Source: Bacteroidia bacterium (GTDB taxonomy: Bacteria > Bacteroidota > Bacteroidia > B-17B0 > Aurantibacillaceae). Taken from it: a stretch of 64,000 nt of DNA. Made by a program: the position numbers and the translations under genes. The stretch spans positions 1 through 64,000 of the forward strand of contig JACMNO010000070.1 in assembly GCA_014378485.1 (NCBI GenBank), in the 5' to 3' direction. Below, in pieces: positions 1 to 64,000 of this stretch (the first letter of the stretch is position 1; every line of letters starts with the position of its first letter). The notes beneath the pieces are model-generated. The model was given only the letters and a program-made list of their open reading frames with translations. It did no database searches and was not told where the DNA came from.

Positions 1-71
1 AAGGAAAAGGTATCAAGTTTGCTGGCGAGATTTTACGTCGTAAAGCCGGTAAATCTGCAAGCAAAAAATAA
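1..71 (+). CDS. rplF: 50S ribosomal protein L6, C-terminal end (partial)
   Basis: Only the last 22 codons are present, read from base 3 to the TAA at 69-71. The tail ends in a basic Gly/Lys/Arg/Ser-rich stretch (GKGIKFAGEILRRKAGKS...), typical of bacterial L6, which sits near the GTPase-associated centre of the 50S subunit. The gene lies directly before rplR, as it does in the spc operon of nearly all bacteria. The rest of the gene lies upstream of the window. Identity rests on the tail motif plus gene order. Confidence 0.9.
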   Translation, partial: GKGIKFAGEILRRKAGKSASKK

Positions 72-113
72 CATAATTCAATTAGTATTAATCATCTTCA
101 AAAAACTGGAAAG

Positions 114-470
114 ATGGCACTCAATAAAAAACAAAGAAGAGAACGCATTAAACTTAAGATCCGTAAAACTGTAAACGGAACTGCAACTACACCTAGATTA
201 AGTGTATTCAGAAGTAACTCAGGAATATTTGCTCAATTAGTAGATGATTTAGAAGGAAAAACAATTTTAGCAGCAGGATCTGATGATAAATCTATAAAAG
301 GTTCAAAAGCTAACAAAGTTGATCAGGCTAAATTAGTTGGTAAATTGATCGCTGAAAAAGCTACCACTGCAGGTATCAGCACAATCGTATTTGACAGAAA
401 TGGTTACTTATACCATGGTCGTATCAAGTCGTTGGCTGAAGGTGCGCGCGAAGCAGGTTTAAAATTTTAA
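114..470 (+). CDS. rplR: 50S ribosomal protein L18
   Basis: A 118-residue protein, normal length for bacterial L18, which binds 5S rRNA in the central protuberance of the 50S subunit. The basic N-terminus (residues 4-20) is followed by the PRLSVFRSN-type strand, and the C-terminal block FDRNGYLYHGRIKSLAEGAR is family-typical. It follows rplF by 42 bp and precedes rpsE by 22 bp, within the spc operon. No Shine-Dalgarno sequence is seen before the ATG, as usual in Bacteroidota, where A-rich leaders are normal. Confidence 0.97.
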   Translation: MALNKKQRRERIKLKIRKTVNGTATTPRLSVFRSNSGIFAQLVDDLEGKTILAAGSDDKSIKGSKANKVDQAKLVGKLIAEKATTAGISTIVFDRNGYLYHGRIKSLAEGAREAGLKF

Positions 471-492
471 TTAGTATAAAAGAACATATAAC

Positions 493-1011
493 ATGTCAAA
501 AGAAGTTGTAAAAAAAGTTAAGTCAACAGACATCGAACTAAAAGATAAATTAGTTGCGATACAACGTGTAACCAAAGTTACAAAAGGTGGTCGTCACTTT
601 AGTTTCGCTGCGATCGTAGTTGTTGGTGATGAAAAAGGTGTTGTAGGATACGGTTTAGGAAAAGCAAATGAAGTTACAGATGCAATTACTAAAGGTATTG
701 ATGATGCTAAGAAAAATTTAGTGAAAGTTTCTGTATTGAAAGGTACAGTTCCTCACTCTGAAAATGGTAAGTTTGGTGGTTCAAGAGTATTCTTAAAACC
801 TGCTGCTCATGGTACTGGTGTAATTGCCGGTGGTGCGATGCGTGCTGTTTTAGAAAGCGTTGGTATTACTGATGTATTAGCTAAATCAAAAGGTTCTTCC
901 AATCCACATAACGTGGTAAAAGCTACCATTGATGCTTTAGCAAAAATGCGTGACCCTTTAGCGATCTCAAGACAAAGAGGAATTAATTTAGACAAAGTAT
1001 TTAACGGATAA
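493..1011 (+). CDS. rpsE: 30S ribosomal protein S5
   Basis: A 172-residue S5, a 30S protein involved in decoding accuracy and assembly. The double-stranded-RNA-binding N-terminal domain carries the [10 protein letters not shown] motif near residues 33-42, and the GLGKANEV and [10 protein letters not shown] blocks follow. The C-terminal domain has the [16 protein letters not shown] block. It sits between rplR and rpmD in canonical spc order, with 11 bp to rpmD. Nothing unusual in length or composition. Confidence 0.97.
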
Positions 1012-1022
1012 TAATAGAAGAT

Positions 1023-1202
1023 ATGGCACAAGTTAAGGTAACGTTATCTAAAAGTCCTATAAAAAGGAACGCTAGACAAAAAGCAACAGTTCAGGCTTTA
1101 GGTTTAAGGAAATTAAACAAAAGCATTATTAAAGAAGCAACTCCTCAGGTTCAAGGAATGATCAATGCGGTAGCTCACTTATTGACAGTAGAAAAAATTT
1201 AA
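1023..1202 (+). CDS. rpmD: 50S ribosomal protein L30
   Basis: A 59-residue protein read from ATG 1023-1025 to TAA 1200-1202. It begins MAQVKVTLSKSPIKRNARQK, and the LGLRKLNKSI helix block is characteristic of L30, a small 50S protein. Position between rpsE and rplO agrees with the spc operon. Start chosen as the only ATG in frame after the rpsE stop. Confidence 0.95.
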   Translation: MAQVKVTLSKSPIKRNARQKATVQALGLRKLNKSIIKEATPQVQGMINAVAHLLTVEKI

Positions 1203-1220
1203 TTATAAAAGGAAATTCAG

Positions 1221-1667
1221 ATGAAATTAAATCCATTAACACCTGCAGAAGGTTCAGTAAAAAATAACTTCAGAAGAGGTCGTGGCCAGGGTTCTGGTGG
1301 TGGTGGTACTGCTACACAAGGACACAAAGGTGCTCAATCCCGTTCTGGTAACAAAAAGAAGCGTGGTTTTGAAGGTGGTCAAATGCCTTTACAACGTCGT
1401 GTTCCTAAATTCGGTTTCAAAAACGTTAACCGTATTGATCACAAAGGAGTAAACCTTGATGCAATCCAAAAATTAGTTGATACTAAAAATATTACTGATA
1501 TTACACGTGATGTGTTATTAGAAAATGGTTTAGCTTCTAAAAATAGTTTGATTAAAATTATGGGTAGAGGTGAATTAAAATCAAAAGTAAATATTACAGT
1601 TCACGCATTTACTGCAACGGCTAAAGCAGCTATTGAATCAAAAGGCGGAGTAGCAACAGAAATTTAA
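1221..1667 (+). CDS. rplO: 50S ribosomal protein L15
   Basis: A 148-residue L15, which reaches into the core of the 50S subunit through a glycine/arginine-rich N-terminal extension. That extension is visible at residues 17-50 (RRGRGQGSGGGGTATQGHKG and following). The rest matches the globular L15 domain, ending in the AxxAIESKGG block. It is 18 bp after rpmD and 94 bp before secY. That longer gap holds a hairpin (1683-1726), unlike the other tight junctions of this operon. Confidence 0.97.
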   Translation: MKLNPLTPAEGSVKNNFRRGRGQGSGGGGTATQGHKGAQSRSGNKKKRGFEGGQMPLQRRVPKFGFKNVNRIDHKGVNLDAIQKLVDTKNITDITRDVLLENGLASKNSLIKIMGRGELKSKVNITVHAFTATAKAAIESKGGVATEI

Positions 1668-1682
1668 TTTATTATATGAACT

Positions 1683-1726
1683 ATCCCGGTTTGCCTAAAT
1701 GCAAATGCAAATAATCAAACCGGATA
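1683..1726 (+). promoter_or_regulatory. Hairpin in the rplO-secY intergenic region
   Basis: CCGGTTTG at 1686-1693 pairs with CAAACCGG at 1716-1723. Three further flanking pairs (TAT/ATA) form if one C is bulged. The 22-nt loop holds the near-duplicated GCAAAT units. No T-tract follows, so a rho-independent terminator is unlikely. An mRNA element (processing, attenuation or translational control of secY) is an inference from position only. Confidence 0.4.
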
Positions 1727-1761
1727 AACCATAAGACGAAAAAAAACATTAACAGCAACTT

Positions 1762-3099
1762 ATGAAACGTTTTATAGAAACCCTCCAAAACATTTGGAAG
1801 ATAGAAGAACTAAAGCAAAGGATTTTATCAACCCTTGGCTTTATTCTGATCTATCGTTTGGGTTCTTATGTTGTATTGCCTGGTATTAATACCGAAGTCC
1901 TGGCTCTTGCAAATGAGAACTCTGCAAATGATGGTGGTATTATTGCCTTAATTAATGCCTTCGCTGGTGGAGCTTTCTCAAGAGCATCTATTTTTGGTTT
2001 AGGTATTATGCCTTATATTACGGCTTCCATCATTATCCAATTATTGGGTATGGCGGTTCCTTACTTCCAGAAAATGCAAAAAGAGGGAGAAAGCGGGCGT
2101 AAAAAGATTAATCAATATACACGTTTCTTAACGGTTGCGGTAACTGCTGTTCAGGCTCCGGGATATTTAGCGGCACAGGTTTATACAAAACCGGGGGTTG
2201 TTGGAATCGACCCAACCTGGTTTGGTATTCAGTCAACAATTATTTTAGTGGCCGGTACCATGTTCATCATGTGGTTGGGTGAAAGAATTACTGATAAAGG
2301 TATTGGAAATGGTATTTCTATCTTAATTATGATCGGGATCATCTCCCGCCTACCCTTCGCAATCACTTCTGAATTTGGTTCACGTTTACAAAGTGCAGGT
2401 GGTGGTTTGATCATGTTCTTATTGGAAATTGTATTCTTAATGCTCATCATTGTAAGTTGTATCTTATTGGTGCAGGGCACAAGGCGAATACCGGTACAAT
2501 ACGCTAAAAAGATCGTTGGTAACAAACAAATCGGTGGTGTTCGCCAGTACTTACCTTTAAAAGTAAATGCAGCGGGTGTAATGCCAATTATCTTCGCACA
2601 GGCCATCATGTTTATTCCTGCAGCTGTTTCAGGCTTCTCCGGTGGTACAGGTGGTGTTTTTGCTGACAGGTACGGATTCTGGTACAACTTTATCTTTGCT
2701 TCTTTAATTATTGCTTTTACATACTTCTATACAGCTATCATGATCAACCCAAACCAATTGGCGGATGACATGAAACGTAACGGTGGTTTTGTACCAGGTG
2801 TTAAACCAGGAAAAAGTACTGCTGAATTCATTGATCAAGTAATGTCACGTATTACTTTACCAGGCTCCATGTTCTTAGCATTTGTAGCTATTTTACCTTC
2901 TATTGCAATTAAATTAGGAATTAACAGCGCATTTGCTGACTTCTTTGGAGGAACTTCCTTATTGATCTTAGTAGGTGTAGTATTAGATACCTTGCAGCAG
3001 ATAGAAACTTATTTATTGAATCGCCATTATGATGGTTTAATGAAAAACGGAAGAATTAAAGGTCGTAGTAATAACCAAATGGCGATGCAACAAGCATAA
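1762..3099 (+). CDS. secY: Preprotein translocase subunit SecY
   Basis: A 445-residue polytopic inner-membrane protein, the channel-forming subunit of the Sec translocon through which nearly all exported proteins in this window, including T9SS cargos, must pass. Family landmarks are the N-terminal cytoplasmic segment, the LGIMPYITASIIIQLL block in TM2, the ITDKGIGNGISILI block, and the cytoplasmic loops GTRRIPVQYAKK and NPNQLADDMKRNGGFVPG. Length is typical. It lies in the spc operon after rplO; infA follows after 3 bp. Confidence 0.97.
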   Translation: MKRFIETLQNIWKIEELKQRILSTLGFILIYRLGSYVVLPGINTEVLALANENSANDGGIIALINAFAGGAFSRASIFGLGIMPYITASIIIQLLGMAVPYFQKMQKEGESGRKKINQYTRFLTVAVTAVQAPGYLAAQVYTKPGVVGIDPTWFGIQSTIILVAGTMFIMWLGERITDKGIGNGISILIMIGIISRLPFAITSEFGSRLQSAGGGLIMFLLEIVFLMLIIVSCILLVQGTRRIPVQYAKKIVGNKQIGGVRQYLPLKVNAAGVMPIIFAQAIMFIPAAVSGFSGGTGGVFADRYGFWYNFIFASLIIAFTYFYTAIMINPNQLADDMKRNGGFVPGVKPGKSTAEFIDQVMSRITLPGSMFLAFVAILPSIAIKLGINSAFADFFGGTSLLILVGVVLDTLQQIETYLLNRHYDGLMKNGRIKGRSNNQMAMQQA

Positions 3100-3102
3100 T
3101 AG

Positions 3103-3321
3103 ATGGCGAAACAAGCGAATATTGAGTTAGACGGGACAATTATTGAATCATTGAGTAATGCAATGTTCAGAGTAGAATTAGAAAATGGGCACACATTAAT
3201 TGCTCATATCTCCGGAAAAATGAGAATGCATTACATTAAAATATTGACCGGTGATAAAGTGAAGTTGGAAATGAGTCCTTACGATCTATCAAAAGGCAGG
3301 ATAACATACAGATACAAGTAA
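3103..3321 (+). CDS. infA: Translation initiation factor IF-1
   Basis: A 72-residue single OB-fold protein, exactly the usual IF-1 length. It binds the ribosomal A site during initiation. The sequence has the [12 protein letters not shown] strand, the [14 protein letters not shown] block and the [16 protein letters not shown]-terminus shared by bacterial IF-1. It starts 3 bp after the secY stop and precedes rpmJ, the usual secY-infA-rpmJ order, so it is probably translated from the same message. Confidence 0.97.
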
Positions 3322-3347
3322 TAAAGACAAACAAATAACCTAAGGAA

Positions 3348-3464
3348 ATGAAAGTTAGAGCATCCATCAAAAAAAGAAGCGTAGATTGCAAAATCGTGCG
3401 CCGTAAAGGAAAGTTGTATATAATCAACAAAAAAAACCCAAAGTTTAAACAAAGACAAAAATAA
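3348..3464 (+). CDS. rpmJ: 50S ribosomal protein L36, zinc-free (C-) type
   Basis: A 38-residue protein starting [20 protein letters not shown] and ending [11 protein letters not shown]36 is the smallest 50S protein and binds 23S rRNA. Classic L36 carries a CxxC...C...H zinc ribbon. Here only one cysteine (residue 14) remains, so zinc cannot be bound; this is the C-minus form common in Bacteroidota. It lies between infA and rpsM and is too short for ordinary ORF length cut-offs. Confidence 0.95.
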
Positions 3465-3504
3465 TTGCGTATTTTCGCGAACTTTTAAAACCAAGTATAT
3501 AATA

Positions 3505-3882
3505 ATGGCACGTATTGCAGGTATAGATTTACCAAAAAATAAAAGAGGAGAAATAGGTTTAACCTACATTTTTGGTATTGGAAAAAGCAGAGCTCAACGT
3601 ATTTTAACAGAAGCTGGCATTGACTTTAACAAAAAAGTAAATGAGTGGAATGATGATGAGCAAAACGCTATCCGTAAAATTGTTAACGACAATTTTAAAG
3701 TAGAAGGCGGACTTCGTTCAGAAGTTGCTTTACACATTAAACGTTTAACTGATATCGGTTCTTACCGTGGTATCCGCCACCGTAACGGTTTACCGGTTCG
3801 TGGACAACGTACTAAAACCAACGCGCGTATTCGCAAAGGAAAACGTAAGACCGTTGCAAACAAGAAAAAAGTTACTAAGTAA
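3505..3882 (+). CDS. rpsM: 30S ribosomal protein S13
   Basis: A 125-residue S13 of the 30S head, which contacts the P-site tRNA and the 50S subunit. It begins [20 protein letters not shown], the family N-terminus, has the helix-two-turn-helix block, and ends in the basic tail [19 protein letters not shown] that reaches the tRNA. It opens the rpsM-rpsK-rpsD-rpoA-rplQ (alpha) section. A TATTTTCG box at 3470-3477 could be a weak internal promoter, but no -33 element is seen. Confidence 0.97.
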
Positions 3883-3906
3883 TAAATAAATAAGCATTTA
3901 ATTAAA

Positions 3907-4317
3907 ATGGCTAAACAACAATCATCAGTAGCAGCTTCAAAAGCTAATGCTAAGAAAAGAGTAGTAAAGGTAGAGGCAGTTGGAGAAGCTCACTTGAACG
4001 CTACATTCAACAATATCATTATCTCTTTAACTAACTCTGCGGGTCAGGTTATTTCCTGGTCAAGTGCCGGTAAAATGGGATTTCGTGGTTCTAAAAAGAA
4101 TACACCTTATGCAGCGCAATTAGCTGCAGCAGATTGCTCTAAAATAGCGTCTGACTTAGGTTTACGTAAAGTAAAAGTATATGTAAAAGGGCCAGGTGCA
4201 GGAAGAGAATCTGCTATCAGAACGATTGCTACTTCAGGAATTGAAGTAACTGAGATCATTGATATCACGCCGATGCCTCATAACGGTTGTCGTCCTCCTA
4301 AAAAACGTCGTTGCTAG
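3907..4317 (+). CDS. rpsK: 30S ribosomal protein S11
   Basis: A 136-residue S11 of the 30S platform. The Ala/Ser/Lys-rich N-terminal 20 residues are followed by the conserved core with [20 protein letters not shown] and [16 protein letters not shown]. The C-terminus [17 protein letters not shown] is characteristic. It follows rpsM by 24 bp and precedes rpsD by 50 bp in the alpha operon. Length is slightly above the bacterial average because of the N-terminal basic extension. Confidence 0.97.
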
Positions 4318-4367
4318 TTAACGGGTTTAGAATATAAAAAAGTAATAACAGAAATTAAAATATAGAA

Positions 4368-4973
4368 ATGGCAAGATATACAGGTCCTAAATCTAAGATT
4401 GCAAGAAAATTCAGAGAGCCAATTTTTGGCCCGGATAAAGCGTTGGAGAAAAAAAATTACCCTCCTGGACAACACGGAAATACTAAGAAAAAAGGTAAAA
4501 AATCAGAATATGCTATCCAATTAATGGAAAAGCAAAAAGCGAAATATACTTACGGTATCTTAGAAAAACAATTTGCAAGAACTTTTGATAGAGCAGCCCG
4601 TGCACATGGTATTACAGGTGAGGTTTTATTACAATTGATCGAATCACGTTTGGATAACGTAGTGTACCGTTTAGGTATTGCTCCATCCCGTCGTGCATCA
4701 CGTCAGTTAGTATCTCACGCACACATCACCGTTAATGGAAACGTAGTTAACATACCTTCATACACATTAAAAGCAGGGGATGTTATCGGTGTTAGAGAGA
4801 AATCTCAATCTTTAGAAGCAATCACTCATTCTTTATCAGGATCAGTAAATAAATATTCATGGTTGGATTTTGATAAATCATCTTTCACCGGTAAATTTAT
4901 TTCTGTGCCAGAGCGTTCTCAGATCCCTGAAAACATTAAAGAACAGTTGATCGTTGAATTGTACTCTAAATAA
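4368..4973 (+). CDS. rpsD: 30S ribosomal protein S4
   Basis: A 201-residue S4, a primary 16S rRNA binder and, in many bacteria, translational repressor of the alpha operon. The N-terminal region begins [18 protein letters not shown]. The S4/RNA-binding domain (about residues 93-155) shows [20 protein letters not shown] and [16 protein letters not shown]. No cysteine zinc cluster is present in the N-terminus. The gene lies between rpsK and rpoA. Confidence 0.97.
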
Positions 4974-5014
4974 TTTTAAGTCGCATTTTTTTTTAACCTA
5001 TATAAATTAATAAA

Positions 5015-6007
5015 ATGGCAATATTAAACTTCGTAAAACCAGATAAGGTTGTTATGATTAACTCAACCGAAACTGAAGGACAATTTGAATTCCGTCCGTT
5101 AGAACCAGGTTTCGGTATCACTATAGGTAACTCATTACGTCGTATTTTGTTATCTTCTTTAGAAGGACACGCTATTACCAGTGTAAGAATTGAAGGAGTG
5201 GATCACGAATTCTCTACCATCAAAGGTGTTGTGGAAGACGTTACAGAGATCATCCTGAACTTAAAACAAGTACGTTTCAAAAAACAATTAGATAACCATG
5301 ATATCGAGAAAATCGTTATTCACTTTGCAGGAAATGAAAAATTCACTGCAGCTGAAATCGGTAAATTCGCAAATGGTTTCCAGATTTTGAATCCTGAGTT
5401 AGTGATCTTTAACTGCGAAAGCAATGTTAAATTAAAAATCGAGTTAACAGTTGATAAAGGCCGTGGATATGTACCTGCAGAAGAAAATAAAACTAATTCT
5501 GCACCTCAGGGAACTATCTTTATTGATTCTATCTATACCCCGATTAAAAATGTAAAATACACGATTGAGAACTACCGTGTTGAACAAAAAACAGATTACG
5601 AAAAATTAATTTTAGATATCGTTTCTGATGGATCTATCCACCCGAAAGAAGCTTTGAAAGAAGCTGCTAAAATTTTAATATACCACTTCATGTTGTTTTC
5701 TGATGAGAAAATCACGTTGGATTCTGAAGAGAAAAAATCTGAAGAAGAATTTGATGAAACATCATTACACATGCGTCAATTATTAAAAACTAAATTAGTT
5801 GACATGGATTTGTCTGTACGTGCATTAAACTGTTTAAAAGCGGCTGACGTTGAGACTTTAGGAGAACTTGTATCATTCAATAAAAATGACCTTTTAAAAT
5901 TCCGTAATTTTGGTAAGAAATCTTTAACTGAGCTCGAAGATTTAGTATCAACAAAAGGGTTACAATTTGGAATGAACGTAGTGAAATATAAATTAGACAA
6001 AGATTAA
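5015..6007 (+). CDS. rpoA: DNA-directed RNA polymerase subunit alpha
   Basis: A 330-residue alpha subunit, the scaffold for RNA polymerase assembly and contact point for activators. The N-terminal dimerisation domain has the [20 protein letters not shown] block (residues about 27-46). The C-terminal domain (about 245-330) has the [20 protein letters not shown] and [15 protein letters not shown] helices that bind DNA and regulators. It lies between rpsD and rplQ, as in almost all bacteria. Confidence 0.97.
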
Positions 6008-6071
6008 TAACTAAAATTAAAAGTTTAAAGATTTTGAATCTTAAACCTTCAATTTTGAACCAAGAAATAAA

Positions 6072-6557
6072 ATGAGACACGGAGATAAAATAAATAATTT
6101 AGGTAGAACAGCTTCTCACCGTAAAGCTTTAATGACCAACATGGCTTGTTCATTAATTGAGCACAAGCGTATTTTCACAACCTTAGCGAAAGCAAAAGCG
6201 TTAAGAACTTATGTTGAACCAATCATTAACAGAAGTAAAGATGATTCTACGCATAGCCGCAGAACTGTTTTCTCTTATTTAAAAAGTAAAGAGATTGTTG
6301 CTATGTTGTTTAAAGACATATCAGTAAAAGTAGCTGAAAGAAATGGTGGTTACACTCGTATCATCAAAACCGGAAACAGACAAGGTGATGCAGCTGAAAT
6401 GGCGTTAATTGAATTAGTTGATTTCAACGAAATATACTCTAACGGTAAAGCAACTACCACTGAAAAAGCTAAAACAACTCGTCGTAGCCGTGCTAAAAAA
6501 CCAACTGATGCTAAATCAGAAGGAACAGCAGAAACTAAAGCAGACGACGCAGAATAA
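6072..6557 (+). CDS. rplQ: 50S ribosomal protein L17 with C-terminal extension
   Basis: The L17 core (about residues 1-115) begins [20 protein letters not shown] and ends near MALIELVDF; it sits near the peptide exit tunnel. The protein is 161 residues against about 120-130 in many bacteria. The extra ~45 residues (116-161) are Lys/Ala/Thr/Glu-rich, low-complexity and probably disordered, a type of tail often seen in Bacteroidota. It is the last gene of the alpha operon; a strong terminator follows 25 bp downstream. Confidence 0.96.
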
Positions 6558-6581
6558 TTATAATTTTTAAAAGTTTAAACG

Positions 6582-6615
6582 ATCCCCGGTTTCATTGTAG
6601 CCGGGGATTTTTTAT
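6582..6615 (+). terminator. Rho-independent terminator of the ribosomal protein operon
   Basis: ATCCCCGG (6582-6589) pairs with CCGGGGAT (6601-6608) around an 11-nt loop, followed by a run of T. It lies 25 bp after the rplQ stop. Confidence 0.85.
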
Positions 6616-6640
6616 TTAATTATTTCTTGAGCAAAGATTT

Positions 6641-6890
6641 TGGCGTGCCACGCAAAAGAGACGGCGGGGTGTGGCTTTCCGTTGCAATCTTTTACTCCAT
6701 TGCTTTATTTTATGTAAAAGGATTTCCAATGCAATCCATCACGCGGGTTCTACATTAAATGTGAAATCTATACTCCTATTTTACGAAAGTCTGTGTGAGG
6801 GATGCGAGCGGAAATCCTTTTGCATGCCTCTTACAAAAGATTGAAGCGGGTCAGCCCGACGGCGCCTGTTCTATTGCGCCGGCACACCCA
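6641..6890. repeat. Long imperfect inverted repeat, family A, copy 1
   Basis: The left arm begins TGGCGTGCC (6641-6649) and the right arm ends GGCACACCCA (6881-6890). Inside each arm is a smaller hairpin: AATCTTTT (6686-6693) faces AAAAGGATTTCC (6716-6727) on the left, and GGAAATCCTTTT (6810-6821) faces AAAAGATT (6835-6842) on the right. The conserved TGCAATCC/GGATGCGA segment lies near the centre. Nearly the same 253-bp structure recurs at 22290-22542. It fills the gap between rplQ and the DUF1761 gene; the open frame on the plus strand here is part of the repeat and not considered a gene. Confidence 0.8.
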
Positions 6891-7004
6891 ATAATCATAA
6901 TCAAACCACCATTACTAACACATAATTGTTATAACATAAACTCAAAATATCCAAATACACTTAGCTCCTACCCTAAATTTGGTTAAACAAAAAACAACCA
7001 TATT

Positions 7005-7508
7005 ATGGAAATCAATTTTTTAGCGGTATTTGTAGCAGCCTTAGTGCCAATGGTCATGGGATTTATCTGGTATAACCCAAAAGTATTAGGCAATGCCTGG
7101 ATGAAGGCAGCAGGCATTACCGAAGATAAAATGAAAGGCGCCAACATGCCGGTTAATTTTATAGTGAGCTTTGTGTTGAGCTTTTTTTTAGCCTTTTTCT
7201 TGCAATCGATGGTTATCCATCAATTTCACATTGCATCCGTTTTCTTTGATTATCAGGAACAAATAAAAGATTCATCTACACCTGAAGGCAGTATTTATAA
7301 ACAAGTAATGGATTTAGTAGGCATGGGTCACCGTACATTTGGCCATGGTGCATTTCATGGTGCTTTAAGCTGTTTATTTGTAATAACACCTATTATGGCA
7401 ACCAATGCATTATTTGAGCGTAAAGGATTTAAATATATCGCTATTAATTGTGGTTACTGGATCATTACACTGATGATCATGGGTGGTATTGTTTCCTGTT
7501 GGATGTAA
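7005..7508 (+). CDS. DUF1761-family membrane protein
   Basis: A 167-residue integral membrane protein with about four hydrophobic helices (near residues 3-22, 50-70, 112-134, 143-166). The N-terminal VPMVMGFIWYNPKVLGNAWM block, with the GxxWYxP-type motif after helix 1, matches the DUF1761 family, whose biochemical role is unknown. It stands alone between the ribosomal operon and the esterase. A TAAATTTG box at 6974-6981, 24 bp before the ATG, fits the Bacteroidota -7 consensus, but no clear -33 element is seen. A terminator-like hairpin follows. Confidence 0.75.
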   Translation: MEINFLAVFVAALVPMVMGFIWYNPKVLGNAWMKAAGITEDKMKGANMPVNFIVSFVLSFFLAFFLQSMVIHQFHIASVFFDYQEQIKDSSTPEGSIYKQVMDLVGMGHRTFGHGAFHGALSCLFVITPIMATNALFERKGFKYIAINCGYWIITLMIMGGIVSCWM

Positions 7509-7530
7509 TAATTCATCAACTTCACTATTA

Positions 7531-7570
7531 AACGCTGTTAAGATGTTTCTTAGTAGTGTTTTTTATTTTT
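7531..7570 (+). terminator. Probable terminator after the DUF1761 gene
   Basis: AACGCTGTTAAG (7531-7542) pairs with CTTAGTAGTGTT (7549-7560), with a 2x2 internal mismatch and one G-T wobble, followed by a T-rich tract at 7561-7570. Confidence 0.6.
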
Positions 7571-7653
7571 GCAATGCCTTCATATCATAGGATTAACATT
7601 CTTAAACAAGAGGCTTTTTTGTATATTTATTTTAATGAAAAAAAATTGGCTTC

Positions 7654-7812
7654 ATGTTTTTCCTTTTAACTCATTTGTTTTTGGAGGCACAAAACTTAAT
7701 TAATACTCTGCTCCACTACATTGGAAATGCAGCGGCAACAATAATCTTATTATACAGGGGTTTTTGCTTCTTTTTCATCGGGGAAGAAGAAAAGGAAGAA
7801 GTCACACCTTAG
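7654..7812 (+). CDS. Possible 52-residue small membrane protein
   Basis: ATG 7654 to TAG 7810-7812 encodes 52 residues: a hydrophobic N-terminus (MFFLLTHLFL), a second hydrophobic stretch near residues 28-42, and an acidic/basic tail (GEEEKEEVTP). No homolog is recognised, no start signal is evident, and the stretch 7571-8017 otherwise holds nothing I can identify. It may be a chance open frame. Confidence 0.2.
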   Translation: MFFLLTHLFLEAQNLINTLLHYIGNAAATIILLYRGFCFFFIGEEEKEEVTP

Positions 7813-8068
7813 CGTGATGGATAATTTTAACTAACGTATCGAAATATTAAATGATATAGCGTTAGGTATAACGAAAATTGTAAATAATAAAATTGTAATT
7901 CATCTACAACTTACTTATAGAATGATGTAATTATTTCGGATATGAAAGCATTTATCTTTGACATCAAATTAACGCTCCATAAAAAGGTTCAGAAGTATTA
8001 TAAAATTTTAGTCAGCTTTGTTCTATTCTGCATCAGCGATGTATCAAAATAATCTAAAAACAAATAAA

Positions 8069-9097
8069 ATGAAAGACAATATCATTATTGAAAATGAGCG
8101 GGTAAATCTAAAGCCGAAAGGTACTGAACCAGCTTGGGGTTTATCCATAAAACCGGAAATGCTAGTTGTAATTGAAAAACTAGTTAGCCTTGGGGGTAAA
8201 CCGATAGAAACACTGGATGCTAAGGAAGCTCGCTTGCAACCCACACCTACTGATGCAGTGATGGCTGTAATTAAAGATAATGATATGGATTTACCTACAG
8301 CAAAGTGTGATAGTGTGGATAAAGAAATTCCTGTTACTAATGGAACCACAAATGTTCGTATATATACCCCAAAGGATGGAGCCACTCCATTTCCAGTAAT
8401 TGTATATTATCATGGAGGAGGGTTTGTAATTGCAGATATTAATGTTTACAATGCAAGTGCACAGGGGTTATGTGAAAAATCAGGTGCAATAGTTGTTTCA
8501 GTAGAATACCCTAAAGGACCTGAAAATAAATTTCCAGCTGCTCACACGGTTTGTTCTGATGCTTACCAATGGGTTTGTGAAAATGTTGCGTCTTTCAATG
8601 GAGATGCCAATAAAATTGCTCTTGTTGGAGAAAGTGCCGGTGGAAACCTTGCTGCAAATGTAGCTATAATTGCAAGAGATAAAAAAATCCAGATGCCTCT
8701 CTTTCAGGTATTAGTTTATCCTATCGCTAATAATGATTTTAATAGCGATAGTTATGTGAAATACGCAGCAGCAAAGCCCTTAAATAAACCAATGATGGAA
8801 TGGTTTGTGAAAAATGCTTTTGAATCTCCCACACAAGCTGCTGATCCTCGTATTAGTCTACTGCGTGCAAACCTTTCACGTCTACCCGACACTTTAATTA
8901 TTGGTGCAGAAATAGACCCGTTGCAAACAGAAGGAATGTTGCTAAATGAAAAATTAAAAGAGGCAAATGTAAATACGGAGTATAAATTATTTAAGGGCGT
9001 AACCCATGAATTCTTTGGAATGGATGCGATCGTGCCTCAGGCAAAAGAGGCGCAGGCACTGGCGGTGCAGAAAATAAAGTCTGCATTTGGCACATAA
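8069..9097 (+). CDS. Alpha/beta hydrolase, hormone-sensitive-lipase type esterase
   Basis: An alpha/beta-hydrolase fold-3 protein expected to hydrolyse carboxylic esters. The oxyanion-hole motif HGGGF follows IVYYHGGG, the nucleophile elbow is GESAGG, the acidic residue lies in IGAEIDPLQTEG, and the catalytic His is in GVTHEFFG. An in-frame ATG at 8018 exists, but the 17 residues it adds resemble no domain; the ATG at 8069 follows an A-rich leader and gives a 342-residue protein of usual length. No signal peptide is seen from 8069, so it is probably cytoplasmic. Substrate unknown. It stands alone. Confidence 0.85.
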   Translation: MKDNIIIENERVNLKPKGTEPAWGLSIKPEMLVVIEKLVSLGGKPIETLDAKEARLQPTPTDAVMAVIKDNDMDLPTAKCDSVDKEIPVTNGTTNVRIYTPKDGATPFPVIVYYHGGGFVIADINVYNASAQGLCEKSGAIVVSVEYPKGPENKFPAAHTVCSDAYQWVCENVASFNGDANKIALVGESAGGNLAANVAIIARDKKIQMPLFQVLVYPIANNDFNSDSYVKYAAAKPLNKPMMEWFVKNAFESPTQAADPRISLLRANLSRLPDTLIIGAEIDPLQTEGMLLNEKLKEANVNTEYKLFKGVTHEFFGMDAIVPQAKEAQALAVQKIKSAFGT

Positions 9098-9232
9098 CTT
9101 CGGTAATCAAACATTGCTGTTTGTGAGTTTATTCCCTAAACTATTTATGTAATAAATACTCAATTTATCTTTTTATTGATCCTGCTTATTAATGAAATAC
9201 TACCTTTAAAAAGATTGGCAGTTATAAAAAAA

Positions 9233-10690
9233 TTAATTAAAAGGCATAACCCTCACGACCAAAGTCCCGGTATTCTTATAGTATGTAACACCTTCCAACT
9301 TCACGGTATTATTTTTATAAAAATTCAAATTATAAGGCGGAAATAAAACCAGGTATTCAAAATTCTTTAACTCTTGATTAGTATCCAGTCCACCTGGAAA
9401 AGCGGTGTTAATACTTTTACCTTGAAACATAAATTTGTGTTTATCTGTTAGCTGATAATAGTTGCGGTACACGCCATAAAGTTCCGGTGCAATGCCTACT
9501 TTTTTAGAAGATAAACTATCAAGGTAAGTAAAGCAAATTTTAGTATCGGCCTGCTGCCAGTAATCAAAGCTTTTGGTCAGGCTCATGTTCATGATGAAAT
9601 GCAATGCCAATAATCCACTGAATGAATATAAAATAATCGCTTTCATTTTTAGGCTGCTATATAGTGCATTAAAAAATCCAATCAGTACCATAGCAATTAA
9701 TGGATAAAACATCAGCGCAGTGCGATACGTGGGGTATAAAACCCCGAAACATAATTTAGTAATCATGGTTAATAAAATCATGAGCAATAACAACCCGGCA
9801 GATAAAGTGTACCATGGACAACGGTGTTGTTTATGAAGCCAGATACCATAAACGGAAGCTGACATGACCAGAACACAAAAAATAGTAGCAAAGACCCGGA
9901 GACTTGTTTCATTCACATTATCGTTACTATAAACAAGTGTATGCACATAGCCCATGAACACACCACTGATTAAATCTTCTCCGCCATAAGCGCCAATATC
10001 ATTGGAACATGTAGTGATGAACCGCAAGGCCTTGATCACCACAGCCGCAATACCAAACGCAAAAAACATTTCAAGGTAAAACAGTTTGCTTTTCAAGAAA
10101 GCAAAGTCACGCTTGAAAAAATACCTGAAAAAATAAATACAACAAAAGGCGACGAAAAAATAAAAGAAATTAAAATTAGCAATGGCTGCCATGCCTGTAA
10201 AAAATAAAGATATGACGGCAGTAGAACGTTTGTTGTTTTTCAGTGCAATGCAATAACAGGCAATACTTAATGCCTCAAACATCAGGGCGGTTGAATAACC
10301 GCGTGCCAGGGATAAATAATCAATCAAAAAGGGATTTAAGACAGCCACCGAACAAGCAAATACTTTAACAGGAAAATCCCTGATCGTTTTAATCCAAAAA
10401 TAAATAATGGTTAAAAAAATACCGGAAGACAATAAACTGAACCAGCGCAGCTGGCTGGTTTTTTCAAAACCAAACAAGATGCAGGTCTTCATCGCCAGAA
10501 AATTAAACCAATGGGTATTACCTGTACAAAGGGTTTCTACCCACCAGAAATGTTTGGCATTGTAAAAGGAATAGGCTTCGTCATGTGTGATGACCATGCT
10601 GATGGACCGGAGTACCACATAAAACATTAATGCATATATCAAGAAAAAGAAAATGGAGTTGGTGAGGATTTGTTTTTTGATGTTTTGCAT
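9233..10690 (-). CDS. Polytopic membrane protein, GT-C glycosyltransferase-like (paralog 1)
   Basis: A 485-residue protein with about ten to twelve transmembrane segments. Right after the first helix is an acidic pair, D37-E38 in THDEAYSF, the position where GT-C enzymes (PMT/ArnT/GT39-like) carry the catalytic aspartate in the first outer loop. Shared blocks with the next gene upstream include VETLCTGNTHWFNF, LSLARGY.TAL and CSNDI.A.GG. A polyprenyl-phosphate-sugar-using transferase is inferred, not shown. It lies 91 bp downstream of its paralog, and both are convergent with the esterase gene. Confidence 0.6.
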   Translation of the reverse strand: MQNIKKQILTNSIFFFLIYALMFYVVLRSISMVITHDEAYSFYNAKHFWWVETLCTGNTHWFNFLAMKTCILFGFEKTSQLRWFSLLSSGIFLTIIYFWIKTIRDFPVKVFACSVAVLNPFLIDYLSLARGYSTALMFEALSIACYCIALKNNKRSTAVISLFFTGMAAIANFNFFYFFVAFCCIYFFRYFFKRDFAFLKSKLFYLEMFFAFGIAAVVIKALRFITTCSNDIGAYGGEDLISGVFMGYVHTLVYSNDNVNETSLRVFATIFCVLVMSASVYGIWLHKQHRCPWYTLSAGLLLLMILLTMITKLCFGVLYPTYRTALMFYPLIAMVLIGFFNALYSSLKMKAIILYSFSGLLALHFIMNMSLTKSFDYWQQADTKICFTYLDSLSSKKVGIAPELYGVYRNYYQLTDKHKFMFQGKSINTAFPGGLDTNQELKNFEYLVLFPPYNLNFYKNNTVKLEGVTYYKNTGTLVVRVMPFN

Positions 10691-10726
10691 TGATTAAATA
10701 TACAAAAAGAATTAAAGTGATTTAAA

Positions 10727-10810
10727 CACATAGATATTTTGAAACAAAGAGTAGTAAAAGAAAACAAAGAACGTTTCGCTGCTAAGGAATACAAAGTATA
10801 ACTCTATGTG
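10727..10810. repeat. CACATAG inverted repeat, family C, copy 1
   Basis: CACATAG (10727-10733) and CTATGTG (10804-10810) face each other with partly complementary flanks. A related element lies at 23901-24036. The right part overlaps the 3' end of the upstream membrane-protein gene and encodes its last dozen residues. Confidence 0.5.
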
Positions 10811-12272
10811 CCTGCGTGTTTCCATGTATTTTAGTGATTTTTAAAATACACACTTTAGTATCGGGATAAAAATGAACGAGCTCCAGTTTTATCCGGCTGT
10901 TTTTATACCAGCTCAAGCTGCTGCCCGGTAACAATAAAATGTAATCAAAATCCTCCAAAGGTTTTTCTTTGATCCAGCGGCTGTAAACGCCCAATGTATT
11001 AATGGATTCTCCTATAAGTGCAGGATCAATAACCTGGTAGTATTTATAGAACACACAATAAAACTCAACGGACATGGCAATGTTCTTTGCTTTCAGTTTT
11101 TTTAAATCCTCGAAATACTGTTTAGTGTTCTTGCAATAAGGATGGTCGTAACCGGTATCGAAATTAATGCTTCGGATAAAAGTAAAAAGTAAAAATCCGC
11201 TTAACAGGCACACCATGATCTTCTTTAAAATAAAATAATTAAAAACATGGTGTAGCAAGCCTACCAGTACAATGGCCATTAAAGGATAAAACATCAAAGT
11301 GGTGCGTTCGTTGGGATACAGGACGTTAAAACACCATTTATTGATCAGACAAAATAAAAACATCAGTCCAAGTATCCAACTCGCATACACATACAACTTA
11401 CTTTGATGTGTTTTAAATTTCAGGAGTCCAAAGCCAATAGAAAAAAGAACTAACACAAAAAGAACATAGGCCGAAATAGTAATGACATTTTGAGAAAGTG
11501 CGAAATTGCGATATAACAATGTTTCGACAAAACTATAAAAGACAGAAGGCACCAACTCTCTTCCACCGTGCGCGGCGATATCATTGGAACAGATTATAAT
11601 AAACCGAAAGGCGAGTAAAATAACGCTCAGCGTGCTTCCTAAGAAAACAAGATCAATATAAAATTGTTTTTGTTTTAAAAACCCAATTCCCTTCTTAAAA
11701 TAATATTCATAAAAATAAACAAGGCAGAAGGCGGCAAAATAATAGAGGAAATTAAAATTAGCGACGGCACTTAAACCTGCGAAAAATAATGCTAAAAATA
11801 AATACCGTCGTTCTTTATTGTTTTGTGCCTTCATTAAAAACAAAAGATTGAGCGCCAGAAAAAACAGGGCGGTTGTATAACCTCTTGCCAATGATAAATA
11901 TTCGATCAGGTATGGATTGAGTAACAGGAAACAAAAACCAAAACATTTTAAATAAAATACTTTGATGGTTCTGAGCCATAAATAAGCGGCGTAAATAAAT
12001 CCAAGTCCGGATAACATACTGAACCAGCGGATCTGACAGGTTCTTTCCCAACCAAGTAGTACAACCGTTTTGATTGCAACGAAATTAAACCAGTGGGTGT
12101 TCCCGGTACACAATGTTTCCACGTACCAAAAATTTTTAACATTAAAAAAAGACCATGCTTCGTCATCGGTGATGTCCATCATACAACCACGTGCAATTAT
12201 ATATAACATCAGTGTTCCTATGAGTGCTGGAAACAAAAAACGATTTATGATATTCTTAGCGGACGCTAGCAT
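10782..12272 (-). CDS. Polytopic membrane protein, GT-C glycosyltransferase-like (paralog 2)
   Basis: A 496-residue paralog of the gene at 9233-10690, with the same first-loop acidic pair D37-E38 (TDDEAWSF), the same VETLCTGNTHWFNF block and the same helix pattern. The two probably arose by tandem duplication and may glycosylate related lipid-linked or protein acceptors; this is inferred. The C-terminus is odd: after VCILKITK, where paralog 1 stops soon after the matching segment, about a dozen extra residues (HGNTQAHRVILCIP) are encoded by a CACATAG intergenic repeat, so the natural stop may have been lost when the repeat arrived. The gene lies in a repeat-rich region. Confidence 0.6.
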   Translation of the reverse strand: MLASAKNIINRFLFPALIGTLMLYIIARGCMMDITDDEAWSFFNVKNFWYVETLCTGNTHWFNFVAIKTVVLLGWERTCQIRWFSMLSGLGFIYAAYLWLRTIKVFYLKCFGFCFLLLNPYLIEYLSLARGYTTALFFLALNLLFLMKAQNNKERRYLFLALFFAGLSAVANFNFLYYFAAFCLVYFYEYYFKKGIGFLKQKQFYIDLVFLGSTLSVILLAFRFIIICSNDIAAHGGRELVPSVFYSFVETLLYRNFALSQNVITISAYVLFVLVLFSIGFGLLKFKTHQSKLYVYASWILGLMFLFCLINKWCFNVLYPNERTTLMFYPLMAIVLVGLLHHVFNYFILKKIMVCLLSGFLLFTFIRSINFDTGYDHPYCKNTKQYFEDLKKLKAKNIAMSVEFYCVFYKYYQVIDPALIGESINTLGVYSRWIKEKPLEDFDYILLLPGSSLSWYKNSRIKLELVHFYPDTKVCILKITKIHGNTQAHRVILCIP

Positions 12273-12326
12273 GAATTAAATATACAGATTTTATAATGTT
12301 ATGATGCTTTTAAGCTAAATTGGAAC

Positions 12327-12540
12327 TTACTTTCTTTGCCTGCCATTCAAAGAAAGTAACAAAGAAAAATCACCGCTTATTAAATTTATCTCGAAAATGA
12401 CAAAGCACTTTCCCGTCCGATTTTAGAAACTCGTCCGGGTCAAAAACCCGGACTCAAACAGCCAAAAATCGTCGCACTCACGCCAAGCCGTAACTAGCTG
12501 AAAGTGCTTCTATTTTCTTCGTTAAATTTAAAAGGCGGAT
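12327..12540. repeat. Inverted-repeat element, family B, copy 1
   Basis: A hairpin ACTTTCTTTG...CAAAGAAAGT (about 12329-12357) is followed by a larger inverted repeat: about 12373-12412 (starting CCGCTTATTAAATTTA and ending AGCACTTTC) faces 12500-12537 (GAAAGTGCT... to AAAGGCGG). The loop contains a perfect hairpin GTCCGGGT/ACCCGGAC (12433-12440/12446-12453) and the block 12461-12496 with CGCACTCACGCC, which recurs at 55984-56019 (30 of 36 bases identical). No coding frame is seen. It lies in the gap between paralog 2 and the PPIase operon. Confidence 0.65.
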
Positions 12541-12685
12541 TAAATACAGTCGATGTTTTTTATGATATGTGAGATGTAGATGTGTTATAAACCTTTGATA
12601 TAATACAAAACATTAAATCGAAAGTTTTACTTTTTAAATTAAACATATAATGCTACTGAAAAAATCCCATAGCATAGCGCGGGGG

Positions 12686-12812
12686 CCAGTCAAAACGCCG
12701 CGCCGGGTAGCTGTGAATTTGTATTTATTAGATGAGCCTAAACGAGCTTTAGTTCTCGTTTAGTAGCGAATCTTATAAATACAAAGATCGCGTGGACATC
12801 GTTTTGACTTGT
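12686..12812. repeat. Nested palindromic element, family D
   Basis: The outer arms CAGTCAAAACG (12687-12697) and CGTTTTGACTT (12800-12810) enclose an inner near-perfect inverted repeat: 12718-12746 (TTTGTATTTA... to TAAACGAG) and 12755-12786 (CTCGTTTA... to TACAAAG), with an 8-nt loop CTTTAGTT. Only one copy is seen in this window. It is intergenic, has no T-tract placed like a terminator, and precedes the PPIase operon terminator. Confidence 0.65.
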
Positions 12813-12870
12813 CTTTTTTGATTACTTTTTTTGATCAAGAAAAAATATAAAAAACTTAAAACTATTCTTA

Positions 12871-12902
12871 AACAAAAAAGGCTTCTCGAATGAGAAGCCT
12901 TT
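12871..12902 (-). terminator. Terminator of the tatA-PPIase operon
   Basis: Read on the minus strand: AAAGGCTTCTC (12902-12892) and its complement GAGAAGCCTTT (12887-12877) form a perfect 11-bp stem with a 4-nt loop, followed by TTTTTT-rich sequence. It lies about 20 bp after the PPIase stop codon. Confidence 0.85.
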
Positions 12903-12923
12903 GATTACATAAAAACTATAAAG

Positions 12924-13988
12924 CTAGTTTACCTTGATTAATTCCACATCAAACACCAACCAGGAGTTTGGTGGAATAACAGGAGGATAACCGTTAGCAC
13001 CATATCCTAACTCAGCAGGAATGATCAATTTTGCTTTTCCACCCGGTTTTAATAACTGAAGGCCTTCCGTCCAGCCCTTGATAACCTGGTTTAAACCAAA
13101 TGTAGCAGGCTGTCCACGATCAACAGAACTATCAAATTTAGTACCATTCAATAAGTAACCCGTGTAATGAACTGTTACTTGTGAAGTTGCTGTTGGAGCT
13201 ACACCTTCACCTTCCTTTTCAATGATATAACGTAATCCGCTTGGAGATGTTTTTGCTGAAGCATAAGTTTCATTCAATACTTTGTCCATTTTTTCTTTTT
13301 CAGCTTTTGCTTTTGATTCAGCTTTAGCACCAACATTTGCCTTTTCAAATTCAAATACTTTAGGTGCATCAAACGCTTCAGCTTCTTTACCTTTACGTAA
13401 GATCACCAAATGCTTCAACACATCATTTCCTTTAATAGAATCAACTACTGCCTGTCCGGTGATCACATGACCAAATACGGTATGCTTACCATCTAACCAA
13501 TCTGTTTTCACATGCGTAATAAAAAACTGACTACCGTTAGTTCCCGGACCTGCATTTGCCATAGATAAAATTCCGGGGCCAGTGTGTTTTAATGTTTCAT
13601 CAAACTCATCACCAAATTTATAACCCGGATCTCCGGTGCCTGTTCCAAGCGGACAACCACCTTGTACCATAAAATTAGGGATCACACGGTGAAATTTCAA
13701 ACTATCATAATAAGGAACGCCTTCTGCTTTTGCCGTGTTCTTAATAGAGCCTTCTGCCAGTCCAACAAAATTGGCAACGGTCATTGGCGTTTTTTTAAAT
13801 TCCAAAGCGCAGTAAATATCACCTTTAGAAGTTTCGAATTTGGCATACATGCCATCGGGTTGTTTGCTTAAAAATTCTTTATCCATTTTAGTTAATTTTA
13901 CTTTTTTTGGTTTTTTAGGTTTGTCAGGGTTTGCGGTTAATCCTATGGACACCAAAGCAAACAAAGATGCTAAAATTATTTTTTTCAT
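12924..13988 (-). CDS. Exported dual peptidyl-prolyl isomerase: cyclophilin plus FKBP domains
   Basis: A 354-residue protein with a Sec signal peptide (residues 1-19). Residues about 47-200 form a cyclophilin domain with [13 protein letters not shown] (catalytic Arg101), NGSQFFIT and the [12 protein letters not shown] block. A Lys/Ala/Glu-rich linker (about 205-250) leads to an FKBP domain (about 268-352) with [26 protein letters not shown] and [18 protein letters not shown]. Both domains catalyse Xaa-Pro isomerisation; the protein likely folds periplasmic or outer-membrane proteins. It is the last gene of a tatA-PPIase operon, 28 bp after the preceding gene. Fusion of two unrelated PPIase folds is unusual but seen in Bacteroidota. 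Confidence 0.93.
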
Positions 13989-14016
13989 TTTTAATGTTGT
14001 TTAGTGTTATCTAAAA

Positions 14017-14985
14017 CTATTTTGGCATTTGTTGCGGAGCACCTGCTTTTACATCAACCAATTCCACATCAAATACAAGTGTAGAAAACGGAGGAATTGG
14101 GCCGCCACCTTTCTGGCCATAAGCTAAAGAGGAAGGAATGATTATCTTTGACTTACTGCCTTTGGTCATTAACAAAATTGCTTCTTCCCATCCTGGAATT
14201 ACTTGTCCCTGTCCTAAAGGAAACTCTAATGGTTGATATGGCCTTTGTGCATTATACACATTACCAGCTTTGGCATCTGCTTCAATGGATGTATCGAAAA
14301 TTGTTCCGTCCAGCAAACGTCCCGTATAATTCATTTTTACAACATCACCGGCTTTTGGATGATCTTTTCCTTTTCCTTTTTGTGTCTCAATAAAAATCAA
14401 ACCACTGGCTGTAGGAGCATCTGTTATTTTATTTTCAAGAAGGTAAGCATCTAATTTTGGCTTTTCCTGTTCTGAAAGTTGAGCAACTTCTGCTTCCTGT
14501 TTTTTCTGGTTTTCGTCAAGGTCTTTCTTTGTTTTGATCTCTACCATTTTAATCGTGATCAATAACTTGTCGCCAGGTTTTGCGAAAGGCGGCAAAGCCT
14601 GCATTTTATTTGTCTTTAAGAAAAAAGAATCGGCACTGATAATAAAAGCCGCGCTGTCGTTCTTAGCCATCATCATGATTGCATCTTCAAGACTTCCTGG
14701 GAAAGAAGATTTTGGTAAAATATAACGGATTGTTCCTGATCCGTCATCCGAATTTAATTTTGAATCGAATAAAACAGAATCCGTTGGTGTACGTTTTAAA
14801 GCATAAATAATCTTAATACTTACTCCGTCTCCTTCAATGGCTTTCACACCATTTTCATCCTGCTTAAAAAATTGGTAATGCATTCCGTTTTCAGCTTTTT
14901 TATAGCCGTCGAACTCTGATTTGTTACAGGAAATAAGTCCCAGCATCATAGCAGAACCTAATAACATAGCGATTTTATTCATCAT
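14017..14985 (-). CDS. FKBP-type peptidyl-prolyl isomerase lipoprotein
   Basis: A 322-residue lipoprotein: residues 1-20 form a signal with lipobox ending at Cys20 (GLISC). The C-terminal domain (about 205-312) is a good FKBP fold with VVKMNYTGRLLDGTIFDTS, QVIPGWEEAI and SSLAYGQKGGGPIPPFS. The N-terminal half (about 30-150) looks like a second, degenerate FKBP-like domain with KPGDKLLITIKMVEI. It resembles the GldI-type PPIase lipoproteins linked to gliding in Flavobacterium, but with so many paralogs here the symbol cannot be assigned. It lies 2 bp after the preceding gene. Confidence 0.88.
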   Translation of the reverse strand: MMNKIAMLLGSAMMLGLISCNKSEFDGYKKAENGMHYQFFKQDENGVKAIEGDGVSIKIIYALKRTPTDSVLFDSKLNSDDGSGTIRYILPKSSFPGSLEDAIMMMAKNDSAAFIISADSFFLKTNKMQALPPFAKPGDKLLITIKMVEIKTKKDLDENQKKQEAEVAQLSEQEKPKLDAYLLENKITDAPTASGLIFIETQKGKGKDHPKAGDVVKMNYTGRLLDGTIFDTSIEADAKAGNVYNAQRPYQPLEFPLGQGQVIPGWEEAILLMTKGSKSKIIIPSSLAYGQKGGGPIPPFSTLVFDVELVDVKAGAPQQMPK

Positions 14986-14987
14986 TT

Positions 14988-15869
14988 TTATTTTATATCT
15001 ATTATTTTAATTGTGTAGACAAGTGTTGTATAAGGTGGAATAGAACCATTGCTACTTCCCGATTCGCCAAAAGCCAGTCGCGAAGGTACTATAATTTTTG
15101 TAGTTTCTCCTTTTTTTAATGTGCCGATAACAATATTTAACCCTTTAACTAATTGATCGGGAGTTCCATAAATAAATTCAAGGGTTTGCTCTGATTTCTC
15201 CACTAATTTACCATCCAAAAAGGCGCCCTGATAAGCTACTTTTATTTTTTTTCCGACGCTTACTTTTTCCGAAGCTGTATAAGTTCTTTCGAGAATATAA
15301 ATTCCGTTGCGATCTGCTTTTACAGATTTGTAATGCTGAACGAGAAAGCAATCGATGAGTTGTAATTCCTGCAATTCTGTGTCTTCCTCCACATCTTCTC
15401 CTTGTGAATTTTTGATAAGGGCAGCATATTCAGCCTGTGAAATAATCTGATTGATTTTTACATTCATTTTAACCAACGAATCTTTTAGACAAAAATCAGG
15501 CACAATGGTATCAAAATAATCTCTGAAAAGAACGGAAGGCTTCATCAGAAAAGACACACTGTCACCTTCAACCATTTTAAGAAAATACGATTTACATGAA
15601 CCGGAAATAATTTCTGAATTCAACATGACAAATAATCCATTCGAAGCATCATGTCTGGTATCCCAAAAAACAGAATCTCCCTGAGTTTTCATCACTGCTT
15701 CTAAAACTAACACATTTTCTTTGGCCGGGTTTTCGTTACCATCGCCAATAGCTATTAATTTGTAATAAAAACCGGTAGCATCTCTTGTGAATCCATCAAC
15801 GGGATTATTTCTATTACACGATGCGCAAAGAATCAGCAGTAAAAAGAAAGTGATTATTTTATTCAGCAT
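14988..15869 (-). CDS. FKBP-type peptidyl-prolyl isomerase lipoprotein
   Basis: A 293-residue lipoprotein with lipobox LCASC (Cys18). It has the same architecture as its downstream neighbour: a weakly conserved N-terminal FKBP-like half, then a C-terminal FKBP domain (about 200-293) with IKVAYQGAFLDGKLVE, QLVKGLNIVIGTLKKGE and SRLAFGESGSS.GSIPPYT. Several active-site aromatic positions differ from classical FKBP, so catalytic activity may be weak. It is the middle member of the operon, 7 bp after the 190-residue PPIase gene. Confidence 0.82.
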   Translation of the reverse strand: MLNKIITFFLLLILCASCNRNNPVDGFTRDATGFYYKLIAIGDGNENPAKENVLVLEAVMKTQGDSVFWDTRHDASNGLFVMLNSEIISGSCKSYFLKMVEGDSVSFLMKPSVLFRDYFDTIVPDFCLKDSLVKMNVKINQIISQAEYAALIKNSQGEDVEEDTELQELQLIDCFLVQHYKSVKADRNGIYILERTYTASEKVSVGKKIKVAYQGAFLDGKLVEKSEQTLEFIYGTPDQLVKGLNIVIGTLKKGETTKIIVPSRLAFGESGSSNGSIPPYTTLVYTIKIIDIK

Positions 15870-15876
15870 ACTCTCA

Positions 15877-16449
15877 CTAATTAAGGGTTTGCTTTTTTAC
15901 AGAAACGATTTCCACATCATACATGATAGGCGATTGCGGCGGAATCTTTTTTGAGTCTCCTAACAAACCATGAGCCAGGTGCGAAGGAATTAAAACCAAC
16001 GCTTTATCTCCTGATTTTAAAAACAATACCGCTTTGTGAAGCCCGTCTTCAATGTTTTCTCTCCCTACCATAAACTCTTTTATTCCGTCAGTTTTGGAAG
16101 AGTAGCATTCAGTACCATCTAATAAAGAAACTTTGTAATTAATTTTTATGATATCATCATTTTGGATTGAATCGCCTTTTAAAGAAGCTTTGTAAACAAA
16201 ATAGCGAATGCCGATGGTTGTTTTAATGAAAGCCATATTGTGAGATTTTTGATAATAATCCATTTCATCACTTTCTTTAATTACTAGCTGTTGATTAGCT
16301 TTTATAAACTGCTTCTTCACTTTTTCTTCGTTGAAAATATTTTTTTCCTCCTTGGGTTGATTAGGCTTACAAGAATAAAAAGATAAAAGAAATATGAAAA
16401 CCAAAATTGAATAAACGTGCTTACTATTTATACTGGTTTTACTTTGCAT
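15877..16449 (-). CDS. Short FKBP-type peptidyl-prolyl isomerase lipoprotein (GldI-like)
   Basis: A 190-residue protein with a hydrophobic signal and lipobox FYSC (Cys27). A single FKBP domain spans about residues 95-186 with IIKINYKVSLLDGTE, GLHKAVLFLKSGDKALV and SHLAHGLLGDSKKIPPQS. It has the size and layout of GldI, a PPIase lipoprotein needed for gliding in Flavobacterium johnsoniae. Gliding is not implied here: other T9SS-positive Bacteroidota carry the same family. It sits 15 bp downstream of tatA. Confidence 0.82.
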   Translation of the reverse strand: MQSKTSINSKHVYSILVFIFLLSFYSCKPNQPKEEKNIFNEEKVKKQFIKANQQLVIKESDEMDYYQKSHNMAFIKTTIGIRYFVYKASLKGDSIQNDDIIKINYKVSLLDGTECYSSKTDGIKEFMVGRENIEDGLHKAVLFLKSGDKALVLIPSHLAHGLLGDSKKIPPQSPIMYDVEIVSVKKQTLN

Positions 16450-16464
16450 GAAGGCTATAAGAAA

Positions 16465-16725
16465 TTATTTATTATCGGAAAGTGTATCCACTTCCTTTTT
16501 CACTTCTTGAATATGCTCATGGATCGTGTTGGAAATGCCTCCTGAACTTTGCATGATATCTTTTTGAATACCATTGGTAGCGTCTTTAAATTCCCTAATT
16601 CCTTTTCCTAAGGCTTTGGCGATATTAGGAACACCTTTTCCTCCAAACATTAACAGGATAACTAAAAGGATTAAAACCACTTCTCCGCCACCTAAATTTA
16701 AAAATAAAATAAACAGACAATTCAT
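16465..16725 (-). CDS. tatA: Twin-arginine translocase subunit TatA/TatE
   Basis: From ATG 16725 the protein has 86 residues: a short N-terminus, one hydrophobic helix (GGGEVVLILLVILLMFGGKGVP-type, about residues 11-30), then the amphipathic helix with KALGKGIREFKDATN and a charged tail. This is the TatA fold that builds the Tat pore for folded proteins. An upstream in-frame ATG at 16776 would add 17 mostly hydrophobic residues and a second membrane segment, unlike TatA, so the shorter start is preferred. It heads an operon of exported folding factors. No tatC is in the window. Confidence 0.88.
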   Translation of the reverse strand: MNCLFILFLNLGGGEVVLILLVILLMFGGKGVPNIAKALGKGIREFKDATNGIQKDIMQSSGGISNTIHEHIQEVKKEVDTLSDNK

Positions 16726-16879
16726 GCCCGTAAAAATACAAATAAGAATGACAGAATAAAGACATTTTTTTTGCATAATTACCTATTTTTTGTTAATCAA
16801 AACGGTAGGATTTCATAAAATATTGTTATATTTTTACATGGGCTTATTATATAATCCGAATTAAAAAAATCAATAAAGC

Positions 16880-19549
16880 ATGAAGATAAATTACCTTATT
16901 AACTTCCAAAACACTGAATATAGATCACACTTCAGAAAAAGTGTAATCAGTTTATTAATGTTTCTTTCGATTGTTATTTCTAAAACAACAAATTCACAAA
17001 CTTATTGTTCAGCTGCTGCTTCATCCGCAGCTGATGACGAAATTTTTAATGTTACATTTGGGTCATTAAACAATTCAAGCAACTGTAGTTCTTTAGGCGG
17101 GGCGGGTTCTGTTTTAAATAAATACAATGACTATACCGGGATTACTGCACCGGTAATTGCACTCGGGGCAAATTATCCTTTATCAATTACTGTTGGAATG
17201 TGTGGCAGTTCAAGCTACAGCGGAATAGTAAGTGTTTGGATCGATTATAATCAAAACGGATCGTTTGTTGACGCGGGTGAAAATGTATACGTTTCTCCTT
17301 ATACCCCATTTGCAGTGTTAGGAACTGCTATTTCTGCCGCAGGTGGCATTACAATCCCGTTAACTGCAATGCCAGGAATAACACGGATGAGGGTCATTGA
17401 AACAGAATCAAGTACTGCTCCCGGTCCATGTTCAACTCCTACCTGGGGAGAAGTGGAAGATTATAGTCTGACCATATTATCACCCTCGCCACTGGATTTA
17501 GGTATCAGTGCTTTTTTAAATCCTTTGCCATCAAAAACATGTTATGCTACAGATACAGTTGTTGTTAGGCTAAAGAATTTTGGCAACGCAACAGCTGATT
17601 TCAGTGTTAATCAGGCTACCTTAACTGTAAAGTCAGCTGGCCCCAATGCCATAAGCTATTCCATTGCCCTAGCATCCGGCACTTTAGCATCAGGTGCTAC
17701 CACGGATTATACCTTGAGTACAAATTACAATCTTACCAATATAGGAACATACCGTTTGAAAGGATATTCGACTGTTATTGGCGATGGATCCGCTTTGAAT
17801 GACACCACAGGCTTAACGATCACCAGGAGTCCTATATTTACAACAAGCGTATTACCAAATGACAGTGTGTGCTTGGGTGTGCCTGTGCAATTGAATGCAA
17901 ATTATAGCCCAACAAAACAAGTAGGAACAGGAATTATAGTGAATTCATCAACGGGATATCCAACTCCTTACGGTAATTTTTATAAAGGAGCAAGGCATCA
18001 GTTTTTATATTTGGCAGCAGAGTTAACGGCTGCAGGATTAAATGCAGGTAATATAAACTCTTTAGCATTTAGCGTTACTAATTTAAATGCATCCGGCCCG
18101 TATTTAAATTTCAATATTGCAATTGCAACCACCACCATTACCAATATAACCGCATTTCAAACAACAGGCTTTACTACTTATTTTTCCACCCCAAGTTATT
18201 CGCCTGCTTTAGGTATGAATACGCATTCTTTATCTACTCCTTATATCTGGGATGGTGTATCAAATATTATTATTGAAAGCTGCTACAACAACAATCCTAT
18301 AGCCTATACCTATAACGTATCGGTGTTGCAATCAGCAACTCCTTTTTCTTCCACCGCCTGGTATAACTCAGATTCCGACCCAACATTATGTGCCTCATCA
18401 ACATCCTTTAATTCAATTGCCCAAAGGCCTAATATCTGGTTCGAGCAACCGGCTACGATCAGTTATTCCTGGTCACCCGCCATTGAATTGTCTGCCACTA
18501 ATATAGCCAATCCTATTGCTAATGTTTCGGGTACCAGGACTTATACCATTAAAGGAACAGTTGGTGCTTGTATGACCTATGATACTGTCAGGATATTTAT
18601 TAAGCCAACACCTACTCCAAATTTAGGAAACGATTCCTTATACTGTAATTTACCCGTGATTTTAATGGCTAATACAACAGCAAATAATTTTTTGTGGAAC
18701 AACGGATCATTTAGTTCAGGCTTAAACGTAACTTCTTCCGGAAAATATTGGGTAAGGGCAACTAATACAAATGGCTGTACAAATTCTGATACGGTACAGG
18801 TAACGTTAGGAAGTAAGCCAATTGTTACATTAGGGCCAGATACTGCCTATTGCCAAGGGAACACAATTAATTTATATGCTGGTTCGGGAAGTGGTAATAC
18901 ATATGCATGGAGTACGGGGGTAACTTCTTCTTCGATAGCTGTTGGAACTACCGGAACTTATTCAGTTCTTGTTACCAATACCATAGGATGCCAGGCCTCT
19001 GATATTGTAAATGTCACTTCAAAACCAAAACCAAGTGTAGTATTAGTGTTTAGTGGTATTAAAACATTTTGCGCCAGTGATAACCTTAACAGACTATTAT
19101 CTGAAGGAACACCAGCTAACGGAACGTATATTGGCGCCGGGGTTACCACAAGCGTTTCAACCAATTATTTTAACCCAAGTCTTGCAAGTCAGGGATCACA
19201 TATCATCATTTATAATTTTACAGGAACAAATGGATGTTCAAATATGGCAAAAGATACTTTATTTGTAAATGCCTGTGTGGGTATTGAAGAACTTTCTTCC
19301 TCCATTAGCCTGAACGTAATTCCCAATCCAAGTTCTGGGGTATTTATTTTAGAAATAAATACCGACTCAACTATTGATGGTAAGTATACGATATCATCTA
19401 TTGATGGCAAATTGGTGTATGAAGATGTCATTGCAGGCATCGGATCAATCAGCAAATCAATTAATATATCTAGTTTGGCTGATGGCATTTATTATTTAAA
19501 ACTAGAAACAAAAGATGCTGTAAAGACATACAAAGTTTTGAAGCAATAA
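16880..19549 (+). CDS. Secreted multidomain protein with GEVED domain and T9SS type A sorting domain
   Basis: An 889-residue protein with an N-terminal signal peptide (cleavage near residue 40). A GEVED domain spans about 110-200, visible from the IDYNQNGSFVDAGENVY and WGEVEDYSL motifs. A CARDB-like segment (about 205-310) and Ig-like/PKD-like repeats follow (SYSWSPA, FLWNNGSFSSGL, YAWSTGVTSSS). The last ~80 residues begin NVIPNPSSGVFILEI and end DAVKTYKVLKQ, a type A T9SS C-terminal domain. The protein should cross the outer membrane by T9SS and be attached or released at the surface. Probably adhesive or structural; no catalytic motif recognised. It is divergent from tatA. Confidence 0.85.
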   Translation: MKINYLINFQNTEYRSHFRKSVISLLMFLSIVISKTTNSQTYCSAAASSAADDEIFNVTFGSLNNSSNCSSLGGAGSVLNKYNDYTGITAPVIALGANYPLSITVGMCGSSSYSGIVSVWIDYNQNGSFVDAGENVYVSPYTPFAVLGTAISAAGGITIPLTAMPGITRMRVIETESSTAPGPCSTPTWGEVEDYSLTILSPSPLDLGISAFLNPLPSKTCYATDTVVVRLKNFGNATADFSVNQATLTVKSAGPNAISYSIALASGTLASGATTDYTLSTNYNLTNIGTYRLKGYSTVIGDGSALNDTTGLTITRSPIFTTSVLPNDSVCLGVPVQLNANYSPTKQVGTGIIVNSSTGYPTPYGNFYKGARHQFLYLAAELTAAGLNAGNINSLAFSVTNLNASGPYLNFNIAIATTTITNITAFQTTGFTTYFSTPSYSPALGMNTHSLSTPYIWDGVSNIIIESCYNNNPIAYTYNVSVLQSATPFSSTAWYNSDSDPTLCASSTSFNSIAQRPNIWFEQPATISYSWSPAIELSATNIANPIANVSGTRTYTIKGTVGACMTYDTVRIFIKPTPTPNLGNDSLYCNLPVILMANTTANNFLWNNGSFSSGLNVTSSGKYWVRATNTNGCTNSDTVQVTLGSKPIVTLGPDTAYCQGNTINLYAGSGSGNTYAWSTGVTSSSIAVGTTGTYSVLVTNTIGCQASDIVNVTSKPKPSVVLVFSGIKTFCASDNLNRLLSEGTPANGTYIGAGVTTSVSTNYFNPSLASQGSHIIIYNFTGTNGCSNMAKDTLFVNACVGIEELSSSISLNVIPNPSSGVFILEINTDSTIDGKYTISSIDGKLVYEDVIAGIGSISKSINISSLADGIYYLKLETKDAVKTYKVLKQ

Positions 19550-19568
19550 TAAAAAACATTTAAATTAC

Positions 19569-19598
19569 ACGTCCCGAAAATTCCGGGGCGTTTTTTTT
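19569..19598 (+). terminator. Terminator after the GEVED/T9SS gene
   Basis: ACGTCCCG (19569-19576) pairs with CGGGGCGT (19584-19591) with one G-T wobble and a 7-nt loop, followed by eight T. Confidence 0.8.
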
Positions 19599-19797
19599 GG
19601 ATCAGATTTTATCTTTTAATTTTAAGGAATAAAATGAAAAACATTCTTTACGTAAAAGAAAGCTGTAAACTTACGGCTCACTCAACCCATATTTAATTTA
19701 GTGTGCCAAATCCAAAGATTGATTCTCATACATCAAAAATCAACAAAACTTCATTACATTTAAATTGCAAAAAACAGGACAAAAAAACTATATACTT

Positions 19798-21114
19798 ATG
19801 ATTATTTTAAAATTCGGAGGAACCAGTGTTGGAAGTGCGGATCGCATGAAAGCTTTAGTGAAACTGGTATCAGGAACTGAAAAAAAAATTGTGGTGCTAT
19901 CTGCCATGAGCGGAACAACCAATACACTGCTTTCTATATGTACTGCTCTTTACAACAAACAAAATGATATAGCCAATGAGACTATTGATCAATTAGAGAA
20001 AATATATTTGACACAATCTGAGAATCTTTACAACAGCTCAGATTTTAAACAAAAAGGTGTTGACCTGATAAAAAATCATTTCAATTACCTGCGTTCATTC
20101 ACACTTGACATGTTCACAGTAAATGAAGAAAAAGCCATTTTAGCTCAGGGAGAATTATTGAGCACCGCAATGTTCCATTTTCATCTGCAGGAAACCGGTA
20201 TCTCCTCTGCTCTATTGCCGGCTCTTAACTTTATGAGGATCGATGAAAATGATGAACCTCAATTAGAGAATATTGAAAAAAATATTGAAGTGGAATTGAA
20301 TAAATATCCTAGTGTCAATTTATTTATTACACAAGGTTACATCTGCCGGAATGCATTTGGCGAAATTGATAATTTAAAAAGAGGTGGAAGTGATTATACT
20401 GCATCTATTATAGGTGCCGCTATTAGAGCAAAAGAAGTGCAAATCTGGACAGACATTGACGGAATGCATAATAACGATCCACGTATTGTTTCTAAAACAC
20501 ATCCCATACATGAATTAAGTTTTGATGAGGCTGCCGAGTTAGCTTATTTCGGTGCAAAGATCTTACACCCTACCTGCATCTTGCCAGCACAGAAACGTAA
20601 CATACCCGTGCTACTAAAAAACACGATGCAACCTGATGCAGTAGGCACCCGAATTTCAAACATTAATCCTAAAGAAGGATTAAAAGCGGTAGCTGCAAAA
20701 GATGGGATTTGTGCAATCAATATCAGAAGCGACCGGATGTTATTAGCACATGGTTTTTTACGTGCAGTGTTCGAAATATTTGAACGTTACAAAACATCTA
20801 TCGACATGATCACAACTTCTGAAATCGCCGTTTCACTAACTATCGATAATACAAAATATTTAAAAGAGATTACCAAAGAGCTGGAAGAGTTTGCTAATGT
20901 GACCATAGAACAGGATCAAACAATTATTTGCATTGTTGGTAATTTACCAAAAGACAAAGCAGGCTACGGTTTTAAAGTACTCGAATCATTAAAAGATATT
21001 CCGTTAAGAATGGTTTCCTACGGAGGAAGCGCGAATAACATAAGCGTATTGGTAAATAGCATTCATAAAAAAGAAGCTTTGGTGGCATTAAATAAAGGAA
21101 TATTCGGATATTAA
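19798..21114 (+). CDS. lysC: Aspartate kinase
   Basis: Phosphorylates aspartate in the first step towards lysine, DAP, threonine and methionine. The N-terminal kinase domain starts ILKFGGTSVGSADRMK and includes GGSDYTASIIGAAI and the WTDIDGMHNNDPRIV block. The C-terminal part (about 290-438) holds two ACT regulatory domains, so feedback inhibition is likely. ATG 19798 is chosen because the kinase motif starts four residues later; an upstream ATG at 19765 would add 11 unrelated residues. No homoserine dehydrogenase is fused. lysA follows after 11 bp. Confidence 0.95.
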   Translation: MIILKFGGTSVGSADRMKALVKLVSGTEKKIVVLSAMSGTTNTLLSICTALYNKQNDIANETIDQLEKIYLTQSENLYNSSDFKQKGVDLIKNHFNYLRSFTLDMFTVNEEKAILAQGELLSTAMFHFHLQETGISSALLPALNFMRIDENDEPQLENIEKNIEVELNKYPSVNLFITQGYICRNAFGEIDNLKRGGSDYTASIIGAAIRAKEVQIWTDIDGMHNNDPRIVSKTHPIHELSFDEAAELAYFGAKILHPTCILPAQKRNIPVLLKNTMQPDAVGTRISNINPKEGLKAVAAKDGICAINIRSDRMLLAHGFLRAVFEIFERYKTSIDMITTSEIAVSLTIDNTKYLKEITKELEEFANVTIEQDQTIICIVGNLPKDKAGYGFKVLESLKDIPLRMVSYGGSANNISVLVNSIHKKEALVALNKGIFGY

Positions 21115-21125
21115 ATCAAGCCTAT

Positions 21126-22277
21126 ATGTTTACAGAAAAAATAATTAAAGAACTGTCCGGATATAAAACGCCGTTTTATTATTACGATTTAACATTATTG
21201 CAACGTACTCTGGACGCTGTTAAAACCGAAAGTACCAAATACAATTACCATGTTCATTATGCTTTTAAGGCAAACACAAATCCGGAAATTATAAAAGTAA
21301 TTTCAAAAACGAGTTTGGGTGCTGATTGTGTAAGCGGCAACGAAGTGAAGTGCGCCGTTGAAAATGGATTTGATGTTTCTAAAATTGTTTTTGCCGGAGT
21401 TGGTAAAAGTGATGAAGAGATCAATTATGCGCTTGATCAGAATATCTTTTGTTTTAATTGTGAGAGCCTGCAGGAACTGGACGTGATGAATGAACTGGCA
21501 GCCATAAAAAATAAAGTTGCAGCTATTGCTTTGCGTATTAATCCCAATGTAGATGCACACACTCACAAATACATTACAACAGGTTTGGAAGAAAATAAAT
21601 TCGGGATCAACCCTTATGAATTTGAAACGGTGATTGAAAAATTAAAGCAATTACCAAATCTTAAACTTATTGGCCTGCATTTTCATATAGGTTCACAGAT
21701 CACCGATCTTGGTCCTTATAAAAAATTATGTTTGCGTGTGAATGAGATCAACCGTTTCTTTTTGAATAAAGGTTATGACTTGCCAGTGATAAATGTTGGT
21801 GGCGGCATTGGCATTAATTACCATGAGCCTGATAAAGAAAATATATTAGATTTCGCCACTTACTTTAAAGTGTTTCATGATTTTATTGAATTAAGAAAAA
21901 ATCAGGAATTACATTTTGAATTGGGCCGCGCCATTGTGGGGCAATGCGGCAACCTGGTAAGTAAGGTTCTTTATATTAAAAACGGGATCAATACTAATTT
22001 TGCGATACTGGATGCCGGCATGACAGAATTGATCAGGCCTGCGCTATACCAGGCTTATCATAAAATTGAGAACCTTACTTCATCGTCAAAATCTATAATT
22101 AAGTATGATGTAGTTGGCCCAATTTGTGAGAGCAGCGATTGTTTTGGCAAAGCGGTTGAGCTTGCGGAAACCAAACGTGGTGATTTAGTTGTTTTACGAA
22201 GCGCCGGAGCCTATGGTGAAGTGATGAGTAGCCGTTATAATTTACGGGATGAAGTGAGGAGTTATTTTAGTGAGTAG
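21126..22277 (+). CDS. lysA: Diaminopimelate decarboxylase
   Basis: A 383-residue PLP enzyme that decarboxylates meso-DAP to lysine. The PLP lysine is K48 in HYAFKANTN; the glycine-rich phosphate-binding segment is NVGGGIGINY; the C-terminal CESSDCFGK and YGEVMSSRYN blocks bind substrate across the dimer. It is in one transcriptional unit with lysC (11-bp gap). The inserted long inverted repeat 22290-22542 starts just after the stop. dapF, which makes the substrate, lies 27 kb away in the same window. Confidence 0.95.
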   Translation: MFTEKIIKELSGYKTPFYYYDLTLLQRTLDAVKTESTKYNYHVHYAFKANTNPEIIKVISKTSLGADCVSGNEVKCAVENGFDVSKIVFAGVGKSDEEINYALDQNIFCFNCESLQELDVMNELAAIKNKVAAIALRINPNVDAHTHKYITTGLEENKFGINPYEFETVIEKLKQLPNLKLIGLHFHIGSQITDLGPYKKLCLRVNEINRFFLNKGYDLPVINVGGGIGINYHEPDKENILDFATYFKVFHDFIELRKNQELHFELGRAIVGQCGNLVSKVLYIKNGINTNFAILDAGMTELIRPALYQAYHKIENLTSSSKSIIKYDVVGPICESSDCFGKAVELAETKRGDLVVLRSAGAYGEVMSSRYNLRDEVRSYFSE

Positions 22278-22289
22278 GTTTATAAGAAT

Positions 22290-22542
22290 TTGGGCGTCAG
22301 GGCACAAAGACCAGGCGCCGTCGGGCTGTCGCTCCAATCTTTTGCCGCACTTCGACAAGCTCAGTGAACGGGTAAAAGGATTTCCGCTTGCATCCCTCAC
22401 GCAGGCTAGCAGCATATTCGAAGTGTAAATTTTAAAATTAAATTAAACCCGCGTGAAGGATTGAAGTGAAAATCCTTTTTGCCCTTTCAAAAAGATTGTA
22501 ACAGAAAGCCTGACCCGCTGCCTCTTTGCGGGGCACGCCCAA
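22290..22542. repeat. Long imperfect inverted repeat, family A, copy 2
   Basis: Same architecture as 6641-6890. The outer arms are TTGGGCGT (22290 on) and ACGCCCAA (to 22542). The inner hairpin of the left arm is AATCTTTT (22336-22343) facing AAAAGGATTTCC (22374-22385), and of the right arm AATCCTTTTT (22471-22480) facing AAAAAGATTG (22489-22498). The left hairpin loop contains CACTTCGACAAGCTCAGTG (22348-22366), a short motif absent from copy 1. It occupies the convergent gap between lysA and the 421-residue protein gene. Confidence 0.8.
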
Positions 22543-22554
22543 ATAATTAATCAA

Positions 22555-23820
22555 CTAAGTCTTCTGTTTTTTCTTTTTAGCGGCAGGAAATAAAATATTA
22601 TTTAAGATCAATCGGTAACCAGGTGAGTTTGGATGCAAACTTAAATCAGTTGGAGGATCCTCTACCCTATGCTCATAATCCTCCGGGTCATGCCCACCAT
22701 AAAATGTCCAGGTACCTTTACCATGATCTCCGTGAATGTATCGCGCTTCATTATAAGCTTTTGATTCTCCAAGGATGAGGATATTTTTTTTAATATAAGT
22801 TTTTGTAAACGCGGTTGTTTGCCCATAAAATCCTTTGATTGTTTGCTCATGGTTTTGGCACAACATGGTTGGAACAGGATCCCACTTAGCGGAAAATTCA
22901 AATAAGGTGAACACATCATTATCCTTTGTTGGTCCATATTGCCTGCGCGGTGTTGTGGCATCAATAGTTGAAAATTCATATTCATATGGGTTGGTACTTA
23001 GTTGATACTTTTCAAAAGCATAACCTTTTTCGTAATTAATTTTTTTATTCATCGCAGGATCAGCAGGATCATGATCGAACATGGTTTCGCAAATATCAAT
23101 TCCTTCAGAAGCCAAAGCAATATCATAACTGTCTGTGGCACTACACATCGCAAATAAAAACCCACCGGTGAAAACATAATCATTGATTTTTTTTGCCACC
23201 GCTAATTTCAATTGGGATACTTTTGTAAAACCTAATTTTTTGGCAGTCTCTTCATTATCTTTTACTTCTGTTTGATACCAAGCCGTTTGATGAAAGCCCG
23301 CATAAAAACGGCCGTATTGCCCTGTAAAATCTTCATGGTGTAAATGCAGCCAATCGTAATCACTTAATTTACCTGAAATAATTTCTTCATCATAAACAAT
23401 ATCGTAAGGAATTTCCGCATACTTTAAAACCAAAGTCACGGCATCGTCCCATGGCTGTTTTATCTTAGGAGAATAAACAGCAATCCTCGGAGCTTTTTCA
23501 AGTTTTATGGCATCCTGATTAACTTCGGGGTTAGCTATTTCAGCTAAAATTCCGTTTGATTGTGCATCTGAAATGATTTCATAACTAATTCCTCTGATGG
23601 TACATTCAGAAGTTACAGGCTTTGAATTTGGGATCAAGAAACTCCCACCACGGTAATTAGTAAGCCATTGTATTTCAAGTTCTCCTTTGAGTGCCCAGTA
23701 AGCAATGCCGTATGCCTTTAAATGATTCTTTTGTGTTTCATCCATGGGGATCAGGATATAAGCACTGAAACATTTAAAAGTTAAGAGTAAAAATAATGGG
23801 AATAAAATCAGTTTTTTCAT
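22555..23820 (-). CDS. Conserved secreted Bacteroidota protein of unknown function
   Basis: A 421-residue protein with a Sec signal peptide (residues 1-19, ending FKCFSA). It starts with an ILIPMDETQKNHLKAYGIAY block, then LTNYRGGSFL and the central GGFLFAMCSATDSYDIAL segment, which resembles a glutamine-amidotransferase-like beta-strand/Cys elbow. I recall relatives labelled asparagine synthetase B in databases, but none of the ATP-pyrophosphatase motifs of that enzyme is visible and the protein is exported, so that name looks wrong. An exact TATTTTTG box (23844-23837, minus strand) lies just upstream. It stands alone. Confidence 0.65.
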   Translation of the reverse strand: MKKLILFPLFLLLTFKCFSAYILIPMDETQKNHLKAYGIAYWALKGELEIQWLTNYRGGSFLIPNSKPVTSECTIRGISYEIISDAQSNGILAEIANPEVNQDAIKLEKAPRIAVYSPKIKQPWDDAVTLVLKYAEIPYDIVYDEEIISGKLSDYDWLHLHHEDFTGQYGRFYAGFHQTAWYQTEVKDNEETAKKLGFTKVSQLKLAVAKKINDYVFTGGFLFAMCSATDSYDIALASEGIDICETMFDHDPADPAMNKKINYEKGYAFEKYQLSTNPYEYEFSTIDATTPRRQYGPTKDNDVFTLFEFSAKWDPVPTMLCQNHEQTIKGFYGQTTAFTKTYIKKNILILGESKAYNEARYIHGDHGKGTWTFYGGHDPEDYEHRVEDPPTDLSLHPNSPGYRLILNNILFPAAKKKKQKT

Positions 23821-23836
23821 TGTCAGTTCTAAGGTA

Positions 23837-23844
23837 CAAAAATA
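23837..23844 (-). promoter_or_regulatory. Bacteroidota -7 promoter box upstream of the 421-residue protein gene
   Basis: Minus-strand TATTTTTG matches TAnnTTTG exactly, 16 bp before the ATG. No TTG at a suitable distance upstream was found, so only the -7 element is supported. Confidence 0.35.
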
Positions 23845-23900
23845 TTTTTTTTAGCTCCGTTAATAGCTGTTAATTTTTAAACTGCAGCTATTTCTTTTTT

Positions 23901-24036
23901 ACCACATAGTTACATAGATTTTTATATAAATGAAAGGATAAGTAAAGAAGCTACGCTTTATATAGTAGGCTATGTGCAAAACTGGTTTTCTATCTTTTTC
24001 TTTTGTGATTAATTTTTTCCTATGATCCTATGTGGT
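23901..24036. repeat. CACATAG inverted repeat, family C, copy 2
   Basis: ACCACATAG (23901-23909) faces CTATGTGGT (24028-24036). The next inner segments TTACATAGATTTTT and, on the other strand, GATCATAGGAAAAA extend the symmetry. Related to 10727-10810. It lies between two minus-strand genes. Confidence 0.55.
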
Positions 24037-24051
24037 TAATTTTTAACACTA

Positions 24052-24414
24052 TTAACCATGATAGACTTTTGAAAATACAATTAATCCATCTTCAATCTGT
24101 AAAACTTCTCCTACACACAAATCTTCTTCACCATTTACATGACGAATGTATTCCATAAAAACCTGTTCATCATCTGCTGTTAATTTAATTACTTCATATT
24201 GCAAAGTTGGTAATCTATTAAAAGCATCCTGCCACCATAGTCGTAACTCAGGCTTACCTTTAATTAAACCGTTCGTTTCAGGTTTTCTGACTTTTAATTT
24301 AGGACTGTAATGCTCTGCCTGATCATGATATAGGGATAGTAAATTTTCCAGATGGTGATTATTGAAAGCCTCAAACCATTTTAAGGCTATTTGTTTATTC
24401 TGAAGTGCGGACAT
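24052..24414 (-). CDS. NTF2-like / SnoaL-type small protein
   Basis: A 120-residue protein with the cone-shaped NTF2/SnoaL-like pattern: an N-terminal helix with ALKWFEAFNNHHLENLLSLY, then DQAEHYSPKL, GKPELRLWWQDAF and a C-terminal beta sheet with VFMEYIRHVNGEEDL. Members range from polyketide cyclases to ligand-binding proteins without enzyme activity, so function cannot be given. No signal peptide. It stands alone, with a family C repeat just downstream and a promoterless-looking AT-rich gap upstream. Confidence 0.7.
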   Translation of the reverse strand: MSALQNKQIALKWFEAFNNHHLENLLSLYHDQAEHYSPKLKVRKPETNGLIKGKPELRLWWQDAFNRLPTLQYEVIKLTADDEQVFMEYIRHVNGEEDLCVGEVLQIEDGLIVFSKVYHG

Positions 24415-24597
24415 AAAATATAAAGTATGATCAAATGTAAATATAAAAGTATTGAATCAGTTTTTATATGTAGATTTTATTGACTTTTAATTGTCATATG
24501 GAATACCCAGTTTAATCAGTAGTGTTTGTATTTTGGTAAACATGGGTATTTCATTTACAAAAATAATCATGTAACTTCAAATCATCCAAAAAGTAAA

Positions 24598-25497
24598 ATG
24601 CTTTCCTATAATATTACAACCACAATAAATTTCTTATACATAAAGCTACTGCGTTTAAGTTGTATTATTTTTTTTACCGGACTTAATAGTCTATCATTTT
24701 CGCAAATGATTCAAGCTAAAGTAATGGATGCAACAACTAACAAAACAATTCCATTTGTAAGTGTGGGCATAAAAGGCACTAACATTGGAACATTAAGTGA
24801 TGATAACGGCTCGTTTAAAATAAATATTGAAAAAGCTGCCGAAAATGATAGTTTAAAAATTTCAGCCATTGGATATAAATCCAAAACATATAGTGCCGCT
24901 AACGTCCGCTCTTTTTTTGAAGAACTCGTTTTTTTACAACCCGAAAATTATATTCTAAAAGAAGTAATGATCCTTCCAACTAAAACCACAACAAAAGTTT
25001 TAGGTAATAAACGATATAATAAACAAGGATATTGTACCTTCAATTCAAAAGCAAAAGGAACACAAGTTGCTATTAAAATAGAAAACGAAAAAAAACGATC
25101 TCTTTTTGTCGAAGATTTTAATTTTTGCTTAAATATTAATGCGTTTAGTGACAGTATTATATTCAGATTAAATTTTTTTGATGCTGATGAAAATGGTTTA
25201 CCCGGAAAAAGTCTATTAAAAAAGCAGGTCATCTTTTCACCCAATCCAAGTATTGGCATTAGTAAATTAGATTTAAAAAACGAATCCATTTTTATTGACG
25301 AAAAGGTATTTTTTGTAAGCTTAGAATGTATTTCTGATCTTACAAAAAATCAGAAAACAGGTTATTCCCCAGCAGAAATTGGCTTTAGCGGATCACCAAA
25401 AGGACCAGTTTATGTGAATGCCGCAAGTCAAGGTAAATGGCAACAAAAACCAATTGCAGGGGTAGATTTTAATATCACTGTAAGCTACCAAAAATAA
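24598..25497 (+). CDS. Exported protein with carboxypeptidase-regulatory-like domain
   Basis: From ATG 24598 the protein has 299 residues with a signal peptide ending near LSFSQ (residue ~36). A CarboxypepD_reg-like beta-sandwich (about 38-120) follows, visible as IQAKVMDATTNKTIPFVSVGIKGT and NIGTLSDDNGSFKI. This domain is common at the N-terminus of TonB-dependent receptors, but no plug or barrel follows here. The C-terminal ~170 residues are unrecognised. An in-frame ATG at 24526 would add 24 polar residues before the signal peptide and is disfavoured. Probably periplasmic or surface-located. Confidence 0.65.
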   Translation: MLSYNITTTINFLYIKLLRLSCIIFFTGLNSLSFSQMIQAKVMDATTNKTIPFVSVGIKGTNIGTLSDDNGSFKINIEKAAENDSLKISAIGYKSKTYSAANVRSFFEELVFLQPENYILKEVMILPTKTTTKVLGNKRYNKQGYCTFNSKAKGTQVAIKIENEKKRSLFVEDFNFCLNINAFSDSIIFRLNFFDADENGLPGKSLLKKQVIFSPNPSIGISKLDLKNESIFIDEKVFFVSLECISDLTKNQKTGYSPAEIGFSGSPKGPVYVNAASQGKWQQKPIAGVDFNITVSYQK

Positions 25498-25613
25498 ATT
25501 GATCATTTCTTAAAATTCTTGTTTAACAAAAAGCAGCTTATTATATATTTCTAATGAGGAACGTAAAGAAATATTAATTTGTACTTTTATACCCAAAGGG
25601 AAAACATATTTTT

Positions 25614-27449
25614 ATGGGATATAAAAGTTTAAAAGCATGCCTCGATGATTTAGAAAAAAATAATCATCTGATCAGAATAAAAGAAGAAGTTGATCCAAAT
25701 TTAGAGATGGCCGCAATTCATTTACGCGTGCATGAAAAAGGAGGGCCAGCGCTATTATTTGAAAATGTTAAAGGCACACAATTTAAATGTGCCTCCAATA
25801 TTTTTGGAACACTTGAAAGAAGTAAATTTATTTTCAGGGATACACTTGCGAAAATTGAAACATTGATTGAGATTAAAAATAATCCCATTCTTGCGCTAAA
25901 AAATCCATTCAAATATGCCGGTGTTTCTTTAACAGCCTTATCGGCTTTACCATTAAAAAATCCACTATCAAAACCTGTTTTGTTTAAAGAAACAACCATT
26001 GATCAATTACCTCTAATAAAACATTGGCCAATGGATGGCGGCGCTTTTGTAACACTTCCTCAAGTTTACAGTGAAGATATTGATAAACCGGGAATCATGA
26101 ATTCCAATTTAGGAATGTATCGTATTCAATTAAATGGTAATGATTACATTATCAATAAAGAAATAGGTTTACATTATCAATTGCATCGCGGTATTGGAGT
26201 GCATCAAAGTAAAGCTAACAAATCAGGTAAGCCATTAAAAGTATCTATTTTTATTGGAGGGCCGCCAAGTCATTCTGTTGCTGCTGTAATGCCTTTGCCT
26301 GAAGGGTTAAGTGAAATGACTTTTGCCGGAGCTTTGGGTAACAGGAGATTCAGGTACACTTATCAGGATGGATTTTGTGTAAGCACCGATGCCGATTTTG
26401 TGATTACAGGAGAAGTTTATCCAAATGAAAATAAACCGGAAGGTCCTTTCGGAGATCATTTAGGCTATTATAGTTTGAAGCATGATTTCCCTTTAATGAA
26501 AGTTCATAAGGTGTATCACAGACAGGATGCCATTTGGCCTTTTACAGTGGTTGGCAGGCCTCCGCAGGAAGATACCAGCTTTGGACAAATTATACATGAG
26601 TTAACAGGAGACGCCATTAAGTTTGAATTACCGGGCGTAAAAGAAGTACATGCCGTCGATGCTGCCGGTGTTCACCCCTTGTTATTAGCTGTAGGCAGTG
26701 AACGTTATACGCCATATAATCAAACCAAACAACCGGCAGAGCTCTTAACCATTGCTAATCATATATTAGGCAAAGGACAATTAAGCCTTGCGAAATATTT
26801 ATTCATCACAGCAGATGAAACTAACAAAATATCAGCGCATCACGAATCAGAATTCTATCAATACATTTTGGAACGTATTAATTTAAAACGTGATTTGCAC
26901 TTTTATACGAACACAAGCATTGATACATTGGATTATAGCGGTACCGGCTTAAATAGCGGAAGTAAATTAGTGGTTGCGGCCTATGGCGATAAAGTAAGAA
27001 CATTAGCTGCATCAGTAAATAATTCTATAATAGAATTAAACAGTTTTAAAAATCCCAAAGTAGCATTGCCGGGAGTATTAATTTTACAAGGCAATAAATT
27101 TGAGAATCACGAAAAAGCAAAACTTGAATTCGAAAATTTGAACGATGAAGTGACACAAAAGAAAATTGATTTATCGGGCTTTCCTATGATTGTGGTCGTA
27201 GATGATGCTTCATTTACTGCTGCAACATTGAATAACTGGCTTTGGGTAACCTTTACCAGATCAAATCCAAGTCATGATGTATATGGTATTAATTCATTTA
27301 CAGAACACAAACATTTTGGCTGCGATAATGTGATCATAGATGCACGTATCAAACCACATCATGCACCGGTTTTGGAAAAAGATCCTGAAATAGAAAAGCG
27401 TGTGGATAAACTCTTTGAAAAAGGAGGAAGTTTAGCGGCTTTAAAATAA
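25614..27449 (+). CDS. UbiD-family prenylated-FMN-dependent decarboxylase
   Basis: A 611-residue member of the UbiD family of non-oxidative decarboxylases that use prenylated FMN. Family blocks include FIGGPPSHSVAAVMPLPEG, FVITGEVYPNENKPEGPFGDH with the conserved acidic residues, and VVGRPPQEDTSFG. The length exceeds E. coli UbiD (about 490) and is like the longer menaquinone-pathway or aromatic-acid members. A role in menaquinone synthesis is plausible for a Bacteroidota cell but not shown; no ubiX partner is in the window. It is followed by a terminator shared with gldN. Confidence 0.85.
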   Translation: MGYKSLKACLDDLEKNNHLIRIKEEVDPNLEMAAIHLRVHEKGGPALLFENVKGTQFKCASNIFGTLERSKFIFRDTLAKIETLIEIKNNPILALKNPFKYAGVSLTALSALPLKNPLSKPVLFKETTIDQLPLIKHWPMDGGAFVTLPQVYSEDIDKPGIMNSNLGMYRIQLNGNDYIINKEIGLHYQLHRGIGVHQSKANKSGKPLKVSIFIGGPPSHSVAAVMPLPEGLSEMTFAGALGNRRFRYTYQDGFCVSTDADFVITGEVYPNENKPEGPFGDHLGYYSLKHDFPLMKVHKVYHRQDAIWPFTVVGRPPQEDTSFGQIIHELTGDAIKFELPGVKEVHAVDAAGVHPLLLAVGSERYTPYNQTKQPAELLTIANHILGKGQLSLAKYLFITADETNKISAHHESEFYQYILERINLKRDLHFYTNTSIDTLDYSGTGLNSGSKLVVAAYGDKVRTLAASVNNSIIELNSFKNPKVALPGVLILQGNKFENHEKAKLEFENLNDEVTQKKIDLSGFPMIVVVDDASFTAATLNNWLWVTFTRSNPSHDVYGINSFTEHKHFGCDNVIIDARIKPHHAPVLEKDPEIEKRVDKLFEKGGSLAALK

Positions 27450-27469
27450 CACTACAATTTTCCTAAATA

Positions 27470-27499
27470 AAAAACCCCCTGATTTCTCAGAGGGTTTTT
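27470..27499. terminator. Bidirectional terminator between ubiD-family gene and gldN
   Basis: AAAAACCC.CTGA (27470-27482) pairs with TCAG.GGGTTTTT (27487-27499), with one C-A mismatch and a 4-nt loop. A-tract on one side and T-tract on the other allow function in both directions between convergent genes. Confidence 0.85.
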
Positions 27500-27516
27500 C
27501 TTTTTCATATTCAAAT

Positions 27517-28377
27517 TTAGAAATGCCAAAGATCATGTTCCCATCTAAAGATGTCGTTTTTGATTCTATCAGATTCCAATAAAGCATCAATACCTTTCGA
27601 GTAACGCTCAATGGTTCTATCATAAACATTTGTCTCTTTTGTAGCAATAGAAGAAAATTGTCGTTTCCAGAAGATGTCTTCGAAGGTTCTTCTCTCCGCA
27701 TCATTTTTAGCATTATAAACTTCATGCTTAGCAAAGAAAGGCCTGCAAGCCGGGAAATAAGTATAGAACATGTTAAATTCCCCGATATCCTCTTTCCCTG
27801 GTTTCAGTGCATTAAAACCCATAGCTAAAATTCTCACTTCTAACACGGATTTTTGCTTATCAAAAAACCAATCTTCTTTCAGATCCAAAGAAGTAAAATT
27901 ACCATAGATCCATGTTGAATCAACAACTCCTGGTTTTCTCACCATCACAGAACTTCCGTCAGGTAAAAACTCCTCAACGTCAACAGTATCTCCCTGAATC
28001 ACAATTTTGTTTCTGATAGCTGATAACTCATAAGGCTGTAAAAACTCTTCGTCAACAAATGCAATGATCTGTCCGTTCAAAATATACTTCAGAACTAATT
28101 GCATTAAGGAGATTCTGCTTGTCACAGCGTCTGTTGGATAATACAATTGCTGATTCTGTTTTTCACGCATATCCAGCTTTCTCCACACACGTTTTTCCCA
28201 ATTCACATCCCCTTCACGAAGATGTGTATATGGAATAAATCTCCTGTTTGTAGAATTTTCCTTATCATAAATTCCATCTCTGTAATCTCCGGGTTGAAAT
28301 ACTCCAGGCTGAGCCTTTAAATTTAAAGCTGTCAAGAAAAACACAGCTAAAAACATCATATTTTTGAAATTTATCAT
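27517..28377 (-). CDS. gldN: T9SS ring component GldN/PorN
   Basis: A 286-residue protein with a signal peptide (cleaved near KAQ, residue 23). It has the PGVFQPGDYRDGIYDKENST and RFIPYTHLREGDVNWEKRVW region typical of GldN/PorN, the periplasmic protein that forms the T9SS outer-membrane-associated ring with GldK. The C-terminal half contains FFDKQKSVLEVRILAMG and the TFEDIFWKRQFSSIATKE block. It is the last gene of the porP-gldK-gldL-gldM-gldN cluster, 29 bp after gldM. Confidence 0.93.
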   Translation of the reverse strand: MINFKNMMFLAVFFLTALNLKAQPGVFQPGDYRDGIYDKENSTNRRFIPYTHLREGDVNWEKRVWRKLDMREKQNQQLYYPTDAVTSRISLMQLVLKYILNGQIIAFVDEEFLQPYELSAIRNKIVIQGDTVDVEEFLPDGSSVMVRKPGVVDSTWIYGNFTSLDLKEDWFFDKQKSVLEVRILAMGFNALKPGKEDIGEFNMFYTYFPACRPFFAKHEVYNAKNDAERRTFEDIFWKRQFSSIATKETNVYDRTIERYSKGIDALLESDRIKNDIFRWEHDLWHF

Positions 28378-28406
28378 ACTATCAGATTTTAATTTATACC
28401 AACTTA

Positions 28407-30074
28407 TTATTTAAGCACTTTAATACCAACTGTGGTTGAAGTAACCTTTCCATCCGGCCCCTTTACCTTAGCGTCAATATACACTTTAGTTCCAACATCA
28501 GCACCTTTTAAAATTAAGGCAGCTGAAGCACTTAAATTATTTCCAGTACCAGATTCCTGCATTAATTTTCCTTTTGCTTTTCCTGTAACCTCATAAGATT
28601 GAACGACGAAATTAGCCTGGAAATCAAAACCATTAGCACCGGCACCTAAACCAGCTACCATTGATAATTCGTTTTTCTTCATTTCCTGAGGAGCAAATTT
28701 TGGCCCGATTTTCAATTCAGGTTTTGGTAAAGGTTTTACACGAAATTTAAGAGGAGGGCCTTGAGATTTAACACCATCCTTGGTTTTTGCAGAAACAGAA
28801 ACCATACATTCACCGGTTCCGGTAAAAGTAAACTCATATTTACCATTTCCTTTCGGAGCAACTCTTACACCAGCACCGCTAGCATTCACGCTAATATCAG
28901 CAGGAGAAATACCTGCGGCAGCGGCAGTTACAGGATTTGGAACACCCGCATAAAATACATTCATTTGATCAGCTGAAACAGTTGCACCTGATTTTGCTAC
29001 TTTATAGGATTGTTCAAAAGGATAAAATTTAAAAGTACCATCAGGGTTTTTATATTTGATAACTCCTTTATATGTCTGATCTCCTTCACCACCTGTACCA
29101 ACGGTATATTTACCTTCACCACCTACTATAGGAACCATTGTACCTTTAGCACCACCTGCTGCAGCAGCGGAATCTACTCCAATAATAATTTCCATATCAC
29201 CGGCAGCTAATTTCGAAGAAGATGCTGCTAAGAAAATGTCAGCTTCATAAGGCTGCCCTGCTTGAATATAAGAAGACGGAGCTACTACACGCGCTTTAAT
29301 TGCATCAAATTTGATAGCTAATTTACCACTTGCAGCCGAAAATGTAAGCAAAACTTCAGCTTCCACATTTTTTAAATCGGTTTGAAACTTATTTAAGTTT
29401 GTAACAACAGCTGCTAAAGGTAAATGATAGAAATTATCCATTGCCCAGTTAAATTCTACACTACCTTCTTTACGTTTACTATCAACCGGTTTTATGGAAG
29501 CAAATTTTTTCTTAATTCCCTGATAATCATCTTCCAGAAATTTAGTTTTTTGATCTTTTTGCATTCCATCAACAATAGAAATTAATTTAGTGCTTAACGC
29601 GTCTAATTTACCCTGTAACTCATCAGAAGTCCATGGTCCTTTTACAGGAGATTTTGGTTCAGCTATACCTAAAAAGTGACTAGGTTTATCAAAATTATCA
29701 GGAGCATCCCAATCTCGCATGTTTAAAGTATCTGCAATTTTTTCGTTTTTTAATGTTTTAGGCTCTGTTTCTGCGATGATTTTTGATCTTAGTTCGTATA
29801 TGTATTTTTCAACTTCCTTTATTTCTTTCATACACTCAACTGCCTTCTCATAATAAGGTTTTGCAGCAGCATTACCGCCAATTGATTCGTCAAAAGCTTT
29901 TAATACACGTACATTATTATCATCTAAATTACTAATTGATTTGACTAAACTTTCATTCACGGACATATATCCTTTTAAAATTTGTTTAGATACATTCATT
30001 GCCAAAAGCGCCGTCAATACAAGGTACATCATACCTATCATTTTTTGCCTTGGTGTTTCTTTACCGCCTCCCAT
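28407..30074 (-). CDS. gldM: T9SS motor/trans-periplasmic shaft protein GldM/PorM
   Basis: A 555-residue protein with one N-terminal transmembrane helix (about 14-34, MMYLVLTALLAMNVSKQILK) after the GGGKETPRQKM start typical of GldM, then a long periplasmic part of four domains (helical D1, then three Ig-like beta domains). With GldL it forms the proton-powered motor that spans the periplasm and drives T9SS. The usual GldM length is about 510-520, so this one is slightly long, with Ala/Gly-rich inserts near 300-330. It is separated from gldL by 96 bp containing a perfect 15-bp hairpin. Confidence 0.95.
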   Translation of the reverse strand: MGGGKETPRQKMIGMMYLVLTALLAMNVSKQILKGYMSVNESLVKSISNLDDNNVRVLKAFDESIGGNAAAKPYYEKAVECMKEIKEVEKYIYELRSKIIAETEPKTLKNEKIADTLNMRDWDAPDNFDKPSHFLGIAEPKSPVKGPWTSDELQGKLDALSTKLISIVDGMQKDQKTKFLEDDYQGIKKKFASIKPVDSKRKEGSVEFNWAMDNFYHLPLAAVVTNLNKFQTDLKNVEAEVLLTFSAASGKLAIKFDAIKARVVAPSSYIQAGQPYEADIFLAASSSKLAAGDMEIIIGVDSAAAAGGAKGTMVPIVGGEGKYTVGTGGEGDQTYKGVIKYKNPDGTFKFYPFEQSYKVAKSGATVSADQMNVFYAGVPNPVTAAAAGISPADISVNASGAGVRVAPKGNGKYEFTFTGTGECMVSVSAKTKDGVKSQGPPLKFRVKPLPKPELKIGPKFAPQEMKKNELSMVAGLGAGANGFDFQANFVVQSYEVTGKAKGKLMQESGTGNNLSASAALILKGADVGTKVYIDAKVKGPDGKVTSTTVGIKVLK

Positions 30075-30120
30075 AATGCTATACTGTTTTTTTTTAGATT
30101 AAAAGTTAAATAAGATAATA

Positions 30121-30155
30121 GAAATTTACTGAAAGAAATTCTTTCAGTAAATTTC
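30121..30155 (-). promoter_or_regulatory. Perfect 15-bp hairpin between gldL and gldM
   Basis: GAAATTTACTGAAAG (30121-30135) and CTTTCAGTAAATTTC (30141-30155) form a perfect stem with a 5-nt loop, 15 bp after the gldL stop on the minus strand. Downstream the message is U-rich but has no immediate U-tract, so it may be an RNA stability or processing element or a weak attenuator rather than a full terminator. Confidence 0.65.
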
Positions 30156-30170
30156 GTAGTGGTTTAAATA

Positions 30171-30968
30171 TTATTTATTAAAATTCATTGCCCCTAACAT
30201 GTTTCCATAAATGGTGTTAAGTGCAGATAAGTTAGTAGATAACGTTGACATCTCCTGACGGTATTTTTTAGTGTCATCAACTGAATCATGTAAATTTTTC
30301 ATCAAATCAGCTAAGCCATCATAGAATTTCTCCGTAGCTTCTAAATGAGTACGAGACCCTTGTAATTGTAATTCGTAAGTAGCGTTTAAAGCAGATAAAT
30401 TTTTAGAAACACTGTTTAAAGAAACACCAATTGAAGTTCCCGCATCATTAGCGTCAGCTAAGCTAGATATAGACTCTGCAGCTTTGCTATAAGTGTCAGC
30501 TAAATGACCAACATTTTTTGAAGCACTTTTAACGCTATCAACATATTCGTTAGTAGCAAGGGTTGCATTACTGATGTCGCCCATTTTACTGGCGCTATCA
30601 CTTAATGAACGCATACCAGTACCCAAACTTTCAATTAATTCAGGTCCAATTTTAGCGTCTGCTAACATAGCGTCTAATTGAGCTGTTATAGGTAATCCGC
30701 TTTCCAATTTGTGAGAATCTTCCTCATGACCTCCCATACCGCCCAATTCCGGGTACGCTAGAGTCCAATCGTATTCTTCGTGTGGAATATCAATACCAAA
30801 TAATACAAATAATACTGCCTCTGTACCAAGACCTGCGATTAACGCAGCATCACAACCTGGCCAGTGCATAATTTTAAATAATGCTCCAATAATTACGATA
30901 GACGCACCGAAGCATGATGCCAAGTGTAAATACTTTTTAAAACCGGTTACTTTAGGAAGTTTGCTCAT
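30171..30968 (-). CDS. gldL: T9SS inner-membrane motor protein GldL/PorL
   Basis: A 265-residue inner-membrane protein with two transmembrane helices (about 14-34 and 41-61) and a long cytoplasmic tail rich in Ser/Ala/Leu heptads (about 85-265). Helix 2 carries an acidic residue, E50 in GLGTEAVLFVLFG, matching the conserved glutamate proposed to take part in proton flow. With GldM it makes the T9SS/gliding motor. It lies 81 bp downstream of gldK. Confidence 0.95.
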   Translation of the reverse strand: MSKLPKVTGFKKYLHLASCFGASIVIIGALFKIMHWPGCDAALIAGLGTEAVLFVLFGIDIPHEEYDWTLAYPELGGMGGHEEDSHKLESGLPITAQLDAMLADAKIGPELIESLGTGMRSLSDSASKMGDISNATLATNEYVDSVKSASKNVGHLADTYSKAAESISSLADANDAGTSIGVSLNSVSKNLSALNATYELQLQGSRTHLEATEKFYDGLADLMKNLHDSVDDTKKYRQEMSTLSTNLSALNTIYGNMLGAMNFNK

Positions 30969-31049
30969 AGCTGTGTTTGTGTTTAGTTAGTGTTTAAGTT
31001 AGCTGGTTGTGTGTTTATTTTTGTGTTTGTGTTTTCTTTTTAAAAAATA

Positions 31050-32594
31050 TTAAATTTCGTCTCCTTTTGAACGACCTAAATAAGTCATTACATTACGGAA
31101 ACCAATATAACATTTAGCAGTATCCTGGTATTCGTAAGTTCTTGCACTTACCTGTAAGTAATAACCTACATCTTTCCATGAACCACCACGAATTACTTTA
31201 CGCTTTAAAACATTAGCGTCTTTATCCTGAGCTTCATAAACGTAATCAGGATTTAAATCGTGAGCAAAGTCATAAGCCGATTCATCAAAAGCATTACTTG
31301 TCCATTCAGACACGTTTCCTGCCATACAGTATAAACCGTAATCATTAGGGTTATAAGAATAAATATATACAGAGTGGAATCCACCATCATCAATATAAGA
31401 ACCTCTCATTGGCTTAAAGTTACCTAAGAAACAACCTCTTGCATTACGGATGTACGGACCACCCCAAGGATACGGAGATAAATCGTTACCGCCACGTGCG
31501 GCATATTCCCACTCAGATTCAGTTGGTAAACGGAAATCATTCACGATAGTCATTCCATTTCCGATTAAGAAATTATTTAATAAGTTAGAACGCCAAATAC
31601 TGAATGCACGTGCCTGTTTCCAGGTAATACCTACTACAGGATAATCATCATAAGCCGGGTGCCAGAAATACATATTAGTCATTGGCTCATTGAAAGAATA
31701 AGTAAAATCATGAACCCAAGCTAAAGTATCAGGATACACATTGATTACGTCTTTTAAAATAAACACGGAACGATCAACGCCCTTGCGCTCACGGGGAACA
31801 TAATTACCTTGTCCAACAGAAACCTGGTCTTCAACGTTATAAGTACCTAATGTTTTAGGATCTTTACTCGGATCACCAACAGCAGTTGAAGGTTGTCCCG
31901 GAGTTCCGTTTTGACCATCATTTAAATGAACTCCATTGATGTATTCTGCCTTTTTATATTCATGGGATGCATCCTGAACATCCAGTGATTTTTGAGGAAC
32001 AAAACGATTAGATTTAGAAGCCGCTAAACGAATATCTATTCTATAATATTCATAATTTAGTTTACGTGCATCAATTTCTTTACGGTTATAAAAACGTTCG
32101 CCTTCCGGTAAATATAATGGTTGTAAATCTAAACGGTAATCTTCGTCATCACTTTCCCATTTGATTTTTTCATCCCAGTTAATATACGGATCCTGTAAAT
32201 TGTTATCACCTTTATAAATTGGCCACATTGCTAAAAACTCTTCTTGCGGGATCTGAAAAGCTTCTGCGTCAGGTCCTGAACCAAAAGCTAATAATTTCCG
32301 AGCAATAGAATCACGCACCCAATAAACAAACTGACGGTATTCATTATTTGAGATCTCTGCGTCATCAATATAAAATGCCTGCACAGAAACCATTTTAGAT
32401 TTAGCAGTATGCGCCATGGTGATTTCTTCGTCACTTGGCCCCATATGATAACTCCCCATTGGGATGTACAAAGTACCGAAAGGATCCGGTTGAAACCATT
32501 GTTCCCTGCCTTGCGCGCCGATTAACTCACCTTCCTTTTTGTTACAACCAGTAACAACGGCAATAAACGAAGCTAATACAATCAGTTTTTTCAT
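31050..32594 (-). CDS. gldK: T9SS ring lipoprotein GldK/PorK
   Basis: A 514-residue lipoprotein with lipobox VVTGC (Cys17). It has a formylglycine-generating-enzyme-like (FGE-sulfatase) fold, seen in YIPMGSYHMGPSDEEI, the PTESEWEYAARGG block and VIRGGSWKD near the C-terminus. In T9SS the fold is structural: GldK/PorK forms the ring with GldN under the outer membrane. Length is normal for GldK. It lies between porP and gldL, in the gene order known from Porphyromonas gingivalis porPKLMN. Confidence 0.95.
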   Translation of the reverse strand: MKKLIVLASFIAVVTGCNKKEGELIGAQGREQWFQPDPFGTLYIPMGSYHMGPSDEEITMAHTAKSKMVSVQAFYIDDAEISNNEYRQFVYWVRDSIARKLLAFGSGPDAEAFQIPQEEFLAMWPIYKGDNNLQDPYINWDEKIKWESDDEDYRLDLQPLYLPEGERFYNRKEIDARKLNYEYYRIDIRLAASKSNRFVPQKSLDVQDASHEYKKAEYINGVHLNDGQNGTPGQPSTAVGDPSKDPKTLGTYNVEDQVSVGQGNYVPRERKGVDRSVFILKDVINVYPDTLAWVHDFTYSFNEPMTNMYFWHPAYDDYPVVGITWKQARAFSIWRSNLLNNFLIGNGMTIVNDFRLPTESEWEYAARGGNDLSPYPWGGPYIRNARGCFLGNFKPMRGSYIDDGGFHSVYIYSYNPNDYGLYCMAGNVSEWTSNAFDESAYDFAHDLNPDYVYEAQDKDANVLKRKVIRGGSWKDVGYYLQVSARTYEYQDTAKCYIGFRNVMTYLGRSKGDEI

Positions 32595-32769
32595 AGTGCT
32601 TTAGTTTAGTTTTATAACGAGTGAATTTGTAATTGTTTCATTCGCCATTCTAATGTTTATAATCCCAACTTTATTCTTTAGTTACACCTTGCTTTATTAA
32701 CAAGTTATCAACAAATAGAAATAAAGAATGTAAAGGATTTAAACGGTCATTTATTTAAAAGGTTACAAA

Positions 32770-33747
32770 TTAATCTAAAAATCTTGCATTTTGGTATGAA
32801 GTTACTTTTTTAGGTTTCTTCACATTAAAGCAATATCCCAACATAATTTCATGAGTACCAGAACTATAACCTTTAATTTTAGATAAAGTAAGGTCATATG
32901 AATAACCCACTTTTAAACTTCTGTCCTTGAGGAATCTAGCACCAATCATTGGGGCAATAGCATCCTGCATACGATATGAAACACCAATCCAGAACATTCT
33001 ATTGTATATATATGTTAAATTAACGTCCAGCTGAGTAGAAGCTGCGTCAGATTTAATTTTTACATTTGGATTAATTCCATGTTTTCCACCTTCACCAACA
33101 TTAAACGTATAACCGCCAACAATATAATAGTGACGAGCCAAAGCATATTTTACATCTGAACTGGCTTTAATATCCTGAGCTGCCAAATGGGTAGAAGAAA
33201 TACCCACATACATTTTATTAGCAATAGAGTAAAAAGCACCAAAGCCAACATCATAGGTTAATTTGTTTAACCCCGGATTTGCAGAAGTCTGACCTGCAGC
33301 TTGGTAACTAGGAATAGAATTATCAATCTGATTTGGACCATCTGGAGTAATCCAGTTACCATTGAACTGCTGCTGTAAAACACCACCATCAATACCAACA
33401 CCTAAAATACCTGCACCAATATGGCGGTTATAAGCTAAAGCTAAACGAGCAAATAAGGTTTTAGAGAACCCGATTTGATCAGTCATCACGTTTAAACCAA
33501 TAGCAATTGGTAACTGGCCAATTGGCATATCAAAACTTACTAAACCTGTTTTTGGCGCACCAGGGAAATTAACCCACTGCTGACGATATAAGACATTCGC
33601 ACAAATTGCTTCACTTGTACCTGCATATCCAGGATTATAAATCAGTTTGCTATGCATAAACTGAGTGAATTGCGGATCTTGCTGAGCGAATGAAACGCTA
33701 GTTAATGCTGCTAATGCAACAGTTAAGGTGGTAAAGATTTTCTTCAT
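32770..33747 (-). CDS. porP: Type IX secretion system outer-membrane protein PorP/SprF family
   Basis: A 325-residue protein with a signal peptide (cleaved near SFAQQ, residue ~22). The QQDPQFTQFMHSKLIYNPGYAGT block is the hallmark of PorP/SprF proteins, followed by a beta-barrel pattern to the C-terminus. PorP-type proteins connect surface T9SS functions to the periplasmic ring or help export and attach a partner cargo. It heads the porP-gldKLMN cluster. A consensus promoter lies at 33870-33898, giving a leader of roughly 115 nt. The 176-bp gap to gldK may hold a second promoter, but no exact box was found. Confidence 0.92.
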   Translation of the reverse strand: MKKIFTTLTVALAALTSVSFAQQDPQFTQFMHSKLIYNPGYAGTSEAICANVLYRQQWVNFPGAPKTGLVSFDMPIGQLPIAIGLNVMTDQIGFSKTLFARLALAYNRHIGAGILGVGIDGGVLQQQFNGNWITPDGPNQIDNSIPSYQAAGQTSANPGLNKLTYDVGFGAFYSIANKMYVGISSTHLAAQDIKASSDVKYALARHYYIVGGYTFNVGEGGKHGINPNVKIKSDAASTQLDVNLTYIYNRMFWIGVSYRMQDAIAPMIGARFLKDRSLKVGYSYDLTLSKIKGYSSGTHEIMLGYCFNVKKPKKVTSYQNARFLD

Positions 33748-33869
33748 ATTATACCAGTTTTATTTTAGTTTTTGTTAAGTATAGTTAAAATACCTAGGGG
33801 ACTAAGTTATAGCATATTTATTAAAAATCAAACTTTTTGAACATTTTTTTGTTAAAAGTTAAGTTCCTC

Positions 33870-33898
33870 CAAAAATAATTCAGATTTGCAATGTCAAA
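33870..33898 (-). promoter_or_regulatory. Consensus Bacteroidota promoter for the T9SS core operon
   Basis: On the minus strand TTTG (33898-33895), 17 bp spacer, TATTTTTG (33877-33870): an exact match to TTTG-N17-TAnnTTTG. It lies 123 bp upstream of the porP start. Match to consensus is seen; activity is inferred. Confidence 0.55.
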
Positions 33899-34010
33899 AT
33901 TTTTCTTAAAAACCAAATTTGCAAAAATTAAGAAATTTAGGAAAAAATATAAATGAGAGCAAAAAATAGAAAAGTTCGTATTTTTAAACTTTTGTAACTA
34001 TCTACTAAAA

Positions 34011-34760
34011 ATGATTGCTTCCATATTCCATAAAGGAAAAGATTATAAAATTGATCTTTATCAGCCCATTGATATTTCAATTCAATTGAGTGCGGATAAA
34101 AACTGCGTCAGTGCATGGTATGTTTCACCAATGAAATTAGAACCAGTTACAAATGGTGAATGGATTGGAGATGTGAGTAAGGGTGGTTCTGTAAATTTCA
34201 GAAACATTACCTTTAATCCACATGGAAACGGCACTCACACTGAATGTGTAGGACATATCAGCAAAGAATTTATTACAATCAATCATTGCTTAAAGCAGTT
34301 CATGTTCTTGGCTGAAGTGGTTACTCTACTGCCAACTCAAATTGAAAACGGAGACTATGTAATCACAAAAAAGCAACTGGAAATTGCCCTTGCAAATATA
34401 AAACCCGAAGCGGTTATTATCCGAACGTTATCCAACGGATTAAATAAATTAACCATGCAGTATTCCAATACAAATCCTCCTTACATTTTGGAAGAAGCCA
34501 TCCGTTTTTTAAATGAATTAGGTGTTCAACATTTATTGATTGATATGCCTTCTATTGACCGGGAAAATGATGAAGGAAAATTACTGGCCCATCATGCCTT
34601 TTGGCAATATCCGTTAAATACTCAATTTCATAAAACCATTACAGAATTTATTTATGTACCGAATGAAATTGATGACGGAACATACATCTTAAATTTACAA
34701 ATTGCAAGCTTTGAAAATGACGCGAGTCCAAGTAAACCGATTTTGTACAAAATATTTTAA
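34011..34760 (+). CDS. Cyclase-family metal-dependent hydrolase (kynurenine-formamidase-like)
   Basis: A 249-residue protein of the cyclase family (PF04199-type), which includes bacterial kynurenine formamidase KynB and other metal-dependent amide/ester hydrolases. The metal motif HxGTHxDxPxH is present in variant form: H71-G-N-G-T-H76-T-E78-C-V-G-H82, with Glu replacing the usual Asp. LLIDMPSIDRENDEG fits the second active-site region. No signal peptide. Substrate is not evident; no kynurenine genes are near. It is divergent from porP and 104 bp upstream of ispG. Confidence 0.78.
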   Translation: MIASIFHKGKDYKIDLYQPIDISIQLSADKNCVSAWYVSPMKLEPVTNGEWIGDVSKGGSVNFRNITFNPHGNGTHTECVGHISKEFITINHCLKQFMFLAEVVTLLPTQIENGDYVITKKQLEIALANIKPEAVIIRTLSNGLNKLTMQYSNTNPPYILEEAIRFLNELGVQHLLIDMPSIDRENDEGKLLAHHAFWQYPLNTQFHKTITEFIYVPNEIDDGTYILNLQIASFENDASPSKPILYKIF

Positions 34761-34864
34761 AAAATGTGTCCGGCAGAAATAGTAGATCTGCATAAAAAAA
34801 ATAAAACCACCCCGTCCGCCGGTTGGCGCACAACCGCCAAAGGATAGAAATTAGAACAAAAAAA

Positions 34865-36829
34865 ATGAAATTGTACTTACCATATAGCGATAGTTTAACG
34901 GAATACAAACGCTTTCTGACAAGAGAAGTAAAGTGCGGTGATATTGGCATAGGTGGTAATAATCCTATTCGCTTGCAAAGCATGACAACTACTGATACCA
35001 TGGATACTAAAGCCACAGTTGCACAAAGTATCAGAATGATTGAAGCCGGTTGTGAGTTAGTGAGGATTACCGCTCCAAGTTTAAATGAAGCCAAAAACCT
35101 GGAAGTCATAAAAAAAGAATTAGTTGCCGCAGGTTACCATACGCCTTTAGTTGCTGATATTCATTTTACGCCTAACGCTGCGGAACATGCCGCCCGTATT
35201 ATTGAAAAAGTGCGGGTAAACCCGGGAAATTATGCCGATAAGAAAAAATTTGAAGAAATAGAGTATACGGATTCAGCCTATGAACAAGAGTTGGAAAGAA
35301 TCAGACAACGGTTTACTCCGCTTGTAAAGATTTGTAAAGAGTACGGCACAGCGATGCGAATCGGCACCAATCATGGTTCATTAAGCGATCGGATTTTAAG
35401 CAGATACGGAGATACGCCATTAGGGATGGTTGAATCAGCTATGGAATTTTTACGAATTTGCGAAGACCTGAATTATTACAATATTGTCATCTCCATGAAA
35501 GCCAGCAACACCTTGGTGATGGTTCAGGCGTACCGTTTGTTGGTTCAAAAAATGATGGAAACCAACAGGAATTATCCATTGCATTTAGGAGTTACTGAAG
35601 CCGGCGATGGTGAAGACGGACGCATCAAATCAGCCGTTGGAATTGGAACTTTATTGGAAGACGGATTAGGGGATACCGTTAGGGTTTCGTTAACGGAAGA
35701 TCCTGAATTTGAAATACCGGTTGCGAAAGCTTTAGTGGAAAGATATAGTGCTGAGAAATTAAATAGGCATGAAACAATCGAGCCATTGAAAACCGATAAT
35801 GGCAAAATACAATTATCATACAACCCATATGAATACCTAAGACGGGAATCTATTGCTGTTTTAAACATTGGAGGATCTAACGTTCCGCGTGTTATAGCTG
35901 ATTTCAGTTACAGGGAAACCATCAACCCGGCAACTTTTTTTCCGGTTGGTTATAACTATTCAGTTCCGCTTGATAAATGGAATATTAATGATCTCGCCTG
36001 TGATTATATTTATGCAGGAAATAATGATGTTGATTTTGAAATACCGGGAACGTTGTCAATTATTTATAATTCAGAAACATGGAAGGCTATTGAAAAACCT
36101 TTAAGACAATATCCTTTGTTCTGTGGAGAAGAATTTTTTAAAAGCGAAAAAACGCATCCTGACTTAAATTTCGTTGCATTTACAAAAGAAGTTTTAACGA
36201 AAGAATTTGCATTAAAAATTAAAGAGGTTAAAAATGTTGTATTAATTGCCGATAGTTTTAATCCGCATGCGATGCCGGAACTGAGAAGGTTATTTGTTTC
36301 ATTGGCTGAATTTGAAATTAAACTTCCTGTCATTATTAAAAGAAATTTTAAAGATGTTTCTGAGCAGGAATTTCAGTTAGGTGCATCAACAGAAGCCGGT
36401 GCATTATTTTTAGATGGATTAGGTGATGGCCTTTGGCTGAAACAACAAAACTGCACTTCACCGCAAGTAACAAACTCTACGGCTTTTGGTATACTTCAGG
36501 CAACAAGAACACGGATCAGTAAAACTGAATATATTTCATGCCCTAGTTGCGGCAGAACTTTATTTGATTTGCAGGAAACAACAGCTAAAATAAGGGAACG
36601 CACAGATCACTTAAAAGGAATAAAAATAGGAATCATGGGTTGTATTGTAAATGGTCCGGGTGAAATGGCAGATGCGGATTACGGATACGTTGGTGTTGGT
36701 GTAGGAAAAATATCTTTGTACAAAGGTAAGGAAGTGGTGAAGAAAAATGTGCCGAGTGATAATGCCGTGAATGAGCTGATAGAGCTGATTAAAGAAAACG
36801 GAGATTGGGTGGAAAAGTTTAGTGATTAA
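34865..36829 (+). CDS. ispG: 4-hydroxy-3-methylbut-2-en-1-yl diphosphate synthase, large form (IspG/GcpE)
   Basis: Makes HMBPP from MEcPP in the MEP isoprenoid pathway. It has 654 residues against about 370 in E. coli: this is the three-domain form of Bacteroidota, Chlamydiae and plants, with an extra TIM-like domain (about 300-530) between the catalytic barrel and the iron-sulfur domain. Seen: IGGNNPIRLQSMTTTDT at the N-terminus, RVNPGNYADKKKF, MRIGTNHGSLSDR, and C-terminal CPSCGRT plus GCIVNGPGE for the 4Fe-4S cluster. ATG 34865 is preferred over an upstream in-frame ATG at 34823. Confidence 0.95.
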   Translation: MKLYLPYSDSLTEYKRFLTREVKCGDIGIGGNNPIRLQSMTTTDTMDTKATVAQSIRMIEAGCELVRITAPSLNEAKNLEVIKKELVAAGYHTPLVADIHFTPNAAEHAARIIEKVRVNPGNYADKKKFEEIEYTDSAYEQELERIRQRFTPLVKICKEYGTAMRIGTNHGSLSDRILSRYGDTPLGMVESAMEFLRICEDLNYYNIVISMKASNTLVMVQAYRLLVQKMMETNRNYPLHLGVTEAGDGEDGRIKSAVGIGTLLEDGLGDTVRVSLTEDPEFEIPVAKALVERYSAEKLNRHETIEPLKTDNGKIQLSYNPYEYLRRESIAVLNIGGSNVPRVIADFSYRETINPATFFPVGYNYSVPLDKWNINDLACDYIYAGNNDVDFEIPGTLSIIYNSETWKAIEKPLRQYPLFCGEEFFKSEKTHPDLNFVAFTKEVLTKEFALKIKEVKNVVLIADSFNPHAMPELRRLFVSLAEFEIKLPVIIKRNFKDVSEQEFQLGASTEAGALFLDGLGDGLWLKQQNCTSPQVTNSTAFGILQATRTRISKTEYISCPSCGRTLFDLQETTAKIRERTDHLKGIKIGIMGCIVNGPGEMADADYGYVGVGVGKISLYKGKEVVKKNVPSDNAVNELIELIKENGDWVEKFSD

Positions 36830-36880
36830 TAAAAAGAAAAACTGAACTTAATTTTAAAATATTTACAAATTTTTTTCCTG

Positions 36881-37546
36881 TTGGCAAATTTTGTTAGCAA
36901 TGCTCAAACTAATACTCAAAAAGTAAAGGAAACATTCAGTACAAAAAATTATCAATTAACGATCGATGAAATCAATTCGATGAATTTATCTGAAATCCAT
37001 TTTGACAGTATTTTATATTTAAAAGCTTATTCGCAGATAAAACTAAACCTGCTAAAAGAAGCGAATGTTACGATATCACAACTTCAACAACTAAATCCAA
37101 ACTATTATGAACTTTATTTCTTAAAAGGCTTGCTGCTCGCTAAAAAAGAAAAGTATCCGGATGCTATTTCAAATTTTAATAAGGTCATCGATGAGAATCC
37201 CAATCATGAAAAAACATTTTATAACAGGGCATTAGCCAAAGGATTATTAGAAGATTATCCCAATGCGATTAAGGATCTTGACAAATGCATTTCAATCAAT
37301 CCTAATTATGCTATGGCCTTTTATAATAGAGCTTACTGGCAAGAAATATCTGAAAATTACAGTGCATCCATTTCAGACTATAAAAAAGCAATTGCACTTG
37401 ATCAACATTATACTGAAGCTTATCTCTCTTTGGCTTATGTGTACTCTCAGACCGGTGATAAAATAAATGCCTGCGAAACGTTACAAGCTGCAAAAGCAGA
37501 AGGGATAGAAGCTGCTAATGATTTAATACAAACATTTTGTAAGTGA
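36881..37546 (+). CDS. Exported tetratricopeptide-repeat protein
   Basis: At least five TPR-like helix pairs fill residues about 30-215, e.g. NPYDAISNFNKVIDENPNH-type and AIKDLDKCISINPNYAMA units. No ATG begins the frame. TTG at 36881 is the standard alternative start but cuts off the signal peptide: the frame stays open back to the stop at 36830-36832 and encodes a hydrophobic LNLILKYLQIFFLLANF segment ending in SNAQ, a good Sec signal. CTG 36842 or another rare codon may be the real start. The stop overlaps the next gene's GTG, so the three genes after ispG are probably translated together. Likely a periplasmic partner of the T9SS proteins that follow. Confidence 0.75.
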   Translation: MANFVSNAQTNTQKVKETFSTKNYQLTIDEINSMNLSEIHFDSILYLKAYSQIKLNLLKEANVTISQLQQLNPNYYELYFLKGLLLAKKEKYPDAISNFNKVIDENPNHEKTFYNRALAKGLLEDYPNAIKDLDKCISINPNYAMAFYNRAYWQEISENYSASISDYKKAIALDQHYTEAYLSLAYVYSQTGDKINACETLQAAKAEGIEAANDLIQTFCK

Positions 37547-38094
37547 TAAAATATTTACATACATATCTATTAATAGTTAGTGGCTTTGCAGGGCTGAATG
37601 CGCAGAACCTATATATTGAATTTTCAAAAACAGAAAAGGAATGTGAATTGGCAAAAGCTTCAGTAACAGTTATTACCGGAGCTCAGCCTTTACAATTTTT
37701 ATGGAGTAACGGAGCCGTTTCAGATGAAGTAGATGGACTGGAAGAAGGAAATTACAATGTTTATGTAAAGGATGGTCAGAATAATGATACCACTATTTAC
37801 TTCAGAGTAGAAACATTAGTGTGTGAGCCGCGTCCGGAAAATCATTTCACGCCAAATTATGATGGGTATAATGATACCTGGAGTATCAGTCGTTTGGAAA
37901 ATTTTCCGGATTTTGAATTATTTGTTTATAATCGCTGGGGACAATTAGTGCATTCGCAGCAAAATCAATACATTCCCTGGGATGGCAGGAGCGTGACGTT
38001 TCCGCTCCCTGATGCTACTTATTATTACATTTTGTATCTGGAAAAATCAAATAAGAAAAAATTTATTAAAGGCGATATCAGCATCATCAGGTAA
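37543..38094 (+). CDS. Small secreted protein with T9SS type B sorting domain (CHU_C / gliding-motility C-terminal domain)
   Basis: A 183-residue protein starting at GTG 37543, which overlaps the upstream TGA (GTGA). A signal peptide (about 1-20, ending LNAQ) is followed by a small SprB-repeat-like beta domain (about 25-90: ATVTVITGAQPLQFLWSNGAV-like, EGNYNVYVKDG). The C-terminal ~85 residues, with NHFTPNYDGYNDTWSI, LFVYNRWGQLVHS and the WDGRS block, are the gliding-motility-associated type B sorting domain. Such domains normally end proteins of more than 1000 residues; this one is almost only the domain. Its stop overlaps the next PorP/SprF gene. Confidence 0.88.
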   Translation: MIKYLHTYLLIVSGFAGLNAQNLYIEFSKTEKECELAKASVTVITGAQPLQFLWSNGAVSDEVDGLEEGNYNVYVKDGQNNDTTIYFRVETLVCEPRPENHFTPNYDGYNDTWSISRLENFPDFELFVYNRWGQLVHSQQNQYIPWDGRSVTFPLPDATYYYILYLEKSNKKKFIKGDISIIR

Positions 38095-39053
38095 TGAGTT
38101 ATTTTAAATATATATTACTGTTTTTTTCTTTGAAATTTTTTTCACAGCAAACCGGACAATACACCCAGTTTACTTTTAATAAATATGGCTACAATCCAGC
38201 CGCCGCGGGAACAAATATCAATGGAGGATTAGAAGCTATTGTTGGAATAAGAAAACAATGGGTAGGATTTGAAAATTCCCCTGCCTCAAATTTTGTAAGT
38301 GCCAATTATACTATCAAACCTGAAAGAAGTTATAAACGATGGCACAACGTGGGTGTATATATGTCGCAGGAAAAAGCCGGCATATTCCAGAGTGAAGGTT
38401 TCTATGGTTCGTATACCATTCATTTACCTATTACTAATAAATATTTTATGTCATTTGGGGTATTTGCCGGGGTAAGAAAATTTGGCATTCGCAAAGGTTT
38501 TATTTCCCCTGATGATCCAATATATGCAGTGACCTATGGCAGTTATTTTTACGCTTACCCTGATTTTATTCCTGGAATAAGACTGTATAGTAAAAAAGTA
38601 TTTTTAGATGTATCCGTTCAGCAGGTTTTAAAAACGAGGCAGGTACAAGGCAATAAACAGATTGGCAATAAATCTTTGTTAGTTCCCCAATTATATGTGT
38701 CATTCGGAAAGAAAATTATTTTAGAGAACGGCTTAACTATAGTGCCTTCAGTTAACGTTCATTCATCATTTACTAATATTCCAAGTATGGAATTAAATGT
38801 GATGGCCTATTACAGAAAAAGAGTTGGACTTGGCGCCACTATCAGGAATAAAGATTTTATTTCAGGTGTTTTTCAAATCCGGTTCTGGAAAAACGTAACT
38901 GCAGGTTTTGCATATGATTATTCGATCAACCGTATACATTCTACTGCACCAAATTCTTTGGAATTTATGATTGGTGTAACGCCAATGATGGTGACAATGG
39001 GCGCTGATAAAGGCAAACATAACGTTGCCAAATGTCCGAACTTCGATTTTTAA
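38094..39053 (+). CDS. PorP/SprF-family T9SS outer-membrane protein, second copy
   Basis: A 319-residue protein with a signal peptide (about 1-17) and the PorP/SprF N-terminal motif QTGQYTQFTFNKYGYNPAAAGT, then KQWVGFENSPASNFVS and a beta-barrel-like remainder. In Flavobacterium, SprF is needed for export or attachment of the type B cargo SprB and lies next to it; here the family member overlaps the type B cargo gene by one base (TAATG), so it is most likely its dedicated partner. It is distinct in sequence from the porP gene at 32770-33747. Confidence 0.9.
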   Translation: MSYFKYILLFFSLKFFSQQTGQYTQFTFNKYGYNPAAAGTNINGGLEAIVGIRKQWVGFENSPASNFVSANYTIKPERSYKRWHNVGVYMSQEKAGIFQSEGFYGSYTIHLPITNKYFMSFGVFAGVRKFGIRKGFISPDDPIYAVTYGSYFYAYPDFIPGIRLYSKKVFLDVSVQQVLKTRQVQGNKQIGNKSLLVPQLYVSFGKKIILENGLTIVPSVNVHSSFTNIPSMELNVMAYYRKRVGLGATIRNKDFISGVFQIRFWKNVTAGFAYDYSINRIHSTAPNSLEFMIGVTPMMVTMGADKGKHNVAKCPNFDF

Positions 39054-40488
39054 ATATACGATTCTGAACAATTCCACACATACTCATTCTTTTACATCGA
39101 TCTTTTTAAGCTATTTAAATTTTGTTCCAACCGTAGATCAAAGTGCGCTTATTGGTTTATTAAATGAATTTATTTCCACTCATAATGAGCGTGAAATTAT
39201 GGTAATCAAAGGTTACGCCGGCACAGGTAAAACCAACATGGTGGCGGCACTATCCAAAACCCTACCTTCTTTTAAATGGAAAAGTGTGTTGTTAGCACCA
39301 ACAGGGCGAGCAGCCAAAGTACTATCAACCTACTCGCAAAAACAAGCACAAACTATTCATAAAAAAATATTCAGAAAAACGCCCACGTACGATGGTGGAG
39401 TGCAATTTACTTTAGGGGAAAATTTACACCGCAATACGGTTTTTATTGTGGATGAAGCGTCTATGATCGGATTAGACAATCCGAATTCAGAATCTGTTTA
39501 TGCAAGTTTATTAGAGAGTTTATTTGAATACGTTTACTCAGGTGATAACTGTAAGTTGATATTGGTGGGTGATACCGCTCAATTACCCCCGGTAGGAAGT
39601 AATGATAGCCCTGCTCTAAATATCGATTATTTAAAAGCAGCATATCACTTAAACATAAGGCATATAGAGTTAAAACAAGTTGCACGTCAGCAGGATGCCA
39701 GCGGAATTTTATTAAATGCAACTCATTTAAGAGAATGCATTCTGAATTTTGAAAATGATTTTCCAAAGCTCCAGACTTTTTCGGATGTAGTAAGGTTAAA
39801 TGGTGAAGAACTAGAAGATGCTTTAAACAATGCCTACAGCAAATATGGTTTTAATGATGTGTTGATTGTTACCAGAAGTAACAAACGTGCAAATTTATTT
39901 AACCAGGCCGTTAGACAAAGAATTCGTTACATGGATGAAGATCTTTGCAGTGGTGACCTGATGATGGTTGTAAAAAACAACTATTTTTGGTTGGATGAAA
40001 AATCAGAAGCAGGATTTATTGCTAATGGCGATAGCTTACAAATAAAAAAAATAACAAGAAGAAGAGAATTATACGGATTCAACTTTGCTGAATGTATTGT
40101 AGAATTATGTGATTATCCAAATGCTCCCGAACTTACCTTGAATTTATTATTAGATTCGGTAAGTACCGATACTCCCGCATTAACAAAGGAACAGCAACAG
40201 CTTTTATTTGAATCAGTAATGGAGGATGTTGCGGACCAGCCAATTAAAGGTTTAAGAATGGCTTACCTGAAGAATAATCCCTATTTTAATGCCTTGCAGG
40301 TTAAATTCAATTACTCAGTTACGTGCCATAAGGCCCAGGGAGGACAATGGCCCTGTGTATTTATAGATCAGGGTTATTTAACAAAAGAGATGCTGAATGT
40401 TGAATATATCCGCTGGCTATATACGGCTTTTACAAGGGCCAGTGAAAAGGTTTACCTTATGAATTTTTCAGATGATTTTTTTGAATAG
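39025..40488 (+). CDS. RecD-like ATP-dependent DNA helicase
   Basis: A superfamily 1 helicase. Walker A is GYAGTGKT (about residues 63-70), Walker B/motif II FIVDEASMIG, motif III LVGDTAQLPPVGS, and the C-terminal UvrD_C_2 motif has CHKAQGGQWP and YTAFTRASEKVYL. Such single-chain helicases act in DNA repair or replication restart. No ATG precedes the conserved domain. The first start-like codon is TTG 39025, inside the preceding gene by 29 bp; the real start may be a later non-ATG codon near FLSYLNFVPTVDQ. The stop lies 24 bp from the convergent phospholipase-D gene. Confidence 0.85.
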   Translation: MPNVRTSIFKYTILNNSTHTHSFTSIFLSYLNFVPTVDQSALIGLLNEFISTHNEREIMVIKGYAGTGKTNMVAALSKTLPSFKWKSVLLAPTGRAAKVLSTYSQKQAQTIHKKIFRKTPTYDGGVQFTLGENLHRNTVFIVDEASMIGLDNPNSESVYASLLESLFEYVYSGDNCKLILVGDTAQLPPVGSNDSPALNIDYLKAAYHLNIRHIELKQVARQQDASGILLNATHLRECILNFENDFPKLQTFSDVVRLNGEELEDALNNAYSKYGFNDVLIVTRSNKRANLFNQAVRQRIRYMDEDLCSGDLMMVVKNNYFWLDEKSEAGFIANGDSLQIKKITRRRELYGFNFAECIVELCDYPNAPELTLNLLLDSVSTDTPALTKEQQQLLFESVMEDVADQPIKGLRMAYLKNNPYFNALQVKFNYSVTCHKAQGGQWPCVFIDQGYLTKEMLNVEYIRWLYTAFTRASEKVYLMNFSDDFFE

Positions 40489-40511
40489 TTTAGTATACTG
40501 ATGTACTAGAA

Positions 40512-42029
40512 CTATAGTTTATTTTTTGGAAAAATTCTACGTGAACCTGCTTTCCATTTTTTTCTCATTCCGGCTTCAGAATCAGGATTAAAATCTTTGG
40601 TGGTTTGCCACGAATTTTCAGGTAAAAATTCAGGATCAATATGTTTCTGTAAAACTTTTGCAAATTCAGCAGATCTCACGATCATAACGCATTCTGTGTT
40701 TAAATTTGCACTCCTCGGATCAAAATTATAAGATCCGACAACAGATATTTTATGATCAATAACCATTGTTTTTGGATGAAACCCATAAACAGATTTTCGT
40801 CCTAGTGCAGCAATACCTTCAGGTGACATGAGTTTTTCCCTGACGCTGGCATTTGGTTTAAATTCATAAATATCTATGCCGGTTTCAAGCGTTTCGTTGC
40901 GGTCTCTTCTATAGCCACTAAACGCGTTTTCGTTATCTGTTGAACATAAACTATTGGTAAGTATTCTTACCTTAACGCCTCTTTTAACAGCATCCCGCAA
41001 CATTTCTTTTCCTTCATCCATAGTAATTAGATAAGGGCTTTCAATATCGATAGAAATTTTTGCCTGTTTTAATAATGCCATTAATGTATCAGAACAAGCG
41101 CTGCCTATTCGTTCCTCCCTTTTACCATTTTTATCCGGAGCATCTGCTACAAATGAAACATTATCAGCCCATAAAAATTCAGATGAATGGTGAACAGATT
41201 TAAACTGGTTAGGGAAATCAGCTACTTTATTTCTCATTTCACCTGAAAAATTCTTTGTATTACAGGCATAACGATGGAGCTGATTAAATCGCTTTTGGTT
41301 ACTCTTCTTTTTTACTTTTCTTGTTACAAATTCATAATTTACGCACAATGTATCTTTCCAATATTGATCGAAAGATTTTTTTACGTCGGCAACTTCGTGT
41401 CCAAAAATCATAATATCACGATCACGAAAATTATAATGTTCATCATAATCAAAATAAATATCAGCAATATTTCGGCCACCGTTAATGGCAACTACGTCAT
41501 CAACTACCATAACTTTATTATGCATACGCTGATCAATTCTGTTAATCTGCCGAACAGTTTTAATAAAGCGGATATAACTCCTCTTTCCTTTCTGCACTAT
41601 TGGATTATAAACTTTGACTTCAATATTTTCATGAGAATCAAGTGCCTGTATTTCCCTGATAGCCATTTTTCTCGCTAACGCATCCAAAAGGATTCGCACT
41701 TTTACACCCCGATCTGCAGCACGAATAAGGTAATCACACATAATAAATCCGGCATTGTCTTTAGCAATTGAATAATATTGCACATTGATCGTTTTTTTTG
41801 CGTTTTCACACAACCATAACCTTGAAATAAGACTATTCCTTCCTTCTTCTAAAGTAACAACACCGGTTTTGGTTTTCAATTGAGCTTCTGATAACTCAAG
41901 CTGGGATTTTATATCCGATGTGTTTTGATTAACTGTTGTGCAGGATGAGATATCCTTTTTTAAACTCTTTGAATATTTTGAACATGATGTGATGAAAATC
42001 ACCACTAAAATTAAAAATCTGTAATACAT
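40512..42029 (-). CDS. Phospholipase-D superfamily lipoprotein (cardiolipin-synthase-like)
   Basis: From ATG 42029 the protein has 505 residues with a lipoprotein signal (FITSC, Cys17). Two HKD motifs of the PLD superfamily are present: HNKVMVVDDVVAINGGRN and HPKTMVIDHKISVVGSYNFD. These form one active site for phosphodiester transfer, e.g. cardiolipin synthesis or lipid cleavage. The lipobox places it at the periplasmic face, like ClsC/YmdC-type proteins rather than membrane-embedded ClsA. An in-frame ATG at 42059 would hide the signal and is disfavoured. It is convergent with the helicase gene and divergent from the UDP-sugar cluster. Confidence 0.87.
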   Translation of the reverse strand: MYYRFLILVVIFITSCSKYSKSLKKDISSCTTVNQNTSDIKSQLELSEAQLKTKTGVVTLEEGRNSLISRLWLCENAKKTINVQYYSIAKDNAGFIMCDYLIRAADRGVKVRILLDALARKMAIREIQALDSHENIEVKVYNPIVQKGKRSYIRFIKTVRQINRIDQRMHNKVMVVDDVVAINGGRNIADIYFDYDEHYNFRDRDIMIFGHEVADVKKSFDQYWKDTLCVNYEFVTRKVKKKSNQKRFNQLHRYACNTKNFSGEMRNKVADFPNQFKSVHHSSEFLWADNVSFVADAPDKNGKREERIGSACSDTLMALLKQAKISIDIESPYLITMDEGKEMLRDAVKRGVKVRILTNSLCSTDNENAFSGYRRDRNETLETGIDIYEFKPNASVREKLMSPEGIAALGRKSVYGFHPKTMVIDHKISVVGSYNFDPRSANLNTECVMIVRSAEFAKVLQKHIDPEFLPENSWQTTKDFNPDSEAGMRKKWKAGSRRIFPKNKL

Positions 42030-42227
42030 GCTGCAATTTAAAGTGGCTATAACAAACAATGTTACATAATTAATATTTTTTATTGTAATACTTCTTTGAG
42101 TTTATTGAGCCTAAAGATTCCCAAAATAACAATCCTTTTAAACTTATATCAATAGATATTTTTCATATATTCACAAGTATAATATATTCTAAATCGTTAT
42201 ATTCGTACGATAAAATTCCAGTTCAGA

Positions 42228-43367
42228 ATGACAACTCTTACTAAAAAAATTCAAATGGTTGACCTTAAAGGTCAATACGAAAAAATAAAAACAGAAGTTG
42301 ATGCGGGTATCCAGGAAGTAATTAATACTACTGCATTTATTAATGGTCCTGCTGTAAAAGAATTTCAGTCAGCTTTAGAGAACTATTTAAAAGTGAAGCA
42401 TGTGATTCCCTGTGCCAATGGAACAGATGCTTTGCAAATAGCGATGATGGCTCTTGATTTAAAACCTGGAGATGAAGTGATTACTGCCAGCTTTACTTAT
42501 GTTGCCACTGCTGAAGTAATTGGACTGTTAGGTCTAACTCCTGTTTTGGTAGATGTATATCCCGATACTTTTGACATCAATATTGAAGCGATTGAAAAAG
42601 CTATTACTTCAAAAACAAAAGCCATTGTCCCTGTTCATCTATTCGGCCAATGTGCCGATATGGAGCGAATCATGGCTATAGCTAAAAAACATAATTTATA
42701 TGTCATCGAAGATGTTGCGCAGGCCATTGGCGCTGATTATACATTTAGTGATGGAACTAAAACAAAGGCCGGCACAATAGGCACCATAGGATGCACTTCT
42801 TTTTTTCCGAGTAAAAACTTAGGTTGTTTTGGTGATGGCGGAGCGATTTATACCAACGATGATGCTTTAGCAAAAAAATTACGCATGGTTGCACATCACG
42901 GACAAAGTGTGCAATATGTGCATGATGTGCTGGGTGTGAATTCCCGTTTGGATACCATACAGGCAGTGGTACTAAAAGCAAAATTAAAACACCTGGATGA
43001 ATATGCAGCAGCAAGAAACAAAGCAGCAGATTATTATGATAAAGCATTTGCACAACATCCAAAATTAAAAATACCCGTTAGGGCAAAAAATTCGACGCAT
43101 GTATTTCACCAATACACATTGCAATTAAATGGGATTGACAGGACAAAATTAAGGGAACAATTAACGGAGAGAGGAATTCCGGCAATGATCTACTACCCTA
43201 TTCCATTGCACGAACAAACCGCCTATAAAAGTGATCGGTTTAAAAAAGGTGATTTCCCGGTAACAGAAAAATTATGTGCAACGGTTTTGTCATTGCCTAT
43301 GCATACTGAAATGGATGAGGAAACACTGAAATACATTACAGATAACTTATTAGAATTATTAAAATAG
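42228..43367 (+). CDS. DegT/DnrJ/EryC1/StrS-family PLP sugar aminotransferase (WbpE/WlbC-like)
   Basis: A 379-residue PLP enzyme that aminates keto-sugar nucleotides. It starts [16 protein letters not shown] after a short leader; [16 protein letters not shown], the VPVHLFGQ and EDVAQAIGA blocks and the PLP lysine in [16 protein letters not shown] are all present. The FFPSKNLG context and the N-terminal FINGP motif resemble WbpE/WlbC enzymes that make 3-amino-uronic acids. It is followed after 7 bp by ugd, so an amino-uronic acid or other UDP-sugar for surface glycans is likely; the matching oxidoreductase is not in the window. Confidence 0.88.
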
Positions 43368-43374
43368 TATAATT

Positions 43375-44697
43375 ATGAAAATTGCAATCGTAGGAACAGG
43401 ATATGTAGGATTAGTAACCGGCACTTGTTTTAGTGAGGTTGGTGTAGAAGTAATCTGTGTTGACATTGATCAAAAAAAGATCGAGAACCTGAATAATGGG
43501 ATCCTTCCAATCTATGAACCGGGTTTGGATGAAATGGTGACGCGCAACATGCAGAAAAAACGTTTAAACTTTTCAACCTCTTTGAAGGAAAGTATCCAGG
43601 ATGCGGAAGTGGTTTTTATAGCAGTTGGTACGCCGCCAGATGAAGACGGTTCAGCTGATTTAAAATATGTATTAGCTGTTGCTTCAAGTATTGGTGAGCA
43701 TATGCAACATCCCTTAGTAGTGGTAACTAAAAGTACTGTGCCGGTAAGCACTGCCGAAAAAGTTAGAAAAGCTTTGCAAACACAATTAGAGAAACGCAAT
43801 TCCAATATTGATTTTTATGTGGCTTCAAATCCGGAATTTTTAAAAGAAGGTGCTGCTATAGAAGATTTTATGAAACCCGACAGAATTGTTGTTGGTATTG
43901 ACAGCCCCGAAGCTGAGGAGGTCATGCGTAAATTATATAAACCATTTTTAATGAATGGACATCCAATCTATTTCATGGATATTCCTTCTGCGGAAATGAC
44001 CAAATATGCAGCTAACGCTATGCTGGCAACAAAAATCAGTTTCATGAACGACATCGCCAACCTGTGCGAGATTATGGGAGCTGATGTTAATATGGTACGT
44101 AAAGGTATTGGCAGCGATGCGCGGATTGGTACTAAATTTATTTATCCAGGCGTTGGTTATGGCGGAAGTTGTTTTCCGAAAGACGTAAAGGCACTCATTA
44201 AAACGGCCAAAGAAAATAAATACGATATGCGTATTTTAAATGCTGTTGAAAATGTGAATGAAAGTCAGAAAGAAGTTTTATTTGATAAAGTTAAATCACA
44301 CTTCAAAGGCAACTTAAAAGGAAAGAAATTTGCGCTTTGGGGTTTATCCTTCAAACCAAAAACGGATGATATGCGGGAAGCCCCATCATTGGTTATTATT
44401 GAGAAATTATTAAAAGCCGGTGCCAGTGTGGTTGCTTATGATCCGGTAGCTATGAATGAAGCCAAACATACTTTAGGCAACACGATCGAATACGCGATGG
44501 ATATGTATGATTCCTTAAATGAAGCGGATGCTTTGCTAATCGTAACGGAATGGCCTGAGTTCAGGGTTCCTAATTTTAGAGAACTGGAAAAACGTTTAAA
44601 ACAAAAAGTATTGTTTGACGGACGAAATATGTTTGATCCTAAGGATATGAAAAACTTAGGCTACAGCTATTACTGTATTGGTGTTAGAACAAATTAA
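43375..44697 (+). CDS. ugd: UDP-glucose 6-dehydrogenase
   Basis: A 440-residue NAD-dependent enzyme oxidising UDP-glucose to UDP-glucuronate. The N-terminal Rossmann motif is [35 protein letters not shown] follows; the catalytic cysteine is in [14 protein letters not shown]; the C-terminal UDP-binding domain has [19 protein letters not shown]. Length is standard. It lies 7 bp after the aminotransferase and 75 bp before the decarboxylase that uses its product, so the three form one UDP-sugar cluster. Confidence 0.95.
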
Positions 44698-44772
44698 TCA
44701 ATCCAAATAAACTGAAATCAATAATTATCTAAGAAATTTAAATTAAATCTTTAAGATTAAATTAAAAATAAT

Positions 44773-45762
44773 ATGAGTCAAAAAAGAATATTAATTACAG
44801 GAGCTGCCGGTTTTTTAGGTTCACACTTATGCGATCGTTTTATTAAAGAAGGAATGCAGGTGGTAGCAATGGATAATCTGATCACAGGTGATCTGAAAAA
44901 TATTGAACATTTATTTAAACTCCCTCAATTTGAATTTTATCACCATGATGTGAGTAAATTCATTCATGTACCTGGCAACATTGATTACATTCTTCATTTT
45001 GCATCTCCTGCAAGTCCTATCGATTATTTGAAAATTCCAATTCAAACCTTAAAAGTTTCTTCTTTAGGAACACATAACGTTTTAGGGTTAGCCCGTGTAA
45101 AAAAAGCAAGAGTACTGGTAGCTTCTACAAGCGAAGTTTACGGTGATCCTGCTGTTCATCCTCAAACTGAAGAGTATTGGGGAAATGTAAATCCTGTTGG
45201 ACCACGTGGCTGTTATGATGAAGCAAAACGTTTTATGGAAGCATTAACAATGGCTTATCATGAAACGCACCAAGTTGAAACGCGCATCATTCGTATTTTT
45301 AATACATATGGTCCAAAAATGCGCTTAAACGATGGTCGAGTATTGCCAGCATTTATTGGCCAGGCATTACGTGGCGAAGACCTGACCATGTTTGGAGATG
45401 GCAGCCAAACAAGAAGTTTTTGTTACGTAGATGATTTAGTGGAAGGGATTTACCGCTTATTAATGAGTGATTATCACTTACCGGTAAATATTGGGAATCC
45501 GGATGAAATTAGCATAAAGGACTTTGCCGATGAAATTTTAAAATTAACGGGTTCTAATCAAAAATTAATTTCACTGGCATTACCAAAGGATGACCCTAAA
45601 CAACGTAAGCCGGATATTACAAAAGCACGCGAAATTTTAGGCTGGGAGCCTAAAGTAAACAGAGCTGAAGGTTTAAAGATTACTTATGAATATTTCAAAT
45701 CATTATCAAAAGATGAATTAAATAAAACAGAGCATCGTAATTTAGAAACACTGAATAAGTAA
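44773..45762 (+). CDS. uxs: UDP-glucuronate decarboxylase (UDP-xylose synthase)
   Basis: A 329-residue extended short-chain dehydrogenase. Seen: [18 protein letters not shown] for NAD binding, [19 protein letters not shown] (the substrate block typical of UXS), the catalytic [10 protein letters not shown] and Y-x3-K in [13 protein letters not shown], and [17 protein letters not shown]. It converts UDP-glucuronate to UDP-xylose. Directly after ugd, which supplies the substrate. UDP-xylose would feed surface polysaccharide synthesis. Confidence 0.92.
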
Positions 45763-45765
45763 AAG

Positions 45766-47859
45766 ATGTTTCGTTTTTTCTTCTTTCTTTTAGCATTGAT
45801 GAGTGCGTCCATAAAGGCTCAGGACCTAAATTTTACTTCTCAATATTATACATGGCCCAATCAAAATAAATCGTTTGATGTGATCCCTGATTCTTTAAAG
45901 GATGATGCCGTGATCCTGGCAGATGATATTGATTTAAATTTTCCAGAAAAATATATTAAACGCAGGCAGTCTGTTAAAATATTAAATGAACAGGGTTTAA
46001 ATTATTTCAGTTCCATCAACTTGCCCCAAAATTTTGATATCACTCAAATAAATAATTCGCAATATAAACAAGGCCGGTTTAGCAACAGAACAATACCCTT
46101 TATATATGATTATAAAATATTGTACTTCGCTCTTCGAATCATAAGGGATAAAGCCATCATTGAAATCCCGTTAAAGGTAACAACCGCCAAAGTATATTGG
46201 GTTAAAAATGATGGAGAAAGAATTTACGATTATGAATATAGGTTTAGCTTTGATAACCTGGCAGTAAATGATATTATTGAATATACCTACAAGGCTGAAA
46301 TAAAAGGGTCATATGACTCGGATCAGTTTTATGTGAACGATTATTACCCTAAATTAAAAACCAATCTCACAATTAAAGTAAAAGCCCCAGGCGATATTAA
46401 AAGCACAACTATTATTCTTAATAACAATATTGACTCAGCTTTGTATAAAAGAACAGATGTCCCAGACAAAAATTTTACATACCAAAATCATGTCTATAAA
46501 TTTAAAAACTTAAAGGCCATCAAATATTCGCAAAACAGTTTAGCCGGAAAAACACTACCCCACGTAACTGCCAATATATATGCATTAAACAGGTATTTTT
46601 TTAATCAGACAATGAACAGTACAAAATATTTATATGCCACAAAGTATATGTGGTTTGTGATTCCGGATTCAATGCTTTTTAAAGAAAAGGTGTATGATAA
46701 ATATGGGGCAAGCTTAAGAAAATTTGTTTCAGGATTCCCTGATAACGCTAACGATACTTCTAAAGTATTATTTTACAATCAAATTATAGATACTCTTAAC
46801 CTCTATAAATTTTTACCGAGCGAACAACTGCACTATGGTAAAGAAGCGCAATATTCACTCACCTCATCAGAAAGGCTATTGAAACGTCAATTAGCCGAAG
46901 AGTTTATCGGCGACACCTACAGTGATATTTTATTTGAAAAAAATATCTTTTACTATAGAGCAAATATACAGGACCGACGCTTAGGAATGCATTCAACAGC
47001 ACACCGAGCACATGAATATTATGAGACAGAATTTATTGCTTTACCGGTTAAAAATTCTTTTAAATTTTATGTGCCAAGATTTAATGGATTAAAATATTTT
47101 CCGGACGAATTGCCTTTCTATTATGAAGGAAATCTATGTGCACTATTTCCAAAGAACACTAAAGCTGCATTAAATAAATCGGAATCTCAAAATCTTAAAT
47201 TTATCAGAACACCCATCAGCACTTATAATGAAAATATAAGAACTGAAAATGCCATGTTTAAAGTTAATACAGACTCTTCTATCATTCATGCTTTTATCAA
47301 AGAAAATATAAGTGGTCAATTTTCGACAATTTTAAGACCCTTTTACAATAATGATCATATCGATTCTACTATAAAAAATCAGTATTATAAAAAATGTGTC
47401 GAAAAGCCAAATTCCAATAATAAGTCAGTTAAACAAACTGCTCAATCAAAAACTTTTCCATTTAAAACTTCTTACAGTTGCTCAGAAAATATAGATATTT
47501 CAAAAGATCACATTGATTTATCAAATTGGTTTTCGTTTTTATTTTCCAAAGAAAGTTTTTCAGATAAAATTACCCAGGATTATTATTTAGACTTTACGTT
47601 TACAGACACTTATAATTTTTTATTTGAGTTTAATAAACCAACTACTATAGTCAATATGGCTGACTTCATAACAACAATAACGAACGAATTTTTTGAAATA
47701 AACACGAATATTATAAGGCAGGATGATTCCAAATATTTACTAACAGTTAACACAAAGGCGAAACAATATCTTTTACCGGAAGCAAAAGTGAACTATTTAA
47801 AAGACTACACAGAACAATTAGGTAAAATAAATTCATTTAAATTAAAACTTAGCAATTGA
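45766..47859 (+). CDS. Exported DUF3857-like protein
   Basis: A 697-residue protein with a signal peptide (about 1-18, ending IKAQ), 3 bp after uxs. The N-terminal third (DAVILADDIDLNF, KYIKRRQSVKILNEQGL, YEYRFSFDNLAVNDIIEYTY) resembles DUF3857, the domain that usually precedes a transglutaminase domain in Bacteroidota exported proteins. No transglutaminase Cys-His-Asp motif is seen, although the chain is long enough, so it may be a non-catalytic relative. The stop overlaps the TTG start of the acylphosphatase gene. Function unknown. Confidence 0.55.
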   Translation: MFRFFFFLLALMSASIKAQDLNFTSQYYTWPNQNKSFDVIPDSLKDDAVILADDIDLNFPEKYIKRRQSVKILNEQGLNYFSSINLPQNFDITQINNSQYKQGRFSNRTIPFIYDYKILYFALRIIRDKAIIEIPLKVTTAKVYWVKNDGERIYDYEYRFSFDNLAVNDIIEYTYKAEIKGSYDSDQFYVNDYYPKLKTNLTIKVKAPGDIKSTTIILNNNIDSALYKRTDVPDKNFTYQNHVYKFKNLKAIKYSQNSLAGKTLPHVTANIYALNRYFFNQTMNSTKYLYATKYMWFVIPDSMLFKEKVYDKYGASLRKFVSGFPDNANDTSKVLFYNQIIDTLNLYKFLPSEQLHYGKEAQYSLTSSERLLKRQLAEEFIGDTYSDILFEKNIFYYRANIQDRRLGMHSTAHRAHEYYETEFIALPVKNSFKFYVPRFNGLKYFPDELPFYYEGNLCALFPKNTKAALNKSESQNLKFIRTPISTYNENIRTENAMFKVNTDSSIIHAFIKENISGQFSTILRPFYNNDHIDSTIKNQYYKKCVEKPNSNNKSVKQTAQSKTFPFKTSYSCSENIDISKDHIDLSNWFSFLFSKESFSDKITQDYYLDFTFTDTYNFLFEFNKPTTIVNMADFITTITNEFFEINTNIIRQDDSKYLLTVNTKAKQYLLPEAKVNYLKDYTEQLGKINSFKLKLSN

Positions 47860-48128
47860 TCCGTCATTATAATATCACTGTTAAAGGTAAAGTGCAACGT
47901 GTTTCTTACCGGTTTTGCACACACGCTCAGGCTATGAAATGTAACCTCACCGGTTACGTGAAAAACCTGCACAGCGGCGATGTATTAATCGAAGCCGAAG
48001 GCGAAGAGGATGACATTAATAAACTCATCGACTGGTGTTATGTTGGATCTCCCTTATCCAAAGTCACCGAAGTGATTGCTGAGGAAGGTGAAGTGAGGAA
48101 TTTTGAAACCTTTGAGGTGAAGAAGTAA
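47856..48128 (+). CDS. acyP: Acylphosphatase
   Basis: A 90-residue acylphosphatase that hydrolyses carboxyl-phosphate bonds. The catalytic pair is preserved: Arg in VSYRFC (the usual VGFR loop) and Asn in LTGYVKNL. The first loop reads GKVQRVSYR where most members have VQGVGFR, so both loop glycines are replaced. The start is TTG 47856, overlapping the upstream stop as TTGA. The C-terminal KVTEVIAEEGEVRNFETF strand is typical. Confidence 0.88.
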   Translation: MIRHYNITVKGKVQRVSYRFCTHAQAMKCNLTGYVKNLHSGDVLIEAEGEEDDINKLIDWCYVGSPLSKVTEVIAEEGEVRNFETFEVKK

Positions 48129-48156
48129 TTGTAAATACGTCCTTCACAAATAATAA

Positions 48157-49107
48157 TTAATCCTCCAGACTTTCCAATCCTACTCCTGCCCTTCTTTTAT
48201 TCAAATTATCCGGATCGATACATGGATATACTATAAAATGAGAATCTTTATCATAAGTTCCCATTGTTCCATAAACTTGTTTTTCGCCTTTAGCTACCTT
48301 CACTTTATCAATAAAATAAGCCAAAGATTTCCAGCTGATGTTTCCTCTATCAGCGGCCAAAATAAATTCATTCATGTGTTTTTCTTTAATCGCTACAGGA
48401 CCAAAGCTCAGAATATAAAACGGGATGCTTGATGACTCCCCAGCTATTTCCTTTGAAGGATAACCATAAATGTCGATGATGCGTGTTATTTTATCAAAAG
48501 ACAAACTATCATAGTAACGTAATTGATTTTCGAAAACTGTACGCTTAGTTTGATTTTTAACATAAGCATTGATACTGTCTGTCAGTGTTTTGTTATGCTC
48601 TGCAAATTCTTTATCAATTACATTTAATGCTTCTATAAGTGAATCGTTGGTTTTAATGTTTTTATCAAGGTAAACTGTTTTTAAAAGTTTACCCTGCTCA
48701 TAAAAATAATACTTAACCAACTTTCCACTATCGTTATAAGCTTTCCATTTTCCGTAAAAATAATAATGAACCTTGTCGGGTAAATTTTCAAGGCGTGCAT
48801 TCCCTTTTAATTTCACTTCTCCATTTGGATAGTAAAATATGGTTTTCATTTTTTTAAAACGGTTGGTCTCTCTTCTGTTCAACACACCATCGTTATTATA
48901 AAAATAACATCTACCAGTAGTTATTCCATTGCGAAATTTTCCTTTAAAAGATTTTAGCTTTTTAGCGTCATCGATATAGGTTATCCATTTACCGGTCCTT
49001 TCGCCGTTTTTGTTGAGGCGATTTAATTCTTGACAGAAAATAGAGCTGGAGAAAAATAATAGGATAAGACAAGTAAAGATAATTTTATTGAATTTTCTCA
49101 TCCACAA
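48157..49107 (-). CDS. Exported MORN-repeat / YwqK-like protein
   Basis: A 316-residue protein with a signal peptide (MRKFNKIIFTCLILLFF..., ending IFCQ). ATG 49107 or the second Met (49101) may start it; the signal is intact either way. Residues about 27-150 carry four or five MORN-like units such as NGERTGKWITYIDD, NGITTGRCYFYNNDG, YYPNGEVKLKGN and YGKWKAYNDSGKLVKYY. Database relatives are called YwqK-family antitoxins, but the export signal makes an antitoxin role doubtful. The C-terminal half is unrecognised. It ends an operon with dapF (3-bp gap). Confidence 0.65.
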   Translation of the reverse strand: MWMRKFNKIIFTCLILLFFSSSIFCQELNRLNKNGERTGKWITYIDDAKKLKSFKGKFRNGITTGRCYFYNNDGVLNRRETNRFKKMKTIFYYPNGEVKLKGNARLENLPDKVHYYFYGKWKAYNDSGKLVKYYFYEQGKLLKTVYLDKNIKTNDSLIEALNVIDKEFAEHNKTLTDSINAYVKNQTKRTVFENQLRYYDSLSFDKITRIIDIYGYPSKEIAGESSSIPFYILSFGPVAIKEKHMNEFILAADRGNISWKSLAYFIDKVKVAKGEKQVYGTMGTYDKDSHFIVYPCIDPDNLNKRRAGVGLESLED

Positions 49108-49110
49108 AAA

Positions 49111-49911
49111 TTAAAGTTTGCATTCTTCAGTCATTTCAATGATTGTTTTAAAAACAAATGTTGCTGGCCCTTCTAACCAAATATTATAAAAAGTATTTTC
49201 TAAAACTTTATCAAATTTCACATTTAAGTTCCCGCCTAATGTTTTTATAGCACAATTATTTTTATCGGTACTCTGGCCTTTGAAAGCTGCAATTAAAGCA
49301 GCAGCTGTAACTCCTGTACCACAGGATAAGGTTTCATTTTCAACACCACGTTCGTAGGTGCGGACAAATAATTCGCTATCTTTCTTTTCAATGAAATTCA
49401 CATTAGTTCCTTCTGCCGAAAAACGATTATTATATCGGATCTTTTGTCCTTCTGTCAATACATCTAAGTTTTCAATGTCATTCACAAATTTCACATAATG
49501 TGGGGATCCGGTATTCAAATAAAAATAATCATCCCCTACTTCAACTTCTCTTACATCATTCATTTTTAAAGAAACAATGTCATTATTAATTTTTGCTTCA
49601 TGAATACCATCAACGGCTAAAAAATTTACTTCAGAAGAAATAATATCTAATCGTTTGGCAAAAGCCGTAATGCATCTTCCTCCGTTACCACACATGCTGC
49701 TTTCGTTACCATCGCTATTAAAATAAACCATTTTAAAGTCAACTCCGCGCTCCAGTTCCAATAGCATTAAACCGTCAGCGCCAATGCCAAAGCGTCTGTC
49801 ACACAACCATTTTATCTGATCTTGAGTTAATGAAATTATTTTTTCACGATTATCGATGAGTACAAAATCATTTCCTGTACCCTGATATTTGTAGCATTCT
49901 AACTGCATCAT
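49111..49911 (-). CDS. dapF: Diaminopimelate epimerase
   Basis: A 266-residue PLP-independent epimerase interconverting LL- and meso-DAP for peptidoglycan and lysine. Both catalytic cysteines are seen in their motifs: SSMCGNGGRC and LSCGTGVTAAAL. The YQGTGNDFVLIDNR N-terminus and RFGIGADGLMLLE are family blocks. It lies 6 bp after the preceding membrane-protein gene and 3 bp before the MORN gene on the minus strand. Its product is the substrate of LysA, encoded at 21.1 kb. Confidence 0.95.
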   Translation of the reverse strand: MMQLECYKYQGTGNDFVLIDNREKIISLTQDQIKWLCDRRFGIGADGLMLLELERGVDFKMVYFNSDGNESSMCGNGGRCITAFAKRLDIISSEVNFLAVDGIHEAKINNDIVSLKMNDVREVEVGDDYFYLNTGSPHYVKFVNDIENLDVLTEGQKIRYNNRFSAEGTNVNFIEKKDSELFVRTYERGVENETLSCGTGVTAAALIAAFKGQSTDKNNCAIKTLGGNLNVKFDKVLENTFYNIWLEGPATFVFKTIIEMTEECKL

Positions 49912-49917
49912 AAAAAA

Positions 49918-50547
49918 TTAATTAATTCTGGCCAACAGTCCGGAGTCCTGCACTAACTCCATTTGTTTAAACTCAGTACCTGAGGAAATTTTATAAACCA
50001 CATCATCATTCTTCAAATAGAAATTATCATCAACTTTGTAAATGGTAATGCTGCTAAAGTCTGACAAGCCGTAAAGGATTACCCTGTTTCGAGTCATTCG
50101 GTATCCTTTAGAATTTAATGGGGTTTTCCAGAACTCTACAAAAAATAAATTGGGATATTCCGAACTTGTAACCCCTGCTAATTGTCCGGTTAATGTATCC
50201 TGTTTCGTCGTTGCATCCAGATCGATCACTTTAATATTTTTAACTGATAGTAATTCTTCCTGTGCAATATGAATATCATCTTCCTTCAATAAATCATCTA
50301 CGTCATTGTAATTTATATTAGGTGAATGGTTTGTATTGATGCTTATTTTTTTTGGAGCTTTTGCCTCCTCTTTCTTTTCAGCAGGTATGTTTGAAACTGC
50401 CTGCTCCACAATTTTTATATTATCAATATTTGGTTTATTGAATTGCTTCAAATAATCATCCATTTTAAAAATAAAAAAAGCAACGCCTACTAAAAGGCCA
50501 ATAGAAACTCCAAAAACAAAAGGTGGTATTTTATACTTAAATCGCAT
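49918..50547 (-). CDS. Single-pass membrane protein of unknown function
   Basis: From ATG 50547 the protein has 209 residues: a short basic N-terminus, one hydrophobic helix (about 9-30, PPFVFGVSIGLLVGVAFFIF), then a Lys/Asn/Asp-rich linker and a C-terminal folded region with FFVEFWKTPLNSKGYRMTRNR and ILYGLSDFSSITIYKVDD. No family is recognised. The in-frame ATG at 50595 would put 16 extra residues before the membrane anchor. It is the first gene of a minus-strand unit with dapF. Confidence 0.7.
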   Translation of the reverse strand: MRFKYKIPPFVFGVSIGLLVGVAFFIFKMDDYLKQFNKPNIDNIKIVEQAVSNIPAEKKEEAKAPKKISINTNHSPNINYNDVDDLLKEDDIHIAQEELLSVKNIKVIDLDATTKQDTLTGQLAGVTSSEYPNLFFVEFWKTPLNSKGYRMTRNRVILYGLSDFSSITIYKVDDNFYLKNDDVVYKISSGTEFKQMELVQDSGLLARIN

Positions 50548-50650
50548 GGTAAATTGGGCTTTTAAATTTAAGCAAATTTCCTCAACCCCATCCAATAATT
50601 TTTATAAGTTTAAAAAAAGTGTTTGACTTATTAACAAATAAATAATTTGG

Positions 50651-50668
50651 CTGAAAGTAAGCTTTCAG
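50651..50668. promoter_or_regulatory. Small hairpin in the divergent htrA upstream region
   Basis: CTGAAAG (50651-50657) and CTTTCAG (50662-50668) form a 7-bp stem with a 4-nt loop. The same CTGAAAG...CTTTCAGTA core is the centre of the gldL-gldM hairpin at 30121-30155. No T-tract follows. Confidence 0.35.
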
Positions 50669-50797
50669 TAATCTAAAATGGCCCAAAACGCCTGTTCCCG
50701 TTAAGTATTGTTAAATCATAAGTGCTACCATAACTTATGCTTCAATTTTGCGTTATAGATACAGTAATACATAAAACAAAAAATAATAAAACAGAAT

Positions 50798-52267
50798 ATG
50801 AAAAAAATAATCTCATCTTTATTTGTAGGCGCAATTGGTGGCGCATTTGCTTTGGTCGGTAATTATTATTTTGATCAACCAAATTTCAATCAGGTAACAA
50901 ATTACAACCCATACGCAACCCCAGCAAAACTCGCTAATTATAGCGCTTTAACTGCATCGGCAAACGCTCCCGACTTTGTAGCATCCGCCGAAAAATCAAT
51001 TCATTCAGTTGTTCACATCAAAACCATTGTGGAGCAAAAAAACAATTTAGCATACGATCCTTTCCAGGATTGGCTTTTTGGTGGTAGACAACGTCAGCCA
51101 AACATGATGCAGGGAAGCGGAAGCGGAGTAATCATTAGCCAGGACGGATACATTGTTACAAACAATCATGTTGTAAATGATGCAACAAAAATCGAAGTCG
51201 TTTTAAATGATAAAAGAACTTATTCAGCAGAAGTGATAGGCACAGATCCTAACACAGACCTTGCCTTATTAAAAATCAAAGAAAAAGAATTGCCTTTTGT
51301 AAATTACGGTAATTCCGATGATGTAAAAGTAGGTGAATGGGTACTGGCAGTTGGAAATCCATTTAACTTAAACTCTACTGTTACAGCAGGAATTGTAAGC
51401 GCCAAAGGTCGCAATATTAATATTCTGGAACACAATGCGCAAGGAGGTAGCCTTGCTCCTATTGAGTCTTTTATACAAACTGATGCGGCTGTAAATCCCG
51501 GAAACAGTGGTGGCGCTTTGGTAAGTACAACAGGAGATTTAGTTGGCATCAATACTGCTATTGCATCTAACAATGGTTCATACCAGGGTTACTCTTTTGC
51601 CATCCCGGTTAATATTGTTAAAAAAGTAGTATCTGATTTGATTGAATATGGTACTGTTCAACGTGCGTTCATTGGTTTAAGTATTCAGGACATTGATTCG
51701 AAATTTGCTGAAGAGAAACGTATCAAACAATTAAAAGGTATTTATATAAATGGATTAACACAAAACGGTGCTGGTGAAGAAGCCGGGATTAAAGTGGGTG
51801 ATGTTGTAACTAAAATTGAAAACGTAACCGTAAAAAGCACTTCTGAATTACTGGAACAGGTTGGTAAATTCAGACCAAGTGATAAGATCAGTGTTACTGT
51901 TATCCGCAACGAAAAAGAAGTGATTCTTCCTGTGGTTTTAAAGAATAAAGAAAACAGTTTAGGGATTATCAAAAAACCTGAAATCGTTAGAACCTCGGTA
52001 AATTCTTTAGGCGCTGAATTTGAAGAATTAAATGCCGAAGATCTTGTAAAATATAACATCAATGCCGGAGTGAAAATTTCTAAAATGATGCCGGGCAAAT
52101 TAGCTAACGCCGGAATTAAAGAAGGTTTTATTATTACTTCTGTTGTTAAAAAGAAAGTGAGTAACATTAAAGACATTCAGACTATGCTGGAGACTAAAAC
52201 GGGCGGAGTATTAATTGAAGGAATGTACCCAAATGGAATGAGGGCCTATTATGGATTTGGTTTATAA
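50798..52267 (+). CDS. degP: Periplasmic serine protease of the HtrA/DegP family
   Basis: A 489-residue Do-family protease/chaperone with an N-terminal export signal (about 1-25). The trypsin-like domain (about 60-285) has the triad His in TNNHVVNDA, Asp in NTDLALLKI and Ser in NPGNSGGALV. Two PDZ domains follow (about 295-385 and 400-485). It degrades or refolds misfolded envelope proteins, complementing the PPIase operon at 13-16 kb. The 250-bp divergent gap upstream carries a small hairpin; no exact promoter box was found. Confidence 0.93.
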   Translation: MKKIISSLFVGAIGGAFALVGNYYFDQPNFNQVTNYNPYATPAKLANYSALTASANAPDFVASAEKSIHSVVHIKTIVEQKNNLAYDPFQDWLFGGRQRQPNMMQGSGSGVIISQDGYIVTNNHVVNDATKIEVVLNDKRTYSAEVIGTDPNTDLALLKIKEKELPFVNYGNSDDVKVGEWVLAVGNPFNLNSTVTAGIVSAKGRNINILEHNAQGGSLAPIESFIQTDAAVNPGNSGGALVSTTGDLVGINTAIASNNGSYQGYSFAIPVNIVKKVVSDLIEYGTVQRAFIGLSIQDIDSKFAEEKRIKQLKGIYINGLTQNGAGEEAGIKVGDVVTKIENVTVKSTSELLEQVGKFRPSDKISVTVIRNEKEVILPVVLKNKENSLGIIKKPEIVRTSVNSLGAEFEELNAEDLVKYNINAGVKISKMMPGKLANAGIKEGFIITSVVKKKVSNIKDIQTMLETKTGGVLIEGMYPNGMRAYYGFGL

Positions 52268-52395
52268 AAGAATAGGTTTATCCTTTGAATCAGGTGTTAT
52301 GTCTTGAATCATTTGCTATAGGTCTAAAAATTAAAAATAAGCATGTTAAAAACATAACAAAAACCTAATCATTTAATAATCAAAGCAATACATAG

Positions 52396-52426
52396 TTGGA
52401 GAAAAACTTTTTTTTTCTTATCTTTG
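52396..52426 (+). promoter_or_regulatory. Consensus promoter of rpoD
   Basis: TTG (52396-52398), 20-bp spacer with a T-tract, then TATCTTTG (52419-52426), exactly the TTG-N17-23-TAnnTTTG consensus of Bacteroidota housekeeping promoters. It lies 27 bp upstream of the rpoD start, implying a leader of about 20 nt. Confidence 0.65.
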
Positions 52427-52453
52427 TTAGCTTATTAAAACCATCCAACCACC

Positions 52454-53317
52454 ATGAGACAGTTAAAAATTACCAAATCCATTACAAACCGTGAAAGTGC
52501 ATCTTTAGATAAATACCTTCAGGAAATTGGTAGGGAAGAATTAATTACTGCAGAAGAAGAAGTTGTTTTAGCGAAGAAGATCAAGGATGGTGACCAGGAT
52601 GCTTTAGAAAAACTGACCCGTGCTAACTTACGTTTCGTGGTATCAGTAGCAAAACAATATCAAAACCAGGGATTAAGTTTACCCGATTTAATTAATGAAG
52701 GAAATTTAGGTTTAATCAAAGCGGCCCGCCGTTTTGATGAGACACGTGGTTTTAAATTTATTTCTTATGCTGTATGGTGGATTCGTCAATCTATTTTACA
52801 GGCATTAGCAGAACAATCTCGTATCGTACGTTTACCATTGAACCAGGTTGGTTCCTTAAATAAAATTAATAAAGCATACTCTAAATTAGAGCAGGAATTT
52901 GAACGTGAGCCCAGTGCTGATGAAATTGCTGAACTGTTAGATTTGCCTATTGATAAAGTTTCTGATACCATGAAAGTATCTGGCCGTCACGTAAGTATGG
53001 ATGCACCTTTCGCTAACGGTGAAGAAAGTTCTTTATTAGACGTTTTGGTAAATCATGATTCATTAAAAGCGGATGCCGGTTTAATCATGGAATCCTTATC
53101 AAAAGAAATTGATCGTGCTTTATCAACCTTAACTGAAAGAGAAAGAGACGTGGTTAAATTATTTTTTGGAATTGGTTTAAACCACGGTTTAACTTTAGAA
53201 GAAATCGGTGATAAATTTGATCTAACCCGTGAACGCGTTCGTCAGATTAAAGAAAAGGCAATCCGTCGTTTACGTCATAGTTCACGTAGCAAATTGTTAC
53301 AACAATACTTAGGATAA
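52454..53317 (+). CDS. rpoD: Primary sigma factor RpoD/SigA, short Bacteroidota form
   Basis: A 287-residue sigma-70 factor. Region 1.1 is absent and region 1.2 starts at once ([18 protein letters not shown]). Region 2 has [37 protein letters not shown] and the [13 protein letters not shown] recognition helix. Region 3 and region 4 follow, the latter with [20 protein letters not shown] for the -33 element. Bacteroidota sigma factors of this type read TTTG/TAnnTTTG promoters, and one such promoter stands before the gene itself. The terminator is a hairpin at 53341-53372. Confidence 0.96.
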
Positions 53318-53327
53318 TCTTTTTTGA

Positions 53328-53420
53328 TTATATCCAATTAAAGCAAGCATCTACGAGGTGTTTGCTTTTTTTATGCGATTCTGTTTTTCCGCAAAAATTC
53401 CTACCAAACTTTTTTAATAT
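53328..53420 (-). pseudogene. C-terminal remnant of a small basic secreted protein
   Basis: On the minus strand 30 codons follow a stop (53423-53421) with no ATG and end at TAA 53330-53328. The encoded peptide ends TESHKKSKHLVDACFNWI, nearly identical to the end of the intact protein at 55284-55754 (GSHKKNKHLVDVCFNWR). In the plus strand 42 of the first 46 bases match between the two copies. It is a duplicated gene tail kept in the rpoD terminator region. Confidence 0.65.
53341..53372 (+). terminator. Terminator of rpoD, overlapping a gene remnant on the other strand
   Basis: AGCAAGCATCT (53342-53352) pairs with AGGTGTTTGCT (53356-53366) with two G-T wobbles and a 3-nt loop, followed by seven T. 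A diverged copy of this hairpin, AACAAACATCT/AGGTGTTTGTT, lies inside the 3' end of the small-protein gene at 55284-55754. Confidence 0.7.
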
Positions 53421-53640
53421 TTACTAAACATTTGTTTGTGTAACTATGGTTGGACAAACTAGGATAAGCATTTTAAAATAACGGTATCGTTTTGCTTAAT
53501 ACATTCAGCGCTCTATAGGATATCCAAATCCTATTAAACCTTTTGTATATAAAAGAGAGTTATTAATTTATAGAATATTCAATCTGTCAGTTATGTAAAA
53601 ATCTATAAACCTTATGCAATTCAAATCATCTACTTCCAAA

Positions 53641-53648
53641 TACTTTTG
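53641..53648 (+). promoter_or_regulatory. -7 promoter box upstream of the OmpA-family gene
   Basis: TACTTTTG matches TAnnTTTG exactly and lies 30 bp before the ATG at 53678. No TTG was found 17-23 bp upstream. The rest of 53424-53640 is AT-rich with nothing recognised. Confidence 0.4.
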
Positions 53649-53677
53649 CATCAAAAAATAATCACTTAAAATTAAAA

Positions 53678-55171
53678 ATGAAAATGAAAAAATTAGTACT
53701 GATATGCGCTTGTTGTTTAACAACTCTTCTGGCCATGTCCCAAACGGAAGAGAAAAAATGGAACGTAGGATTTTATGGCGGTATCACCCAATACAACGGT
53801 GATAAAGGAATGAACTTTTACCAGACCAATCAACCTGCAACTTACGCATTTGCAAGTGTTTCTATTTCCCGTTATTTAAGCAAACATTTCGATGCCTCTA
53901 TTTTTTTTACAAGAGGTGAATTAGGAAATACCGAACCACGTTCACCATGGACTCAACCAAGTGATGAACCAATTCATTTTTTAGTTCGATTAAATACGTT
54001 TAATGCATTGTTACGTTATAATATACTTGCTCCTAAATGGGCAATTCGTCCTTACTTATATTTAGGTGCAGGCGGCATCATGCACGAAGCTATTCACTCT
54101 TTAGACAAAGAAAGATATGATTATGCACTGCCTTCTTTTGGTGGAGGTCTTAATTTCCGCTTAAACAGCGTGGTTTCTTTTCAGTTAGAAGAATCATTTA
54201 TGTACACAACCGCTGATGATATTGATGGCGATGTACACGGCCCTAATGATGGTTATTTATTCCATAAAGTTGGTTTAACTTTTAATTTAGGAAAACAAAA
54301 AGATACCGATGGTGATGGCGTTTCCGATAAAAAAGACCAATGCCAAAATACACCACCAGGTATCAGTGTAAATGCAGTAGGTTGTCCGCTTGATCGTGAT
54401 AATGATGCTATTGCTGATTATTTGGATGCCTGTCCTGATATTGCAGGAGTTGCATCTTTAAACGGTTGTCCTGATAAAGACATGGATGGCATAACTGATA
54501 AAGAAGATCGTTGTCCGGATGTTTTCGGGCCAGTTGAAACTAAAGGCTGCCCTGATGCTGATAAAGATGGCATTGTAGATATTGATGATAAATGTGCAGG
54601 AACAAAAACCGGTTATAAAGTAGATGCAACAGGTTGTACCCTTGATAATGATAAAGATGGTATTGTTAATGAAGAAGATGTTTGTCCTGAATTAGCAGGT
54701 ACATTAGCTTTCAAAGGTTGTCCTGATACTGATGGAGATGGCGTTTCTGATAAAGACGATCGTTGCCCTACTGTTAAAGGAACACTTGAAAACAAAGGTT
54801 GTCCCGAAATTGCTAAAGTTGATATTCAACGTATCACAGTGATTGCTGGTAAAATTTATTTTGAAACCGGTAGTGCTAAACTTAAGTTGATCTCTAATTC
54901 ATCTTTAGATGATCTTAGTGATATCCTTAAACGTAATGAAGTTGTTAATTTAACTATTGAAGGACACACTGATAATGTTGGTGATGATGCTTATAACATG
55001 ACCCTCTCTCAACAAAGAACAGAATCAGTTAAAGAATACTTAATTGCTAAAGGTATCTCAGCAGCACGCTTAACTGCTATTGGATATGGCGAAACTAAGC
55101 CGGTAGCTGATAATACAAAAGCTGCAGGTAAAGCAAAAAACAGAAGAGTTGAACTTAAAACTTCGTATTAA
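53678..55171 (+). CDS. OmpA-family outer-membrane protein with thrombospondin type 3 repeats
   Basis: A 497-residue protein with a signal peptide (about 1-22, ending LAMSQ). Residues about 25-207 form an eight-stranded OmpA-like barrel. Residues about 208-378 hold Asp-rich thrombospondin type 3 repeats (DTDGDGVSDKKDQC, DKDGIVDIDDKC, DTDGDGVSDKDDRC...) that bind calcium and form a rigid rod. The C-terminal OmpA domain (about 390-497) has IEGHTDNVGDDAYNMTLSQQ and RVEL, which grips peptidoglycan through DAP. The gene is flanked by two direct copies of a small-protein gene tail (53328-53420 and 55284-55370). Confidence 0.93.
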   Translation: MKMKKLVLICACCLTTLLAMSQTEEKKWNVGFYGGITQYNGDKGMNFYQTNQPATYAFASVSISRYLSKHFDASIFFTRGELGNTEPRSPWTQPSDEPIHFLVRLNTFNALLRYNILAPKWAIRPYLYLGAGGIMHEAIHSLDKERYDYALPSFGGGLNFRLNSVVSFQLEESFMYTTADDIDGDVHGPNDGYLFHKVGLTFNLGKQKDTDGDGVSDKKDQCQNTPPGISVNAVGCPLDRDNDAIADYLDACPDIAGVASLNGCPDKDMDGITDKEDRCPDVFGPVETKGCPDADKDGIVDIDDKCAGTKTGYKVDATGCTLDNDKDGIVNEEDVCPELAGTLAFKGCPDTDGDGVSDKDDRCPTVKGTLENKGCPEIAKVDIQRITVIAGKIYFETGSAKLKLISNSSLDDLSDILKRNEVVNLTIEGHTDNVGDDAYNMTLSQQRTESVKEYLIAKGISAARLTAIGYGETKPVADNTKAAGKAKNRRVELKTSY

Positions 55172-55193
55172 TTAAAGAGTGTTTTGTTTGGGG

Positions 55194-55232
55194 AATGGCG
55201 TGTTAAGATTTATCTTAACACGCCATTTTTTT
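55194..55232 (+). terminator. Strong terminator after the OmpA-family gene
   Basis: AATGGCGTGTTAAGA (55194-55208) pairs perfectly with TCTTAACACGCCATT (55213-55227) with a 4-nt loop, followed by a T run. Confidence 0.92.
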
Positions 55233-55283
55233 GAATTAGATCCTTTGGTTTAAATTAGTGTCATTTAGATTGGGCTTTTTAAA

Positions 55284-55733
55284 TTACCTCCAATTAAAAC
55301 AAACATCTACAAGGTGTTTGTTTTTTTTATGCGATCCCATTTTCTCAAAAACATGGCGTTCAAACTTTTTAAAGTTTTTAGTGAAAGTATGTCTATTTGA
55401 TCTTGAGTTGGAAGACCCAGTTGAGGATATTCGTAGGGACGTATTAAATGAAAAGTTAATACCATTTCCAATTCTGTTTTTCGAATCCTTGTTCTGCCTT
55501 ACATTATTATAGGACTGTTCCTGAATATCATTTTTATCAAAATTAATTTGCGTTGGCATTTCATTTCCTACATTATTATCGTTTTTAAAATAGGATGGTT
55601 TACTCATATTCGTTTGGGAAACCACCAAAGATGGGTTTATGTTACTCGTTAAAAAGAAATTTTCCATCTGTTGTTGCTGAGAGAATAATGCCGCCGTCAA
55701 TCCAATAAACGATGAAAACGAAATATAACGCAT
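55284..55733 (-). CDS. Small Ser/Asn-rich basic secreted protein
   Basis: From ATG 55733 the protein has 149 residues: a signal-like hydrophobic N-terminus (MRYISFSSFIGLTAALFSQ), a Ser/Asn/Gln-rich middle with no recognised fold, then a basic tail ending in HKKNKHLVDVCFNWR. An earlier in-frame ATG (55754) would add seven residues. The C-terminal peptide is the only part conserved in the remnant at 53328-53420, so it is probably the functional or selected part. It is convergent with ompA and lies beside a MITE-like element. Function unknown; reality as a gene rests on the duplicated, conserved tail and signal peptide. Confidence 0.5.
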   Translation of the reverse strand: MRYISFSSFIGLTAALFSQQQQMENFFLTSNINPSLVVSQTNMSKPSYFKNDNNVGNEMPTQINFDKNDIQEQSYNNVRQNKDSKNRIGNGINFSFNTSLRISSTGSSNSRSNRHTFTKNFKKFERHVFEKMGSHKKNKHLVDVCFNWR

Positions 55734-55783
55734 GAGAGGAATTACTTGAATCAAGTATCGTAAAACACATTCATTAAGTATTT

Positions 55784-56151
55784 AGGGTTCACTCAATAAG
55801 TCAATTTTACTTTTTACTTTCTTTTTGCTTGGCAAAAAAAAACAAAAACCCAAGGCGAAAGACCAACTCTCATTTTTTATCTCACAAAATGTCTCCGCAG
55901 TGCCGCCTAAAAAATCGTAGTTCGCTCTCTTTATTCATGTTGTTTTTATTATGCTTTAGGAATAAATGAGTGCTCCGCAATTCGCCAAAAACAGCCGCAC
56001 TCACGCCATGGCGTGACTAACGTATGATAAATGTGATGCTAAATGATGCGAACCTTTTCAAATATTTTCTGCAAAAGCCTTGCATAAAAAAGAAAGTAAA
56101 CTCTCTAAAATAGTTGAATCTATTACTATTTCAGTGTTTTGAGTGAACCCT
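55784..56151. mobile_element. MITE-like element (368 bp, non-coding) with terminal inverted repeats; contains family B repeat, copy 2
   Basis: Ends AGGGTTCACTCAA (55784-55796) and TTGAGTGAACCCT (56139-56151) are perfect 13-bp inverted repeats. ATTT stands outside both ends (55780-55783 and 56152-56155), a possible 4-bp target duplication, though AT-rich sequence could give it by chance. The interior shares the ACTTTCTTT start and the 36-bp block with CGCACTCACGCC (55984-56019) with the element at 12327-12540. No transposase or coding frame is seen, so mobility would depend on an enzyme in trans. Confidence 0.5.
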
Positions 56152-56237
56152 ATTTATAGAATTGTTAAGGAACGGTAAAAGACAGAAGAGTTAACGATTT
56201 TTAGGAATTCCTAAATTCTCAATAATAATTCGTTATA

Positions 56238-56735
56238 TTATAATCTGTTTCCCAATTCAATCACCGCAAGATCTTTGATCTCTGTTTTATCAATTACGAA
56301 ACGTAATACAGTTTTAACCTGGTGAAATCCATGAATACCGCAAGCTCCCGGGTTCATATGCAAAACATCATATTGCTTCTGATACATCACTTTTAAAATA
56401 TGGGAATGTCCGCAAATAAATAATTTTGGTTTTTCCTCTAATAAAATTTCTTTTACCTCTTTTAAATAGTTAGTAGGCTGTCCACAAATGTGGGTAATAA
56501 ACACTTTTACTTCTTCACAGATGAAAATTAAATTTTTTTGAAATTCTTTCCTGGCATCAGCGTCATCAATATTGCCAAATACGGCGCGCAAAGGTTTTAG
56601 TTTTTTTATTTCATCCGCCACTACTAGGTTTCCAATATCACCGGCATGCCAAATCTCGTCCGCAGCCTCAATATGCTTAAGCAATGCCTTATCCAAATGG
56701 CTGTGAGTATCGGATATCAAAAGAATGTTTTTCAC
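56238..56735 (-). CDS. YfcE/MJ0936-family metallophosphoesterase
   Basis: A 165-residue calcineurin-like phosphodiesterase with all metal motifs: ISDTHSHLD, WHAGDIGN, FGNIDD, ITHICGQ and CGHSHILK. Family members hydrolyse phosphodiesters with Mn or similar ions; physiological substrates are unknown in most. Cytoplasmic, no signal. It lies downstream of the amidase gene but is separated from it by the palindromic terminator 56766-56797, so it is probably expressed on its own. The gap 55755-56237 downstream holds the MITE-like element and nothing else recognised. Confidence 0.88.
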   Translation of the reverse strand: MKNILLISDTHSHLDKALLKHIEAADEIWHAGDIGNLVVADEIKKLKPLRAVFGNIDDADARKEFQKNLIFICEEVKVFITHICGQPTNYLKEVKEILLEEKPKLFICGHSHILKVMYQKQYDVLHMNPGACGIHGFHQVKTVLRFVIDKTEIKDLAVIELGNRL

Positions 56736-56765
56736 TAAGTAATGATACTGGTTTTATATAAAATA

Positions 56766-56797
56766 AAAAAGCGTTGAATAATTATTCAACGCTTTTT
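56766..56797. terminator. Palindromic terminator of the amidase gene
   Basis: AAAAAGCGTTGAATAA (56766-56781) and TTATTCAACGCTTTTT (56782-56797) form a 32-bp perfect palindrome ending in a T-tract in either direction. It lies 20 bp after the amidase stop on the minus strand. Confidence 0.85.
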
Positions 56798-56816
56798 ATA
56801 ATAAACTATTTTCTTA

Positions 56817-59800
56817 TTAATTTTTAATCATTTTCTTATAGTAGTCCTGTTCGTTATATTTTACTTTCAACCAGTAAACACCACTGCTCAGATTAAGATC
56901 AGTCATTGGCAAAACTTTAGTATACATCCCCGCATTTTCTTTAAATACACGATGCAAAATCTCTTTACCTAAAACATCATATAACATAAATTCAATCTGA
57001 CTATCTGAATTCAAATTAAATGATACTTGAATTATATCTGAGAAAGGGTTAGGGTTGATTGAAATATAATTTTCAGAATTCAGGATATTGATTCCTGTGC
57101 AAATACCTACCGTTAAAGAGAAGGTATTACTGGATGAACAGGAACCTGATGTGCCTGTCGCAGAATAAACTGTATTTACTGTAGGATTAGCAACAACCAT
57201 ACTACCTGAGGATGCGCTCAAATTTGCTACTGGACTCCAAGAATATGAACCTGCACCTGTTGCAGTTAATGTTGTTGATTGGCCTGTGCAAATAGAAGCG
57301 TTTGACGCAGATACAGTAACAGTTGGGTTTGGAGTAACAGTTAATGAATAAAAGTTATTACTTGTACAGGAACCTGTTGTTCCTATTACTGTATATGTTA
57401 TACTTGTTGCAGGATTAGCAATGACAGCATTTCCAGTACTGGTATTTAAATTGGTGGCCGGGCTCCATATATATGAACTTGCACCACTAACACTTAAGGT
57501 GGAATTCGCTCCTGCACAAATAGAAGCATTAGATGCTGATACGGAAACTGTTGGATTTGGGCTAACAGTAATGGTTTTAGTTGCCGTATTAGTTCCGGTA
57601 GTATTTGATGCTGTTAAAGTAACGGTATAAACCCCCGAATTAGAATAGGTAATGGAAATATTTTGTGTATTTGCTGTAGCAGGGGATGCACCGGTCATAT
57701 TCCATAACCAGTTCGTTGGGCCTCCGGAAGAAGCATCAGATAATGCAACGGTCTGTCCGGCACAAACTGTATTAACCGCATTAATAGAAGCTGTTGGAGC
57801 CGTTGGAACAGAAATTGTAACGGTTTGCCCGTTTGTACTGATCACATTACTAAATAAACCAGCGCCATTTTCCGACTTCACATTAAAATAATAAGTGGTG
57901 CCATTCACTAACGTTAAATTTTTTGCAGTAACAGTAGTGTCTCCCCAGTTACTAGTCCAAGTTAGTGTATTAACCGCGCCCGGGCTTGTGCCTATGGAAT
58001 ACCAATATTTTGCGATAGCCGAATTGGGATCCTTAGATGATGACCAGTTAGCCGATAAAGAATCACTTGTTATAACATTGTTTATATCCGATGATTTACC
58101 ATCTTTAATAGTAGCAATATTAGATGGATTAGTCCAGTCAATATTTACATCTTCGTAATCGATGGAGGATAAATTTCCGGCAATATCATTCACAATTGAT
58201 TTAACCTTACATGCATATTGCGTAGGGTTTGGATTTTGATAACGGGCGTCATTTGCATTTCCGGCACCAACAGGAACAGTTACAGATGCCGTTGGACGAG
58301 AACGATATACTTTTATTTCATCAAGGCTCCACTTACAATCGCCACTTCGAAAAGATATATAACTGCCATTAGCTAGTGGAGAAACATCACCTGCTACTAA
58401 TGGTGTATTATCAGTCCAGGTAGCAACCAATGTATTATCTTTATACACATCAATTTTACCGGTTGTTCTGTCAAATATTACTTTATAATCATACCACTGA
58501 TTAGCAACAATTGCTACATTGGCAGAATCTGCTTTTAAATAAAATACATCGTTCACGGTTTTATAAATCTGAACTTTCGGCGCATCTAATCTGAAATACA
58601 CGAAATAAGAATTTCCCCTGTTTGGCAGTGTTGGATTATCAATAAAAAAGTGAAACCCTGCTCTTCTGTTAGTACCTGTACCATCAATTTTTCCTTTAAA
58701 ATTATATAAGTATCTATTAGATAAAGTTTGGGTGAGCGTCGCATAAATGCTGGTATTAGAAGCAGTGGTTGTGGTTTGCAAGGATTGTTCCAATGCATTA
58801 TTTGCAATTCCCCACGTGCCTGCACCTTGCGTCCAGTCAGGATGTATAGCCGAATCAAAATTATCAGAGAAAAAACCACGGGTGTAATTACCTCTCCATT
58901 CAGTGCCGTTAAAATCAATTACCTGGTAAAAACTTTTTCCAAGCCCTGAACCTCCGGCATTATCAGCATCCGTAAACGTTGATGTAAATGTTGCTGTTTT
59001 CCATGCTCCTGTAGTACTTACCATTGTAGTTGGCGCAATATTATCAACGGAAGTAGTTGAACTTGGAACAGCATTTGTTGTGTAAGTGGCTGCCCAACCC
59101 GAAGCAGTTGTGCCACAGTCTGAACGAAATTCAACCAATAAATTTGCCCCTGTGGAATTTATATTTCCCGGCGAAACTGTACTGGTGTATTTTCCTATCA
59201 ATGGGGCATTTACAGTGCTACCATCATAAATAAACATATAATCATAATTTTTTTCCACGTTAAAAGTCGTAAAGTTCATGCTCACTGAAGTTGCTCCTCC
59301 TGCTGGCTTAAACAACCATAACTTACGTTCATCATTTGAGTATGCGGCGGCTGAACCACCGGTATCATAAAAGGTTCCACCGGTTGCAGTAATAGTTGTT
59401 GTTACAGGAGTATTATTTAACAATTTATAAAATTTATCCCAATTCCAATAAGGCCCAGGGTCGCTGTGTGTTTGATTAGGAAACATTTGATGTCCTTTAA
59501 TTTTTACACAGGTTCCTTGCTGACATTGCTGTGTTGTTCCGCTACAACCAGGGCCAAAGTAACAACGCAATGGACTAATAGAATGGCTGCTACACATATC
59601 TCTTACTAATGCGGCACTGGAAGTGAGCATCGCTGTTGTGTACCATGACGCGCCACTACTAGCATAACCTTCATGTTCTATACCTAAAGTATATGGATTT
59701 TCTGAACCGATGTGCCAGGCTTTATCAATCTCATAAACCATTTGTGTAATTTGTCCGTCAGAACTCCTTACTACATAATGCGCAGAAGCGGAAGCACTAC

Positions 59801-60635
59801 AATTTTTAAACCATGAGATACATCCTGCATAGCTGCCTTCCACGTCATGAATCGCTACCATTGTAATAGCGGCACCGCTCCTGGAACTGTAATTACAGGT
59901 GGTTGGGTTCCATAAAGCCGGGGCATAATCAGGAGAAGTTACTGCATTTGTAACTCCTGAAGACTTATAAGAAGCGCCTGATGAGTTAGTAACAGTAGAA
60001 GGACTAATAACAATTGAAGAAGAACTTAATACCTCATAATTAGATCCAAAAATACCCTGCATATCAATCTGATAGTCAGGAAAGCCGTAAAAATCCTGAA
60101 AATCTCCCTTTGATAAAAACCAATACAATTGATATAAATGCGCGTTCATTGCAAAGTCATTCTGTAGATCGTTTACCAAAGGCAGTTCGCTTAACGCAAT
60201 AAAAACCGGCAAGTAAGTCTTTAAGTCATCACCGTAAATGGAATTCTGTTGCTGCAACATTGAAAATGCTTTTGCGTAAGCAAGGATATTTTTCTCTACA
60301 TCCGTTTTTATATCTGAAACAGAGTATCCGGATAACTGGGAAACAAGGACAAGATTATTCCTAAAATATCCCTGTCCGTTTTCCGTTAATCCCATTACAC
60401 CAAAAGCTGTTGGATATCCTATACAACTTGGCTCCTGCAAATTAGATCCTAACTGAGTAAATCTGCTTTGTGAAAAAGCAACCGATTCTAATACTCCTTT
60501 AGGAAGAGAGGGATTCAGGTTATAAGCCTTTCGAAAAGATGCATCGTAAGGATTATTGATTAATAACTCATCAATAGAACTTGCAAAAGATTGCAGAGAA
60601 AAAACTCCGATAATAAATAGTAATATTTTTTTCAT
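56817..60635 (-). CDS. Giant secreted N-acetylmuramoyl-L-alanine amidase with CUB, FN3, PKD domains and T9SS sorting domain
   Basis: A 1272-residue protein with a signal peptide (1-18). Residues about 35-130 look like a lytic-transglycosylase/lysozyme-like fold (PKGVLESVAFSQSRFT, FGVMGLTENG), but Gln56 stands at the usual catalytic Glu. An amidase_2 domain (about 240-405) carries the zinc ligands H263 (VAIHDVEG), H382 and D392 (GHQMFPNQTHSDPG). Then come a CUB domain (about 415-522), a laminin-G-like beta-sandwich, FN3-like and PKD domains (TWLWNMTGASP-like), two Ig-like repeats and a type A T9SS domain (SINPNPFSDIIQVSF to KKMIKN). It should cut peptide from glycan in peptidoglycan, probably outside the cell. 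Confidence 0.88.
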   Translation of the reverse strand: MKKILLFIIGVFSLQSFASSIDELLINNPYDASFRKAYNLNPSLPKGVLESVAFSQSRFTQLGSNLQEPSCIGYPTAFGVMGLTENGQGYFRNNLVLVSQLSGYSVSDIKTDVEKNILAYAKAFSMLQQQNSIYGDDLKTYLPVFIALSELPLVNDLQNDFAMNAHLYQLYWFLSKGDFQDFYGFPDYQIDMQGIFGSNYEVLSSSSIVISPSTVTNSSGASYKSSGVTNAVTSPDYAPALWNPTTCNYSSRSGAAITMVAIHDVEGSYAGCISWFKNCSASASAHYVVRSSDGQITQMVYEIDKAWHIGSENPYTLGIEHEGYASSGASWYTTAMLTSSAALVRDMCSSHSISPLRCYFGPGCSGTTQQCQQGTCVKIKGHQMFPNQTHSDPGPYWNWDKFYKLLNNTPVTTTITATGGTFYDTGGSAAAYSNDERKLWLFKPAGGATSVSMNFTTFNVEKNYDYMFIYDGSTVNAPLIGKYTSTVSPGNINSTGANLLVEFRSDCGTTASGWAATYTTNAVPSSTTSVDNIAPTTMVSTTGAWKTATFTSTFTDADNAGGSGLGKSFYQVIDFNGTEWRGNYTRGFFSDNFDSAIHPDWTQGAGTWGIANNALEQSLQTTTTASNTSIYATLTQTLSNRYLYNFKGKIDGTGTNRRAGFHFFIDNPTLPNRGNSYFVYFRLDAPKVQIYKTVNDVFYLKADSANVAIVANQWYDYKVIFDRTTGKIDVYKDNTLVATWTDNTPLVAGDVSPLANGSYISFRSGDCKWSLDEIKVYRSRPTASVTVPVGAGNANDARYQNPNPTQYACKVKSIVNDIAGNLSSIDYEDVNIDWTNPSNIATIKDGKSSDINNVITSDSLSANWSSSKDPNSAIAKYWYSIGTSPGAVNTLTWTSNWGDTTVTAKNLTLVNGTTYYFNVKSENGAGLFSNVISTNGQTVTISVPTAPTASINAVNTVCAGQTVALSDASSGGPTNWLWNMTGASPATANTQNISITYSNSGVYTVTLTASNTTGTNTATKTITVSPNPTVSVSASNASICAGANSTLSVSGASSYIWSPATNLNTSTGNAVIANPATSITYTVIGTTGSCTSNNFYSLTVTPNPTVTVSASNASICTGQSTTLTATGAGSYSWSPVANLSASSGSMVVANPTVNTVYSATGTSGSCSSSNTFSLTVGICTGINILNSENYISINPNPFSDIIQVSFNLNSDSQIEFMLYDVLGKEILHRVFKENAGMYTKVLPMTDLNLSSGVYWLKVKYNEQDYYKKMIKN

Positions 60636-60722
60636 AAAATGTTTTTTAATTCTTTTAAATCTATAAAAAAACGAATAGACTAAAAAGTTAAAAATTTACT
60701 AAATAGGTTTAGAACGAAAATT

Positions 60723-62501
60723 TTATGCAAGTTCAAGCATTTTTTTATACACTCCATCTACTTTATCGCTTAAATCAGAGGTATAACCTTGTTCTATGAT
60801 CTCGCCTTTATCCATTACAATGATTTTTTTTGCATGATGGATTGTGGATAAGCGATGGGCTATAATAATGGAAGTTCGGTTTTTAGCTAATTCAAACGAC
60901 GCTTTTTGAATCAGTTTTTCTGTTTCCAGATCAATGGAAGAAGTAGCTTCATCCAACACAAAAATTGGCGGATCATATACGTAAGCTCTTACAAAAGCAA
61001 CCAACTGCCTTTGTCCGGCAGACAACATCGCACCTCTTTCCTTTACATTATAATGATAACCTCCCGGTAAACCATTTATAAATTCATGGATCCCTATTTT
61101 TTTAGCCGCATCCATCACATTTTTTTCAGTAATGGAAGGATTATGAAGTGTGATATTATTTAAAATTGTATCGCTGAACAAAAACACATCCTGCAATACT
61201 ACACCAACAGATTCCCTTAATTCGTTCAATCGGTAATCAGAAAGGTCAACACCATCAATCATGATCTGACCTTTGTTTATTTCATAGAACCTGCTCAATA
61301 AATTAATAATACTCGACTTCCCCGCCCCTGTTGCGCCAATAATTGCTACTGTTTCACCATGCTCAATAGTAAATGAAATATTTTTGATCACATAATTCTC
61401 TTCTTTATAAGAAAACCAAACGTTTTTAAATTCCACTTTTCCCTTTATTTCTTTTGCAGAAACAATTCCTGATTCTGAAATAATTTCTTCCGTATCAATT
61501 ACTTTAAATACTCGTTCGGAAGCCACGATTCCCATTTGCAAAGTATTCAAACGATCTGCCAACAAACGGATAGGGCGAAACACCATATTAATCATCATGA
61601 TAAAAAAAGTAATATCGCCCAACTGAATATTGTATTCATTTGATTTTAATCCCGCAAACCATATAAACAAGGCGATTGAAACTGCCGATAGTATTTCAAC
61701 AACCGGAAAAAAAACTGAGTAATACCATATCGAACGGATATTTGCATCTTTATGTTTTTGATTGATCTCCTTGAATTTTTCATATTCAATTTTTTCGCGG
61801 TTAAATAATTGCACGATACGCATTCCTGAAATATGCTCGTTAGTAAAAGCATTTAAAGAAGCCACTGCATTCCGCACTTCTGTAAAAGTTTTTTTAACAC
61901 CATTCTTAAATAAATTAGTGGCTACCATTAATAAAGGAATGGTACTCAATGTGACTAAAGCTAATGCCCAGTTTTTCAATAGCATGGCCGTGATAAAAAT
62001 AGTGAGCATTAATAGATCACCGCAAATAACAATAAATCCCTGCGAAAACACATCACTCAAACTTTCAATATCAGATATAGCCCTAGTGACAAGTGTTCCA
62101 ACCGGTGTGTGATCAAAGTACGAATTTTTTAATTTTAAAATATGGCTATACACTTGCAGACGCAAATCCTTTACAATATTTTGTCCTAACAGGTTGGTGA
62201 TATAAATATTTGTAAACTGCAGTAGTGCTTCGATCAGCAAAACACCAATCAAAAAAAGACCCATCATATTGATGTAATTAATTTTGTCAGCATCAGGAAG
62301 ATAACCTGCATCAGAAGAATTTACAGCGCCAATGCAGTTCAGCATTTTATTTATAAGTAAAGGTCTTACAATGGTTAATGAAGAAAGCGTTAAAGTTAAA
62401 GTAACCGCTAAGTAAAATAATCGTTTATAAGGCTTGCTATAAGAAAGGATTCGTTTTAAAAGCGTAAAACTAAATTTACTTTTTGGATCTGTCTTAGTCA
62501 T
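60723..62501 (-). CDS. ABC exporter, membrane and ATPase domains fused (MsbA-like half-transporter)
   Basis: A 592-residue half-transporter. The six-helix ABC membrane domain (about 20-325) is followed by the ATPase (about 350-590) with Walker A IIGATGAGKSSI, signature LSAGQRQL, Walker B PIFVLDEATSS and the switch His in IAHRLSTI. It works as a homodimer or with a partner, exporting lipids, peptides or drugs; the substrate is unknown. The ATG overlaps the truA stop by 8 bp (ATGACTAA), so the two are translationally coupled. Confidence 0.9.
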   Translation of the reverse strand: MTKTDPKSKFSFTLLKRILSYSKPYKRLFYLAVTLTLTLSSLTIVRPLLINKMLNCIGAVNSSDAGYLPDADKINYINMMGLFLIGVLLIEALLQFTNIYITNLLGQNIVKDLRLQVYSHILKLKNSYFDHTPVGTLVTRAISDIESLSDVFSQGFIVICGDLLMLTIFITAMLLKNWALALVTLSTIPLLMVATNLFKNGVKKTFTEVRNAVASLNAFTNEHISGMRIVQLFNREKIEYEKFKEINQKHKDANIRSIWYYSVFFPVVEILSAVSIALFIWFAGLKSNEYNIQLGDITFFIMMINMVFRPIRLLADRLNTLQMGIVASERVFKVIDTEEIISESGIVSAKEIKGKVEFKNVWFSYKEENYVIKNISFTIEHGETVAIIGATGAGKSSIINLLSRFYEINKGQIMIDGVDLSDYRLNELRESVGVVLQDVFLFSDTILNNITLHNPSITEKNVMDAAKKIGIHEFINGLPGGYHYNVKERGAMLSAGQRQLVAFVRAYVYDPPIFVLDEATSSIDLETEKLIQKASFELAKNRTSIIIAHRLSTIHHAKKIIVMDKGEIIEQGYTSDLSDKVDGVYKKMLELA

Positions 62502-63258
62502 TAAATATTGAAGTTGGATATTGAATATTGGTTAAATATAATGCATGTCCTGAAACCGACATACCCGCCCCTGACCTGTTTTTATTGGCAACGATCGTTT
62601 TAAATTTCTCGAGGTTTATTTTCCCTTTACCAACTTCCAGTAAAGTGCCAACGATGGCGCGCACCATATTTTGCAAAAAGCGGTTAGCCGTTATTTTAAA
62701 TGCATATTGCGTATCATTCAGTTTAGTCCAGTGAGCAAAAGTGACGTTACAGTTATTCGTTTTTGTTTGAGTATTGACCTTACTGAAACTGGTAAAGTCG
62801 GTTACAGATAATAAATGAGCCGCTGCTTCATTCATGGCATCAAAATCCAGATCGCCATAAAACAATAAAGAGCTTTGGGTTAAAAATGGATCTTTAAACG
62901 TATGCAAAAAGTACTCATAGCTTCTGAACTCAGCATCAAACCTGGCACTGGATTCTTCTTTTACCAAATAGATTTTTTTGATAGCAATTTCATAAGGCAG
63001 TACTTTATTCAATTTATAAATATAATTTGTCCCTTCTGAATGCAGATCTGTCTTTTCCGAATCAAAGTGTGCGTAATAATCTTTAGCGTGAACACCGGTA
63101 TCTGTGCGGCCACAGCCAACTACGTCAATCGTGTGGCCAATGATCAGGGATAATTTTTCCTGTAAGATCTGTTGAACTGTATTTGGAGTGTTATCCTGCA
63201 CCTGCCAGCCATTATAGTTGGTTCCATTATAAGCTAACTGTATGAAATAGCGCGGCAT
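62494..63258 (-). CDS. truA: tRNA pseudouridine synthase A (TruA)
   Basis: Converts U38-40 of tRNA anticodon arms to pseudouridine. From ATG 63258 it has 254 residues: RYFIQLAYNGTNYNGWQ at the N-terminus, the catalytic Asp in GCGRTDTGVHA, and FLQNMVRAIVGTLLEVG near the end. A GTG at 63273 would add five residues, but those codons coincide with an exact TATCTTTG promoter box (63270-63263), so the ATG is preferred and the message is probably nearly leaderless. The stop overlaps the ABC exporter start. Confidence 0.93.
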   Translation of the reverse strand: MPRYFIQLAYNGTNYNGWQVQDNTPNTVQQILQEKLSLIIGHTIDVVGCGRTDTGVHAKDYYAHFDSEKTDLHSEGTNYIYKLNKVLPYEIAIKKIYLVKEESSARFDAEFRSYEYFLHTFKDPFLTQSSLLFYGDLDFDAMNEAAAHLLSVTDFTSFSKVNTQTKTNNCNVTFAHWTKLNDTQYAFKITANRFLQNMVRAIVGTLLEVGKGKINLEKFKTIVANKNRSGAGMSVSGHALYLTNIQYPTSIFND

Positions 63259-63262
63259 GGTG

Positions 63263-63270
63263 CAAAGATA
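63263..63270 (-). promoter_or_regulatory. -7 promoter box directly before truA
   Basis: Minus-strand TATCTTTG matches TAnnTTTG exactly and ends 4 bp before the truA ATG, identical to the rpoD -7 box. No TTG 17-23 bp upstream was found. If used, transcription would start at or very near the start codon. Confidence 0.45.
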
Positions 63271-63293
63271 CACATTAGATTTTTCTAATAAAA

Positions 63294-63914
63294 TTAATGA
63301 AACCTAATTTCCAGGTACAATAACTTTTTAGAGCGACGATGCCCTTTTTCAGGTTTTATTCGTTTGCTTTTCGTCCAGAATAACCGATGTTTTGAGACAC
63401 CGATCTTCAATAAATAATTCCCTATCTCAGATTTAACAGAAAGCTCTGTAAATCCTTCTTCCGAATAATAATCAATTAATGAGATTTCCGAGATATGATT
63501 TGTTCCGGTTCTTAAAACAAATGATTGAATTATATTTTTGTACTTGTTTAAAACACTATCTGATAGACCCTCATAATAGATTCTGATAACCGTATCCATT
63601 AATGCAAATGAAATCCCTTTTGGTCCAGTAATAATTATAGAATCCTTAGCTATTCTATTACTATCAACCGCTGTTTTATTTTTAAAGTCAGGATCTGTAA
63701 TGCCCGATGGTTTTATATAATCATTAGAACTGTTTTGCGAACCCCTGATCTTTTTCTTTCTTCCGTTAAAGGCAATCTGCATTCTCTTTTTCAACGGCTT
63801 CATACTAAATTGCTTTCTCACGCAACTTCCTTTAAAACAAATAAAAGGAAATTCATGATGTATAGCACAGGAACCAAACAAACAAACAATTAATATGTAA
63901 ATAGTGATTCGCAA
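63294..63914 (-). CDS. Lipoprotein with a degenerate OmpA-like C-terminal region
   Basis: A 206-residue protein starting at TTG 63914 with a lipoprotein signal (FGSC, Cys16). A basic, low-complexity segment (about 30-75) follows. The C-terminal ~90 residues (EISLIDYYSEEGFTELSVKS, then EIGNYLLKIGVSKHRLFW) match the spacing of the OmpA peptidoglycan-binding motif (IxGHTDxxG...LSxxRAxxVxxYL...GxxxxRL), but the GHTD and Arg ligands are missing. Possibly a non-binding relative; assignment is tentative. It stands upstream of truA, 35 bp away; 63915-64000 shows nothing recognisable. Confidence 0.5.
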   Translation of the reverse strand: MRITIYILIVCLFGSCAIHHEFPFICFKGSCVRKQFSMKPLKKRMQIAFNGRKKKIRGSQNSSNDYIKPSGITDPDFKNKTAVDSNRIAKDSIIITGPKGISFALMDTVIRIYYEGLSDSVLNKYKNIIQSFVLRTGTNHISEISLIDYYSEEGFTELSVKSEIGNYLLKIGVSKHRLFWTKSKRIKPEKGHRRSKKLLYLEIRFH

Positions 63915-64000
63915 TTAATTATAAGATTTAGGAAATAATATTATTATATTATAGATAACACCATACGGTAACAAATATTATAACGTTAAAATATCAGGTT

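Follow-up and report, generated by a model that had tools for sequence, protein, structure and literature searches.

A predicted intrinsic terminator in the last codons of a gene facing rpoD, and its fossil behind rpoD, in a family of Bacteroidia

The window analysed here is a 64,000-nucleotide stretch of a Bacteroidia contig (JACMNO010000070.1), in which the sigma-70 gene rpoD occupies 52454..53317 on the plus strand, with Pfam sigma-70 regions 1.2, 2, 3 and 4 and 98.6-100% identity to genus-1 rpoD. On the same strand lies a gene for an OmpA-family protein with TSP3 repeats (53678..55171; Pfam OmpA and TSP_3), here called ompA, which is followed by a strong terminator of its own at 55195..55232, a perfect hairpin of -20 kcal/mol with T7. 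Several TSP3-type repeats are found in this protein at 54302-54767, with a spacing of mostly 81 nt. Beyond ompA, on the minus strand, is an intact frame of 156 codons (55284..55754; 149 amino acids from a likely ATG at 55733), the KKSKH gene, whose upstream neighbour is a gene for a YfcE-family phosphodiesterase (56238..56735, minus strand), also found upstream in G069 and G071 and nearby in G078. The same genome encodes another rpoD-like sigma factor (G000:C36:30258-31121), which shares 71% identity with that of the window, and most genomes of the family have two.

The product of the KKSKH gene has a signal-peptide-like N-terminus, a QQQQ run, an Asn/Ser-rich middle and a basic, conserved C-terminus. 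Besides this gene, the GTDB family contains 13 close homologs, and a further 6 more distant ones occur in its genera 6 and 8; nearly all homologs come from metagenome assemblies. The alignment has a middle of variable length, a conserved basic end, F.RNFYGKL.SHKKSKHLVDVCFNW, and the C-terminus KKSKHLVDVCFNW. No match to the small protein was found in Pfam, NCBIfam or PDB sequences. On the strength of this conservation, 55284-55754 on the minus strand represents a real, previously undescribed gene family with a predicted secreted product.

Two plus-strand hairpins, each a perfect 11-bp stem with a T7 or T8 tail, lie within a 104-nt direct repeat with ompA in between, the left (53319..53422) and right (55275..55378) copies of the repeat being 77% identical and 1956 nt apart. 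Hairpin 1 with its U7 tract spans 53340..53372 and starts ~23 nt past the rpoD stop codon; at 53342-53366 it reads AGCAAGCATCT-ACG-AGGTGTTTGCT, then 7 T at 53366-53372. Hairpin 2 with its U8 tract spans 55296..55328 and is formed from the minus-strand codons K-K-N-K-H-L-V-D-V-C-F; at 55298-55322 it reads AACAAACATCT-ACA-AGGTGTTTGTT, then 8 T at 55321-55328. Both tails are exactly as the original prediction described them, as are the minus-strand peptides KHLVDACFNW (copy 1) and KHLVDVCFNW (copy 2) and the change of one stem pair from G-C to A-T on both sides with pairing kept; a second differing pair, which is G.U in the first copy and A-U in the second, went unmentioned there. The span 55284-55330 originally assigned to this element takes in copy 2 and the stop codon of the minus-strand gene, and copy 1 lies outside it.

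Predicted folds of the plus-strand RNA reach -14.6 kcal/mol for copy 1 and -12.2 kcal/mol for copy 2 (z -5.6 and -4.9), which none of 200 dinucleotide shuffles of either copy matches, and the minus-strand RNA is weaker, at -6.7 and -8.6 kcal/mol respectively. A simple terminator scan flags both hairpins. Each copy combines a stable, G+C-closed predicted stem with a U-tract directly 3' of it and a same-strand stop codon shortly upstream; for hairpin 2 that stop codon is the one of ompA, ~125 nt away, and the hairpin stands behind another terminator. By position and predicted fold, hairpin 1, which is kept in relatives that lack the gene, is the putative end of the rpoD transcript.

The frame opposite hairpin 1 is in a different state from that opposite hairpin 2. 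It is a fossil of a KKSKH-gene 3' end, 30 codons long (53328..53420, minus strand; ...SHKKSKHLVDACFNWI*), which matches the family with E values of 2e-5 and 5e-14 and resembles the rpoD-facing ends of relatives. Judged from its sequence, it is now a noncoding remnant that lies outside any intact gene. In it Val has become Ala (GTT to GCT), a change that none of the intact close homologs has at that position and that leaves the stem paired, as G.U. The dual use of a gene end that had been proposed for both tails consequently applies to copy 2 and its relatives, where the hairpin lies within an opposite-strand gene recognized by its conservation and, in the comparison with synonymous versions given below, exceeds what the peptide requires, and not to copy 1, which is a fossil only.

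The order of genes in relatives suggests how the two copies arose. The KKSKH gene directly faces rpoD in the genus-1 genomes G069, G078 and G080, and also in G070 and G049, where the contigs stop nearby; this arrangement is found in genera 1 and 5, and in genus 3 (G011, G026 and G035) the gene directly faces that for 4-hydroxyphenylpyruvate dioxygenase (HPD). In G069 a yfcE-like phosphodiesterase gene lies just upstream of the KKSKH gene in the same direction, as in the window. The ancestral genus-1 order was likely htrA, rpoD, and then the KKSKH gene and yfcE on the opposite strand. In the window and in G074, ompA stands between rpoD and the KKSKH gene, with a copy of the gene's tail left behind rpoD. 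The copy-2 counterpart past ompA in G074 (L105, about 1920-1990 of the reversed locus) is a degenerate gene with a strong hairpin (-12.6) and an interrupted T-tract. In G071 (L106; G071:C89:1988-3770) rpoD, whose match ends at residue 261, and the facing KKSKH gene (...KSHRIYH) both lack their 3' ends, a junction that reflects either a deletion or an assembly fault.

Relatives were divided into those in which the gene faces rpoD or HPD, those in which an intact gene has been separated from them, and those in which the gene is lost, degraded or moved, and native folds were compared with peptide-preserving recodings drawn with the codon usage of the window. Where the gene faces rpoD or HPD, the hairpin is kept in 8 of 8 cases at -12.1 to -13.0 kcal/mol, a fold that 0.1-0.8% of synonymous versions match, and all eight use AGC for Ser and TGC for Cys, from which the lowest part of the stem takes its G-C pairs. 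Facing genes that share an amino acid also share its codon in 83.5% of pairs within the hairpin, versus 59.1% in the 18 codons upstream. Copy 2, which faces ompA and has AAC and TGT codons, folds at -10.2 kcal/mol in this comparison, matched by 2% of recodings. In the five separated genes (G015, G016, G034, G005 and G082) KKxxxxxDxCFxW is kept and the stable hairpin is gone from all five, with folds of -1.0 to -5.0 kcal/mol that 21-82% of synonymous versions equal; G015, G016 and G034 have a different terminator after HPD. A rank test of facing against separated genes gives p 0.0016 with relatedness ignored, a value that overstates independence because the separated class reflects some two or three independent losses, G005, G016 and G034 forming one clade in a weak tree. 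The G015 gene directly faces another small gene and yet lacks the hairpin, so a convergent neighbour by itself does not preserve it. In the third class, that of lost, degraded or moved genes, the hairpin persists behind rpoD (G000, which is the tail in the window, and G072, G074, G075, G076 and G079) or behind HPD (G005 and G012). The folds in this class run from -9.1 to -12.8 kcal/mol, a range to which the compensated hairpins of G076 and G079 come in addition.

These classes bear directly on whether the C-terminal peptide is conserved for the protein alone, with codons that are self-complementary by chance and no terminator. The back-translation of KKSKHLVDVCF is indeed partly palindromic, and the peptide is conserved in genes without a hairpin too. 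However, synonymous versions of facing genes seldom fold as well as the native ones, separated genes encode nearly the same peptide without the hairpin, and hairpin and U-tract outlast the gene, with compensatory and G.U-preserving substitutions. The comparison with recodings and the relatives that lack the gene largely refute such a reading, which we consider quite improbable.

The converse, in which selection acts on the hairpin alone and the minus-strand frame is either spurious or owes its form to the terminator, describes copy 1 and the other fossils behind rpoD or HPD well. As an account of the family it is very unlikely, because the frame is open for 145-275 codons in 14 genomes, with the conserved residues R..F.GK..HKK upstream of the hairpin, and because the peptide persists where the hairpin has been lost. 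The original prediction had posed the matter as a choice, in which either the peptide constrains the hairpin or the terminator constrains the peptide. That choice does not survive the comparison: peptide persists without hairpin and hairpin without gene, once rearrangement separates them, and the two are thus best described as independent constraints on one sequence, neither of which appears to drive the other. The structure is kept beyond what the peptide demands, as the synonymous comparison indicates here and in a second gene pair described below. A majority of gene-bearing homologs, 11 of 20 with the distant ones included, lack the hairpin, which is nominally the outcome that had been named as fatal to the proposal; the loss tracks lost adjacency or divergence of the peptide.

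The comparison of stem covariation with codon-level conservation in homologous tails, suggested with the original prediction, gave a corresponding division. In the set of facing genes and gene-less relatives, a count that pools coding and fossil rows, 98.7% of cells are paired and two pairs have changed on both sides, against 36-49% paired in an arm-sliding control; among separated genes 75% of cells are paired and none of the pairs is compensated. For instance, the hairpins behind rpoD in G076 and G079 carry a both-sides change from C-G to U-A. The G-C to A-U change in copy 2, on which the original argument leaned, is by itself weak evidence of selection for pairing. TGC probably became TGT first (G.U with AGC) and AGC then became AAC (A-U), never with an unpaired step; because of this G.U intermediate, because TGT is the preferred Cys codon, and because the copy stands behind the -20 kcal/mol terminator of ompA, little can be drawn from it.

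Imperfect pairs in the stems are G.U in plus-strand RNA and A.C in minus-strand RNA, which is why the plus-strand RNA folds better, and the difference bears on a further possibility, a role of the hairpin in the small gene's own (sense) mRNA, for 3'-end stability or translation control. The minus-strand RNA does fold, less well (-8.6 kcal/mol in copy 2). Against such a role, which carries only a very slight probability, the G.U pairs that have been kept are mismatches in the minus RNA (in the synonymous comparison the rpoD fossil folds at -12.6 kcal/mol on the plus strand vs -4.0 on the minus strand), the long U-tract is confined to the plus side, the hairpin remains where the gene has been lost, and intact genes separated from rpoD or HPD do without it. 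The functional RNA would on this evidence be the transcript running in the rpoD or HPD direction. Nor does the element have the U-tracts on both strands of a bidirectional terminator, since the sequence on its minus side is TTTAATTGG, as fits a gene that runs on through the hairpin to its stop codon. Behind HPD in G005, where the gene is gone (L133), T runs of 7-8 flank the fossil hairpin on either strand, with T8 on the minus side, and make it bidirectional-like. The view of the repeat as a hairpin-bearing mobile or uptake-type element (REP, MITE or DUS-like) is scarcely credible, even with two copies 1956 nt apart on either side of ompA, since a search of the own genome found these two copies alone rather than the many expected of a dispersed repeat, both lie at the end of one gene family, and an Rfam search of the region returned no family match.

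A second gene pair in the same genome appears to be an independent case. On contig C14, HPD faces priA (NCBIfam TIGR00595), and the end of priA, NNKKSIYRLQVDADPV, is written in codons that form the predicted HPD terminator AGCATCTACCTGCAAACGGTAGATGCT followed by T7 (L203:17110-17135, also in L182, L178 and L185; last priA codons KKSIYRLQVDADPV). In G000, G074 and G078 this hairpin folds at -12.3 to -14.9 kcal/mol, and 0.05-0.1% of synonymous versions are as good. The priA peptide of G080 is near-identical and has no hairpin (-1.9 kcal/mol; 50%); there the end of priA is at a distance of 81 nt, and HPD is followed by a different terminator. In a survey of 1.08 Mb of the 3.53-Mb own genome, taken as stretches and using a home-made gene caller and terminator finder, 4 of 242 convergent gene ends, versus none of 590 tandem ends, had an antisense terminator whose centre fell within the final 75 nt (Fisher p 0.007), a rough and threshold-dependent count that includes copy 2 itself and priA. 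The two remaining candidates in last codons of convergent genes are at C22:179074-179094 and C32:179180-179197. The dual use had been called rarely described, and it is indeed uncommon at this frequency; coding-embedded terminators are nonetheless a real arrangement of a known kind.

We therefore favour, as likely and with good confidence on comparative grounds, an intrinsic terminator that occupies roughly the final eleven codons of a convergent gene, with codons and structure selected independently. RNA polymerase running past the stop codon of rpoD, or of HPD in genus 3, would make the hairpin GCAAACATC..GGTGTTTGC and release at U7-U8, while the opposite strand of the same bases would encode the conserved end of the small secreted protein. 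On the coding strand, AAA AAA A(GC) would correspond to the U-tract, and G-C pairs drawn from Ser AGC and Cys TGC would close the stem at its base. A duplication or insertion around ompA would have left one gene tail behind rpoD, which lost its coding capacity and stayed in use as the rpoD terminator; the intact gene would now face ompA, which has its own terminator, so that its hairpin is second in line. Both termination in cells and the order of these rearrangements are inferred. Counting against this explanation are the hairpin that copy 2 keeps despite the terminator of ompA, the G015 gene with its convergent neighbour and no hairpin, and the small number of independent losses.

Terminators between facing genes, shared and bidirectional, are well documented (PMC1852404, PMC7566282). 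TransTermHP models the intrinsic terminators of tail-to-tail pairs with a search region that extends as far as 500 nt beyond the stop codon (PMC1852404), and the element described here resembles these in having a GC-closed hairpin and U-tract after the stop codon of the facing gene; unlike them, it lies inside the coding sequence of that gene, and comparative data indicate separate selection on codons and structure. It shares a single hairpin at a convergent junction with the bidirectional terminators reported in Zymomonas (PMC7566282) and by Ju, Li and Liu 2019, as cited in PMC10319736. It differs in being one-directional: with a U-tract on its minus side as well, transcription of the small gene would stop before the stop codon was reached. 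G005, with the gene lost, has T8 on that side too. In Neisseria, pairs of DNA uptake sequences act as terminators (PMC1852404), likewise a second role overlaid on terminator sequence between facing genes, although here there are two copies only and no dispersed genomic motif. Term-seq surveys, for instance in Borrelia (PMC10319736), recognize transcript ends that map antisense to an annotated gene as a class of their own, to which the ends predicted here would belong; codon-level and structure-level selection are compared here and apparently not in those surveys. No earlier description of codon-level dual use, or of a like test, was found in the open-access literature.

A broader, tentative suggestion, which we regard as possible and somewhat doubtful, is that the C-terminal segment of the KKSKH family is a portable terminator for any gene that it happens to face, be it rpoD (genera 1 and 5) or HPD (genus 3). 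Such a segment would shield the gene from antisense transcription and, once the gene had died, would persist as a fossil maintained by the neighbour; KKS-type ends (AAA AAA AGC) may be a recurring route to this arrangement, as in priA.

The comparative evidence for this predicted overlap of terminator and gene is unusually good, and it offers a comparative test for coding-embedded terminators, which tend to be missed by annotation. The locus amounts to a natural experiment on overlapping constraints, in which functions on opposite strands of one short sequence would each decay alone after separation. Furthermore, it points to one route by which terminators may arise and endure: the final codons of a neighbour stay on as a fossil when the neighbour itself is lost.
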